Shown: positions 1-64,000 of the stretch, one piece after another | Layout: every line of letters begins with the position of its first letter | Position numbering within the stretch: the first letter of the stretch is position 1 | From: Loxodes magnus | Taxonomy: Eukaryota > Ciliophora > Karyorelictea > Loxodida > Loxodidae | Assembly (NCBI GenBank): GCA_946699065.1 | Contig: CAMPDV010000890.1 | Location: 62,001 to 126,000, forward strand | Direction: 5' to 3' | DNA length: 64,000 nucleotides | Position numbers and translations under genes: made by a program | The notes under the pieces: generated by a model | What the model saw: the letters and a program-made list of their open reading frames with translations, nothing else | The model's database searches: none | Told to the model about the DNA's origin: nothing

Positions 1-4
1 TTTT

Positions 5-225
5 TCATGCCTATCTCCCAGTTCTATTAGCTTTTATTGCTAAATTTTATATTGTTTGCTCTTTTTTTATGATATGCTTTAAACGATTATAGATCTCACT
101 TTTAGACAGATATCTTGATTTTTTCTACTGTTATATTTAGTCTCTTCATTAAATTATATGAATAAATAGCTTTTTACTGTTTTTATCTTTTTTGCATCAA
201 CTTCTTCTTTATTAATTCAAATGTC
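5..225 (-). pseudogene. possible 3' end of an unidentified gene or relic
   Basis: Read on the minus strand with TAA/TAG as Gln, this stretch gives charged, protein-like sequence (for example SKSEIYNRLKHIIKKEQ) ending in TGA at 5-7. An upstream piece (about 120-225) is equally protein-like but in another frame, so at least one frame break is present. A SINE lies just upstream at 267. I recognise no family. It could be chance, because few codons stop translation in this code. Confidence 0.2.
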
Positions 226-266
226 AGTTTTAATATTTTTACGTATTTATTATATATATTATATAA

Positions 267-693
267 AATGGATGTCGGCCGCGTCAGATAAATTAGTAGG
301 TAATCTGATGCAGTGTATACTGCATTGCGAGTAATCTCGCACTAGATGCCCTCTCGGGGAAGGGTGGATAAGCTCCGTTGAGACATATCTAACTTACCCC
401 GAGGGTTCTCTCTAGCAGTATGAAATTTTGACTGACGGGCCTTCTAATTACCGACTTAATAACTAATTCTTATTCGGACCTTATTCAAGAAGACTGAAAC
501 ATTTGACTCAAGATTTAAGAATATATTTCGATAAGAAGATTCCCCATTTGGAGAAGCTGACATGACTCATCGGACCTCTAGAATTTTAACAAGAAACATG
601 AAAACATTTTCTTAATATTAAATATTAATATTGAAAGAGCTGCGCGCCAATGAGGTGCTACGCGCTCTATAATCATTTTTATTTATTTATTTA
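267..693 (+). mobile_element. SINE-like retroelement, copy 1
   Basis: About 425 bp, homologous nearly end to end with copies at 11817 and 47437. The GC-rich head (about 270-450) can fold: GGCC..CGTCAG near the 5' end pairs with CTGACGGGCC near 440. Inside are two small hairpins (GCAGT/ACTGC and TGCGAG/CTCGCA) and a CGGGG..AAG / CTTACCCCG stem. It also holds weak matches to tRNA A-box (AAGCTCCGTTGA) and B-box (GGTTCTCTCTA) elements. An A-rich body follows. The 3' end is a hairpin (GAGCTGCGC ... GCGCTC) plus TTTA repeats, the same tail as LINEs A and B. It has no coding capacity, so it is non-autonomous. This is the best-preserved head of the three copies. Confidence 0.8.
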
Positions 694-1592
694 TGAGTAT
701 AAATAATTAAATGCTTGAGCTTTGAAAAGTTAATTATAGGTATTAAGAAAACAGGAGTTAACAACATCTTAGAAAAACTAGGACCAGGGAAAGGGTTCCT
801 AAAAGGTTGCCAATAAATAAAAAGTTCCATCACTGAAGAGAACCTAGAAAATTGGCTAAAAATATTATACACTTGGGAAACTAAAATTTCACCACAGAGT
901 AGTAAATAAGCTATGGCTAGCTGATAAAAATGGAACTGAATCTCCAGAAAAAGTTAAAAAAATAAAGAAAAAAAGAAATAAGAGATTTTTGAAAAACTTG
1001 AAATAGTAGAGGAGAAAGAATCGAGATTCATGACTTAAGAAAGAGATCTTAAGTCTCCTGAAATATTTCACAAGAACGGAGAAACCAAGTATAGAACTAG
1101 CAATAGAAGCAGAAAGAACTGAGCAAAAAGATAGAAAAAATAGAATAAATCAACAAAAATTGCAGCGTTAAATGAAACTAAAGGAATAGTGAAATAAACC
1201 AATAATAATAGAAGGTTAAAAACTACAGGTTTAAACCTAAATAAGAAATGAAAAGGTATTATTACAGTATCTCTAAAACACTACTATAAAAAAGAAGCTA
1301 GAAATTTTACTTTAAATAAGAGTTCTGAAACTGCTAGAAGAAGCTGTAGAACAAAAAGAAAATAAATTATCAGATAAAAATAAAAAGAGAAATATATAAT
1401 ACAACAAATTCTGGAAAATGTACAAGAAAATAGGTACTAATCACTATCTAGGCAAAAGATACATCAAGGATAAAATACATATCAAGGAGAAGAGTTTGAG
1501 AGATTTTCAAACTTTAGAATTTAGCCTCTAGGACAATCCAGAGGATGGTGGAAAAGAGGTTAAAATACCTCCAAAAAATCAAAGCCTTAAAT
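694..1592 (+). pseudogene. relic of the ORF1-like coiled-coil element
   Basis: Lys/Glu/Gln-rich coding-like sequence in plus orientation. The clearest evidence is the 3' end near 1525-1592, which aligns with the 3' ends of the relics at 55249 and 13625 (shared 'TTTAGCCTCTA', then 'GGAAAGAGG', then 'AAAATCCTCC' with few changes). No clear start or continuous frame is visible. It begins right after the TTTA tail of the SINE. Confidence 0.45.
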
Positions 1593-3844
1593 TTTGTATT
1601 TATATTTGTAAGATAATTAAATTTTAAATTTGCTTTCATTAAATTTATGCTTAATGATTTTTATATTGTAATTTTCTTTTTAGAGTTAAAAATTCAAATA
1701 GTAAAGACTAAAATCAGGAAATTAAACTTATTGAAAAAAAAATATAAATACTATTAAAAATTTATAGATGAAACTAATAAAAATTAAATAAAATATAAAA
1801 CTAAAAAATTTTTAAATATAAAAAATTAAAACTAAAAGGAAAAAAATAAAAAAATTTCAATATAAAAATATTAAAAATAAGTTTTAAAGTGAAAAACGTT
1901 TAATTTAATTTAAAAAAAAGTTTACTTTCAATTATGAAATTTTAACAAAATTATTGAAAGAAAAACAAAATAAAATAAAATCTAAAATAAAATGAAGATA
2001 AAATATTTTAAATCATAAAAATATTAAATTTTCTTTTGATCAGATTTTTATTTAATAAGAACATATTTGAAAAATTAATTGGCCTATTCATATAGAATTC
2101 AAAATAATTAAAAGTATTAAATAATATTAGAAAAATATGTTTACAATAAAGTGAATTTATATATATTTCTTCTCTGAATTTTTAATTAAATTAAAAAACA
2201 GGGATATTTAGTTTTGTTATTTTTTTAATAAAATACTTAAAACTAAAGTTTTGAGATATGAAAATGCAAAATAATAATATTAAATCATTTGGAAATTATT
2301 CTAAAGTTATTTAATTAGATTTATGTATATATGTAACCATTAATCACAGTAAATAAGATTAAAAACCTTAAGAAAAAAATGGATTATTCGTAAAAACAAA
2401 ATAGAATGATATGAAAGAAATAGATGACTGGCAGGTGTATTTTAAATATTAAACTTTTCTATTCTCTTAACTATAGTTATTAAACAAAAATTAATTAGCA
2501 GCTAATATTTAATATTCTTACCTTTCCATCAATTAATAGGAACATTATACTTTACTAAGTACTTGTTAAGGAAAATCTAATTGTAATCATTTATTACTGT
2601 TTTATTATGCATTATTATTAAAAGAGACATAAAATACTATAAAGGTAGCATATATCTATGACAGTAAATACTTATATATTAAATATAAGGATTTTAAATA
2701 AAATATAGGAAAGCTTATAAATGAGACATAGAGAATTAACAACTAAATTAGTTTGTGTCTAAACAATAAAAGGATATTAACTTCTATTTTTAAATTTATA
2801 GTCTGATAAAAGAAACTTTGATAATCTGCTATTAATATAAAAACAATACTTAATATAAATTTTATAACTAATTTAGGAATTTAAATAATATATAAATTTA
2901 GTATTCTTAGTAAAAGAATATTACTAGAATATACAAGTACTTAATCATAAAATATTATTACTATTACTTAAAGTCAATAAATTAAAAGTAGAATATGTTT
3001 ATTTAAAGCATTATAAGATAAATAAGCAAAATTAGAAAATAAGAAAGTTTAAACTAAAATTATTATAAAAGCTTACTAAATGTAACCCCTAACATTTAGT
3101 ATTCAAAGAAGAAAAAGTTTTAAGTATGTAACTTAATTAAAATAAATTGAAGAAAGTAACACAAGAACAATAAATTAGGAATCAAATTAAAAATAATCTA
3201 ATTATTTGAAGAATGGATTGAAAAGCTAACAAAATTAATAAAAGATAGAAAGAAAATAGAAATATAACAATTAAACATTTATTTTGTAAATGCTATCATT
3301 TATTAAATTAATTATATCTCTTCTGACTACTTAAAAGTAGATTTAGCAGCTGTTCTTGGATAATAAATCCTAATAAAACTAAATAAATGAAGACTCTATG
3401 GATATTAAGAAAGAGCAAAAGTTAGTTTACATTTATAATTAGAGACTTATATTAAGATGTTGATTCTGTAAAAGGTTAGTATACGTGGCAAAGCAGTGCC
3501 GATAAATAAAAAATTTCGATAATAGAAGAAAAAAGACTAGGGAACAAACAGTGTTAAATATCGCTCACGAGAAAGTTAAATTTAAAGAAGAAAATTTCAC
3601 TATGAAATAGAATTACATGAATCAAAAAGGAAAAAAAATAAGATACCAATGAAGAAAACGATAAAAAGAGTTACAAGTAGAATATTCTTAAAAAGAGCTA
3701 GAAGAGAACAGAGCTAAAAAGAAAGAATAAAAAAATCTATCAACAATTTAGGAATCAACAAGATACATTTCATAAAAAACTAATTAATAAAACTTTTATA
3801 CTTAATTAATTAATAAAATTTAACCTCTGATTTTATGTTAAAAA
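1593..3844. other. AT-rich DNA without a recognisable gene
   Basis: Nearly pure A/T with many homopolymer runs. A slightly richer patch at about 3470-3760 (plus) gives basic protein-like text but matches nothing I recognise. No RNA gene or tandem array was seen. Confidence 0.5.
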
Positions 3845-4619
3845 GCTGAGAGGGATCTGTCTACATTATTGTTAAAGGCAAAGTTCCTCTTGGAGTTGCC
3901 AGTTTCTTGAATATCTTTTCCCTGTAGAATTATCTATTCGAGTAATATATCTTGGTTAGTCTCTTCCATAATTCTCTTGATTTTTTATTTGCACTTTTTG
4001 AACTCTAAACATTGTCTTATTAGGTGATTCGTCTACATACAGTAATAACATCTTTTGAGCACTCTTTTTTGTCTTGGCTGTTGTTCTTTAGGTTTTTTTT
4101 ACAGCAAGGATGGAAAATATTGCGATATGTTTCACGTTCATCTTGTCCAGCTGAATCTAAGGTTGAAGTTGGAGTTGAGGTTGGAAATTAGCTGTCACTC
4201 CAGGAAACTCCACTTAGGATTCTTTCATCTTGGTGATCTCTTCCTTAAGTTAATAGATAACAGTTTACATTTATTGGAACTCAAATGGTTCTTGCGAGAT
4301 TTGTTCAAGTCTCTCCCGCTTTTGTACATTCTCAAACCTGAGAGCTCCCACTAGCTTATGTAGTTTTTCGACGACGTAAGGGACATCCCATTCTTCGTAG
4401 TCAACTTGGTAATAATCTTCCTCTTGTGCTTGAAAGGTCTGATTTTTTAAGTTAATTAGGTTTGGTTAAATTTCTATTTCTTCAGGACTTTGTTTTAGGT
4501 TAATCCTGCTTCATAGTCGTGTTTCTAAGGCTTGTGCGGAGGAGTTACTTAATGAGTCCCACCGAATCTTGGCTTCTTTAACTCCTGGCATCTAGAAAGT
4601 ATTTTCTTATTCCTACCAT
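3845..4619 (-). pseudogene. ORF1-like coiled-coil element relic
   Basis: Minus-strand relic starting at an ATG at 4619. Segments include an acidic stretch (EEDYYQVDYEEWDVPYVVEK) and, nearer the 3' end, SKDVITVCRR, the family signature also seen as KDVIIV at 13.6 kb, NIITVI at 55.6 kb and NVIYAA at 60.8 kb. The frame changes several times between segments, so it is broken. G+C is visibly above the flanks, as in the other family members. The product would be a small coiled-coil, perhaps nucleic-acid-binding protein; that role is inferred. Confidence 0.5.
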
Positions 4620-5279
4620 TTTTAACTGTATATTATTATTAATAAAAGTTAACTAAAACTTTGATGATCCTATTAAAGGGGAAATCCGATAATTGATTAT
4701 GATTATAATTGATTAAATATTATATTAAGAATTACTTTACAATTAATAGCAACAAGTTTGCTTTTGTAGAAATAAAAATTAAATAAATAGCATTTCCAAA
4801 TCTTAAATAATACCAAATTAAAAAACATAAGAAAATAAAAAAGGAAAATTCTTTTACAAATAGATCAATTATAATATTTATTCTAGCTAAAATTTTAATA
4901 CATTTAGAAATAAGATTAAATAAATTGAAAATGATGAATATTATTTATTTATAAATATAAATAAAGTAACTGTTTAACTAATACTTTATTACCTCAACAT
5001 ACATACAAAATTTAAATTATTCAAATATAACAATTTCTTAATTCCTTAAGAATAAAAATCTTCCTTAACTTTACACTTTAATCATTCTTGACCTTTAATT
5101 TTTTAATTATTTTAAACTATAATAAATATTTATTAATTATAGATAAATTTAATAGATAACTATTATAAATTTTTAAATAAACGTATGTTGCCTGGTGAAC
5201 AAAAAATTAGCAATTTAACATATTTTTTTTAAAAGTCTTGTAAAATGTATTAATAATGAGATTTTATACTTTCTAAAAA
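4620..5279. other. AT-rich spacer
   Basis: Low-complexity A/T DNA between two ORF1-like relics in the same orientation. Nothing else was seen. Confidence 0.5.
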
Positions 5280-5280
5280 T

Positions 5281-6256
5281 AATAATAATAATAGATGAAG
5301 TAAAAGTCAAGAAATATTTTTTCCGGTATTTCACCTCTTATTGATTAACGCCTTTTCCTGCTAAAAGACAAGAGGATTTTGCTGGTACTCCAACCAGGAG
5401 GTAGGTCATCAAAATCAAGAGGATTAGGATTTTCATAGAATAAATTTCTTATTCAAACTTATGGTTCTTGATTCTGTCTGGACGGCTTTTTTATAGAATC
5501 TCCCTTAAGCGTGAAATATGTCTTATCGCTTTAATATTTTTACTTTCTTTCCCGTTTCTCTTGCTAGTAGAATCTAGACCAATATTATTTCTACCTTCTT
5601 AAAAATTCCGGATAATTGAGATAGAAGTACCCAGTTGAGCAATATGTGTAACATTTTATTTTCTTCTTAGTCTGAGTCTTTTTGAGCTGGGGAGTTGAGT
5701 TTCAAATTTTTGGAGCGATGAGAGTTTTCCAGCTCCATTAGGTCTATTTCAACTATGGAAGTTTAAGGAAGAGATTGCTACTTTGGCTTTTTTGCCGTTT
5801 CATGTATCATATCCAGTTTTTTTTTGTTCGGAAATAGTTTGCTTGGCTGTCGCCAACTCTATCTTCAGAGTTGCAAGCTCATCTCGAAGTAACTGGATCT
5901 CCCGTTCAAATCGATCTCTATTCTTGCGGAATTTTGCATGTTTTTACCTAATAATTGCTTTTTCATATTTTTTTCCACCTTGAGATTCTGCACCATCTCG
6001 GTTAACTATATCACTACTATTAGCTAGTCTTTCTCTTGTGATTGCGGGATCTAGAATTGACTAAACGATTTTTATTATATTAGATTTTGTTTTTTTTACT
6101 TTTCGGCGATCGGGGGAGTATCTTGCTAGGTGTAAGGGTGCTTAATGAAAGGTCTGAAGGTTTTTTGCTACTAGGGTTGGTTATAGCATGCTAGGCTCCT
6201 TCAATTTTCTTCTCCTCCTTAGGAAAACTTTTGTGTGTCCTTCTTTATCCTTCCAT
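5281..6256 (-). pseudogene. ORF1-like element relic with AAT/ATT repeat tail
   Basis: Minus-strand relic with its ATG at 6256 (ATGGAAGG, the same first codons as the copies at 14539 and 25394). The C-terminal part ends near 5300 and is followed at 5281-5296 by a short AAT run (ATT in element sense). The copy at 13.6 kb has a similar run at the same place, so the run looks like a retroelement 3' tail. Middle sequences are Arg/Glu/Asn-rich and coiled-coil-like. The frame is interrupted. It forms a direct pair with the relic at 3845-4619. Confidence 0.5.
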
Positions 6257-8555
6257 TTTTTCTATTCAAATAATGATAATAATATTAATTTTAATTATAT
6301 TTGCTAGCCTTAGTTTTTATCTTAAAAATTTATGAATATCTTCTTCTTATATTATTTTTCACTGTAACATGAATCTTTCAATATAATATAAATGCTTCTA
6401 ATTAAATTTATTTTTATCAATAAGCTTTTTTAGTTATTATTAATAAATATTATAGATTAACTATTTAAAAAATGGAATTAATTTCCAAATATTTCTACTA
6501 GAAAACATTAAATTATAAAATTACTTTTCAAATTGTCTTTAAGGTGTGTGTTTTCTTATTCGTTTTTTGTAAAAAAGAATATTATTTCTGTAAAGAGAAA
6601 CTAAACTTTATGGAATTTTGAACTGTATTTTAATTTTTGCAATTTGGTAAAAAAGAAAATCAAAATTATTAAAAAATTAATCTTCACTTTGATGCATTTT
6701 ATTCTTAATTTTAAGATTAAAAATGTATTAAATTATATTAAGTGTGAAGATCTTTTTAAGTTAATTTACACAAAAATGAGAAATTAACATTCTTATTAGT
6801 CAAAATTTTAGAGATTACAAAATTTATTGAAATGCTATTTATCTTCAACTACTAATAAAAAGATATATTTAAAATACCGTTCTAACTAAATTTTTACTCA
6901 ATGGTGAACTTTAAAAAGTTTCTTCATTCTTATACTTCATAGAAAAGTCCTAAATAATGAAGCTATATAAGAAATAAGTCATAAAGCTAAGAATTTGTAA
7001 TGTCTTTCTTTCAATTGCTGAATTATTACTTACTCTAAGTTCGTTATTTAACTTTTTCATATTTGATTGTAAACTTAAAAAAGATATTTAGAAAATTATT
7101 TTATTTTAATGCATTGAAAATTATTTTTATTTTTAAACCTTTAATAAATTTAATATTTATTTAATAGTAACTAATATAATAAAGTTTCTATTAATTTGAA
7201 GTTGTAAAAATAAAAATGATCAACTATAAGTTTTCAATTTATATTTTTGTATAATTTTAAAATAATTAAAAAATGATTTTTATTATAAATATCAAAAAAA
7301 CTTTTGATTATTTTGACATTTTTTAACCCTGCTTCCATAAATCTTTATTTCTTGAATTTTATTAAAAAAATTTTATCTTTTTTTCCAAAATTTAAGGGTT
7401 TGCCTAGTTATTTTTATAATTAATTTTCATTTGTATATATTCCTTTTTTTCTATTATCTTCTTAGGCCATTACATTAAAGCTTTTTATTTTCCTTATACT
7501 TTTTTCAAATTGCATTATTATTTTGATCACTTTTTTAATTATAATTTTTTAAGGATAAAAACTTACAGAATTTTATGTATAAATTTTTCATCGAAAGCTC
7601 TAAATAATTTTTTCTTTTTTTTATTATTATAATTAATATTTTCTATTTACTTTCATCCATATATTTAACTTTGACTGTAAAATAATAAGTTATTCCTTTT
7701 ACAGATTAACTATTTTGTCTATTTGTGCATTTCGATTTTCGCTTTCCTTAAACTAGATTTTAGATTGGTTATTTTAATTTTATTGCTAGTTTAATTATTT
7801 ATTTAAGTATCTTTTTAAGTTATAAACCTTGAGTCTGTTTCTTCCTATTTGCAAGATATTTCATAATTATTTCTTATTGACCTACTGATAGTTCTAGCTA
7901 AGATTTTCTTACTTGTATTGAATTAATAGCTTCAAAAAGCTACTATAAAATTTGTATACAGGAAAGCAAAGAGTAATTTTTGTGGCACCTGGGTTAGATA
8001 TCTAAATTAAATTAGAAAATTTAAATTTTTTATCCTTGCCATTTTTTAATCCTTTTATTTAAAAAGTTATTTCTTAAAGAATAAAACTAATTTTAAATAT
8101 TAAAATTTACAGAAAGTTAGTTCTTTAATGATCATATAATGTTTATTTTAATTTATTATATATTTTTATTAATTTTTAAATAAATTTACTATATTGCAGT
8201 TTAATTTATTTTTACTTAAGTACTTTAGTTATATATACAAATATCTTAATTACTCTCAATCTTAAATTATCTTTAATTTTCTTCTTTTCAGTTTGAGTTA
8301 TATTATATAATTATAGTCTGACTTTATAATTTTTAATTAAATTTAAAATATTTGCATCTAAATTTATTTATTATTTATATAATTTAATTGATAATTTATT
8401 TCCTTATTAATATATTTATTATGTAATTTTTATTATTCTTTTTTAATCTAATTTGCATATTTTTTTACTATATATTATATCTTTTTCTACTTTTAACTAA
8501 TTTTGATTATAAAATAGCTTATTTAAATTTTTAATTAAATTAGGCTGAAGGGAGT
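6257..8555. other. AT-rich DNA without a recognisable gene
   Basis: Long A/T-only stretches with T-rich blocks. No RNA gene, tandem array or protein motif was recognised. Confidence 0.5.
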
Positions 8556-8559
8556 TTTT

Positions 8560-11500
8560 TTGCTAAAAGGTGTTTCATGTCTATCTATCTTTCGAAGGGC
8601 TTTTGTTCGGTTTGCTTTTCTGTGCAATACTCTTAAAGACTGTATGTTTTTTTAACTCTCCGCTAGGGCGCAGAATGACCTGTACTATCTCTTTTTTTAA
8701 TGTTAATTTCCATCAATTTTATAAAAATGCCAACCACTTCCCAAGAAATAAAATAACTTGGGTAGGCCCTATAGTTAATACATTCCTTCAAAGAGCTAAT
8801 CATTAATATTACTGTAATGACTATATATTGGAAACTAAACACTTTATATTTATTAATTTAATAATTTCTAGGCCCACTACGATCAACTAATCACGGATCA
8901 TATTCCTATATCTTTGATTCTAGCTTATAATGCAGCCACAAATATTCCAAAATAGCAGCCATTACTCAATAAGATAGATAAGCTACTTGATCCAATGAAC
9001 AGATAAAATTACTAAAATCAGTTTTAAACAAATTTTTCTTGATTTTTTACTGTAGATTAAGACATCTTAGACTCATAATGTAGTTTCATCACAACTTACT
9101 TTAGAATAATACAATGAACACTATAGGAAGTCATATTAAATAATAATTACAATAAATTCCCTTAGGATATCATTATGAAATATATAGCTGCTAAAAGAGT
9201 AAATTAGGAGTGCAAGAGATTGCTATTTATGTAAGAAAGAATCAATAAGTGGTAATAGAAGCTTATTCTATATCTAGAAAACTTAGGAACAAATGTATGC
9301 AATCTTATTGGAAGTGGAAAAAGCTTCAGGCTAAAGGCAAATTCTCAAACTCAATAAAAACATCGAAACAATTTCCTGTTATGCAAAAAAGATTATCAAC
9401 CCTAAAGTAAGGAACTAAATGTTTTTTAACAAGAAATCTAGGACTCATTTATTGAAATTGAGAAGCTTTTGTGTTAAAAACATAAAAAAATTACAAGAAA
9501 TAATTTAGCTCAGTAAGCGATAAATAGAGCTCATTTATAGAGATCCTTAACTTATCAATTGCCCATCTTCTCACTTATAAAATTTTAAACTTTTTCAAAT
9601 TTAAGAAATTCAAAAAATCATTGAGTATATTCCAAACGACAAGGCAGCATGACTAGATGAAATAAAGAATGAATTCATCAAGTGTGCTGGAGAAGAGATA
9701 TAATTAATAATGCACTGTTTTATCAATAATATGCTAAAACTCTAAAGAATTCCATAAAAGATGAAAACTTCCATCATCATCCCTATCTTCAAAGAAGGTA
9801 GTAGGAGTGGTTGAAAAAACTGAGGACCAATTTCGCTTATTAATACTATACTGAAGATCTTCTACAAGGCTTTAACAGAAAGGATTTACAAAATTCTTTA
9901 GAACGTAACCTCATACTTCCAGTTTAACTGGGATTCCTCAAAATGAAACAGCAGCTTCTAAATATGATCATTGTAGCAGATTATTGACCTCTATTATAGA
10001 GGAGGAAAAGGCTCAACAAAGATGTTTGACACTTTTATTTATGTCGAGAAGATGTTTGACAGCATTGAGAGAAGGGCATTTTTTCAACATCCTAGGAGAT
10101 CAAAACTACAGCTGGGATTGATACTGACACTAGAGTCTTTCTACAATAAAATTAATTCCTCTTTCTCATAGATTACAAAGATTCTTGGAGACTTCATTAT
10201 AACAATGGAGTTATGCAAGGAAGTTCATATGGTCCTGTATTCTCACTCCTAAATTATGATATAGTAATCAAACATTTGCAGAAAAAAACACACAACAAGG
10301 CAACAATCTGCATAATATAAACTTCGTATGCAGAGCATGGGTAGATGACCTTACACTCCATTCTTGTTCTGCTTAGAGGATGTAATAACTTATAGATTAA
10401 TGCATCTTAACTTTACGGTGGATTTTTCTATAAATAAACACTAGTAAATGTGAAGTAATCCAATTTAAAAAAAAAGAGCTAAAAAAATGAATTTAATTTG
10501 AAACTGGAAGGTTAGCGCATCCAATAGAAGAACCAAATGATTTACCTTGTAGTCCTAATACAAGAAGATGTTCATTTGATCTGCCACTGTAAACAAAGGA
10601 CTTAAAATTGTTTAGAATCGGTAAGAAAATGCATTTATATTTCAGTAGATACGAGAATATTACTCTCTAGCCCTTCAAAATACTCTGTCGCATACTTACA
10701 CTGCCTAAGGCTATGTACAGTGGGGAGATGGTTCCTTGAACTGTAACGAGAGGTTTATAGAGTACGAAAGAGAAGAAAAAAAATGCATATAATGACGAGG
10801 AAGGCTTTAAGTCCCCTATTATTATCTTTATTAAGGTTTGTTACATAGACTTTAACCGACTACCATTTGAACATATAATGGCTAAACACTTTTTCCAATT
10901 CTACTTTAAAATACGAAACGAAGCTAGGACTTATCTAGAATCCGATATATGTAGACTCTTTGAATGCAATTTAAACTAAAATCTTAGTACTTTTACTAAG
11001 TATAAAAGATAATTTAGTTTTATGGAATTAATAATGACGATTAAATTATGTTTTCTAACTAGCTTTCAATTGAGAAACTTTTCAAAGATATTATAAGAAA
11101 TTAATCCCATTAAGAATCAATTATAAGCTATAGAGACATACCAACTGCATAGATATTCAGAGAGCAACTTGAAAGAATTTAGAAATTTTTGGCTATAAAT
11201 TATACTAAAATTAACAAGGAATACATGAAAGAAATAATTTAAATCTTTAAGTTGCGCAATATGATTCATGTACGCAATTTTATCCAGTGAAATACATGCT
11301 CTATCCATGCAGAAGTAAAGATTCATTTAAGCATATATTCGAATGTGTCTACTATTTGGACTTATTTATAAGATTTTCTGATAAATTTCCTGGAAAAAAA
11401 TTGAAAAAACTAGTAACTTATGATAAACTCTACATAAACTAACAATTCATTTCTAAAAAAAAAATGGATGCAGATCCTAAAATTAGAAATTTCCACAGGA

Positions 11501-11640
11501 ATCTTAAAAATAATGTAAATTGAAGGACAAATTACAAATAAATATTTGGAGTTTAAAAAAGAACAACAAGAAAGTTCAAGAAGCAATGGAGATAAGTTGG
11601 AAGATAAAAAGAACAATACTTGAACTTTATGAACATAATT
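8560..11640 (+). mobile_element. LINE D, decayed non-LTR retrotransposon (APE-RT-Zn)
   Basis: Plus-strand remains of a LINE ORF2, with domains in the canonical order. The end of the AP-endonuclease is at about 8700-8910 (KITWVGP, then TDHIPISL, the 'SDH-P' catalytic motif). The RT region is at about 9640-10420, with AAWLDEIKNEFIKCAGE, the palm phrase GPISLINTILKIFYKAL, a YVDD-type box (AWVDDLTL at about 10334-10360) and SKCEVIQ. A C-terminal zinc motif PCRSKDSFKHIFECV lies at about 11304-11346. TGA stands for Trp in AAWLDE. It is clearly more diverged from LINEs A-C than those are from one another. Many frame breaks, no ORF1 and no clear 3' tail were found, so this is an old, dead copy. Confidence 0.7.
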
Positions 11641-11816
11641 AAAATCAAGTAACCGATTTATATCAATAACTTCATTTCATTAACATTTGTATTTAAGTGA
11701 TTTCTTCTTCACTCCAATTTATACATATACTACTGATAAGAAAAAACTTCTTACAGCTCTAGTTTTGTGAATAGCCAAATAAAGGTGAGGAAACTTTAAT
11801 TCTATATTCAATTAAA

Positions 11817-12221
11817 AAATGGATGTCGGCCACGGTCAGGAAAACTAGTAGGCAATCGGTAAGTTTATACTATATTGGAGTAATCTAGGAAAGGGGAAGG
11901 GTGAATTAGCTCAGAAGAGACAAATCCAACTTGCCCGAGGGTTCTCGATAGCAATATGAAAGTTTGACGGGTATGCTAATGACAAATTACTAATTCTTAT
12001 TGGACTTTATTTAAGAAGATTGGAGAAATTGATTCAAGATTTAAGAATAATTTTTAATAAGAATATTCCCCATTTGAGAAGCTGAAATGAATCATTGAAC
12101 GAATAGAATGAAAACAAGAATCATGAGAATACTTTTTTTAATATTTAATATTAATACTGAAAGAGCTATGGCCAAACAAGGTGCTACTGTTCAATAATCA
12201 TCTTAATTTATTTTATTTATG
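11817..12221 (+). mobile_element. SINE-like retroelement, copy 2 (diverged)
   Basis: Same start (ATGGATGTCGGCC) and same order of blocks as copy 1, but with many substitutions and small deletions in the structured head, so several stems are lost. The tail hairpin is damaged ('GAGCTATGGCC ... CTACTGTTC') and is followed by a short TTTA-like run. It sits between LINE D and a kinase fragment. This is the oldest of the three copies by eye. Confidence 0.75.
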
Positions 12222-12241
12222 TTATGAAATACTTGAGCACT

Positions 12242-12640
12242 ATAAAATAGGTTGGAAAAATAAGATGGATGGCTTCTTAGTTATTTGGAATGAAGCCGAG
12301 ATATAGTATCTATTCTGACATATATGCTTATGGAATTTTTTTATGGGAGGTAGAGACAAGAAAAATACCTTTGAGGAAATAGAGGAAGGAGAGTTACGTG
12401 AAGGGATAAAAAGAAGAGAAAGAGAGGAAATACCAGAGAATTGTGTGATAGAGGAAATAATAAGGGAGAGTTGAAAATAAGTGGCTGACTAGAGAATGAG
12501 TTTAGAAATGTCATTATAGAAGTTAGAGAAGATAAAGCAAGACATGGGAGATTAGGAGATAATATAACAAGAAATGAGAGTTTTTGAGGTTTCTAAATAG
12601 CAATATATTAGATTGATTGAGATTTACTCGCTACATGCTA
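12242..12640 (+). pseudogene. protein kinase C-lobe fragment (tyrosine-kinase-like, TKL)
   Basis: An open plus-strand stretch encodes the second half of a kinase domain: KIRWMASQLF (the APE-loop region, with S for P), then SDIYAYGIFLWEV (subdomain IX), PFEEI, REREEIPE and an I-RESW-QVADQRMS ending equivalent to the 'CW-----RP' motif. It lacks the ATP-binding and catalytic loops. Upstream, where they should be, lie SINE copy 2 and LINE D, so the gene was truncated or disrupted there. The Trp of subdomain X is TGA (12472-12474), whereas two other Trp codons here are TGG. Coding-like text (IFIPKSVPEEEMSDFNQFDN) continues near 13000-13110. Confidence 0.65.
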
Positions 12641-13598
12641 AGATTTAACTAGCTAATTTAAATTTTAATCAAATATAAAAAATTTAGATAATTAGTCAAG
12701 TAATCAAAAGGAAATCAATTATGTGATGATTCCTTAGAGGATAGGGTACACAGAAAATAATTTTTTGTTATCCAAAAATTAAAAATAAATTTTATTTTTT
12801 CGATAAAATCTAACCAAATTTTTAATATATGATTGAGGATGACCTCTATGGAAAAAATAATTAGGTGAAATTAATTAATTTAATAAAATTAGTTTGCTTC
12901 AAAAAAGAATCAAAAAAATGTTTGGAAAGGACTTATATAAAAAGCAATACCAAAGGTAAAAAATGGATTAAACAAGCATCAATATTTATTCCAAAATCTG
13001 TACCAGAAGAAGAAATGAGCGATTTCAATTAATTTGACAATACTTCAAGAGATTTTTTAAAAATAACACGTGACATGCCAAATAAAAAAAGTAAAGGAGA
13101 TTTAATATTAATAAGATAGTTATAAATTAATTATATTTATGTTATGCTTATGAATTAATTATTAAAATAATTTTAAGTTTAAGAAGCTACTTATAAATAT
13201 TTATATAGATTAATTAAAAGTAAAATATATTTTTCTTATATTTTTTATTTAATTTTATTTATAAGATTTTATATTTAAAAGTTACTAAAAGAATTTAATT
13301 CTCCTATTTAAAATATATTTAATAGAACTATTTTATATATAGTAATTTAAAATAATTTGTAGAAATTAAACTTTATTACTAGTAATTAATTGAAATTTGC
13401 TAATAATTTACTAGTAGAAAAAACACATTAATGCCAATGCTAATTTTTAGGTAAAATATTGAATTAAAAAATTATTGTTTGATATTAAATAACTTATAAA
13501 ATAGTTTAGTTTAAGAACGCTAAAAAACAAGATTGCAAAAATGCAAAAATTTAAAGCTAGAAATTATTTAGAAAAATAAAAAATTAAATATTTTAAAT
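12641..13598. other. AT-rich DNA with a possible 3' continuation of the kinase relic
   Basis: Up to about 13110 there is scattered protein-like plus-strand sequence that could be the C-terminal tail of the kinase gene. After that the DNA is simple A/T sequence. No other feature was seen. Confidence 0.35.
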
Positions 13599-13622
13599 AA
13601 TAATAATAATAATAATAATAAA
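13599..13622. repeat. AAT microsatellite at the 3' end of an ORF1-like element
   Basis: About eight AAT units directly abut the 3' end of the minus-strand ORF1-like relic, and read as an ATT tail in the element's orientation. A shorter run occupies the same place at 5281. Confidence 0.75.
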
Positions 13623-13624
13623 AT

Positions 13625-14539
13625 TAAGTTTGGCAATTTGGAGGAATTTCACCTCTTCCTGCCGATTGCCGGATTGCTCCGGGATTATATAAAAATGTTT
13701 AAAAATTTGATATCCTCTCTCTCACTTGGTCATATTGTCTTCAGTTTCGTCTTTCATTCTGTTCTGATTTCTTTCTGTAGATCTTGCCAAGCTCATTCAT
13801 ATAAAGTCTTTCTCTATCTCTTCTCTAATGCAGTTGATGTTTTTTCCTTTATTGCGCTTGTAGTTTTCTTAGCTTTGTTCAGTATTAATTCTTGAAACTT
13901 AGGAATTTCTTGCATCTTCTTCATAAATATACTCCCGAATTACAATAATAACATCTTTTCTGAATTCTTTTAGGTTTTCTTGTTTCTTCCTTCTCAATCA
14001 CCATTGGATTTCTTCTTTGCTCATTTTAATCTATTTGTCGTTGCAGTTTCTCATCTATTTTTTAAGTCTATTGTCCAGTTCTGTCTGTTTCTGAAGCTAA
14101 TTTTGGGATTAGCTACTCTGATTTTGTGATATGTTCCAAAAAGTGCTTAGTTCTCTTTCCTAGGACATGAGTCTTGATTCTATTCCTTCTGCTAGGTTAA
14201 CTGTTTCATTAGCTTCTCATTGTCCTTCTTTAGCTTATTGATCTCTTCCTGGAGATTTAGTACTACTTTGATGAGCTATTCCATGCTCATCTGGCCAGAA
14301 GGATTAAATTCTGATACCTCCTGGTGCAAAGCAGACTTCGCCTGCTTTCTGGGTTTCTCCTGAGACGTTAGGGTGATTGCATGGGTGATTTTCTTAGATA
14401 ATTTCTGTTCTTCTTGAACATATTTTCCGGATTATTAAGAAAAAGGTTAGGGTTAAGTAAAAGAAGACTGGCTGAGAGTGGCTTCTGATTTCCTCTCCTT
14501 CTTAGAGGTGATGTAAAAACCTTTTTTGAAGCCTTCCAT
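13625..14539 (-). pseudogene. ORF1-like coiled-coil element
   Basis: ATG at 14539 (MEGFKKGFYITSKKERKSEA...). With TAA/TAG read as Gln and TGA as Trp the N-terminal half stays in one frame. It contains a Gln/Ser-rich start, then SEFNPSGQMSMEQLIKVV and a heptad-patterned helix (NLQEEINKLKKDNEKLMKQL), a likely coiled coil. A frame change in the middle moves the family signature (KDVIIVIREYIYEEDARN) into another frame. The C-terminus is basic (GNRQEEVKFLQ). At about 300 codons it resembles a LINE ORF1 in size and coiled-coil content, but no ORF2 is attached here. Its role as a retroelement nucleic-acid chaperone is inference. Confidence 0.6.
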
Positions 14540-15830
14540 TTTTTAATATTTATTAAATATGTTAAAAAAACTAAATTTGAACACTCTGTTAAGATATAAT
14601 ATGCATGTAGTTATATATCTATATATTTTTATTTTATAACTTACTTATTAGCTAGTTTATATGTTTTTTATCAGTAGCAAGAAATTTTGATTTCATACAA
14701 AAAACGATATGTTTTATATTTTATTTTATGATACATAAGAAATAAAAGAATTTTCAATAAAGTCTAATAAGTATTAGCAGGATGTAGCCAACGATTTTTA
14801 TCGTATATTGATGGAAAAAATTAATAAGACAATTAGTGAGCTTTATCAAAGAGCTATGATTTTAATAACACTATGAAATTTTAAAATCTTAACATTTAAT
14901 TTTAAGAAAGGAGTTATATTAAACCTGTCTTTATAGCAAATTTAAGGAAAAATTTCATAAACTGACTAAAAATTAGGGTAAATTTAAAATTCTAGAAACT
15001 TTAAGCCAGAACAAATCTTTGAAAAATTAAATTAAATAGAAAATAAACCTCCAACATAAGAGTTTAAAATATGATAGCGATATAATATTAACAAAAGTGG
15101 TCAGTTTTTATTCTTGATCTATTGATATTGGCAGATAAAAAATGCATTCATTTATCAATCATAATTGTATATTATAAATTAGACGTCTTAATTTTTTTTC
15201 TTCAACATTTAGCATTAAATTATATTTCAAACACTTTAAATTTAAATTTTTTTTTCTAAATGTTCACCTCCATCAATGTAAGTTATTTCATTAACTTGAT
15301 ATGAGGAAAGTAAAGGATCGTACCTATCCATGTAATATGATCTCTTGCTGCTTATGAGGACTATTTTCAGTGCTTTTGGCTTAATGAGTTTGTTTCAGCT
15401 GCTTTCTCAGAATTGAAATTTATTAAGTCTAAGATTTTAAGTCTGAGGTCAAAAGTTTGAACTGTTTTAACTAAAATAAGTTTTTTGGAAAAATAGAAAC
15501 TAAATAATAGAATACTTTTTTGAAAAAAGAAGAAATATAAAATAGGCTACATTTTTTGGTTAATGCGTTAATCGTGAAAAAGCAGATTTATTTTAGAAGA
15601 AATATTATTATAAAAAACTCATTCTTTTAAAAACTTAAATAAAAAAAAAAAAATTAAGATTTCACTTAAAAAAAATCCAAATTTGATTTTTTTTGAACGT
15701 ATTTAAATTTTGTAATTTTTTTAAAGAGAAAAATTGCGATTAACATAAAAAGGTGAAAGATTAATAAAATAAAATGTTTCTAAATTTTATTAGAGGATCA
15801 ATCAGAATAAAAAAATCTTTAGAATCATGG
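14540..15830. other. AT-rich DNA without a recognisable gene
   Basis: Mostly A/T. A patch at about 15280-15460 is a little richer but gives no convincing protein or RNA. Nothing else was seen. Confidence 0.45.
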
Positions 15831-15837
15831 CTTGGAA

Positions 15838-15897
15838 GTATACCCGCCGAATTATACCCGCCTTTTTAAAAGATAGCTCTCTACCCCCGCTCGCTTG
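15838..15897. other. isolated GC-rich patch with a repeated 10-mer
   Basis: TATACCCGCC occurs twice, the second copy starting about 15 bp after the first, followed by a C-rich stretch (CTACCCCCGCTCGC), all inside DNA that is otherwise A/T. It lies about 950 bp past the stop codon of the RING gene. It could be a regulatory site, or the end of a small RNA or unseen gene; I cannot tell which. Confidence 0.3.
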
Positions 15898-16845
15898 TCT
15901 AAAAAAAATTACGTTAAAATTATAAATTTTCCTTTTTTTTTATGAATCTTGTTATTTTATTTTGTTTAAACAAAAAAAATTAGAATTTATTAAATTAAAG
16001 CTTTAAAAAAAATTTGAATTTATATATAGATATTCAAGTAAAAATTATTAAAACAAATACGATAATAACGTTAGGATTTTAAAACAAAAAAAATTAAAAA
16101 CATGCTCAAAAACTTTAAAAAATGCTTTTATCCAAATTTTCGAGTTAAAATTGTATTTAAAAAAAATTTTATAAAATATTCAACTATAAGCAAAATGATA
16201 AATATAAAACTCTTCAATACATTTAAAAATATATGTTTTGCTTAACTTAAAAATTGCATTTACTTCGTTTAAAATAAAATATAAAAAAATAATAATATAA
16301 ATAAATTTCATTAAACTAAAATTCGCAAATTATAATCTTATATTTCTACTTAAACTAAAATAACACTTATTTTTTATTTACTAAAGCTAAATCCTTAAAT
16401 AATAAATTTAAATTTTAAATTAAAATATTTACCTACTATTAATATGCTTAATACAACCTTTATTTCCAAAAAACTTACCTATTTCACATTAATCATTAAC
16501 ATAATTATCTTATAACTTTACTTTACTAACTTCTTTTTTATTCAACTTATTATTAAGATTAAATTTCCTACTCGATTATAATCAAAATACAATAAAAATA
16601 TATTCTAAGTATATACTTATAAATTATATAGATATAAAAAAAACTTATATGACTTATTGCATATAAAAAAAGAAATGCTTATTAAGTAACCTTATAAATA
16701 CATACATACTTGTCTATTTTATATAATTCAATATTAAAGTTTCCCCATTGAATTTTTTAAAAATAATAAAGATAAATATAATATTTGATTTTTAAATTTC
16801 TTAGCTAAATAGAGTTTTAAAAAGTTTTGAAGTTCTTTCTCTCAC

Positions 16846-19507
16846 TCAAATCATCACTACAATAAAAAAATGATTCTTACTTCCTAAATTATATTAATCT
16901 TCATTACCCCCTAATAATATTTTCAAATAGACATACATTCTGAATTACTAATAGCATAAATCTTACCATCTAAATAATATAAAACTAGTACGATCTGAAA
17001 ATAAAAAAAACCTAAAAAAACTTATTACATTCTTTTTTTAAACCTAAAAATTAATTTACTTTCTTTTTTTACACCTAAAAGATAACTTACCAACTTTTTT
17101 TTACACATAAAAATTAATTTACGAACTTTTTTTTACACCTAAAAATTAACTTACGAACTTTTTTTACACCTAAAAATTAACTTACCAACTTTTTTTTACA
17201 CCTATAAATTAACTTACTTTCTTTTTTTTACACCTAAAAATTTATTTACATCCTTTTTTTTACACCTAAAAATTAACTTACCAACTTTTTTTTACACCTA
17301 AAAGTTAACTTACTTTCTGTTTTTACACCTAAAAATTAACTTACCAACTTTTTTTTACACCTAAAAGTTAACTTACTTTCTGTTTTTACACCTAAAAATT
17401 AACTTACCATCTTTTTTTTTTTACATCTAAAAATTAACTTACAACCTTTATTTACACCTTTAAATTAACTTACCATCTTTTTTTACACCTAAAAATTAAC
17501 TTACTTTCTTTTTTTTATACCTAAAAGATAACTTACCAACTTTTTTTTACATCTAAAAATTAACTTACTTTCTTTTTTTACACCTAAAAATTAACTTACC
17601 ATCTTTTTTCCATACCTAAAAATTAACTTACCAACTTTTTTTACACCTAAAAATTAACTTACAACCTTTTTTTTACATCTAAAAATCAACTTACTTTCTT
17701 TTTTTTACATCTATAAATTAACTTACCATCTTCTTTTTACACCTAAAAATTAACTTACCAACTTTTTACACTTAAAAATTAACTTACCATCTTTTTTTTA
17801 CACCTAAAAATAAACTTACCAACTTTTTATTACACCTAAAAATTAACTTACCAACTTTTTTTTACACCTATAAATTAACTTACCATCTTTTTTTACACCT
17901 AAAAATTAACTTACCATCTTTTTTTCACCTAAAAATTAACTTACCATCTTTTTTTACACATAAAAATTAATTTACATCCTTTTTTTACACTTAAAAATTA
18001 ACTTACCATCTTTTTTTTACACCTAAAAATTAACTTACAACCTTATTTTACACCTAAAAATTAACTTACCATCTTTTTTTTACACCTAAAAATTAACTTA
18101 CTCCCTTTTTTTCACACCTAAAAATTAACTTACAACCTTTTTTTACACCTAAAAATTAACTTACCTAAATTAAATTAGAGTTTTTAAATTAATCTTACTC
18201 CCTTTAATCATAAATTTAGTAAAACCAATACTTACAATCTAATCGAAACAGTTTAGATTTATTTTACATCCTAAAAAAGTATATAAATGCTCATTTACTA
18301 TCTAAAAAGATTATCTTTTATTCTTACTCCCTGGAAGGATATAATTAAGGCTTACATCCTTTTAGAAAAAAAACGTAGTAAATCTTATACTTACCTTGTT
18401 CTTTATTTAGATAAAAAAACCGTTTACCATCTATATTATTTATAAACGGCGAACGTTAAATTTGAACTTACTGAATTCCATTTGCAAGTTCTCATCATTC
18501 AAAAAATTATAACTATCTACTGTTTAACTGTCATCCAAAACAACCTTATTCTTAACGATATTCAAACCGTTAGGTAATAACTAAGTTTTTAATTAAATCT
18601 ATTTTTTTATCTATTCGATGGTAGTCTCTTGTTTTACTTATAAAGATACCGTTTTACCATTTGGCGATACAATAGTTATCTAGATATCCTATGGATTTTT
18701 TTACTAAAGAATATTTTGAGGTTCTTGAGTTTGTTAAGGCTGATCTACTTGTGATATTTTTTACAGTTAGATCAACTGCGCTTGTAGAGAAGATAGCTAC
18801 TATTACTAAATTTATACTTAATCACTTAACTTTTATATTTCTTTCTTCAATTTGTTATTTTCCTATGTTACTTTAGTAAGATTAAACTTGCAAGAGTCTA
18901 AGTCCTCGAAAACTTTAACGGATATTTGATTTTTCTACTAGATGATCTTTTATGCATCAGCTTCCAATTTTGAAACTTATTACTCACTCTGATGAGATAA
19001 TTATCCTTAATAAACAAACTACTACTAGTTGTTCCCTTATTTATCCATAAACTACTTTTAAATTTTGAAAATCCTTAACTATCCTTGGATTTATTTATCC
19101 TGCTAGATTAACTATCTTTGTAGGTTGATATTTTCCTTTAACAAATAAGTGTTTACGTGCTTAATCAACTACTATATGAATTTACTTTAGACATTAGACA
19201 ATAATGCCTACGCTTATCGTACTCTTAATGATTGATTCTCTAACATCGTTCGACTTTCTACGAGGTTCTTTTGTTCAAGACGCTTGAGTAACTAAGCGTC
19301 TTATTGTAAATTTACTAGATGAACCTTATGAACTTTTTAGCAATTTTAGTAAAAACAATCGATCGCCTAACTTTTCTAAAACTAATCAAAAGCACAAATT
19401 GCACAAATGCTATGCTTACATGGTAGCAACATTGGGATTTTCATCTACCCATCAAAATCTCCTTGACACTAATAACATTTAGCAGTCTAGGACATTTCAG
19501 ATTACAT
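16846..19507 (-). CDS. RING finger / coiled-coil / ubiquitin-like protein with about 49 micro-exons
   Basis: Exon 1 (19507-18472) is 345 codons plus 1 nt with no TGA; TAA/TAG are Gln. The RING has ligands C11, C14, C30, H32, C35, C38, C51 and C56 (the last pair spaced wider than usual). Residues about 60-262 form a Gln-rich coiled coil. Residues about 274-345 form a ubiquitin-like fold (SPNGKTVSLQVKQETTIEQI; DDSQTVDSYNFLNDENLQ), so an E3-ligase-like role is likely. After exon 1 come 49 tiny exons, 48 of 3 nt and one of 6 nt (18400-18395), separated by GT-AG introns of about 22-41 nt. The last exon starts at 16856. Every intron is phase 1. The spliced tail is 53 codons (starting NEQGWNRYWS, ending YHEWGMMI), then TGA at 16848-16846, giving 398 aa in total. 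The start ATG precedes the RING by 10 codons. One junction (18165/18164) has a zero-length exon or a double-length 62-nt intron. Splicing is inferred, not observed. Confidence 0.8.
17005..18164 (-). repeat. 31-bp minisatellite whose unit is one intron plus one codon-sized exon
   Basis: There are 36 tandem units, mean spacing about 31.6 bp. In gene sense each unit is GTAAGTTAATTTTTAG, then GTGT, an A run and G, then a triplet. The A-run length and scattered bases vary, giving introns of about 26-33 nt, yet the triplet between 'AG' and 'GTAA' is 3 nt in all 36 units. Triplets in gene sense: ATG x10, TTG x9, AAA x7, GTT x4, TTC x2, GAT x2, GGA x1, AAT x1. Flanking introns at 18201-18471 and 16857-17028 are unrelated in sequence but keep the same 3-nt grid. 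Confidence 0.9.
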
Positions 19508-19784
19508 TATTAATTTTAAAAAAACTTTTCCTTATAAACAAAATACACGTATGTATACGTTAAATAATAATAATAATAAAATAAAAAATATATAATAAAA
19601 AAGTAATTTATTATAATTAAATTATTTTAATTGGAATTATTTTAAATTAATTAATATATATATTTTAATTTAATAAAATGAAAAAAAAATTAATGTGATT
19701 TTATCTGCAAACTATATAAAGAATTAATAAAGTATAAACCTTTTATATAAAAATAATTAATTAATTTTAAACTTAAAGAGTTTT
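19508..19784. promoter_or_regulatory. divergent intergenic region between the RING gene and a structured RNA gene
   Basis: About 280 bp of A/T DNA separates two outward-reading units. On the plus strand a TATA-like box (TTTATATAAAAA, about 19742-19753) lies some 30-40 bp before the GC-rich RNA region, a plausible distance for a TATA-dependent Pol III promoter. An ATA/AAT-rich run at about 19565-19580 lies upstream of the RING gene start. No other element is recognised. Confidence 0.3.
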
Positions 19785-20061
19785 GGACTGTAACTTCTTG
19801 CAGTTTAACGACCCCAACACTCCCTTCATGGGATAACGGGGATATCCTGTTGCTTTCGAAAAGCAGCTGCCAGGGAGCTCCGTCGCTATGTGCAGCTAGG
19901 CTTCAAGCCCCTACCAGGAGTGGATAATCAAAAGGAAGGTGTTCCTTGCAAAGATTAACTTTGACCAAGGACTTTCTCAGCGACAGGAAAGGAACTTGTT
20001 CCTAGCCATAAAACCAGAAAGTATGATTCAGAAGGTCAATCTCAGCTCCCACCATCTTTTT
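19785..20061 (+). ncRNA. structured non-coding RNA, probably Pol III transcribed, class unknown
   Basis: An island of near-balanced base composition about 275 bp long in A/T surroundings. On the plus strand it ends in T5 (20057-20061) and has a TATA-like box upstream. It folds readily. Local hairpins include TGCTTT/AAAGCA (about 19850), AAGGAA/TTCCTT with a GGTG loop (about 19932), CAAAG/CTTTG and AGGAA/TTCCT. Longer pairings include TTTGACC with GGTCAAT and ACTTTCT with AGAAAGT (nested), and GGGAGCT with AGCTCCC near the 3' end. Size and promoter style would suit SRP RNA, RNase P/MRP RNA or a similar RNA, and TGTAAC near the 5' end recalls SRP Alu domains, but I could not match a diagnostic core. 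Coding text in any frame is poor. Confidence 0.5.
20057..20061 (+). terminator. T5 Pol III-type terminator of the structured RNA
   Basis: CATCTTTTTAATT immediately follows the GC-rich structured region on the plus strand; no equivalent T run closes the region on the minus strand. Confidence 0.4.
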
Positions 20062-21250
20062 AATTATTTTATATAAAAATATGAATATTTAAAAATAATT
20101 AATAAAAATATATAAATATCTCATAAAAATATATTTAAAAAAATTTTTAAAATTCATAATAAAAAATTTTAAAAAAATACATTTAATTAAAAATGAAAAA
20201 AATGATTTTTTTAAATATATAAATAATTCTACTTCTAAAATATATATTAAAAAGATTACAAAAAAAATTAAAAATAATCAATATTAAAGATATAAAAAAT
20301 ATAATCAAATTCTTTAAATAAACCAAATTACTTAACTAAAAAATTAATAAAAAATATAATCTAACTAAAAAAATAAAATTCGTTTATAAGCATAATACAA
20401 TAGGATAAAAAACCTATTTTTTTTTAATTTTTACCCAAAACTCATAAATTAAAAAAAAAATTTGAATTAAAAATAAATTTAAAAATATCTCGAAAAAAGA
20501 AAAATAAACAACATATTAGAATAAAATAAAATCTAATATTAAAGATATTTGTTAGAATTAAATAATAATTATCTGAATCTAGCAATAGACAAATTTTATA
20601 CTTTAATTTACCCTTTGGCAAAATATTCGTAGAAAGTTGTAAATCGCTTTAAATACATTTTATGACTAAAAATTAAGAAAAATAAGTATTATCATGAATT
20701 TTTCTACTCAAACAAATTCCGAATTCTTTTTATAACTTCTCATATTAAAATATCATAATAAAATTTTTAGAATATAAAATATGTAGATTTTTAAATTTAT
20801 TCTTAAAAATATTTTAATTCTTCCTTTTTTAAATCTGAATTAACAAATGAACTCTCAAGCTTTTAAAAACTAAATTTTATACAGTAAAAATGAGAAAACA
20901 ATATTTTGCTTTTTTTTAAGATGTTCAAAAATTAAAAAATATTAAAAATAATCTTATTTAACCAAAGAATTTTTAAGCTTCTATTAAATTTTAAAATCTA
21001 AAAACTTAATGGTAAGATAAAATATACCTATAAACCGTCATTATAGTAAATTTAAGGGATAATTTTATAGACATAAAATATCGTAAGAAAAAAATTAAAA
21101 AATTAGAAACTTTAAGAAAGAAACAATCCTTAATACCGAACAATTTACAGGAATTAGAACTAAAACTATACAAATTATATTCATTAACAAAGAAAAATCA
21201 TTTACTATCTATATGAAAAATATTTGTTCACATAAAAACTTAATAAGCTT
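20062..21250. other. AT-rich DNA without a recognisable gene
   Basis: Simple A/T sequence with long A runs. No gene, RNA or ordered repeat was recognised. Confidence 0.5.
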
Positions 21251-21253
21251 GTT

Positions 21254-21965
21254 GAAAGATGTTGAAGAAGGACCTTATCAGTAGCAAATTTAAACAAATG
21301 AAAGAGTTTGGGAACGAAACAAACTTAAAACGAAAATAAATCTTAATCTTCTCCTAATTAATGGTCCCATTCGATATCTGGATGGGTTGACATTGTTCGG
21401 AAGGCACGTTTGAAAGAGAAGTTTCACCTTCCATTTCAGATGAAATTACATCTAGCAGAATCTACCATCCTATATTAACACTATAAAGAGCTAGAGGCAG
21501 AACTGGAGTAAGAGCTGATATATGTGCTAGGCCACAGTCTCAGTAAGCCCTCAGGAATTAAGGGATACATATCGTAAGATAGGAAAATAGAATATCCAGG
21601 TCTTAGCAAAAGTGAGCTCTTCAACGGAAACTAGAACGAATGATTATTGGTCAAGTCATTGTGCTCTTTCTGCTCCTGGCCGCCTTCTTTTCACTAGTCA
21701 ACATGATCATCACCTGAATTAGAACTGAAGTTAGAGGATGACACTACCGTTCATATGTAAATATTGGATAAATCGAGAGAAGTTTGACGTTTATTGAGCT
21801 AACGTAAAGGAATTTGATCGCTCTATTTGACAGAATCTATTACGGGAATAAACTTCCTTTTTTATGTCAAGAACTTATACATGAACTGTAAGCTAACGAG
21901 AATGAGTACAGGACTGAAGGAAATCAGAAGAAGAGAAACCCGCCAAAATTTATAAAAAGTAAAAC
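21254..21965 (+). pseudogene. coding-like relic, possibly an ORF1-like element
   Basis: Base composition rises well above the flanks and plus-strand text is protein-like in pieces. Examples are YCNIGQIERSLTFIELTQRN-type helical sequence and a basic end (NQKKRNPPKFIK) resembling the basic C-termini of the ORF1-like relics. Frames switch repeatedly. Membership in the ORF1-like family is a guess based on the C-terminus and composition. Confidence 0.3.
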
Positions 21966-23126
21966 GTACTCTATAGCGAATTATCTAACTCTCTGCATCA
22001 TAAATAATAACATAACATCTATTTGCTTTTTTTATCTAAATAAAGTTTTTCTAGTTCTAGCGGAAAAAATTAAAACATTTTAAAATATAGATAAAGCTAA
22101 GAATATATTCAGTAATTGAAACTTTATATTTTTTTAAATCCCAAATAGTTTTGAAAGATTTAATTTTTAAATAATAAATAATAAGAGTAAATATGAAAAA
22201 ATAAAATAATGTATTAATTAAAAATAACAATCTATTAGAAATAAATTAAGCTTATAAATTAAAAATATTTAAATTAATTTTAAGCTTATTTAATACAATG
22301 TAATTTTTTAATTATGAGATTAAAAATTTTATTAATTAAAAATTATTTTCTAAATATTAAAAAAATATTATATGGCTTATAAAGTAAAAATATTAGAAAA
22401 AATAATATAAAAATCAGATTAAATTTTAATAAAAAAATAAAATGCTAAGTTAAACAATTTTAAAACTAAAAGTTTATTTTAAACATAAAGTTTTAGCTTA
22501 TTTTTTAATTCTGATTTTATGACTATTTAAATTAGAAATTTTTTAGTAGAATATAAGTATTTAAAAATAAATAAATGTATTATATTTAAGATTGAAAATC
22601 AATATTCTTAACTATTAAAATACTAAAAATAAAACTTTATTAATATGAAATTGGTTTGATTTTATGCCAAAATAAGAAAAAATATTAAATAAAATTTATT
22701 TAAAACTATAAGTCATAAAATACTTTTAGTTTATGTAAATAGCAAGCAACAAAAATAAATATTATTTATATCTTAAAATTAAAAATTATTTTCACTATTT
22801 CTAAAATATCAGCTAGGATTTTTAATTAAGTAATTTTTCTCTCTTTGTATATGTATCTATATTATTTTTATTTATTTTTGTCTTTAGTTAGAGATAAATA
22901 ATTTAAAATTATTATTCTAAAATATAGATATATAATATATTAACTATCTTATTTCTTTCTTTATTTTTCTCTTTTTCAGCTTTGTTTATTTTACCTACTT
23001 AGAATTAGGTTTAATATTTTCTAATATTATCTTTGTTTAATTTATGATTTAATATTTGATTAAGCTAATATGAGTTTACGTCTTAAAATGAATGAGTTTT
23101 ATATAAAATGCTTTTATCTTCTCTAT
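21966..23126. other. AT-rich DNA without a recognisable gene
   Basis: Almost only A and T. Nothing was recognised. Confidence 0.5.
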
Positions 23127-24530
23127 TCATGTTAATTGACCCTAAAATTTCTTTTCATCCTTAACTTTTCCAAAATTAAATTTCTAGATTTTGCTTAAGT
23201 TTTCTTATACTTAATTATTTTACTCTTATTATTGCTTTCCTATAACTTTAAAATGCTTCAGCATCCTCTGCCTCGTATATTATGTAAATGTATTTGATTT
23301 ACCATATGACAGATCTCCGCACTACTTTCTTATAAAATTTTAGCTTCTTAATGTTGTCTATCTCCTCCTCCACACTCTTGTACAATTCATTATAACAGTA
23401 ATCTCTGAATCTTTATTAATTTTTTGCTTCGCTGCTTTAAGTACTCTATTATTCCAAATTTTAAAGTGCTATCCTTCATAAAACACTCTAAATAATTTAT
23501 CAGATAAATATTAAATTTTCATTAATAAATTAGCCTTTAATTCATCTACAAAGCTTTCAGATTGAAATTTGCTTGGATCTTCTAAAAAATAATTAGAGAG
23601 TAGCTTCTTTGAGATATTTTATTATTAAGAAAGAGACTTCAGAATTTAGTTCTTAAATCTTTTCTAAAGTCATTTACTCTATCACTAATAAGTTATTCTC
23701 TTACATAGAAATGTCTTGCCTACATTCATAAGTAAGACCTGATTAATCTTATTTACTATTAACAGTTGAAAAACGCAAAAGCTTCTAAAGCCAACTTCAG
23801 GGAAGGAAAAGAAAGTTTCAAAAATCTCTTTAAATAATGTTTATCCAAGGAGTTTTTATAGCCATTATAATCGTTAAATTATATTTAAAACCTATAGCAA
23901 GTGCATTTGGTTATAGGAATAATTTATATTTATATGATTTATTTTCTAATCCGCTAGTTAATTTGATATTTCTAAATTACATTTATGTAATAAGACTTCA
24001 TATACATTTTTTCTCCTGCCTGCATATTAAATAGTAATCTGAGATGAATAAGGTCAATTAATTATAGTGGACGAATATAATTGCTTTTCTTCACTAAACT
24101 CTGATTTATTCTTTTTTCTCTGCTTCCAAGTTACTGCTTTTGACTATTATTTTACTTTTTATTTCTATATCTTCTTTAAAACTTCATGTTTTCCTTTTTT
24201 TCTAATTATTGAGACTGAAAATCTTATATTTTCACCATTTATATTAAAATGTTGAATTTTTCTTAAAGTGTAAGATTTCTTTTTCTCGGTTATATTCTTC
24301 CTACTAATCTTAATTCTAAAAATTGTTTATATCTTACTGATAGCTATATTAACCTTTAGCAAAGACGGAATCCACTCTTAAAAAATAACTCTATACATTC
24401 TTATTTAGCTAGTTTTTTTGTATAGTTAGATAGTTGTATTTGGATTTGTTTAATGCTTTATTTTCTGTTTTCTTTAACCATCAGATTAATTTTAAAGTAT
24501 CACATTCCTCTTGTTCAATTCAATTTAAAT
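23127..24530 (-). pseudogene. unidentified coding-like region, probably decayed
   Basis: The minus strand gives protein-like text in long segments. A 3' segment of about 150 codons lacks TGA until 23129-23127 and includes DPSKFQSESFVDEL, YEGQHFKIWNNRVLKAAKQK and a Gln-rich end. Upstream segments (ECRQDISMQENNLLVIEQ; NSLDKHYLKRFLKLSF) lie in other frames, which points to frame breaks or unseen introns. It directly follows the 3' end of an ORF1-like relic in the same orientation, so it might be part of that element or a separate gene. I recognise no domain. Confidence 0.35.
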
Positions 24531-25394
24531 GTTCTGCAGTAGCTTCAAGCCGCCGCATAAAATAAAAGTTTTTTAATCTTGGTTGTTTTTGTCCTTGATT
24601 CTCTCTTGTCCCAATTCTCATCTTCTCTATTCTTGAAGTTCTTGATTGTTTTTATTTTTTCTTGTATATTTGTCCTTCTTTATTGCAAAACAGTTTCTTC
24701 CTTTCCTTTTCTTCTTTAATTCAGTATTCTTTCTTGAATTTCTAGAATTTCTTACATCTTCTGTACAGATGATTCTGGCTTTTACAAAAGTAACATTTCT
24801 TCTTTATCTTTCTAGCCGGCTCCATCTTGATTACCTGCTCTTCTTCTATTTCCATTTTGTCGATCTTAGGAATTTCTTGTCTCTAACTTAATATTATTTC
24901 CTTATTCTAATCTTGTATCATTTTTATTGAGGCGCTCATCTGTTTCAACTCTTCCTACTGATACTTCCAGAGAGTGTCAAGCTCCCTTTCCGAATTTGCC
25001 ATTCGAAGCTCTCTTGAGTCCTGTTGCTCAATTAAATCCATTAGCTTCGTATTTTCCCTCTTGAGCTTATTAACCTCTTCCTATAGGTTTATGACTACCT
25101 TGATTAGTTGTTCTATGCTCAACTACCCGGAAGGATGACTTCCGACACCTCCTAATGTAGAGCCGATTTAGGCTGCTTCCTTGGCTTTTCCTGCGTTGAC
25201 AGAGTGAGTTCATGGCTTGTCTCAGCAATTAAATATTCTTCCCTGGGTAAGGAAGATTAATATTACTTCACCGGAGTTTAGTCTTATTAAGAAGAAGATT
25301 AGGGTTAAGTGTAAGACGACTGATTAAGAGTGGCTTCTGGTTTCCTCTCCTATTTCTTGGAGGTGGTGTAGAGACATTTCTTTAAGCCTTCCAT
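24531..25394 (-). pseudogene. ORF1-like coiled-coil element relic
   Basis: ATG at 25394 (ATGGAAGGCTTAAAG), collinear with the copy at 13625-14539. It shows a Ser/Gln-rich N-terminus, the 'VVEQLIKVV' to coiled-coil region with NLYRKRLISSRG-type heptads, the family signature RRNVTFVKARIICTEDVRN near 24770 and a basic C-terminus. The frame is broken at least once in the middle. The two copies also share the N-terminal block encoding 'SL-Q-SSYTQP'. Confidence 0.55.
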
Positions 25395-26036
25395 TTTATT
25401 TCACATTCCTCTTGTTTAGCTGTGATTACAAAGTTTGATTTATTGAAGTTGCTTATTTTAGATATACATGCTTTAAAGTAAATTCTGCTAAAGTTAAAAA
25501 GGATTAAATACTAATCTTTGTAATTTACGTTCTGAATTATAGATATTTCGAGTTATTCCCACAAGTTCTTGCTTAAAATTAGTATTTTTACATTATTAGT
25601 TCTCTTTATTTTGCAAGTTAATGCTCAGTCTTCATGACAAATTTGTATTGTTAAATTATGGAATTTTGGTACAAGATAGTTGCTTCTATTACTACCAAAT
25701 ACTGACCTTTTTTTCTATTTTTGGGATTTAAACTCACTGATATTTATTTTGATATTTATACTAATAGTAAAAAGTATTAGATGCCTATATGAAGGATAAT
25801 ATTTTGAAAAACTGAAATAAGATCCCTTATACTTGCATAATTAGAATTAAATTGATACTAATTATCTTATTTTTAATAATCCAGATTATTTCTTTATTCT
25901 CAACTTTTTTATCTTAAAAAGACAGAAAAATAAAAATGTAAACTAAAATAAATTTAAGCTAAGAATAAGACTTAAAGAACTTACAAAGTAATTGAATCTA
26001 AAAAGCTTTACGTTTTAAGTTTTTTGCAAGATTAAG
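25395..26036. other. AT-rich spacer
   Basis: A/T-rich DNA between an ORF1-like relic and the 11-bp array. No gene was seen. Confidence 0.45.
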
Positions 26037-26157
26037 TGTTTAAGGTATGTTTAAAGCATGTTTAAGATATTTAAAGAGTATATTTAAGGTATGCTTAAAT
26101 TATGTTTAAGATATGTTTAAGATATGTTTAAGATATGTTTAAGGTATGTTTAAGAGT
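26037..26157. repeat. 11-bp tandem repeat (GTTTAAGATAT)
   Basis: About eleven units of GTTTAAGATAT and close variants (GTTTAAGGTAT, GTTTAAAGCAT). The last five or six are nearly identical and the first ones more diverged. The 11-bp period is close to one helical turn of DNA. Confidence 0.85.
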
Positions 26158-26533
26158 TTTAGAATTATTTAAAATAAAAAAATATAAAAATAGAATTTTT
26201 AATAATAAAATTGAAAAAATAAAAGTAAAAAATTAATTATTATATTTTAACAAAATTAAAATATGATAAACATTTAATTAAAATATTAAGTTTATTAAAA
26301 AATTTTATTTACTTAAAAATTAAAAAAACACACCCAACATAAAAAACTATGACTCAGAAATTATAAGATTAAATAAACATAAATAATTAGAATTACTAAA
26401 AATATTATAAAAATAATTAAAATAAAAAAAGAAATTAAAATTAAATTTATAGTGGATTAAATTGCTTGTAATAAAAAGAAAATTAGTAAAAGTCAAATAA
26501 TTATTTATAAAAATGAGAAAATATAATAAAAAA

Positions 26534-27010
26534 ATGGCGGACTTAAAGGAATTTTTTCCTATTCTTAGGAGCCCGGTATGTAGCAAAATTACAAGGGAAA
26601 TAAATATCCAGAAAATGACTCAAACACAAACACCAACATCGCAAGAGAAATCTTGAAAGTCCGTACCTAAGAGGTTTCAGAGTTTAATCCTCCCGGTCAG
26701 ATGTGTATGTAGCAGTTTATTAAAGTAGCGCTAAACCTTCCGGAAGTGATTAAGAAGCTACCGATAAAGAACTCGAAGCTATCGGAACAGATTCAACATG
26801 GACTTCTCTTTAGACCTCAGAAGGGATAATCAGGAGTAGCTCGATACATTATGGAAATACTAACCAGAACAATTTAGCTAAGCGAACTTCCAAGTACAAA
26901 AGATTTAGGACTAAAATGAATAGATTTAAAACTACTTACAAAGCTAAAAGAAACTCCAAAGTTAAAAAAGCTAATCCAATCAACGAAAATTAATAGATAT
27001 AATAGAAATT
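26534..27010 (+). pseudogene. ORF1-like element, 5' part
   Basis: Plus-strand copy starting ATGGCGGACTTAAAGG at 26534. Its middle (SEFNPPGQMCMQQFIKVALNLPE, cut here) matches the copy at 14.4 kb (SEFNPSGQMSMEQLIKVV). The part carrying the family signature and basic end is absent: the sequence runs into the A-rich tail of LINE A, which probably inserted into or beside it. Confidence 0.55.
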
Positions 27011-27087
27011 AAAGAAAAAGGGTCACAGAAAATTTATCCTTGAGGAAAAAGAAAAAAAAGAAAAAAAAGAAAAAAAAAACTTTGATT

Positions 27088-27130
27088 AAAGTGCACGTAG
27101 CACCACAATGGTGCGCAGCACTACAAAAAG
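27088..27130 (-). repeat. LINE A 3' hairpin tail
   Basis: In element sense GTGCTGCGCACCATTGTGG then TGCTACGTGCAC: an imperfect stem with inner GCACCA/TGGTGC pairing. It is the same tail as in LINE B and the SINEs (GAGCTGCGC ... GCGCTC), and is probably the site recognised by the LINE reverse transcriptase. Confidence 0.7.
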
Positions 27131-27499
27131 TCAATTGAATACAAATTCTTCCTCCAAGATCCCTTGTGGTAATAAATATTCCTCTATTATTTCGTCAATC
27201 TCTTGTTATTCTTCTTCTTCCTTCTACTACAGTATTTCGCTATTTATTATTCTTGTTTTTACTATTCCCTCACTATAAGCCTTTTGAATTTTATCTTATA
27301 TTTCCATTTCATTATTATTTCTATATCTTTTTCTTTTTATTAAGTTTTTATATATTCAAATGAATTATCCTTTTCCAGCCCTATAATCTTTTCCAATTTC
27401 TTTCTTTCGATCAATTATTCCTTCCTGATATCCTTTTTTCCTTTGCTTTAAAATTGTACTTATATAGTCTTTTACTATTTAATCTACTTATGTTCTATG

Positions 27500-30400
27500 T
27501 TTTATTTCTTATTTTCTTATAAATTCCTATTCAATTTAATTACATTTCTTCTAAATTTCTTATGCACTTTTCTCTTCCATCACTGTATTCTTCACATTCT
27601 ATTATATATCTTTCATCTACTTTTGATTTATTGCACATCGGGCATTCGCTTTTTTCCACCAAATGTCTTTCTTTCAAGCAATCTTGACTTCCATTGTATC
27701 TTGCTCTTAGTCTAAAAATATAGCATATTTCATCTTTTCTGTATTTGTTATATCTTAGATAATTTGCTGGTTCTTTAATATATTTATCAAACCAATACAC
27801 TCTATATTATCATGTCGTTACCATTTAATCCATTCTCCATCTGTCTTCCATATTTGTACGATATTCTCATATTTTATTACTAATTTTTTCTTTCCCTGTT
27901 TTATTATTGTTTCCGTCATCTATAAACAGCTCTACATCTTTGATTTATATATCTTCTTTTATTAACGTACAATATTATTCAAATATAAAATTCTCTTCTC
28001 TATTTATCTCAAACATTATCCCATCCAATGTTTTCCCTTGATTACCTATTAGTTTACTTCTTAATCTTAATGTTTTTTATCATAAATAATGTTTAAACTT
28101 CATAAATTGCAATTCGTGTTCCAAAATCTCATTTTCCACACAAAATGGGGCATCCATTATTGCTCTCAGTGATCTTCTTTATAGAAATTCTAACTATTCC
28201 ATTGTTTGTTTACCAATAAACTATTCACAATATGGAACCATTTCAGTACCATAACTGAAAACTGAATTCACAAACGCTTTTATTATCATTCCTGCATTAA
28301 ACGGAGTCAATCCCTTATTTATTGCTATTTTTCCTATTGCCCATGCCTGTATCTTTTACGCTATCTCAAGTCTATTATCCATATGTTTAAGATAACTAAT
28401 ATTCTCTTCTATTATATGTCCAAGATATTAAAATTCTTTTACCCTTTATATTTATAATTAACCTATTTGAATTGTATTGCTAATATTCATTAGTTCCTTA
28501 TTTTCCTCCGTTTTTCACACCATTCATTTCGTCTTATCTGCTATTTTCAAATTATATTTTCCTGCTCATTTCACTAGTGCATATATAACATCTTCCTTCT
28601 TTTCCATTTCACTTACCAATGCTATATCATCCGCATATGAAAACATCCTGCAAATACTTTTTGTGTCTACCCTTTTTGATTCCTATATTATATATGATGC
28701 CTAATTTTCTCTTTTCTAACTTATGTAATAATTTTCTCATTATTATATTAAATAGTTATGGTGAGGTTGTGCTACCTTATTTTACTCCTTTGTTTGTTGA
28801 AAATGCTTCTGCAATTGTATCATTAATTTTTAAATGAATTTCTTCTACGCTATAGAAGTTTGCTAAAAGTTTAATTAATTATTCTGGTACCTGTAATTCA
28901 TTTAATATTTCTCATATATCACTCCTCTATACTGAATCATAGGTTTTTTGAATGTCTACAAATAATACAAATGCAATTTTATTGTTTTTATTATCCATTC
29001 CTAGACTGTTCTTAGATTAAATATTTGTTATGCACAAGATTTCTCTTTTCTAAACCTATATTAGTATTCGCTTTCTTGGTTATGAAGGTATGATTAGATT
29101 TTTTATAAAATCCATCTATCTATAGTTTTCAAGGCGTGATTTAAGAGAGAAATCGGTCTTTAATTTAAGGGTTCTAATTATCCTCCTTTTTTATATATAA
29201 AGTCTATATATTGTTATTTCATTTCCTGCGTTATTGTACCTTCTTCTAAGATTTTAGCTATCATCTTGCAGGTTATTTCTATTAATTTTTAGCCTCCTGC
29301 TATAATTGTGCCGGTTTGGATAGTATCCGGCCCGGCCGCTTTTCACTTGGCATTTTGTTAGAGGCTTTCCCATATTTCGTACTCATTAATTTCTATTTTG
29401 TTTTTATTTTTATATGCTTCCGGCAATGTGTTATCTCCTTCTTCATATAATTTTCGTCACACTTCTTTGAATCTTTATATATCTTCTTTTAATAGCGGTA
29501 TTCACTAGTTTTTTTTCTTTTGATTTAATAAATTTTTTATCTTTTTTCACATTTCTGTTAAGTTTTCTTTATTCACATTATCCATAAAGATGTTAAATTA
29601 GTTCTTTTAATCCTTTTTCCTTGCATTAATATATTCCTTTATTACTCTTTAAAATTCCAAATAAACTTCATCTGTACTAATTTCTTCGAACCTTCTGCCA
29701 TTTTTAATCATTGCTTTCACTTTTTTGCTGGATTATCTAAAACATTTATGTCATAATTTTGTTGATTCTGTGTACTGGATCCTTTTCTTACCTTCTTTTA
29801 TCTCCCCACATATCTGTTTTACTCCACCTTAAATTTGATTTTTTCATCACTTATACATTTCTTCCCCATTCATATATTTCGTTTCCTCTACTTAAATACT
29901 TTCTTGCATAAATTCAGAGAATTTTAATTATATTTCTTTTCTTTTCAATAGTTCAAAATTTAGTTTCTTTTTATATTCTTGTTTATTTATATCTTCGCTA
30001 ATTCACTATTACATTATTCCTGGTCTGTGGTCTCCTATTACGTATGAATAATAAAAGTCGCTTTTAATAATATTTTCTTTCATTGATTCTTCTATTATAA
30101 AATAGTCTATTTTATACTCTTTATTTTGGTAGACATACGTACCTAGATTGGCTGGGTCTATGCATATCAGATTTTTTTACTGCATGTACTGCGTAAGTCT
30201 CCTACCCGCCGAGTTTGTTTCTCATGGAGGTCACTTCTGCATATGCGCATTTCAGTCCCCTACTATTATTATACCAAGTCCTTTTTCTTACGCTTTTAGT
30301 TTCATTTCATTTACTACATTATAAAACGGTTCATATTAATCAGTTTCATTTGCTACTGGAACATATACATTTATAACTGCTATCTTTTTTTAACTTCCAT

Positions 30401-30691
30401 AGCAATCACACGAGCTCCTCCAAACAGTGCCATTTAATTTGCTTCACTTTCTGTCTGCCTAACTTCTTTGCTCAATTCATTTTTGATATAAAAGGCCACT
30501 CTTTTTCCTTTTTTGGAGCCTACTTTGGTTACGCTTTTATATCCTGCAATCCTGCACATTTCATTTTAATTTTCCAGTTGAATTTCTTATATCGCCATGA
30601 TAGAAATATCTTTCTAATTCATAAAAGTGCCTAAAGCATTTTTTGCGCTTTTTATTCCCCTTACATTTGCCGTACCAATCTTTATTATCAT
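27500..30691 (-). CDS. LINE A ORF2: AP-endonuclease / reverse transcriptase / C-terminal zinc motif
   Basis: Start ATG 30691 (MIIKIGTANVRGIKS). Endonuclease motifs are TANVRG, AIQEI (catalytic Glu), GD-NAH (TGA at the Trp position) and GDHRPG (the SDH-equivalent His). RT motifs are AK-KAAGPDTIQ (TGA at Trp), FVDIQKTYDSVQR (motif A), SYADDIALVSE (motif C) and KTK-MV. The C-terminal zinc motif is CPMC then H and C (C-x2-C-x7-H-x4-C) near 27633. One indel in a 7-T run near 30390 separates the first endonuclease block from the rest. Otherwise a single frame runs through. In-frame TGA is frequent and often at conserved Trp sites. It nicks target DNA and copies the element RNA by target-primed reverse transcription. 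Confidence 0.85.
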
Positions 30692-30719
30692 TTTTCCTAA
30701 TCCAGACTATTTCCTTTTT

Positions 30720-32309
30720 CAGATGTTTTTTCGCTCTTTACTCCATTTATTTCTTTCTATGCTTTAATTTAAATTTAGTGCTACTTCACCTCTTCTTATA
30801 AGTTTGTTTCCTTCTCCTTAGATTTTTCTTCATTTCTTTATTGCTTTTCTACGGCCTCTATATTTTTTGGTCTTTTTGCTCTATAAAATTTGATTATAGT
30901 TTATTATTTTCATTATCTTCTGTTCTCCCATATCTTCCTTGCATGCTTTTCTCTTAATTCTTAATCTATTTTAACTTCCCTTTAATTTTCATCCATTTAC
31001 TTGCTTTTCACAAACTTTGTCATGTTACTTTATTTCTTATCACTTTCTCTTTGAATTACGTTCTATCTCTACATCTTTCCATTTGACTTTGCTTATAGTT
31101 CTTATCTCTTTATCTTTTATATCTCTTTTATCATCTCTGTGTCTCAGCTTCTTATAATCGGCCAGTCCCATAAATGAGAGTAGTAGTATTTAAACAGTCT
31201 TTTGGAATAAAAAATTATTTCTTTTAATTTAGTTTACTTATTTTAAAGTTTGACTTAGTTTTCCACTTACACTTCACCTCTATCCTCATTTTGTTCCTCT
31301 ATGATCATTTTGTCCTCTACAACCATTTACTTGTCTTCTGCTTGACTTTTTCTAGACCTGGCTTATTAAAAACTAACTCTACTTCTGCTCTTTATTTTTC
31401 TAATTATTTTAGATATTTCCTTTTTTCCTTTGCTGCTTCTACTCTTCTGCACTATTTCTCTGTATGTCCTTTTTTTCCACACTGATTACACTTGTACATC
31501 ATTGGATGATATAGCCTCATTTTCATACCGTGCAGATCTATTACTTCAGGTATATTGTTCGCTTCTTCGTTATTTTATAGTTCCACATAGACAATACATT
31601 TTCCTGTCAGTATCGTGGTGTTTTCAAACGTGTGCATTAAATCTCCTTTAATCTAACCATATTATGCCAAGACCTCTTTTACTTCATGCATATTTGAGTA
31701 CTCATTTAGCGTAAATTGTACTGGGTAGTTAAGGAAGTCGAAATACTATTCCATATCCTTTGCCACTATTGCGATAACTGCTCCTTGATATTCACATTGT
31801 CTATTTTTTTTAAAGATTTTGTATTTTTCTTTGTTATTAAAGATCACATAGACGATTCCATTTGGTTTAACTGTGAACCGAGCAATTGCTTATCCATATT
31901 CTTATCATAATCAAGCCCTAAATTATTTAATCACTGCTTACTCGCCAGCATTTTAACCATCTCATCCTATGTTATTCAAGTATTGATTAAAATAGATTCC
32001 TACCACCATATCCGATAGTTAATTGTAAGCATTTTCGTATACTTAGATTATTTAATCTTTGGCAACTCTCGCTTGCAGTGTTTCTCTGTTCCGATGTTGC
32101 ATGATTATCTGCGTTTACTCCTTCTTCTGCCATCTTCCTACGTTTTTGTTTCCTCTCCCTTTTCTTTGTTCCATACCTACTTTTAGTTATCTTATCAGTA
32201 TAAATTTGGTTTCGGAAGCTTGTCCTATCTGATTACCCTTTCTGTGCATCCAGGTAATGAAATTGGTTCTCATTAACCAGGATTTGTTTGTTGTAAGTGC
32301 AGCCTCCAT
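30720..32309 (-). CDS. LINE A ORF1: Gag-like protein with CCHC zinc knuckle
   Basis: ATG at 32309 (MEAALTTNKSWLMRTNFITW). The middle carries a conserved block also recognisable in LINE C ORF1 (DFLNYPVQFTLNEYSN here; YFNYLNYPVHNTLD there). A classic zinc knuckle follows, CNQCGKKGHTEKQC (C-x2-C-x4-H-x4-C, about 31470-31500), and then a Lys/Glu-rich coiled-coil-like tail. The knuckle suggests RNA binding in the element's ribonucleoprotein. The frame changes at least once in the N-terminal half. It overlaps nothing and ends about 30 bp before ORF2. Confidence 0.7.
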
Positions 32310-32315
32310 TAAAAA

Positions 32316-32403
32316 AACTATTTATAATATTAAATATTAATATTGAAAGAGCTGCCCACTATTGAGGTGGTACGCGCTCTATAATCATTTTTATTTATTT
32401 ATG
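32316..32403 (+). mobile_element. orphan SINE/LINE 3' tail
   Basis: Only the last part of the shared tail is present: TTAATATTGAAAGAGCTGC, a hairpin ending in GCGCTC, then ATTT/TTTA repeats. It lies a few bases from the ATG of LINE A but points the opposite way. It is either a severely 5'-truncated SINE or the remaining tail of one interrupted by LINE A. Confidence 0.75.
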
Positions 32404-34332
32404 TAGAAACAAAATTCTCATCCATTGTAATATCCATCTACTCAGCTTTTATAGCTACCATCTGTATTACTATAATCATGAACCGTTAAAATTGATAACT
32501 CGTTTTAACTTTGAGAGGGTGTGTCTGTTGCATTTAGAGGTAAGATAATATCTTTAAATATTTCAACTTTATAATCCTCTGTATTTCCTACTTAAATTAG
32601 CTTAAATTTCAAGATGTTATATGTCTTGAACTTAATACTAATCAGTTACTTTTAGTCTATTTAATTTAAAGAGATCTAATCTAAAACTGAGTTTAAAGAT
32701 AGCTCTAAACAATAAAATTAATATTTTATCTCACTCAAAGTCACTCTATCACCGAACTAGAATCATTAAAACTAATTTTTCCAAAGACTGCCAGAATTTC
32801 TGTAGCTAAGGATTAAAGTAAATCCCTTTTTGTAGTTTTAAGAATAATAGACTATGGTCTAAATCCTTAAAGAGTAATCTTCGTTAATAAGTAAGAAAAG
32901 CTTAGTGACTCCATATTCTACTATAGTTGATGAAATGTTTTCTTTTAAATTCAAGGACTTTTTGGGAAGGATTCTGAAAAATTGTTAATAGTTAAATCCC
33001 GTTGAAATACTGACTGCTTCATTGTATAATTAGATTCAGTTAAAAATGGAAGATTTGTCCAGTTGTAGTATTATATAAAAGCAAGCAAAGAGTTGAATTT
33101 TCTTAATCAGAAGGAAGTAGTATTTCTCCATTAGCGTTATAAACTGGTTTATTGTAGTCTGAATTAGTTATAGACTTCTGTTCCATTAACTTAGAGATAT
33201 AAAAACTAATCTGCATTGATTAATTATGTAACATAGTGCTGTCTCATATCTAAAGCCTCTCTTCTATTTAACTGTATTTACTTGCTTAAGCAATGTTTTG
33301 ACAATTTGAAGTAAGGAGAGTGAATTAGGTTTTAAGATAGGAAATATTGTGGGAGTACTTGAATCTATGATTTACATAATAATGAGGATGAAAAGTGCAT
33401 ATATTGATTTTATTATGGTAAATGGAAATTTGCATATAAATATGAAATTAAAAGCTATCTTTGATGATGTTAAATTTTGAAGCCTCTAAGATTAGGTTTT
33501 GCTTTAAGAATTTGATGTATAAGTCTAGAGACTTAAAGTCTGTTATGTGTTTTTAAATTTAGGGTTTTAAGTTTGTATTAATGTTTTTTATAGGTACTTA
33601 TACTTATTGGGTTAAAGTTTGTTACTCCAATTTAAGAGAGTTTATGTTTAATTAAATCTTAATTTTCTACTCATAGTTTAAAGGAGATATATCGAATGAA
33701 TTTTAGTTACTCAATACGAAGATACGAGGTAAGAATTGCTTCTATTTATTTAATTAGCTTCCCTTTTAATCATATGATTTCCATCATTGTCTTAAATCAG
33801 CTATTAGCTCCATAGCTTCTGTTAAATTAAGGATTTACAAGAATAAAAGTAAAAATAAGGAGTAGAAGTTTTAGCTTTATAAGAATAATTGGAAGAAGAA
33901 CTTAAATGTTGGACCTATTTTACAATAACGAATATCTAATTATACTCTTTTAATTCTTATTGGCTAAGGCTCAAAGAAGGGGAATATTCATCTTTAACCT
34001 TTCTAAAAGATTTATTTATTTAAGCAAGTTTTTTAAATGAAATTGATCAATTGAAGTTAATTAAGTACCTGCACTATAATAATATCTCTTACTTTTTTAT
34101 GGATGGTTTCTTTCGCTTTATATAGAGAATATTTACTTTTTTCCACTTTAGATTAAACTAGTAGAAAGATATTAAGGAACTATAATCTGAAATCAGTTTG
34201 TCTATCATAGCAAGAAAAATAAAAGCTGAATGTTTTTGTGAGTCTTTTTTTGATTGGCACAAGTAATTTGTAACAGTTTTAGAAATAAAGATATCTTACT
34301 CTTGAACTAGTTTCTATGCTTGTTTTAATCCA
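32404..34332. other. AT-rich DNA, possibly containing decayed host sequence
   Basis: Slightly less extreme base composition than the pure A/T spacers. Minus-strand text near 33840-34320 is helical and protein-like (KAKETIHKKVRDIII) but has no recognisable domain. LINE B sits between this and the Kelch relic, so both sides could once have been one gene; that is speculative. Confidence 0.3.
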
Positions 34333-34344
34333 AGATAAATAAAT

Positions 34345-34402
34345 AAATAAATTTGATTATAGAGCGCGTAGCACCTCGTTGGTGCGCAGCTCTTTAATAA
34401 AT
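34345..34402 (-). repeat. LINE B 3' hairpin tail
   Basis: In element sense GAGCTGCGCACCAACGAGG then TGCTACGCGCTC: outer stem GAGC-GCGC pairing around a GCACC/GGTGC-like inner stem, followed by TTTA repeats. This is the closest match to the SINE tails, so LINE B-like elements are the likeliest SINE partner. Confidence 0.8.
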
Positions 34403-34799
34403 GTTTCAATACATGCCTATTTCTTCAAGTAAGCCTTCAGGTAATAAAAATTCTTCTCTTATTAGTTCCATATCTTCATCATTTTCTTCTTCATTATCTC
34501 TTGTTCTTCTGTCTTCTATCTATCTACGTTTTATTGATTCTTCGTTACAAGCGTCCATTATTTTTTTTACATACTTTGCTAATTTTCGTTTCTAATTATT
34601 TTCTTCTTAATCAAGCTTTTATAAACTCATAAAAATTATCCTTTTCCTGCTCTATAATATTTTCCTATTTCTTTTTTTCATTCAATTTTCTTTTCTAAGT
34701 ATCCTTTTTTTCTTTTTTCTAATATGTTTTTGATATAATCTTTTATTATCAAGTCAGTTTTAGCTCTTTTTTACTCTTCTTAGGTTCTAATGAATTTTT

Positions 34800-37700
34800 C
34801 GCATTTTGCCGTACCTCATATTATATCAAATAGTTCCATTCCTTGTCTTTCTACTCCTATTGTTCTTAACTTTCTAATACATATTTATCTACTTTCTTGG
34901 AATCTGAGCATTTTTCTATGATATGCCTTTCGTTTTCTCTTGCATCATTACAGAAAGGGCATTTGTTTGTCGCAACTAGGTGTCTTTCTTTTAAACAATC
35001 CTGGCTCGCATTAAATCTCGTTCTTATTCTAAATATGTAACATATTTCTTCTTTTCTATTTTTATTGTATCTCAGGTAGTTGGGTGGTCTTACTACATAT
35101 TCATCAAATCATGTTTTTCTATACTGTAGAGTTGTTATCATTTACTCCATTCTTTCTCTATCTTCTACGTATACTCTATGTTCTCAAATTGCACGATTAA
35201 TGTTTTTCTTCCCTTTTTGATTATTATTACCATCATCTATAAATATATTTTTGTCTTCAATTTTTAATTCTAATTTTATTGTCGTGCAGTATTGTTCAAA
35301 AAAAAGTTCTCTTCTTTACTTAGGTCGAACATTAATCCATCTACTGTTTTTCCTTAGTTACCTATTAGTCTGCCTCTTAATCTCAGCGTTTTCTGCCATA
35401 GGTAATGTTTAAATTTCATAAACTGTAACTCGTATTCTAGTATCTCATTTTACACTTAGAAAGGGGCATCTATGATTGCTCGTAAAGATCTTTTCTATAT
35501 TATTTCTAATTGTTCCATCACTTATTTTCCTACAAATTATTCACAATATGGGATAACTTCTGTCCCATAGCTGAATACTGAGCTTACGAACGTTTTTATC
35601 ATTATACCTGCGTTATATGGTGTTAATCCCTTATTCATTGTTATTTTACCCAGTATTCATGTTTACATCTTTTATGCTGCTTCTAGTCTATTCTCCATGT
35701 GTTTTTCAAAGCTGATGGTCTCTTCTATTATATGTCCTAGATACTAAAAGGACGTTACTCTTTCGATTCTTAAATTTCCCACCTCAATAGTATTGCCTAT
35801 ATTTTCTCAGTTTCTATTTTCTGCTATTCATATCATTCATTTTGTTTTATCTACAATTTCCAGTTTGTATTTTTCCGCCCATGAGGTTAAATTTTTGATT
35901 ACTTTCTTTAATTATTCTCATTCACTTATTAAGGCTAGGTCATCTGTATGCAAAACATCCTGCATATATTTCTTGTGTTCATCCCTCTTAGTTTTTAAAG
36001 TCTATCGTAATTCCTAGCTTTTAATCTTCCAAGCTATGGAGAAGTCTTGCTATTATTAAGTTAAATAGTCTTGGCGACGTTATGCTTCCCTGTTTTAGTC
36101 CTTTATTTATCGCGGATGATTTTTCTATTTATTCATTGATTTTAAGTTTAATTTCTTCTTCGCAGTAGAAGTTTGCTAGGAGTTTAATTATCTATACCGG
36201 TACTTTTAGATCGTTTAGGATTTATCATATATCTTTTCTTTGCACCGAGTCGTACGCTTTTTTAATATCAGCAAATATTACGAAAACATCTTTTTTGTTC
36301 CGTATTGATCATTCCTATACTGTTCTTAGGTTGAAAATTTATAGTGAGCATGATTTTCCTTTTTTAAAGCCATATTAATATTCGCTTTCATCATTATGCA
36401 GATATCCTTATAGTTGCTAGAAAATTCATGCATCTACTATTTTTAAAGCATGATTCAGTAAAGAGATTGGTCTATAATTCATCGGGTTCATCTATCCTCC
36501 TTTTTTGTATATTAATATTATGTATTATTATTTCATCTCTTAAGGTATTACTCCCTCTTAAATCATCTTAACTATCATTTTACATGTTACTTCTGTTAGT
36601 TTTTTCCCGCCTGCTAATATTGTACCTACTTGTATTTCATCAGGTCCTGTTGCTTTTCATTTCGCCAATTAGTTGATGATTTCTCAAATTTCATATTCGT
36701 TTACCACTATTTATCTCTTGTTTAAGAATTTAGTTGGTAACGTATTATCGCCATCTTCATACAGTTTCTATCATTCATCCCTGAAAGTATTAACATCTTC
36801 TTTTAATAAGGGTACTCATTAATTATTTTTTTTATTAAGTAAGTTTTTTAGTTTCTTCCACATATCTGTTAGACTTCCTTTATTTACATTGTCCATAAAT
36901 AGGTTTAGTTAGTTTCTTTTATCTTTTTTAGTTGATTAAATGTATTCTTATCTTACTCTTTTGTATTCTCTTTGATTCTCATTTTATTGATTTTCATTTA
37001 TTTGTTCTCTGTTCTTTACCCTTTATTTTAATTGTTTGCTGCATTTTCTAAAGATTTTATTACACTATTTTGTTGTTTCTGAATATTTATATATCTTAGA
37101 GTTTTATGTTTTAAATTTTCCACATACCATTTAAACTCCTTCTTATATCTTTTTCTTTCATCATTTATAAGTCTACGTGCCGTTTAGGTTATCAATTTCT
37201 TCTTCTTAGAGATTTTCTTGTATAAATCTTTCAAAGTTTTCTTATATCTCTTTTTTCTTTAATAGTAGGTAGTTTATTTTTGCTATCTTTTATGGCTTTC
37301 TTACTTCTTTACCCATCTTTACCTATATAATACCAGGCCTATGGTCACCTATTACGTATGAGTAATAAAAATCACTCTTTAACACCTTTTCTCTCATACT
37401 CTCTTCGATTAAAAAGTAATCTATTTTATACTTATTGTTTTAGTGAATAAAGGTACCTATTTCAGTTGGGTCTAGGCATATTAAATTATTCTGTTCCATA
37501 AACTGTGTCATTCTCTTTCCTGCTGAGTTTGTTTTCTTTGGCAGTCATTTTTCTATGTGCGCATTTCAGTCTCCTATTATCATTATATTAAGTCCTTTTT
37601 CTATTGCTTATAGTTTAAATTCATTCACTAAATTATAGAAATGCTCATAATGTTCGTTGTCATTTGCAACAGGAGCGTAGACATTTATTACTGCTAATTA

Positions 37701-38000
37701 TTTCATTATTTCTATTGCCATTACTCTCGCTCCTCCAAAAAGCGTCATTTGGTTTACTTCATTCTATATCTCTCTGATCTCCTTGCATATGTCGTTTCTA
37801 ATATAGAATGCTACTCATTTTCCTTTTTTTGATCCCACATTTATTAAGTTTTTATATCCTGCTATATTACACATATCTTTTTAGTCTTCAATCTAAATTT
37901 CTTATATTGCCATTATGTGGATACTTTTTTGAGTCATGAATTTGGCTAGTGCCTCTTTTGCACTTCTTACTCCCCTAATATTTGCTGTCCATATTTTTAT
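34800..38000 (-). CDS. LINE B ORF2: AP-endonuclease / reverse transcriptase / zinc motif
   Basis: Endonuclease: IKIWTANIRGVRSAKEAL, MAIQEIQIED (catalytic Glu), IIGD-NAHIEK (TGA at Trp), VIGDHRPGI. RT: AK-KATGPDEIQ (TGA at Trp), MNYRPISLLNHALKIVDA, FADIKKAYDSVQRKD (motif A), KGLKQGSITSPRLF (motif B), HTDDLALISE (motif C, T for A), TSWAEKYKLEI. The zinc motif is CPFC then H and C near 34950. The same frame holds from 37983 to about 36240. A frame shift brackets the motif C region and the original frame returns by the zinc motif. The Trp in TSWAEKY is TGG here, but the equivalent Trp in LINE A is TGA. Confidence 0.8.
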
Positions 38001-38265
38001 GACTTATTCTTAATCTTTTTTTACACTCATTCCCTCTACTTCCTCTTCACCTTATTCTTCTTTTTATTCATCTTCCTTCTCCACCTTTTCTTCTTCCTAT
38101 CTATCATTCTATGCTTCCATATTATTTTCTTTATTAGTTCTTTCCCCTTTTTTGTCTTTTTCATCTTATTATCTACCTTTTCCTTCTTCTTATCTATTCT
38201 AATCTTCTTCTTTTTCCTTTTCCTATTAGTTGAAGTCGGATAATTGTTCATTTTTGTTTATCGGT

Positions 38266-39499
38266 TTCTTAGCATAGTACATTCTCATTGAAGTTTGCTT
38301 CAATTTACTTCTTTGAGATATTAAAAGTCAAAAAAATAAAGAATACTTACTTGGTGAGATTGATAGATTATAACCTGAGATTCAGCTTGGTAAAGAATAT
38401 TTCCTAAGTCACATGTTATTAAATAAAGTTATAATCACTAATGCACCTGTCCAAATTATTTCTTAACTTAATTATCTCACTCTCTTGAGTATAAATTTTA
38501 ACTTCTTTTATATACAATTTATTTTACTATCTCTCATTCCTAACTGATGGAAAATATAAAGAGTATTATATCCACCTTGATTCTTCTTGCTACTCTCTTT
38601 AGCTTTTTACTTTATGAGATTAAATTTTAATTAAAGTGGAGATATCATTTCTTGATATTCTTCTTATATTCCATCTAGAGAAAGATATGAAGCGACTTAT
38701 AAAATTTCTCTATTTTCTTTGTTTTTTCTTGATTTTTCAATTAGAAATTTCCTTCAGTCTTAGTCTTTTATAGAGGGATAATATTATACTCCTTTTTCCA
38801 TTCATTTGTGTTCTTCTTCAGTTTATTTAAATTACTTTTATTTATTCCTTATGGTAATCATCCTTAGTTCTATTATCTTCTTCTCTATGAAGCTCATAAA
38901 TTTTCCTAAAATACTTATTATTTAAAAATTTACCCTAAAGCTGTTGAAATCAAGTTAGCTTAAGAAGATTTTGGAATTCATAGTGTCATTAGTGAACTTT
39001 CACTTTAATCTGATATTTAGAACATCATTCTTTATTGAGACTATTAGTGATTTATGCTTTAAACTTCTTTAAGATAAGAGAAAGTTGTAGTTAACACAAA
39101 TTAAGGAGAAAAGCATGAAATTTATCTTCCTTTAGATTGAACTAGATATATGAAGGTTCTTTTACTTCACATCGCTTATATAATTTATTTAAAAATACAA
39201 TGGCTAATACACCAAAGGAGGAAGAAAAAAGTCCACTTGAAGAAGTTTTTTTCTAGCTTTATAATTACAAAAGAACGTAGTATTGATTTTTATAATGCAT
39301 ATGAAGTACTTATTTGAAAGTCTTTTTTGTTGAAATAAAAGAACAAGAATATCAAATAATTAGAATAAGCATATTATATAATAGCAGTTTTAATAATAAG
39401 CTTCATTTGTAGCACCTTAATAACTTTGAGGTTATTTTGATTACTCCATTTTTAGTTTTCTCGCTTTTGATAGAAAGAGTAGATGTAACAGACTTTCTA
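38266..39499. other. AT-rich DNA between LINE B and a Kelch relic
   Basis: Mostly A/T, with weak coding-like minus-strand text that may be the decayed 3' part of the Kelch gene. No motif was recognised. Confidence 0.3.
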
Positions 39500-41230
39500 A
39501 ATAATTATATATGAAATGCAAGCTCAACTTTGCTTCTGCTATTAAATCCCTTCGCACAAGGTTAGCTTAATCTTTCAGAAGCAAATAAAACTTAAGATAG
39601 CGAACTCATTTAGCCATTTGCAACGCTTTTTATTTTATTCTATGAAAATATCACGAGTACAAAGTTAGCATTCCCCGTTTTCAGCTTCATAAATTCCATA
39701 GCTACAAGATCACCTCATACCATTAAGTTATAACTACATTTTTTTGGAATATCATAAAATTATAATTCGTTACCTTTTCTTCTGTAAAATGAACTCCTTC
39801 AAAGAAAACTAACATTCTCTTATCATAAACCATGGCATGGGCCCAAACACACTTTAGTCATTTTGAATTTGTTTAGATGACTAAATTATTCTTTTTATTT
39901 TAAATCTATTAGATCATTTAAAGAATACAACCTAAAAATTATTCTCCGTAAATGACCATAGAATTATCAACTGCATTAAATACAGTTATCTCTTATTCTC
40001 TTTTGTTTCTCATTCTTCTTGAAATTGGAATGTTTCCAGATCGAAAGAATAAATATATGGATTATTAGAATCCTGTAAATTTGTACCTAGTGAAATATAT
40101 AGAATATTTTCATATTCATAAAGCTTACAATGTAAGAGTTTTCTAGGATAATTTTTATCTTTGTTGAGAAAACTTCTTACATTGGATCCTAGGTCTAACT
40201 ATCATAATTGGTTGGCTTCATCTAAAAGGGTTTTTACCAACCATAAAATCGGTTTATCAACCAATATGCCACATGAGAACATGAGAATTTTCTTGGAATT
40301 GGAGGGTTTTTTTGTGAGACTTATTCTCATGTTCTACTTATTATTTTATGCTTGGATATATCATTTTAAATCACTGATAGAATTCTACCCCTCATATTAT
40401 CAAAAAATTTCCATTCTATGCAGCAATATGTCCAAATTTTTTCTGTGACAATGATCCAAATATTTGAACTTCTATCAAGTCCATTTTTCTAAGTCTAACT
40501 TTAAAATGTTATTAAGAAGTTGCTATTTTGAGTTTATATCTTCGAAGATATAAATACTTCCAGAATTTACATTCATACTATGGAAATGATAGTGTAAAGG
40601 AGAATCAAAAATATCTTTCATAGTTTCACTTTTCAGTTCTAACTTATGCAAGTCCAAAAGTTTCAATTCATTCTTAATGCTTATAAAAAGTCAGCCTCCT
40701 ATCATCTAAATTTTAATATCGGAGTCGAAATATGCTCCAGAATCCATTACTACCAGTTAACTGATATCGAAAGGTACTTTACTTACTTATTTTTCGATTA
40801 ATGGACTTTCAATATTAATTAGTCCAGCTCATGTGTTCAGCCTTGATTTGTGAGCTCTTACAGCTTTGAAGTCTAAAGTAAGTAAATATCTAGGACATGT
40901 CTTTTCACCGTAAATAACAGTTTGTGATCACTCAAAGCTTTTAGTTAAGAAAAACCATTAATCGTTACGGAGAACATTCACCGGTGATCATTGGAACAAA
41001 TCCTCATTTCTTATTTTTCATTACATTGAGATGCACCTCCATATCCAGCTTAAGTAAAAGCTTAACTTGTAACTGGTAAGTATCCAACAAAAACCAGATG
41101 TCATCTAAAATAACTCTCCAAACCCCTTCATCCATTGAAATTAAAACGAATTCTTTTTTCTAGTTTAGAGCTCCATAGAACTTGCTACATCTTGACAGAG
41201 GAATGGAAATTTTAGGGAATCACTTACTTT
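39500..41230 (-). pseudogene. Kelch-repeat protein gene, decayed
   Basis: Minus-strand text contains several blades of a Kelch propeller. Examples are VIYGEKTCPRYLLTLDFK, VMDSGAYFDSDIKIQMIGG, GSIYIFEDINSKQQLLNN followed by LDLEKWTW, KFGHIAAQNGNFLIIQG, LYISLGTNLQDSNNPYIYSFD, DNSMVIYGEQFLG and HAMVYDKRMLVFFEGVHF. The Gly-Gly pairs typical of Kelch are partly replaced. Successive blades lie in different frames, with in-frame TGA where GG-L would be expected, so the gene is most likely dead, although short introns could explain some shifts. An N-terminal part (KEFVLISMDEGVWRVILDD) precedes the first blade. It would act as a protein-interaction platform. Confidence 0.5.
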
Positions 41231-44200
41231 TAGCTTAAGAAAATTACAGCAGTAACCAAGAATTTCTGATTTACATTTTTTCCAAAATAAAATAAATGAT
41301 AAAAATAAGTTTAGCGATGGCTATTTAAAGGCTAGTAGTTTAAAAAACCTCATAATCTGAGTTAAAATTTAAGCACCACCTTCATTCATTTAACTATCTT
41401 ATAAATATGAAATGAATAGACTACCAGATCAAACATATTGATTAAAGAGAAGCTATTTAATAGTTCGATTACTACCTTATCATTTTATATTAAAAAACTT
41501 AAAAATTGATTCAAGCCAATCTTTAGCATTATTATAAATCTTACGCCTGATTTCATATCTCTATCTATTTACAGCTTAAATACTTAACTATTGTTGAATA
41601 TACTCCAATCAACTAAAGTATAATTGCATTCTCATATAACTTGATTTTAAAGCTCCAAGATTGTCTAAGATCTCTATAATAAAAAATGAGAATTTTATCT
41701 ATTAAAAATACTAATAGCGGAGCTATGCTTTATGGGTATAATAATTAAAGTCATCTTGTATTGTAAAGTTTGAATAGAAAGTAAGTATAAGAAGTTAAAT
41801 AGCAAGTGATATACCTTGCTATTCTATTATTTTAAGTATATTAATTAAAAAAATCCCTGTAAGTGATCCTAACAAAAGTGAAGAGGTTTAAGTTTCTTCT
41901 TTCAATTAATAAGATAATTAAGGCATGAAAATCAATCTCTAAGTTTTAAATTAATAGATGCCTATCTAATGATCGATTTTTTGAGATTTGGGTTGTTAAA
42001 TTTTGGATTAAGATCTTGTGGTTTGCCTTTTTAAGAAGTTACATCTAAATTGGATTGAATATTTTAAGATTTGATAGTGATAGAGATAGTGATAGTGAAA
42101 GTGGATTATATTAGGAACTGCTTAAGCTCCGTAAACTTTCGAAAGTCTTGTAACTTTTAAATCATTCCTAACATTAAAACTGAATAATATATTTTAACCC
42201 TTATTTGATATTAAGAGCAACTATATACAGAGTATAGTTAAACATTTGAAATTCCTTTTCGGCCTAAAATATTTTAAACTTTTTTTGTTTCATATAGAAT
42301 CTTAGGAAGGCAATTTAACTTTAGTATGAAGGTCTATATTTATTTTTCTAGATGAGATGCTCCTTTTGTTTATTAAATTAGCTGCCCCTATACTAAAAAG
42401 ATTCTATATTAGCTTAATTCACTTTATATTTAAAAGGTTCATTTATATCTAAATACAAAATTACTTATTAAGTTCTTTTATGAGGTATCTTCTTAATTCT
42501 AGACTAGAACTTTCTGATTAAAGTTGTTAATATACCTATATAGCTATAGCTGTTAATATCTCCTTCATAACTATTAGCACCCTTGATTTTTTCACATTTA
42601 CTTACTCTATTCTCTTATCCTATCTTAAGCATTCATCTCTCAAATAGAAACTCTTTTATCATATCTCAACCTTAAGTATCACTGATTATCCTATATCTCC
42701 TTAACTATTATTATTTGTAAATATATTAGAGTTTTTGATTCTTAGATGTATATATATTCTTTTTGTAGTCTAGTCCAAATTTAATGTTTATTAAATAATC
42801 TCTTTGAAATAAATATTTTCCTTTCATTTTTAGAGACTGGATCGTTAAATCTGCTAAAGTAAGATATTTTTATTAGTCTGCATTCGTCGCTTGGTTGTAT
42901 TGGCTTTCTATACCCTTTTTTCTATTATTCAATAAGGTATTTTATTTACTATTTACTATTTACTAATTCAATTGGTTTAATGTGGCTTTGCAACCTTTAT
43001 CTTTCAATTTATTTAAATTCCCAAACAACTTAGATTTTCAGCTCTTCATTTATCAGAGTTATAAAATAATCAAACTTCGCAAATTTTCCCTACTAGTTTT
43101 AATACCTAATCTATATGATATTTATCAAATCTAGTACTTAGTTCTATTATTAAATTGCTTCTTTACCCAAAATCAATTATTATACAATGCTCCAAACTTG
43201 CTTTTAATTACATTATAAGCTTCATTTGTTGTAACTCTTAACTAATCTTTTATTTTTAGTATCTCTGAATGCTCGAGAATTAGATTTGTCTTAAATACTC
43301 AAGCAAGTTTAATTTTTATCAGCTTAAGCCTTCTAATTCCAACTTCCTGCGACTAAAATCTGCTGATTATTGTTTCTTCAGTTTTGCATTTAATTATCCC
43401 ATAATTTTATCTTAGAGCGTTATTCTTAATCTTTATCTGTAAATACTTATGTCTTAATATCTCCTTACTTCTTAATCCCTCTTTCTCTGATGAAGGTGAT
43501 TGACTTATAAAATCCTTTCTTTAGCTAATTTCTCAAAAATTTGCTATTCTTTGTTTATTCAATTTTACAGTTCTTCCAACTTTAACTTCTCATTTCTTTC
43601 TCAAGTTTTGGCTTCTTCTTTTTAAGCTAGTAATTAAGCATTACTGCATATTCATCAACAATCTTTACTTAGATAATAAACTATATTCTATCAAGTTACT
43701 TTCTTTTAGATCTAGTAAGATCTTAGATCTTTTAAGTCTTCATTTAAGAACTTTACAGGCCTATTATGGATACATAAGGGTCTACCTCTTTATTTCTAGT
43801 TAGCTTAGTAGTTATAAGTTTACTGCTTAATAGCTAAAGAATTGCTTTTGAATTAATAAGGGAAAAGGGATCTTTTATGTTTAGTACTCTTAAAATCTAA
43901 AATATAAAGAGGAAAAGAAGGTGTATTAATATTATTGCTTGCTAAAGAAAATATTTTACAAGCAGTATTAACAATATTATGAAGATATCATTAAGAAATA
44001 TTATTAAAACCTATTTAATTTTTCTCATTAGAAGAAATAATTATTCGATGTTATGAATGAAAATATTCTAAAAAGGATTGGAGCTGTAGAATGGTAAGCG
44101 TTTAGATGAGCGAATACTTTTAAGAAATTTTAAGAGAAAAAGGAGTTTAGAAATAATAAGAAGCCTTCTAGAGAAACTCCATATATTTGGTAAGTTTATT

Positions 44201-44329
44201 TTTGGTTTAAAATATTTATCCTTTAAAGCAGGGCTACAATTAATTATTTCATCTGTAGTAAAAATATTTAACCCAATTCATTAGAGCATAGAATTTTTTT
44301 TAGCAAGTAGTTAAGTAGAGTGATACTAA
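41231..44329. other. AT-rich DNA without a recognisable gene
   Basis: Moderately A/T-rich, with a short GATAGT repeat near 42073-42101 and a CTATTTA triplet repeat near 42950. Fragments of protein-like text occur but no family is recognised. Confidence 0.4.
42073..42101. repeat. GATAGT hexamer repeat
   Basis: Five imperfect units (GATAGT, GATAGA, GATAGT, GATAGT, GAAAGT). Confidence 0.6.
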
Positions 44330-44910
44330 GGAAACTAACTAAGAATGATACAGCTATGAAGGATTTACTAAACTAAAATTAATAAATGATATAGTTAATG
44401 AAGATTTATAAGAACTTAATATATTGGAAAAGCTTTTTCATCCAAATGTAGTTTTATTATAAAGGTAAAGTCCTTCTCTAATGAGTTTGGCTATGGAGTT
44501 AGTGTAATAATCATTGTATAAAATTTTGCATGGTAGACAAAAAATTTAATGTGAGTAAGGTATAAGATAAGTTTAGATATAGTATAGGGATTCGGTATAT
44601 TTATGATTTGCATGTAATCATAGAGACTTAAAATGTAATAATAAACTATTGGATTCTAATTATAAGCTGAAATTACTGATTTCAGCTTATCTAAAATAAA
44701 AAAAGAATCTAAATTTTAAAGTTTTACTTAATAAGCAGAAACTACATGTTGAATGTCTTTAGAGTTGCTTGTAATTATACCTAAGTACAGCAAATAATTG
44801 GATATATATGTTTTTGGAATGGTAGTTTGGAAAATAATATCAAGAGTAATTCCTCTTTGAAATATGAGAGATTTATGTTGTATTACATTAAGTTTTAAAT
44901 AAAAGAAGAG
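44330..44910 (+). pseudogene. protein kinase relic (tyrosine-kinase-like family)
   Basis: Kinase subdomains appear in order on the plus strand: KLKLINDIVNEDLQELNILE, then FHPNVVLL (subdomains II-IV), LAMELV (hinge), CNHRDLKCNNKLLDSNYKL (catalytic loop HRDLK--N, about 44611-44670), ITDFSLSK (DFG equivalent with S for G), CWMSLELL (the 'WM-PE' region), and DIYVFGMVVWKIISRVIPL (subdomain IX, about 44790-44860). At least two frame shifts separate these blocks, and Gly of DFG and Pro of APE are lost. It is therefore a dead paralogue of the same TKL type as the fragment at 12.2 kb, though the two do not overlap enough to tell whether they are close copies. Confidence 0.65.
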
Positions 44911-46609
44911 AGGAAATACCTTAAGAATGTCCCATATATTTTAGCTAAATAACAAGAGGATGCTAGTAGTAATATAATTTAAGTTTATTAAATTTATAGT
45001 CTATAAAATCTTAATCATAAAATCTTTTAAACCTCTTTTCTATATCTAGATTATGACAATATGGTAAAATAATACAATAATATTCACTTAAAGGTTCTAC
45101 ATAAATTTTCACGTTTTCGATTAATATTTAAGGAATATCAAAAGAATGATAAATTATTATATTTTTATAGATGGAAATAAATAAAAAAAGCTGAATTAGA
45201 GAAGCGCATAATTGTACACTTTATAGATTTTTTATTTATCATCCAGAAAATTTATTTAGTAGAATGTGAGTATTAGTTTAAAATATCTTAAAAATAACTA
45301 GCATTGCTTATTTATAAGTTAACTTTTATAATAATTAAATATAGCTTTAGAATAAAACTTTAGATTATTGATATATCATTTTTCTTAATAAACAAGATTT
45401 GAAATATATATAAATAGCTTTATAACTAAACTAGATATTTAGATAATAGTTCATATCAATCTTATAAAATTTCTGTATAAATGGGGACTAATTTATAATA
45501 TATGGTGTATTATCTCAACACATCTTATATCTAAATTCTTAAAATTTATCATCATATTAAATTTTACTCACCATTTTATCAATATCAGATATTAATTAAA
45601 TTGAAAATTCCATAGTGATAAGCTACATATTTTCTTACATTTAGCATCGTATAAAAATGTTTAAAAAAGCATACAATTTTTATCTAAAATATTTTAATTT
45701 TTAAGCTTTCTGAGAAACTTTAAATTCTTTGAGAAAGGAAACTCTCTGTGGTGCTTAATCTGAATGACTCTTAATTAAAATATAATAAAAATTCTTCTAA
45801 CCACTTTTCATAAGCAATGAATAACGAGAATACTTCTTAATTTTAGAATTTAAACCTAACTAATAAAATAATTGCTTAAATAAATTTCCTTAAAGATATT
45901 GAATCCAATTAGAAACTTTTTAATGTTTAGAAGCATAATCAGATAGTTAGATATCTCACTTCACCATTCTTTTGGCCTCAATAATCTAATATTTAAATAT
46001 TAATTTTAATTTTTTAATAAATCTTTAATTAGATATAAGATTAATACAATTTAACTGTAGTGGATATATACATCATCAATAGGTTAATACTTAAAAGTTG
46101 ATATTATAAGTTTTTTATCTATTTGCTTTTTCTCGATTATATGTTCTTGCAGTAAGTATTATAAAATATCTGAATCTATTTCTTTAACTTTAGTTATTAC
46201 ATTTCTTCATAATAGCTCGAAGACACAAAAATGTTGGATAGATTATTAGTCTGGTATATTTTCTCTTGAGAGAAGTGTAAATATTAGCAAGTGTTGGTTT
46301 TAGTTTTAGCATCTACATTGTTAGGTTTTTGGTTGATTACTGGAAATTAGAATATTAGGTTAGATATCCATGAAATAAAGAAGAGTAATTTATGATTAAA
46401 GCTGCTTATTTACTTATTTTTGATTTTAATAAACTTGATTATCAGACAATTTATACTTAAAGTCTGGATTATAATTAAAGCTTACTTTCTGCTTATTTAT
46501 TTTCTATTCAAATATATAACAAAAATATAATGATTAAATAACTCATCATATATTCCATGCTAAAAATCTAATAAATAGTGCACTTAATTATAATTAGATC
46601 TAATATATA
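44911..46609. other. AT-rich DNA without a recognisable gene
   Basis: A/T-rich; may include decayed flanks of the kinase gene. Nothing firm was seen. Confidence 0.4.
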
Positions 46610-47190
46610 TAAATAATTGAATCTCATTAATAAATTGATGAAGAAGATTATTTAGCTGAAGAAGAGAATAAAGATAAAAGCATGAAAGTTTGAAAAGCTT
46701 TGAAATAATATTATAATATATTTAATTGAAGGAAACATTTCAAACAGCAAAATATATCACAAAACTCTTTTAGTTAAATTTAAACTTAACTATCTGAATC
46801 TCATTTCTCCTTAGATGGATCATTATTTTAAAATTAAATATAGCTTAATAATTAATAAGAAGATAAGCTAATCTACACAAATCTTAAAGTTATCATAATA
46901 GTTCATTTAGAAATCTTATAATGAAGAAAGTTATAAATCATACAAATTATCAACAACTTAAGATATTAGGCCTATCAAACCTTTATTTAAAACTAAAGGA
47001 AGATGCTAATGAAAGTAGATTATCTTTAATATACAAATATTTAATCCAACTAATTAACTTAAACATATCAAGTGAAGAATTAATGCAACTTTAAGAATAA
47101 TAAGTTTATGTAGAAGAATCCCAAGAAAATGAAGCAAGAACGGTATCTACCAAGACTTTCTGTGAAATTATTTAAATTTTTTGATTCGCA
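46610..47190 (+). pseudogene. Gln-rich coding-like relic, unidentified
   Basis: Plus-strand text such as QNISQNSFSQIQTQLSESHF and, in another frame, LKEDANESRLSLIYKYLIQ followed by SSEELMQLQEQQVYVEESQE has the Gln/Asn-rich look of ciliate host proteins. Frame changes suggest decay or unseen introns. No domain was recognised. Confidence 0.3.
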
Positions 47191-47204
47191 GTAGTCCAAA
47201 TTAA

Positions 47205-47232
47205 GTTGGCACCACATTAATTTATTATATAT
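47205..47232 (+). repeat. possible remnant of a LINE C-type 3' tail
   Basis: GGCACCACATTAATTTATT resembles the last bases of LINE C (GTTCCACACTAATTTATTTATT at 52944 onward). No further element sequence precedes it, so it could be a tail-only insertion or chance. Confidence 0.25.
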
Positions 47233-47436
47233 ACATTTTTTAAAGTGGCTCTTGGTAATCTAAAAAATATTTCCTGTCTTTGCATGTCGCCCAACTTGGT
47301 AGTAGATAAAAATCGGTTGGTCAAGACTTGGAAGAGCTTTCTTATCTCTCCTCTAAAACGTTTTAGGAAATTCCATACTTCAAAACTACAAAAATATTAG
47401 TGCTACAGAAAGGAAACAGAATATTATATAATATAA

Positions 47437-47849
47437 AATGGATGTCGGCCGCGTCAGACAAATTAGTAGGTAATTTGGTGCAGTGTATACTGCATTGAGA
47501 GTATTAGATGCCACCACGGGTAAGGCTGGATAAGCTCCGTTGAGACATACCTAACTTACCCCGAGGGTTCTCTCTAGCAGTATGAAAGTTTAACTGACGG
47601 GCCTTCTAATTACCGACTTAATAACTAATTCTTATTTGGACCTTATTCAAGAAGATAGAAGCATTTGACTCAAGATTTAAGAATAAATTTTGATAAGAAG
47701 ATTCCACATTTGGAGAAGCTGACATGACTCATCAGACCTCTAGAATTTTAACAAGAAACATAAGAACATTTTCTTAATATTAAATATTAATATTGAAAGA
47801 GCTGCAAATGAGGTGCTAAGCGCACTATAATCATTTTTATTTATTTATT
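47437..47849 (+). mobile_element. SINE-like retroelement, copy 3
   Basis: Very similar to copy 1 over its whole length. The two share the 5' flank-like run TATATAATATAAAATGG, suggesting the element starts a few bases before ATGG. It lacks about 11 bp of one small hairpin of the head and part of the 3' tail hairpin, but keeps the outer GGCC..CGTCAG / CTGACGGGCC pairing and a changed but still pairing CGGGTAAG / CTTACCCC stem. The TTTA tail ends 8 bp before the ORF1 ATG of LINE C. Confidence 0.8.
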
Positions 47850-47856
47850 AGGTGAA

Positions 47857-49190
47857 ATGGAAAATCAAGCCTAAAAATATTCAAAAAGGAAAGAAGCAAT
47901 ATAGGAAGGAGCTAACGGCACTAGCAACCATCCCAAAAAAGAATGTGAAGAAATTATTCAGATAGTAGGTACAAATAAGCAACAAGATCTTTAAACTATT
48001 CATGAAAATGCTTAGAAGAATTATTCCAAATGATTAGTGCCGCTTATTTTAACTCTTATCTTCATAAACATACGGTACCAAAATAAGAACAATTAAAAAG
48101 TTGAATAGAACAAAGCAATGTAAGAATTTTTTAAGTAATTTAAGCAAAATTATGATTAAAATATTGTAAGGATTTAAGTGCAGCAAACAGGAACAATCTT
48201 AAAAGCATTAAAAAGCACAGAAACTTACGTAAAGCTTAGTCAAAAAACCAAATGGAAGTATAAGACGCTGGTGATACCAATTGAGAAAAGAGATATAAAG
48301 TAATATTTCAACTATTTAAATTATCCAGTGCATAATACCTTAGATATCTTCTTAACCACTGCCCAAATGGAAGTATAATTAAAAAAATTTGGTGAAATAA
48401 GTCAAACATCATCAATGTCCATGAAAACATAACTTTATTAAATGGCAAAAAAACAGTTTACATGCAACTAGAAAGACAAGAAGACATATAGAGAATCCCA
48501 AACTTAATAAAAATCCTAGATAAGACGGCTAAATTGAACCAACCAGCTATATTAAATTGTGAGAACTTTCAACCAATTGGACTCAGTACATATCAATGTA
48601 AAAGAAGGAAATTAAAAGCCGATATAAAAGATGGAAAAAATTGCAGAGAAATTTGATGCAGGTTGAATTAAGAAGCAACTTTTGCAGAACGTAGTAGAAG
48701 AAGAAAAAGAAGAAAATGCAAATGAAGAACAACATAAAAAAGCTTAAGTAAACTCCTCACTAATCAATAAAATGATACTCTAAATTTTAAATAAAATAGA
48801 TTTATTTTTAGTTAAATTACATTTAGAACAAGAGTCACAAAACAAGACAAATCTCTAAAACTGACGTAAAATGATAAGAAGAGTGATACATAACTACAAG
48901 AATTAATAATATAAAATACAAGATAAAAAATTTCCTATTTAAAAAATTATGAAAAAAAGCTAAAAAACACTTGTGAAACTCATTAACTAAGTATAAACAG
49001 TAATGACAGTAAATATATACCTTAAAATAAAAAAGATTAAAAATTTAAAAGACTATGGTTTTTGAACATCAACAGATAATATCACAAAATATCTTGAAGA
49101 ATGAGAAACAACCAACAACGCTTTAAAATAACACAGAAGATGCATTTAATATAAAACAAGGTTAAACATAAAACAACAATACTCATATAA
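47857..49190 (+). pseudogene. LINE C ORF1
   Basis: ATG at 47857 (MENQAQKYSKRKEAIQEGAN). A Gln/Lys-rich N-terminus is followed by FKQFKQNYDQNIVRIQVQQ and by QYFNYLNYPVHNTLDIFL, which corresponds to the NYPVQFTLNE block of LINE A ORF1. No CCHC knuckle was found in the frames I followed, so it is lost or sits in a shifted frame. TGA occurs at a plausible Trp (SKWL). Confidence 0.5.
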
Positions 49191-49204
49191 TATAACTTTT
49201 AACT

Positions 49205-52200
49205 CTTCGCAAATAGAGTGAGAGAAAATAAATTTAGGCACTTCAAATATAAGAGGAATAAGACCAAGAAAAGCTTAAATACTCAAATTTATGGAAGAAA
49301 AAATGATAGATGTCATGGTACTATAAAAAATAAATATAGTGAAAATTGATGAAATATCACATTTTTATGGATTTAAAGTTAGTATAAAGGAAGGTACAAA
49401 TCATAGTAAAGGAGTAGCATTCTATGTCAGAGAGAAATTATTAAATAGAATAAAAGAAACAGAATTGTAATATCTTAACAAAGTGGAATTATATCAGAGC
49501 AACTGAATAATTGGTATAAGTCTGGATAACAGATTAGCAATAATAAATGTCTACGCACCAATAACCTCAGAGTAAACACAACTGGATATTTTTTATGACA
49601 GGATAATATAATTTATACACTTAGCAATAGATCTAGGACTTAAAATATTAGTAATTTGCGATTTTAATGTCCACATACTATAATTTTTGACAAATTAACT
49701 AAATATAGAAAGAAAAAATTTACTGAATTTCAAGCAAGATTTTAATCTGATATGGAGAGATCCAAAATAAGATCCAACGATATTGCAATATAAGGTAGAG
49801 GAAAATTCAAAATAAACTATTTCTTAACAGATCAGTTTATTATACCCAACATTATTATACAAATTCTACGAACGCTGGACAGTAGGATATCATTAAACTT
49901 GCAGGCTAGTACTAAAAATAGTAAAAAACAGCAAATACTAAATATAGAAGGAAATCTATTTCATTAAACTCCAATAAGAATCTGTCTAGGAAAAATTTCG
50001 GAAATAGTTTGAGGAGATGAACACAAGCGAGTTACAACATCTAAGTGGCGAAAATTTCTATGATGAATAATAAGAAAAACTTTATTAAGATGTAGCTTTA
50101 ATATGTGGTCAACTACCTAAGCAATAAGAAAATACAATTAACCAAGCGAAATAAGATAGATATGAAAAAGATTAAAGCTAAGCCAAAAAATTAAAGCAAC
50201 TAATAAGGCAAGGTGAACTAAAAATAACTCGAGAATTTAAAATAAGATAGGAACTTAGATGCAAATATAGATAATTTATGAAAAAAGATTAAAAAACCAA
50301 TTTAATATTTTCCTTGAAAAAATCAACAAAAAGAACCTAAATGACAAATGAAAAGGATTACAGAGATGATTTAAAAGAAGGAAAATAGCACTAAGAACAT
50401 TAGTAAAAGAAGAATACATTCAACATTTAAAAATAAGCTGAGAAAATCTGTATAAGAATGGGAATAATAATTAATCAAATTAATTAAGAAATTAATAAAC
50501 TACAGAAATCAAAATAAATGATATAGAATAATCCATAAGAAAATTAACAAAATGAAAAGCACCAGGACCTTATCAAATACAGGAAGGTACAATAATCTCT
50601 GGAGGGAAATAATTGATAAATATAACAGTTTACTAGTAAAAGAAATATTAGAAATGGGAAATATTCCTAAAAGAATTAAGGAATCATATATAGTACTATT
50701 ATACAAAAAGGAAATACAAATGATCCATTGAACAATAGCCCCATCTCTTATTAATCATATCCTAAAAATTATAGATATATGAATATTTGAATAACTAAAC
50801 CCATGCCTAATACGATAAGATGAAGAGTTATAAAACAGATTTAAGCCAAGTAAATAATGCGTTCATCAAATCTTCAAATTAAGGACTATATAAGAATAAT
50901 TTTATTAAAAAAATACAAAAGTAGTTGTAATTTTTATTTATATAAAGAAAGCCCTAGACTCCGTAATAAGATTGGACATATGACACTGCTAAATGAAATT
51001 AAGTTCCAGAAAAGTTAATAAAACTACTTACCGAAATATCTAAGAAAAAACATCAAATTAAAATAAGTGATCTTCTTTCAGATAAATTTACGTCAGAAAA
51101 AGGAGTCAAATAAAGATTAACGTGTTCCCCTAATCTTTTTAATATTATAATAAAACACTTACTAAGAGAACTAAGAGTAAAAAAGATTGGAGTAACAATG
51201 GAATTTGAGACAGAATACTATATAATGAATAGATACTGTGGCATACTTGCATATGAAGATGATATAGCATGCATAGTGCAACCAATCAATTGTAAGAACT
51301 ACTTGAAACTTTAGCAACATAATCTAAAGATATATAATGCTATATCTGATAAAACAAAATGAATACCATGAAATGGAAATAATATGAAAAATAAACAACA
51401 ATAAATATAGATGTAATGTAAATAGAAAAGATGGATACTTTTAAATATCTTGATCATCGAATACAGGAAGAAATATCATTTCAAAACATCTAAAATCTAG
51501 AATTTCAGAATATCAAAATTCATATGCATGAATCCTAACCAAGATCGCAATATAAAAGGGTATCACTCCTTATAATGCATAAATGATACTAAAGACCTTT
51601 GCCAATCAAATTTTGGATATGGAAGTGAAGGTATCCGATACATAGAAGAAATCATAGAATAAGATATACTAGAGAAGCTGGAAATAATTCAATGAAAATC
51701 CCTTAGAGCCATAATAGATGGGTATTTCTGTGCTCAAAATGAAATATTAGAAAAAGAACTGCAATTTACTAAAATACAGTACTATCTATGATAGCGCATA
51801 CTATTATTCAGGTGTAAATTACTCCTAAATACGGAAGCAACAAAAGATGATTGATTGTTTTAAATCACGAAAAAAAATTTCTTATTCGAAAATTACTCAT
51901 AAAAAGTGCTAGAAAAATTACTACTTAATGATCAAATTTTAATACACGATGAATGAAATGGTTAAAAAATAAAAAAACTAATAAATGAGGTTATAAAATT
52001 CAACAATAAAGTAGAGGCTATAGTCCGAACGCAAGACATGACAACAACTTTTATTTATAGAAGTCAATGGATAGAATCCTTTATTAAGTATCTACCAAAT
52101 TATCTAAGGCATAATAAAAATCGAAAATCGAAAATTTGCTGCCTGTTTAGATTAGGAGGTAAATGTAGCGGGACAGCATAGACACTGAAGGTAAGAAACT

Positions 52201-52330
52201 TAATAGAGAATGACATATGTAATCTATGCAGAAATGGAGTAGAGGACGAATTTCATATAATTGAAGAATGTTAATAATATTAATAAAAAAGAGAGGAATT
52301 ATAACAAAAAATAAATGCAATAGAACTTAA
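49205..52330 (+). pseudogene. LINE C ORF2: AP-endonuclease / reverse trans­criptase / zinc motif
   Basis: The endonuclease reads in one frame from about 49220 to 49690: KINLGTSNIRGIRPRKAQIL, VMVLQKINI (Lys where the catalytic Glu of 'QE' should be), GVAFYVREKLL, IINVYAPI, VICDFNVHI. The RT carries NSPISLINHILKIIDIW, FIYIKKALDSVIR (motif A), AYEDDIACIVQ (motif C, YEDD) and SDKTK-IP with TGA (51360) at the conserved Trp. The C-terminus has CNLC then H and C (C-x2-C-x7-H-x4-C) near 52218. The endonuclease and motif C lie in different frames, so there is at least one shift. Loss of the endonuclease Glu fits an inactive copy. Confidence 0.75.
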
Positions 52331-52922
52331 TAAAAGTTAAGCAAATTTAATGTAAACCAAATTAAATTTAGCCAAAATAATTTGAGGTAATTTTGATTTT
52401 TAAAACTGAATTTGGCCATTTCAAATAGACCAAAAAAGCATAATAGATGAATGCATTAAAGATTTTATCAAAAGCATTTTAGAAAAAAGGAAATAGATGT
52501 ATATGAGCTAAACTTCTCTCTTTCCATAAAGTAATAGGTAAAGATTAGAGAGTTGACTCAAGTGAATAAACTTGAATATATAAAATATTGTCAAGAGGTT
52601 AAAACATAAGGTAGCAAAAAGAAAATGAGATAAATTCAATAAAAAGATGCAATAAAATTTAAGAAAAGATAAAAAGAAACATACAGATGAAATATAAATG
52701 ACTAAACAGATGAATAAAATAAGAATTCAATAGATATCAATCAATGTATAATTACTTTAGGAAGATCTTTTAGAAAAAACTGATTCAAACCTTTCAAATT
52801 AATAAGTATTATATATGATAGAAGAGCAACTGGAAGTAGCACAAGAAAATCAAAGAGACCAGATGAAACTAGAAACATTTCTAGCCTATTATTAACAATT
52901 AAATTAGGTTTATTTATTTTTC

Positions 52923-52950
52923 GTGGTGAACCAAATAATGGTGGTTCCAC
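52923..52950 (+). repeat. LINE C 3' hairpin tail
   Basis: GTGG then GAACC pairs with GGTTC then CAC around an AAATAATG-type loop, followed by TTTATT-type repeats. It plays the same architectural role as the A/B tail but has a different sequence. Confidence 0.6.
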
Positions 52951-52976
52951 ACTAATTTATTTATTAATTATTTATG

Positions 52977-55248
52977 CATAGATGAAAATTATTATTGAGT
53001 AATGGTAGTTGATTGTATTAATTTAATAAAAAGTATAAAATTTAGATTAAAAATGTTTTTTATGGAACAGTAAATGAAGGAAATAATTTTATAAATCGGG
53101 AAATTTCTTAATAAACGATGATTTATGAATTTGGATTATGAACATAAAGATAATATAATTTACCACTTTAGAATAAAATTTAACCTATTTTTTATATACA
53201 AATACTTGAACTTGTGGAGTATGCATATTAGTTAAAAAGTAATTTGATTTTTGTTAAAAAAATGAATTATATTTTTAGAATCTTTCTGAACACTTTATTA
53301 GCATAAAAGTTGGAAAATTCATTATTTATTTACCATCGAATGAAAAAAAATGTCCATACGACTTACAATAAAGGCATTTTAAAATTATGCATTCTGAATA
53401 TGTATTTGCAAGATCTCTGATTCTTTTACTCATATATAGAAATGTAAAACTTTGGAAGATATTATTCAATAATTTAAATAATAAAAAATTATGATATAAT
53501 AAACTCTTATTCTATAATCAAAGCTACCTCAATCATTACTTCAAAACCTAAAAAACAAATTTGAAAGTTAACTTAAAATTTAAAAAAATCCATCAAAAAT
53601 TACCATAAAAACTAATTGATATTCTTGAATAAAATGATGAAATTTAAAAGAAATAAAACTTTGATTGGAAGACTTTAAGAGAGATGTAGAAGAAGATGAA
53701 AAACGATAAGATGACAATGAAAATGAAAGCATTAAAGAAAGTAAATGAAATAGATGAACAAGAAATACTTCAAGATGTTTGTAGAATAAGTATTAAAAAC
53801 AATTTTATTTCTTTATGAAATATAGTTAAAACATATTAATTCTATTTATTGCATTATCGAAACTCTAAAGGATTCTCTATCCATCCATTAAAATAATGAG
53901 ATAAAATAAGCATATCTTGTTATAATTAGATACTGCTACTTGTTTTTAAAGTTAAAGGATTTTTTACCCTTATTTATAAGCAATTAGAATGATTAATTAA
54001 TACACTATTATTTTGAAGTTTAGTATTATATTTCTATATTTTTACAAAGTATTCTAAAAGACTCTTTATATTCTCTTTAACTGTTAAAGTAAGAAAATGA
54101 TTTACAATGTATAAAGTTGAGAGTAATTATTATTAAGCAGGCTTTAAAACTAATAAAAATAGCTATATCTAATAGACTTTTAGTTAGTTTTAATTAGGAT
54201 AGTAAATGAAGATTATCTGTATATTTAGTTATAATTAAATATCTATTTAAAATAATAAAAATTAGGAAATTAGTTTTATTTGCTATGATAAAATAGTATT
54301 ATTCAATTACTACTTTATTAAGAATTATGCAAATTAACCAAAATTAGTTACTTTAAATTAAAAATTATCAATAATTAACTAGCTATTTAATAGATTTAAA
54401 GAGATAAAGATTTAATATTATTTAAAAATATACAGTTAGGCGGAGAACAATCTTAATTAATATTATATTAAAAATATATAAATAATCAACCCTACAACTA
54501 AATATTAAAATTATACTAAGAACTTTGTAAAGTAATTTAAAACTTTAAACTTCTTATAAATAAACAATAGAAGATAAAATATTGAACAATAGTAATAATA
54601 ACTGTTTATTTTCAATTAACAATGTAAAATTCTATTTAAAAGTATGTTTTATAAAGAAGAGTAATTTTATATTCTTTCTAAACTTAAAATAAATATATTT
54701 TTATAACCTAAAAACATCATTGCAAACAATTAAAGATTTAAAAATAACTGAAAACCTTTTATTTAATATTTTTGAAAATTAATGAGATAAGTGAAAACTA
54801 ATTTGTAATATTATAAAGAATAAAGATATGCTATTTTTTCCTATCGTAAACACATATTTAAACTAAATCATAAAACTTAAGATAGTCTAAAAAAAGATAA
54901 TTTTTTAAATAACTTAAAATTATTCAAAAGCACATCCTTGCCTTTGATGATAAAATCTAATGATATTTATATTAAATAATATTACTTTATTAGAAAGTGG
55001 AACTTAAAAATGTATGAATTTTTACTATACTAAAATTCTATGTTAAAGCATTAAATTATTAATTTTTTCGATAATTAAACAAAAAATAATATTTTTTTAA
55101 TATAATTTCATTAAATCTTTCATCTAGATTTTCTTTAAAAAAAATATTTGCATTAAGCTATTAAAATAATAAAATATTAGTTAATTATTATTTATAATAG
55201 CTTTTAGATATATAAATTTGATAGATTGAAAGATAGATAATTAAATGC
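52977..55248. other. AT-rich DNA without a recognisable gene
   Basis: A/T-rich throughout. A short acidic/basic protein-like patch near 53640-53800 (EDFKRDVEEDEKRQDDNENE) is not extendable. Confidence 0.45.
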
Positions 55249-55865
55249 TTGGCGTTCTTGGAGGATTTTAAGCCTCTTTCCCGCCGGCCTATAGAATTCT
55301 TTAGAGGCTAAAAATAAAATTTTAAATCTTCTTATCCTCTCATTCTCTGTCTTTTTCAAACCTCTCAAAATTTTTCATTCTGTTGGAACTTTTCCTCATT
55401 TTGTTGTAAATTTATTCTAGCTCATCATATTATAGTTTTTCTATCTTTTTCTTAGTTTTATTTACTGCTATTTATTCCTTTTTTCATTTTAACTATCTTA
55501 GCTACTCCCAATATTCTTTTTTAAAAGTTAATAAATTACTTGCATCTTCTTCAATAATGTACTACTGAATTACAGTAATAATATTTTTAGCTATTCTTAT
55601 TGGACTTATTGGTCAGATGTAATCTTTCTTGATTATCATATAGCATTTTTTTGCTTCTTTTGATTAATTTAAAACTAAATTTTTCGTTTATTTTTCGTTT
55701 ATTTTCCATTATTTCATTCATTTTTTGATTAGCTTTTTTCTATTGCTAATAATAAGATTAAATGGTATAGTTCTATGATATGTTTCAGAAAGATTTAAAT
55801 TACCTTTTTTAGAACATTAGTCACGATTCTATTTATTTGTTAATTATAGTTTATTTAAATATTTA
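55249..55865 (-). pseudogene. ORF1-like element relic, 3' part
   Basis: Minus-strand text in one frame contains the family signature NIITVIQQYIIEEDASN, LQYDELEQIYNKMRKSSNRM and the basic end QAGGKEAQNPPRTPS. It aligns with the copies at 13.6 kb and at 1.5 kb. The N-terminal half is missing or unrecognisable. Confidence 0.5.
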
Positions 55866-58370
55866 AAGTTATGCTTAGAAAAACTAATTGCCAAACTAAG
55901 ACTTATTAAATTTAAAATTTTTAGCAATTTGAAAATTAAGTTACCAAAACCGATTTACCATTTATAATTTGTATATTTTGGATGTTTAATTAATTAAATT
56001 AAGCAAAATAGCAGATTTTTTATAATTATAATCTTTATAAAATATATTTTATATATCCATATTTCAGAATCATTACGCAAATTTCAGAAAATTGCTACTT
56101 AAGATAGTAAAAATTTTGGTAGTGTGATTGCTTTCACAAGTTTAAAATAAATATTCTAAATGAATAAAAACTTTTTATAATACTTCTACCATATTTTGTA
56201 ATTTATAATTTTCTACTTTAATAAAGATAAGTATTTAAAAGAAGAAATTTGAAAACAAATAGAGAAAAATAAGAAGGAGGTAATTTAAATAATATGCTCA
56301 ATAAAATATTAATACTTTTATCATTTTACTAATTCAGCTTCTTCCTTTAAATTCTCTATTTTACTTTAATTTTTACTATAAGAGGTTTTTTGATGCATTA
56401 AAAGTTTATTTGGTTAAATAATGTCTAGCTTAATTTTTGATATTCATGATAAGAATAAAAGTAATAAAATATTCTATTTATAGATATATTTAAGTTATTA
56501 GCTAATTAATACTTAAATTACTATTTTTAATCAGAGTGATAAAAAATATCAGAGAATATAGATTAAGTAATCAATAGTTTATCTAAAACTAACTTTAATA
56601 TAATATGCTAGATTATAATTAAATGTATAATATCAGACAAATTATTAAAATAGTTAATCTTGCATAAATAGCACTTTATTTAGTTAATTCTGTATAATTC
56701 AATTATATTTGCTAGTGTGTAAAACAATAAACAATATGATTAATATTTATCGTTAAATGGAAGAATTAGAGAATATTTAAAATTCTGATAGTTAAATAAC
56801 TTACTTAATTATTTTTCATTTAATAAGATATTAATCTATTTTCTAATAATTTCAATAAACGTTAAAATAATAAAAAATTAAAATGAAAAAGTGAAGTTGA
56901 AATACAATGACATTGAGATTCATAACATTAAATGGTGTCTTTAATAACTTAGAATAATTAAAATAATATATAAAATGCTTTTAATCTTTCTAAAAATCAA
57001 AAATTTCACTTTTTTAGAGTTCGATAAATTTTCTTTTTATGATTTTTTCTTATTTTTTTATTCTTTTATATTTATCTTTCTACTACTTGTAAGCACTTTA
57101 AATGTCGATTTTCTTCATCATTATAGATAGTCAAATATCCATATTTTTTCTTGTAATATCTTTATCGTATTCTAATTCGAATTTTCAAAATTAAGAAATT
57201 ATCTAGAAAAAATCATATGAAGTACTTTAAGAACTTTGAAAGATTACTAGATGTAACTACATGATTAGACGAATTAATAATTTTGATTAATTTATTTCAA
57301 TTATTGAAAACAAATCTAAATTCCTTAAAATAATTAAAAAGTTAAAAGCAGAATAAATAGTAAATTGAATACTTTACAGAAAGAATTTAATTTAGAATCC
57401 AAAGAAAAAGAAGTTTATTTACTAAAAATAGTATTTATTAATGATAGAGCAGTACAAAGATTAAGTTTAATTATAATTAACGTAATAAAAACTAAGTATA
57501 AAAAAAATAAGAAAGTGAAAGAATTTTAATTAGATTGTTTTAACACAGAATTTCGAATAATATAAAATGTTTGTGATGACTAACATATATTAAGAAATAA
57601 AAACGAATCATTTACATATTTTACTAAGACAATGAAATTCTTCTAAAATATCAGAAAAAGCAAAAAATTAGTCTTAAGGTTTTGAAATACAGACTTAAAT
57701 AATCTTATTGTAATGTAGATTTAGCAAAAATTGATTATTATCTAATATTTAGAATAATAATGATTATATTTTTTTGATTTGTATATTTTTTTTTAAAATT
57801 GTAATTAAAACCTAAAAGTTATAATTTTTTTATTTATATTTAATTCTGTATTTGATCAATTTATAATTTTAAATTGATAAGCATTATTCAAATAGATATT
57901 CTCGTTCTAATTGCAGAATAAATCTTTTTTCAAATTTCTAAACTAATTTATTATTTACTTTCAGTTTTTCTTTTCAATGCTCTTATAAACTTTCTGAATT
58001 TAGTATGATATGAGATATATTTCTAATTTTAAAGATTGTGAATATATCTATTTGTATTAACTTACTTTAAATTGTAAATCATAAATTGATATAACTTTGA
58101 AAATTAATTTATTATAAGCCTAGTTTATTTTATTAATAGCACAGATTATAAGAAATTATTACAGAATTTTATATACATTTTCTTATGTAGCATAATATGT
58201 TGTAAGATCTAATATTAAGTTAACTATTTTTGAATACCTACTATAGAAAACTTATTTAAATTTTCCTTAATTATTAATTACACTTCAAGGTAATTTCCAA
58301 TAATAAAATATTAAATTTTCTAAAGAAAAAAGAAGAATAAACTAGCATTATTATATAATTTATTATATAG
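55866..58370. other. AT-rich DNA without a recognisable gene
   Basis: Extremely A/T-rich, with no gene, RNA or ordered repeat recognised. Confidence 0.5.
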
Positions 58371-58862
58371 TTGTTCGAAGGTGAACAACAAGGGACATCT
58401 TCATTTGAGGTTGGGGAAGTTAAGTACCCATAATCGACTTTATGTCTTCCTCTGCTTTGGCTTGGCCTCGAGACATCTGTTAATTTGACCTTCGGCACTG
58501 GTTTATTTCAGTTTGTAATTCTGGAAATAAAAGGAAATTATTTTTGCGAGCTTCATCAGAGGTGGGGAATTTAAGTACCCATAATTGACACATGTCGTCC
58601 TCTGCTTTGGTGATGCAATGAGACGCAACCCTGCCATATCCTTGAACCTCCAAAAAGTATTAAAGATTACGAGTATTCTGAAATTATATCAGTATTGAAC
58701 ATTTTTATCAGTACTGAATAATTATACCAGTATTGAACAAGGTTTATCAGTATCTGATAATTTTATCAGTAAGAAACATTCTTGTCAGTATGAAACATTT
58801 TTTTTAAAGAGCTGCGCCAACGAGAGTGCTACGCGCTCTATAATCAAATTTATTTATCTTTA
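58371..58862 (+). mobile_element. short composite element with direct repeats and a SINE/LINE-type tail
   Basis: It opens with a small perfect palindrome (TTGTTC / GAACAA, 58371-58388). Two direct copies of about 75 bp follow (about 58398-58472 and 58549-58623), sharing GGGGAA-TTAAGTACCCATAAT and GTCCTCTGCTTTGG-like blocks. Next is a run of diverged units of the type ATCAGTATTGAACAT (about 58690-58800). It ends in the shared hairpin tail (AAAGAGCTGCGCCAACGAG ... CGCGCTC) and TTTA repeats. Its body is unrelated to the other SINE, so a second non-autonomous family may use the same LINE tail. Confidence 0.6.
58398..58623. repeat. pair of ~75-bp direct repeats
   Basis: The two copies differ by substitutions and small indels and are separated by about 75 bp containing a GGAAATAAAAGGAAATT stretch. 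Confidence 0.7.
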
Positions 58863-60585
58863 TTTATCTAATTCGATTTTAAAAGTTAAAATTTCCATTT
58901 AATCTTTCTATTCTTAATCTATAAATTACTTATTTTAGTTTTATAATTTTTAATATTAAGAATATAACTCTTGGAGTTAAATTTCGGTTATTATTTTTTA
59001 TTAGGTAATTTGTTGAAGTAAATATTAGTTCTATTCTAATATAGTCTATTGATATCCTTGCTAAGTTTTATTTAGAAAGTTATCTATTTTAAGTTAAGTA
59101 AAATTTCTAATTTTATTAAAGTTTTGACATAGTGAATTATTTACTCCTATCATTTATGCTTAAGTAAAGATTTAATTAGCATTGGCTTCAATTTGAATCT
59201 CTTAATTAGATTATATTTCATCTATTTAATTGACTTAATTCTCATAGTTTTTCTATCATATCTAAATTTCTTGAACTATACTAATTATTTCATCTGTTTA
59301 AACTATTTAGTTACTGTAATAAGTGGAGAAGTTTGTTTAAGTAATTTTATGAACTAGTTATTTTGATAGCATTTTTTTGTGATATTGTTATATATCAGAT
59401 TTGATTGACTAAAAATAGTTCTATAATAGTTGATATTTCTAATAAATTTTATTTATATAAGTTTTATAATATATTTTGGATATTTCTTAGTTACTTATCA
59501 ATGTTTCAATATCTCGTTCATATTTTGCTTTTATATTAATTAACATTTCATTTAATTATTGGTTCTTATCTATTAGTCTTTATATATTATGTTTAAGTTC
59601 TTTTATTTCTAAAGTAAATAAGTTCTCATTAGACTAATTAATTATTTGATTTTATATTACATTTCTTAAATCAGTAGTTTAATTTTAAGGTTGTTTGCTC
59701 TGAAGATCAGGTAAATAATGATTATTTGAATTATTAGTATTAGTAATATTGTTTTATTTCTGACTAATTTCGTTATTTGAAATTAAATAGAATTTTTAAT
59801 TAGTATTATTCAAAAATTAATCTTAAGTGTATGTTATTTTTAACTACCATAAAAGGATATCTTTATTTGAATTTTAATTAGGATTTGAAGGTATATCTTT
59901 AGAATTCTAACTATTTAGGATAATATCTTTATTTTGGAAAGATTTCTTAGGTAATCGTTTCGTATCTTTCGCGGTATATTTTAGGCGGTTAATCTGTTCA
60001 TCTATTTATAGGTTGATTTCACTTTCATAATATGCTACAATTAATATCCCCGTTGAAGAGAGTTCCTAAGTAGTTTTAATGGGACGCGTATGAATTTGTT
60101 TTCCTGTTTTTGATTACAATTTTTAAGTAGTTACCTTAATAAATTCATTATTAGATTTACTTATTTAATTTGTAGTTACTCCAAATCTTTCGTTTGGATA
60201 TTTTAATGCACCTGCCTATGCTTTTCCTATGAATTTGCAGCTTCTTTGAAATTAATTAAAGAAGAGTCACTATTAAAAACTAATGAATTCTATATTTCGT
60301 CCATTTTTTTTATAATTATTAATTATTAACTTCAAATACTTTTAATTCCTTAAACTTAAATTATTTATCATAAATATCTTAAATGCATTTATCTAAAAAT
60401 AATAATAATTTCTTATCTTCATAAATAAGAACAAAGCTTCTCAAACTTTTATTTTAAAATTAAAGTATTTATTTTTAATACCTTCTTCTAAAAGTACAAA
60501 CTGAAGTCTGTTTTTAATAAAATAAATTAAAACAATAGTAAATGTAATAATCTATAATACCTTAAATTAAATTAAATTAAAAATT
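58863..60585. other. AT-rich DNA without a recognisable gene
   Basis: A/T-rich. A somewhat richer patch near 59930-60250 gives no convincing protein. Nothing else was seen. Confidence 0.45.
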
Positions 60586-60589
60586 TTAT

Positions 60590-61380
60590 GGATAATGGAA
60601 TGTTTCCTTAATAAGTCCATAACTCCCTGCATTACCTTTTACAGGGTCTCGGACTCGCCGGTGTCTCCACCCAAGTTCACTTCCGAGCTTTCCGAATGAT
60701 CTTGGAGTTATCTTTTTTCTTCAAAGCTAACCATCCGAGGAAGGATAAAAATTTGTAAATTCTTTCCAAATATTTGTTCTTATTTACCAATTCCTCCTAC
60801 ACTTTTTTCATAAGTGGAATAAACTGCCGCATATATAACATTTTTTCTTGAAAATTTTTCTGTCGTCATAGGTTATTCTTCTATTACCATTGGATCATTA
60901 TTTCTTTTTAGGTCTTATTCCTCTAATTTTCCTAGTCTCTTTTTTATGTCCGTTATTTATTAAAATGCGTTTTCATACTTTAAGAAATCTGTTCCCATTT
61001 ATTCATCAATTCTTACTATATCGCATTCTATTTCTTAATATCTGTTGTTAATGTCCTCTTTGGTCACAAATTCATTATGCGGTCTCTCGTCCTCGACATG
61101 ATCTTATAAGTCTTATTGTAAACTCATGACGTAATGTTCGAGGTTCTCTACCTTATCAATGTAATCAAAAATTATTTAAACAAGAGACTTTTTATCTTAG
61201 TTCATAAGTTGTTCGAAGGTGTAACTTTTTTTGAAATCTTGGAAGGAAATTATTTTTCTTCAGAGATTTTACAATATTATTTCTTTTTTGTCTTTGTTGG
61301 ATTTGTTAGAGCTGGAAAGATTGATCTAAGGAGCTACGAGAAGCCTTTTAGTCGAGAAAGCCTTTGTTCCATTCCGCCAT
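60590..61380 (-). CDS. ORF1-like coiled-coil protein, best-preserved family member
   Basis: ATG at 61380 (MAEWNKGFLDQKASRSSLDQ), similar to the start ATGGCGGA of the 26.5-kb copy. About 200 codons without TGA follow in one frame: DYIDKVENLEHYVMSLQQ, DINNRYQEIECDIVRIDEQM, NAFQQITDIKKRLGKLEEQD (coiled-coil heptads), the family signature KFSRKNVIYAAVYSTYEKS, and an acidic end GGDTGESETLQKVMQG. The ATG and this long frame are offset near 61180, so there is either one break or a later start. Third-position and Gln codon use (TAA/TAG throughout) look host-like. It is either a retroelement ORF1 or the host gene from which the scattered copies derive. Confidence 0.55.
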
Positions 61381-61399
61381 CTTTTTTATATCTATAATA

Positions 61400-63663
61400 G
61401 CTTAGTAGCTTTAGCATGTGTATATCTATAACTTAAATTTTAAAACATATCTTTACTAATGCTATTTTATTTTTATTATTTTATTTATAAATAACTTGCT
61501 AAATCTATAAAAAACAGAAATAAATTATTAATTTTGTTAAAATTACTTAGACACTACTTAAAGCCTAAGATAAAATATATAACTAAAAGGATTTATAAAT
61601 AAACCTATTAATTAAGATATTCGTTAAAATAAAAATAGCTTATAAGATAATTATAAGAATTAGAGTTAATAAGCAAAGGAATAAGAGGATATGAGACTAA
61701 CTTATGAAAAGTATTATAAAATATATCTATTATGAGTATAAATGTAGCGAACTATAACAATAAAATTACTAAACATTAATTTTATTATTTTCTCTTAAGA
61801 AGCTAAAAAATACTATAATCGTTATTTTAGGATTTTCTTTAATTATTTTTAGATTTCTTTCACTTTTTTAAATAAAGAGAAAAATTAAACTATTAGAAAA
61901 TTATTGTTATAAGCTTTTTAATTCATACTGTAACACATAAAAATTAAATAACTTGATTAATAGTTAATTTAATTTAAGAAACTATAAATAATGAATGTTA
62001 AAATAGAGGATGCTATATCATAATAATTATTAATAAAATATAATTATTACAATTGAAAGTATATTTCGTTAAATAAAAAGAGCGAAAATAAAATTTAAAT
62101 TAAGAGTTAAAGTTTATCTTAGAATATTTTATTTTTAAGGAAATATTTAAAAAAAACTTTAGAAAAAATTTAATCTTTTTAAGTGAGTTCTTTGTGATAG
62201 TAGTTTAAGTCTGTCCTTTTTTTAGAAAAAGAAATAGAATAATTTAGATTAGAAATACTATAATTTTTTTATAAGGAAACAAATTAATTTTATAAAAAAG
62301 AGAATATTTCATTCACTAGTCCAAAGGCAATTGAGGTTTATGTGGAAGCATTCAATAAATTTTATATTTTCAACAAGAATATTTTTATTTTTTATTGACC
62401 TTTCCGAGAATTATCTCAATTAATTTATTCAAATATTTAATTTTTTTTAATTCTGTTTATTATGCTTGAGAATTTATATTTTTCAAACTTCAGAAATTTA
62501 TATTTAGATATGCTTTTAAGACGATGCTTATAAACCCTTTTTTATTGTTTTTTACTAATTGTTTTGAAAAATATTTGATAAGTATTTTTGCATAATATTT
62601 AAAATTTTTATGAGTAAAATATTAAAATAAAATATATTTGAATGTTTTTGATTTTTCATTGAGTATTGATATTTTTTTAAGATAAGTTTTGGCAAATCCT
62701 TTTATTATATTTTTATTCATAATCTTTAAAACTTTTCGGAATTTTTAATCTAAAATACGTAAAAATTAAAATCTTTTAACTTTATCTTTAATAATTTAAT
62801 TGGGTTTACTTTTTAATTAAAAATGTAAAATTTTAGTAAAATTTAAGATTTAAAATTATTTTATAAATTAAACCTAATTAAATTATCAAAGAAAACTAAT
62901 CTAAAATATAAAATTCACTCTGAATCTCTTAAAATTAATTTAAATAATAGTAGATTTCTATTTTTTAACTTAAAATTAAAATATTAAAATTTAATTAAAA
63001 CTTTTAACTTTTTATTTTTCTACTAATCTTCGATTTTTAATTTTTAATTTGAAATATTATAAAATTTCTATAATTTAATAACTTTAAAATTAAAATAATT
63101 TCCCTTTAAAATAATTAAATCTTTTATTTAAAGATAATAAAAATTGTCTTTAGAAGTTTAAATAAGTATACTTTTTTAATTTTTTAAAATTAGACTATAA
63201 AAGTTAAAATAAATTCAAAAAAATTCTACAAAAATTAAATAAAAAAATTCCATTAATTATGCTTAAAATAAGTTTCAAGAAAATTTCATTCAAAAAGTAT
63301 TTTTAAGATTTTAAGCAATATTTTATTAATTTAGCCTGAATTTACCTAAAATTTTTTTAATAATCAACCAATTTATTTGGATTAAGATGTAAATAAAATA
63401 ATTACGAATATTTCTTATTTCCTATTTATTGAATATTAAATTTTAGTATTTTCTGTATAAAAATATTTAAATTAAATTTCTTAAGTTTTTTATAAATCTT
63501 TTATCTATTTATCAGTTTGGCTAAACGATAAAGCAAAAGTCTTAATATATTTATATTTATTTTATCTAAAAATTTCTTATTTATAAAAGTTTAATTTAAT
63601 TGTTAGCTAATTATTATTGAATATCTTGCCGAAATTTATGATTTTTGTAAAAACTTGAAGCAA
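61400..63663. other. AT-rich DNA without a recognisable gene
   Basis: Nearly pure A/T with long homopolymers. No RNA gene, tandem array or protein motif was recognised. Confidence 0.5.
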
Positions 63664-63664
63664 T

Positions 63665-63669
63665 AAAAA
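63665..63669 (-). terminator. Pol III terminator of tRNA-Ala
   Basis: TTTTT on the minus strand directly after the discriminator base of the tRNA. Confidence 0.7.
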
Positions 63670-63742
63670 TGGAGAACTTGGGTATCGATCCCAATGCCTC
63701 TCGCATGCTAAGCGAGCGCTCTACCATTTGAGCTAGATCCCC
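63670..63742 (-). tRNA. tRNA-Ala (AGC)
   Basis: A 73-nt cloverleaf without intron and without encoded CCA. The acceptor stem carries the G3:U70 wobble pair that marks alanine tRNAs, and a single U6:U67 mismatch. The D arm (TAGCTCAAATGGTAGAGC) doubles as the A box. The anticodon stem is CTCGC/GCGAG with loop TTAGCAT and anticodon AGC. The T arm is TTGGG/CCCAA with loop ATCGATA, the A54 form usual in eukaryotic alanine tRNAs, which also gives the B box. Discriminator A. A T5 run follows. It is transcribed away from the partial gene at 63824. Confidence 0.96.
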
Positions 63743-63823
63743 TTTAATAATACCTAAATCGCTTCAATTTAAATAGCAAATTAATAAAATATAGAGCTAA
63801 CTATCTGATTTCGCTTAAATAAA

Positions 63824-64000
63824 ATGCTCACAAATAATCAAATTTTAAGTATAAAAAATAAAAAATATTATATAGAAAATCTACCAAATGATGAAGGAAA
63901 AAAAGCTGAACTATTTTATATTTTATGATCCAATTTTTCTTTCAAAGGAACACCATTTATTTATAAAAAAGATATAAATTTTAAAGATTAAGCAACTGAC
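63824..64000 (+). CDS. 5' part of an unidentified host gene (runs off the window)
   Basis: ATG at 63824 after A/T leader sequence opens 59 in-frame codons to the window edge (MLTNNQILSIKNKKYYIENL, then PNDEGKKAELFYIL, then SNFSFKGTPFIYKKD). The text is convincingly protein-like and there is no frame break. Codon 35 is TGA (63926-63928). Because the sequence on both sides stays protein-like in the same frame, TGA is probably read as Trp here. Too little is visible to name a family. Confidence 0.45.

Follow-up and report, generated by a model that had tools for sequence, protein, structure and literature searches.

The gene described here occupies the minus strand of part of the window, a 64,000-nt stretch of Loxodes magnus DNA, and its features are collected in the table. 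Exon 1 combines a RING-like motif, a coiled-coil part and a ubiquitin-like domain (UBL). The Pfam ubiquitin model matches the window's exon 1 at 29.6 bits, above the cut-off of 25.4, whereas RING Pfam models stay below theirs (19.0 vs 25.2 bits); the eight RING ligand columns are invariant in 16 of 16 aligned copies. No homolog of exon 1 was found at E <= 0.001, and none for the 16-sequence alignment at E <= 1. AlphaFold modelled exon 1 poorly (mean pLDDT 43.9), with values of 52-78 per ten-residue block in the ubiquitin-like part.

Table. Features of the window gene (window coordinates; a slash marks a junction)
Feature	Position	Strand	Description
Exon 1	19507-18472	minus	1036 nt, 345 codons plus 1 nt; ORF
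RING-like motif (exon 1)			ligands C11, C14, C30, H32, C35, C38, C51, C56
Ubiquitin-like domain (exon 1)	residues 277-342		Pfam ubiquitin match
Q-rich helix (exon 1)			predicted
Leading block	18199..18471	minus	introns 1-8, 25-41 nt, mutually dissimilar; exons ATG, AACAAG, GAT, GGA, ATA, GAT, ATT, GGA
6-nt spacer	18400-18395	minus	AACAAG; the sole 6-nt spacer of the gene
62-nt segment	18137..18198	minus	AG/GTAAG; parsed as introns of 34 and 28 nt with a zero-length exon
Central array	17032..18164	minus	36 similar introns, consensus GTAAGTTAATTTTTAGGTGTAAAAAAAG; variable triplets between them: ATG, TTG, AAA, GTT, GAT, GGA, TTC, AAT
Trailing block	16857..17031	minus	exons ATC, ATG, AAT, GGG, GAA, with AAT just before the block; introns 22-34 nt, mutually unrelated
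Last exon	16846..16856	minus	tail end; TGATGA at start of feature, directly after the last segment
Stop TGA	16848-16846	minus	in the exon-1 frame

A GT-AG parse of 18471-16857 on the minus strand gave 50 segments separated by 48 spacers of 3 nt and one of 6 nt, reproducing the original prediction of a 345-codon RING/coiled-coil/ubiquitin-like exon followed by exactly such a series. The predicted segment range of 22-41 nt held for all segments except one of 62 nt (18198-18137), which is better read as two adjoining introns, so that the gene would have 51 introns and one 0-nt exon. The 159-nt spliced tail that had been foreseen was likewise recovered, as 53 predicted amino acids, NEQGWNRYWSWNGYGYDDVVDVDESFDEIENGYEIEIGQIVLLEKYHEWGMMI, and a stop in the exon-1 frame. 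Translation was made with code table 6 throughout; table 27, in which context decides whether TGA means Trp or stop, probably applies to Loxodes, and in-frame TGA would then be read as Trp. Exon 1 stops after the first base of a codon (phase 1), so every 3-nt exon completes one codon with two bases and opens the next with its third. Taking the triplets as codons in themselves (MNKDGIDIGVG...) was rejected in view of this phase and of 91 TGA triplets in paralog arrays. Within the central array the pairwise difference is 8% in the first 19 nt of the introns vs 58% in the triplets, and all 14 exact matches of the 24-mer GTAAGTTAATTTTTAGGTGTAAAA in the genome searched (705,730,643 nt) lie in the array of this gene.

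Exon 1 has 117 scored copies in the genome, the window's included, and its junction gave 23 more matches on other contigs. We parsed 37 loci, namely the window's gene and 36 others (32 of the 116 other scored copies and four junction matches). The one-codon-exon plan is common to all 37 and comprises 1,772 introns. With a parser that rewards 3-nt exons and requires GT/GC...AG ends, the 1,735 internal exons were distributed as 1,680 of 3 nt, 36 of 6 nt, 17 of 0 nt, and one each of 9 and 4 nt, with 1,763 GT and 9 GC donors and, as the parser demands, AG at every acceptor. With such ends imposed, the test for U2-type spliceosomal introns lies in the 3-nt chaining and in the shuffles given below. 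The leading block is recognisable, with substitutions, in 32 paralogs, and six of 33 arrays extend beyond the end of the fetched sequence. Individual copies depart from the plan: the tail of L042 is open only if GC donors are allowed, L021 has lost its last donor, and exon 1 of L062 is broken. A second RING-UBL family accounts for six of seven opened places with the 3-nt-spaced motif; here zf-C3HC4 scores 25.7 bits, above its cut-off of 21, Pfam ubiquitin 22.7 bits, below the cut-off, and the first junction makes T/GA. The architecture of the window gene's tail was described correctly at the outset, but the large gene family, the genome-wide plan and the hypervariable codons had been missed.

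The spacing was compared with chance expectation. Across ten order-1 shuffles of the 64 kb the longest 3-nt-spaced chain had three members. The flank at 18480-18165 contains 6 consecutive units and that at 17060-16840, which takes in the last array unit, contains 7, while the best of 2000 shuffles of each reached 4, once each. Regular spacing within the central part (18164-17032) is weak evidence by itself, given that 36 similar units are repeated there in tandem; in our judgement the flanks, the paralogs and the genome-wide counts of 3-nt vs 4-nt spacers carry the weight. In those counts a motif with two 3-nt spacers had 30,068 matches (reversed control 1,866) and the motif with 4-nt spacers 8 (control 1), a ratio that overstates the independent evidence since 3-nt spacing is copied by tandem duplication. 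When the parser was dispensed with, gaps between neighbouring consensus introns were 3 nt in 409/440, 76/96, 125/149 and 12/20 cases, and the remaining gaps were mostly 33-38 nt, corresponding to one unit departing from the consensus.

In the exon-1 frame 30 of 37 tails are free of TGA over 1,404 codons, whereas the two other frames of these tails contain 79 and 90 TGA; before exclusions the figures were 8 TGA in 1,602 codons vs 82 and 124. The unspliced reading is open in none of 33 loci. In-frame TGA is found in L022, L032, L035 and four loci of clade E; in L032 and L035 it occupies the position of the paralogs' TGG and may encode Trp there. Openness inside the arrays only reflects triplet composition, with no shortage of T/GA against the chance level that the triplets set: 4 such junctions (all in L022) were observed, with a within-array shuffle mean of 1.76. 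For whole tails 8 were observed vs a shuffle mean of 22.2 (minimum 10 in 2000 shuffles), a depletion that, since it is absent from the array-only shuffle, stems from the flank triplets; selection inside the arrays, for which the whole-tail result had been taken as evidence, is not supported by the array-only shuffle. Array triplets starting with GA number 8 vs 40.9 expected from independent columns, and other dinucleotides deviate equally.

Some flank triplets are 93-100% identical between clades, whereas the homologous introns beside them are 62-82% identical, against a baseline of 60% for unrelated introns and 45-86% for other flank triplets. The third exon, GAT, is identical in every pair compared among clades A-D, and in the trailing block GGG is conserved at 100% and AAT at 97% between clades A and D. 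Anchors in the tail peptide (N-x-[QK]-G-W ... Y-[RC]-[EQ]-W-G-L) are conserved as well. In clade E, a divergent clade, intron 3 is missing; read by eye, AGAAAGGAT is contiguous and restores the anchor NQKGW, while the parser's alternative assigns AGAAAG to intron 2. Clade E arrays have the same spacing with introns that are all different. Within arrays the introns are otherwise near-identical and the triplets almost random, and between L029 and L031, which differ at 1 of 1035 exon-1 positions, six array differences are found, all readable as events of a whole codon plus intron unit. A run of one-codon exons, as originally predicted, should keep triplets while introns change more freely, leave the spliced frame open and rarely show other spacings; it is supported by some flank triplets kept while introns diverge, by the 30 open tails, by the closed unspliced reading, by the intron missing in clade E and by the excess of 3-nt over 4-nt spacing.

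The block might be a minisatellite that lies in a large intron or an untranslated tail, its triplets being noise and its spacing inherited by tandem duplication. The near-identity of the central tandem units would fit, as would the in-frame TGA in clade E and three other loci, the lack of T/GA avoidance inside arrays beyond what composition gives, and the similarity between paralogs, which continues past the gene for at least 1.5 kb on its upstream side and some 0.8-0.9 kb on its downstream side, as in a duplicated segment. Such an origin is nonetheless improbable, given that non-repetitive flank units hold the exact 3-nt spacing, that several flank triplets outlast their introns, that 4-nt-spaced matches are so few in the genome, and that clade E lacks an intron with its coding sequence kept and retains the spacing in arrays without repeated introns. 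Support for one-codon exons is strong in the flanks; in the arrays splicing could instead use an internal AG after 16-17 nt, leaving exons of about 15 nt (12 constant and 3 variable) between one-codon flanks. According to PMC11441545, introns of 16-17 nt are typical of L. magnus (Loxodes mean 19.3 nt, mode 17 nt). The reading is retained as a rival for the arrays because its exon-1 frame is TGA-free in 19 of 30 loci, despite a total of 219 TGA across 29 loci, vs 0 with one-codon exons. We regard it as quite improbable, as it is closed in the other 11 loci (L037, L038, L039, L041 and L043 have 18-49 TGA each) and the remainder it leaves is not divisible by three for 405 of the 905 array units (in 19 of 30 loci).

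That the segments are internally eliminated sequences (IESs), present in the germline genome only, had been named in the original prediction as a refuting possibility. The genetic code marks the host as a ciliate, a chaperonin has its best named ciliate match in Blepharisma (67%), and the segment sizes overlap those of known short IESs. However, the segments end in GT/GC...AG, 22 of 29 chaperonin matches run in a single frame over almost all of the domain, and the assembly equals in size the macronuclear assembly of L. magnus (706 Mbp), in which, according to PMC11441545, canonical IESs were not found. The agreement in size suggests that the assembly is somatic DNA, and DNA elimination is highly unlikely. 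With a Tetrahymena or Paramecium origin in mind, the telomere repeat TTGGG[GT] was looked for and not found in the genome by a search that skips simple repeats. It is conceivable, though on balance doubtful, that splicing is combinatorial, with the sites of different units pairing freely, 3-nt exons being skipped, and many tails arising per locus, either for diversity or as a splicing load (a delay or sensor); donors and acceptors hardly differ within an array, and with almost every exon a single codon of constant phase, skipping would be frame-safe. An unlikely alternative is that a mobile or selfish element carries the genes as cargo, or that they are parts of it in decay, with the tails drifting without host function. 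More than 100 dispersed copies, some of the matches in same-strand clusters, a LINE-like ORF close by and exon-1 dN/dS of 0.4-0.8 in closer pairs would agree with this, but 110 of 117 exon-1 copies are TGA-free, dN/dS is 0.25-0.30 between distant clades (dS about 0.53-0.57), and both the RING ligands and the tail anchors are maintained.

We know of no described gene format in which 20 to more than 90 exons in a row each contribute a single codon to a protein segment, and a literature search in open-licence PubMed Central yielded no gene with such a run. Schistosome micro-exon genes (MEGs) have exons of 6-36 nt and ordinary introns. They resemble the Loxodes genes in their consecutive short symmetric exons, frame-safe skipping and protein variation, but the Loxodes exons are a single codon, the introns mostly 16-41 nt and often identical, and the triplets hypervariable between paralogs. 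Introners place many near-identical introns within one genome; here they follow one another within the tail of a single gene, a codon apart, and the families inspected were two related RING-UBL ones. Expanded, diversifying E3 ligase families such as F-box and BTB-MATH likewise join a conserved core to a variable, putatively recognising part in a large family, but in Loxodes the variation comes in single-codon units and not in domain repeats. Isolated exons of 3 nt are documented in Ncam (cited in PMC8042270) and, two in number, in fungal lipS genes (PMC5639578); in exon length these are alike, with one or two per gene as described there and long runs here. The array introns fall in the length range of ciliate introns and their GTA...TAG form equals the Paramecium consensus; more than 95% of Paramecium introns are 20-34 nt, but that ciliate has about 2 introns per gene and exons of about 400 nt (PMC11334263).

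In our view a protein-coding gene probably ends in this block, its 3' part being spliced from internal exons of which almost all measure exactly one codon. The spliceosome would remove about 50 tiny introns, and the triplets would join into a 53-residue C-terminal tail behind the RING/coiled-coil/ubiquitin-like protein. The conserved end triplets would yield the peptide anchors, and the middle array of intron plus one-codon units a hypervariable insert of variable length. With phase and exon length the same in every unit, the frame survives when a whole unit is gained, lost or exchanged, and the near-identical introns could provide the homology for exchange. The architecture, its conservation, the open frame and the unit-wise differences between near-identical loci are seen directly in the sequence; from these we infer splicing and translation in vivo and the mechanism of exchange, and the tail may be the recognition segment of a putative ubiquitin-ligase-like repertoire.

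We tentatively propose, as a possibility close to evenly balanced, that at least 100 and perhaps far more RING-UBL genes diversify by codon cassettes, in-frame units of a single amino acid, with recombination between identical introns adding, deleting and shuffling codons between fixed anchors to give a fast-evolving recognition repertoire. Such genes would test the limits of exon definition, with exons of 3 nt flanked by introns mostly 16-41 nt long, and those of splicing order and error tolerance, and would offer a natural system for modular, frame-safe evolution by single residues. Some of the DNA that is masked as low-complexity tandem repeat may thus be coding.

An independent parse of minus-strand positions 18471-16857 bore out the original prediction of GT-AG segments at 3-nt spacing: 50 segments were recovered, with 48 3-nt spacers and a single 6-nt spacer between them, and TGATGA follows directly. 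A 62-nt segment (18198-18137, minus strand) can be read as two adjoining introns, and the total becomes 51 when the parser permits zero-length exons. The long first exon (exon 1; 19507-18472, minus strand) is open in code 6, where TGA is the sole stop. Of the domains proposed for it, the ubiquitin-like (UBL) one scored above the cut-off (PF00240, 29.6 vs 25.4 bits), while the RING-like motif was seen but fell under the Pfam cut-off. The longest 3-nt-spaced chain in ten order-1-shuffled 64-kb sequences was 3. The two flanks of the tail, i.e. the intron and triplet block downstream of exon 1, hold 6 and 7 units (a 3-nt exon plus a mini-intron) in a row, a length that 2000 shuffles of each flank never reached (maximum 4), and within the 64-kb window chains of at least 4 with 1-6-nt spacers were confined to the tail region. 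Paralogs remain similar beyond the gene (window about 15500-16845 and 19508-21000), for 0.8-0.9 kb on its downstream side and no less than 1.5 kb on its upstream side, and by sequence its surroundings appear to be part of a larger duplicated unit.

A genome search, with scoring limited to the best candidates, found at least 117 copies of exon 1, the window's own counted, almost all full length; 110 of the 117 lack TGA. The exon-1/intron-1 junction pattern had 79 exact matches genome-wide and none in the control. Twenty-three lie on five contigs without a scored copy (C105, 8; C507, 5; C324, 4; C442, 3; C720, 3), and since the four loci examined among them are all members, this first family probably has at least 140. 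On these contigs the matches form same-strand clusters of 3-8, with about 20-115 kb between matches; the three exon-1 copies examined in full, those of L059-L061 from three of these contigs, are almost identical.

Besides the window, 36 loci were examined (20 with exon 1, 12 tails and 4 of clade E), and all 37 have the same gene plan: leading triplets near ATG AACAAG GAT GGG ATA ACT ATT GGA, a variable array, and trailing triplets near TTT ATC GTG AAT GGG GAC, mostly followed by TGATGA. In 6 of 33 loci the array exceeds the fetched stretch and the trailing part is not in view; exon 1 of L062 is broken. The 37 loci contain 1,772 introns, and their internal exons, as counted by a parser favouring 3 nt, comprise 1,680 of 3 nt, 36 of 6 nt, 17 of 0 nt, and one each of 9 and 4 nt. 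Measured without the parser, successive consensus introns were spaced by exactly 3 nt in 409/440, 76/96, 125/149 and 12/20 cases, the remaining spacings being mostly 33-38 nt, which corresponds to one intervening unit off consensus. At some units of L042 and L061 the donor is GC (GCAAG) instead of GT, and the last donor is lost in L021.

The one-codon plan extends beyond this family. A motif of two successive 3-nt exons between TAG-ending introns, designed to exclude the AAG-ending array introns of the first family, was searched for in the assembly (705,730,643 bases). It gave 30,068 matches (overlapping within arrays) vs 1,866 in the reversed control, and the 4-nt-spacer version 8 vs 1. The figure of 30,068 is inflated through tandem duplication, an argument limited by the fact that tolerated 4-nt variants would likewise be duplicated. 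At six of seven places opened among the first matches listed we found a second RING-UBL gene (L063, L070, L074-L077), with a RING 42% identical to that of the first family over 55 residues (the match being in two parts in L076) and introns of 16-42 nt. Internal exons were of 3 nt in 49/49, 37/38, 72/73, 59/60, 21/21 and 46/48 cases, taking the best chain from the same 3-nt-favouring parser. A further locus, L073, carries the trailing triplets of the first family (22/23 exons of 3 nt), with no exon 1 within the fetched stretch. The first junction in the second family creates a TGA (T/GA; L070, and L063 by eye), read as Trp under table 27 or as stop.

The exon-1 frame of the 33 initially parsed tails has 8 TGA in 1,602 codons vs 82/1,635 and 124/1,603 in the other frames; shuffling triplet order over whole tails gave a mean of 22.2 and a minimum of 10 in 2000. 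With L022, L032, L035 and L042 excluded the count is 0 in 1,363 codons vs 71 and 89. With GC donors permitted and clade E included, 30 of 37 tails are open over 1,404 codons (the other frames have 79 and 90 TGA), the exceptions being L022, L032, L035 and L059-L062. One clade-E TGA is a parser effect, with AGAAAG pulled into intron 2; the anchor read by eye is NQKGWDDYW, and a TGA at CAT/GAA is still present. The TGA of L032 and L035 sits precisely at the TGG of their paralogs in NEQGWNNYW, the placement to be expected were TGA able to encode Trp. L. magnus uses genetic code table 27 (PMC11441545), in which TGA is Trp or stop by context. In its chaperonin genes TAA and TAG are sense, and TGA is absent from the six loci (TGG, 14 in total); these CCT genes (L053-L058) occur as several diverged copies, with no introns in the domain, and may point to genome duplication.

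The unspliced reading is open in none of 33 loci. If array introns instead ended at an internal AG acceptor, 29 loci would together contain 219 TGA, yet 19 of 30 loci would individually stay open; the frame would break at 405 of 905 units. Within the arrays (33 loci, 1,166 triplets), T/GA junctions are no rarer than the triplet composition predicts: four occur, all of them in L022, against a mean of 1.76 on shuffling. The low TGA count relative to the whole-tail shuffle therefore stems from the conserved flank triplets. The arrays are open because triplets starting with GA are scarce (8 vs 40.9 expected from independent columns). This scarcity does not prove selection, since TA-, AG- and GG-starting triplets deviate equally strongly. 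The overall skew in these loci is an excess of AA-, GG-, CT- and TC-starting triplets and a scarcity of TA-, AG- and GA-starting ones.

In a comparison of clade A (14 loci) with clade D (10 loci), identity is 100% for the flank triplets GAT and GGG, 97% for AAT, 93% for ATC and 45-86% for the others; for introns it is 62-82% when they are homologous and 60% when they are not. Intron 3 is missing in clade E. Exon 1 has a dN/dS of 0.25-0.30 at dS about 0.53-0.57; for the window against its closer paralogs the ratio is 0.40-0.83.

In the 33 non-clade-E loci (window counted) pairwise differences over the first 18 nt of the array introns range from 0 to 0.215 (median 0.077); for the array triplets the range is 0.49-0.74 (median 0.616), close to random. 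Across 19 positions, the 557 array introns of clade A show 124 mismatches (1.2% per site), of which 92 fall in a single column, whereas the triplets are of 25 types. L029 and L031 have a single exon-1 difference in 1035 bases, and their introns 1-8 are exactly alike; their arrays have six differences, every one readable as a whole-unit change, and among 52 matched units one intron differs, by length alone. The arrays of L025 and L032 (8/1035 exon-1 differences) and of L021 and L022 (17/1035) are mostly unrelated. Point mutation alone does not explain identical introns beside saturated triplets; candidate processes are gene conversion combined with selection that favours diverse triplets, inter-locus exchange, or some rebuilding process. 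Clade E has the opposite pattern: L059 and L060 have all 32 unit triplets in common but are unlike in 6 of 32 introns, and no intron pair is identical within a locus. The one-codon plan is thus independent of identical introns, and the homogenised, fast-changing arrays look like a step added onto it.

Two ORFs neighbouring the LINE-like fragment listed below gave no Pfam hit at E 0.01.

Other features in the window
Feature	Position	Strand	Remark
LINE-like reverse transcriptase fragment	28737-29264, plus ORFs near 35138-38288	minus	RVT_1 25.2 bits, below cut-off 29.6
tRNA-Ala (AGC) gene	63670-63742		
Short tandem repeat	26037-26155		11/44-nt periods
Short tandem repeat	58682-58802		19/38-nt periods

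According to the accessible text of the genome paper (PMC11441545), LINEs are abundant in L. magnus, and neither telomeres nor canonical IESs were found. Introns average 19.3 nt (mode 17; 93% at most 25 nt), whereas those of the tails are mostly 24-36 nt. In the 706-Mbp macronuclear assembly, tandem repeats 1 kb or longer, amounting to 231 Mbp, were annotated and masked, so one-codon arrays could have been masked; a word search of its main text, as accessible, returned 'exons' once and 'microexon' not at all. The literature searched, as far as its text was accessible, reports isolated 3-nt exons, with no description found of a run of one-codon exons.

The most likely course is that splicing joins the tail codon by codon and that it is then translated. 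The product would be a RING-UBL protein whose end consists of conserved anchors bracketing a variable insert, and because all units share one phase and the length of one codon, duplication, loss or exchange of whole units via the near-identical introns would preserve the frame. We infer that the tail may function as a recognition repertoire.
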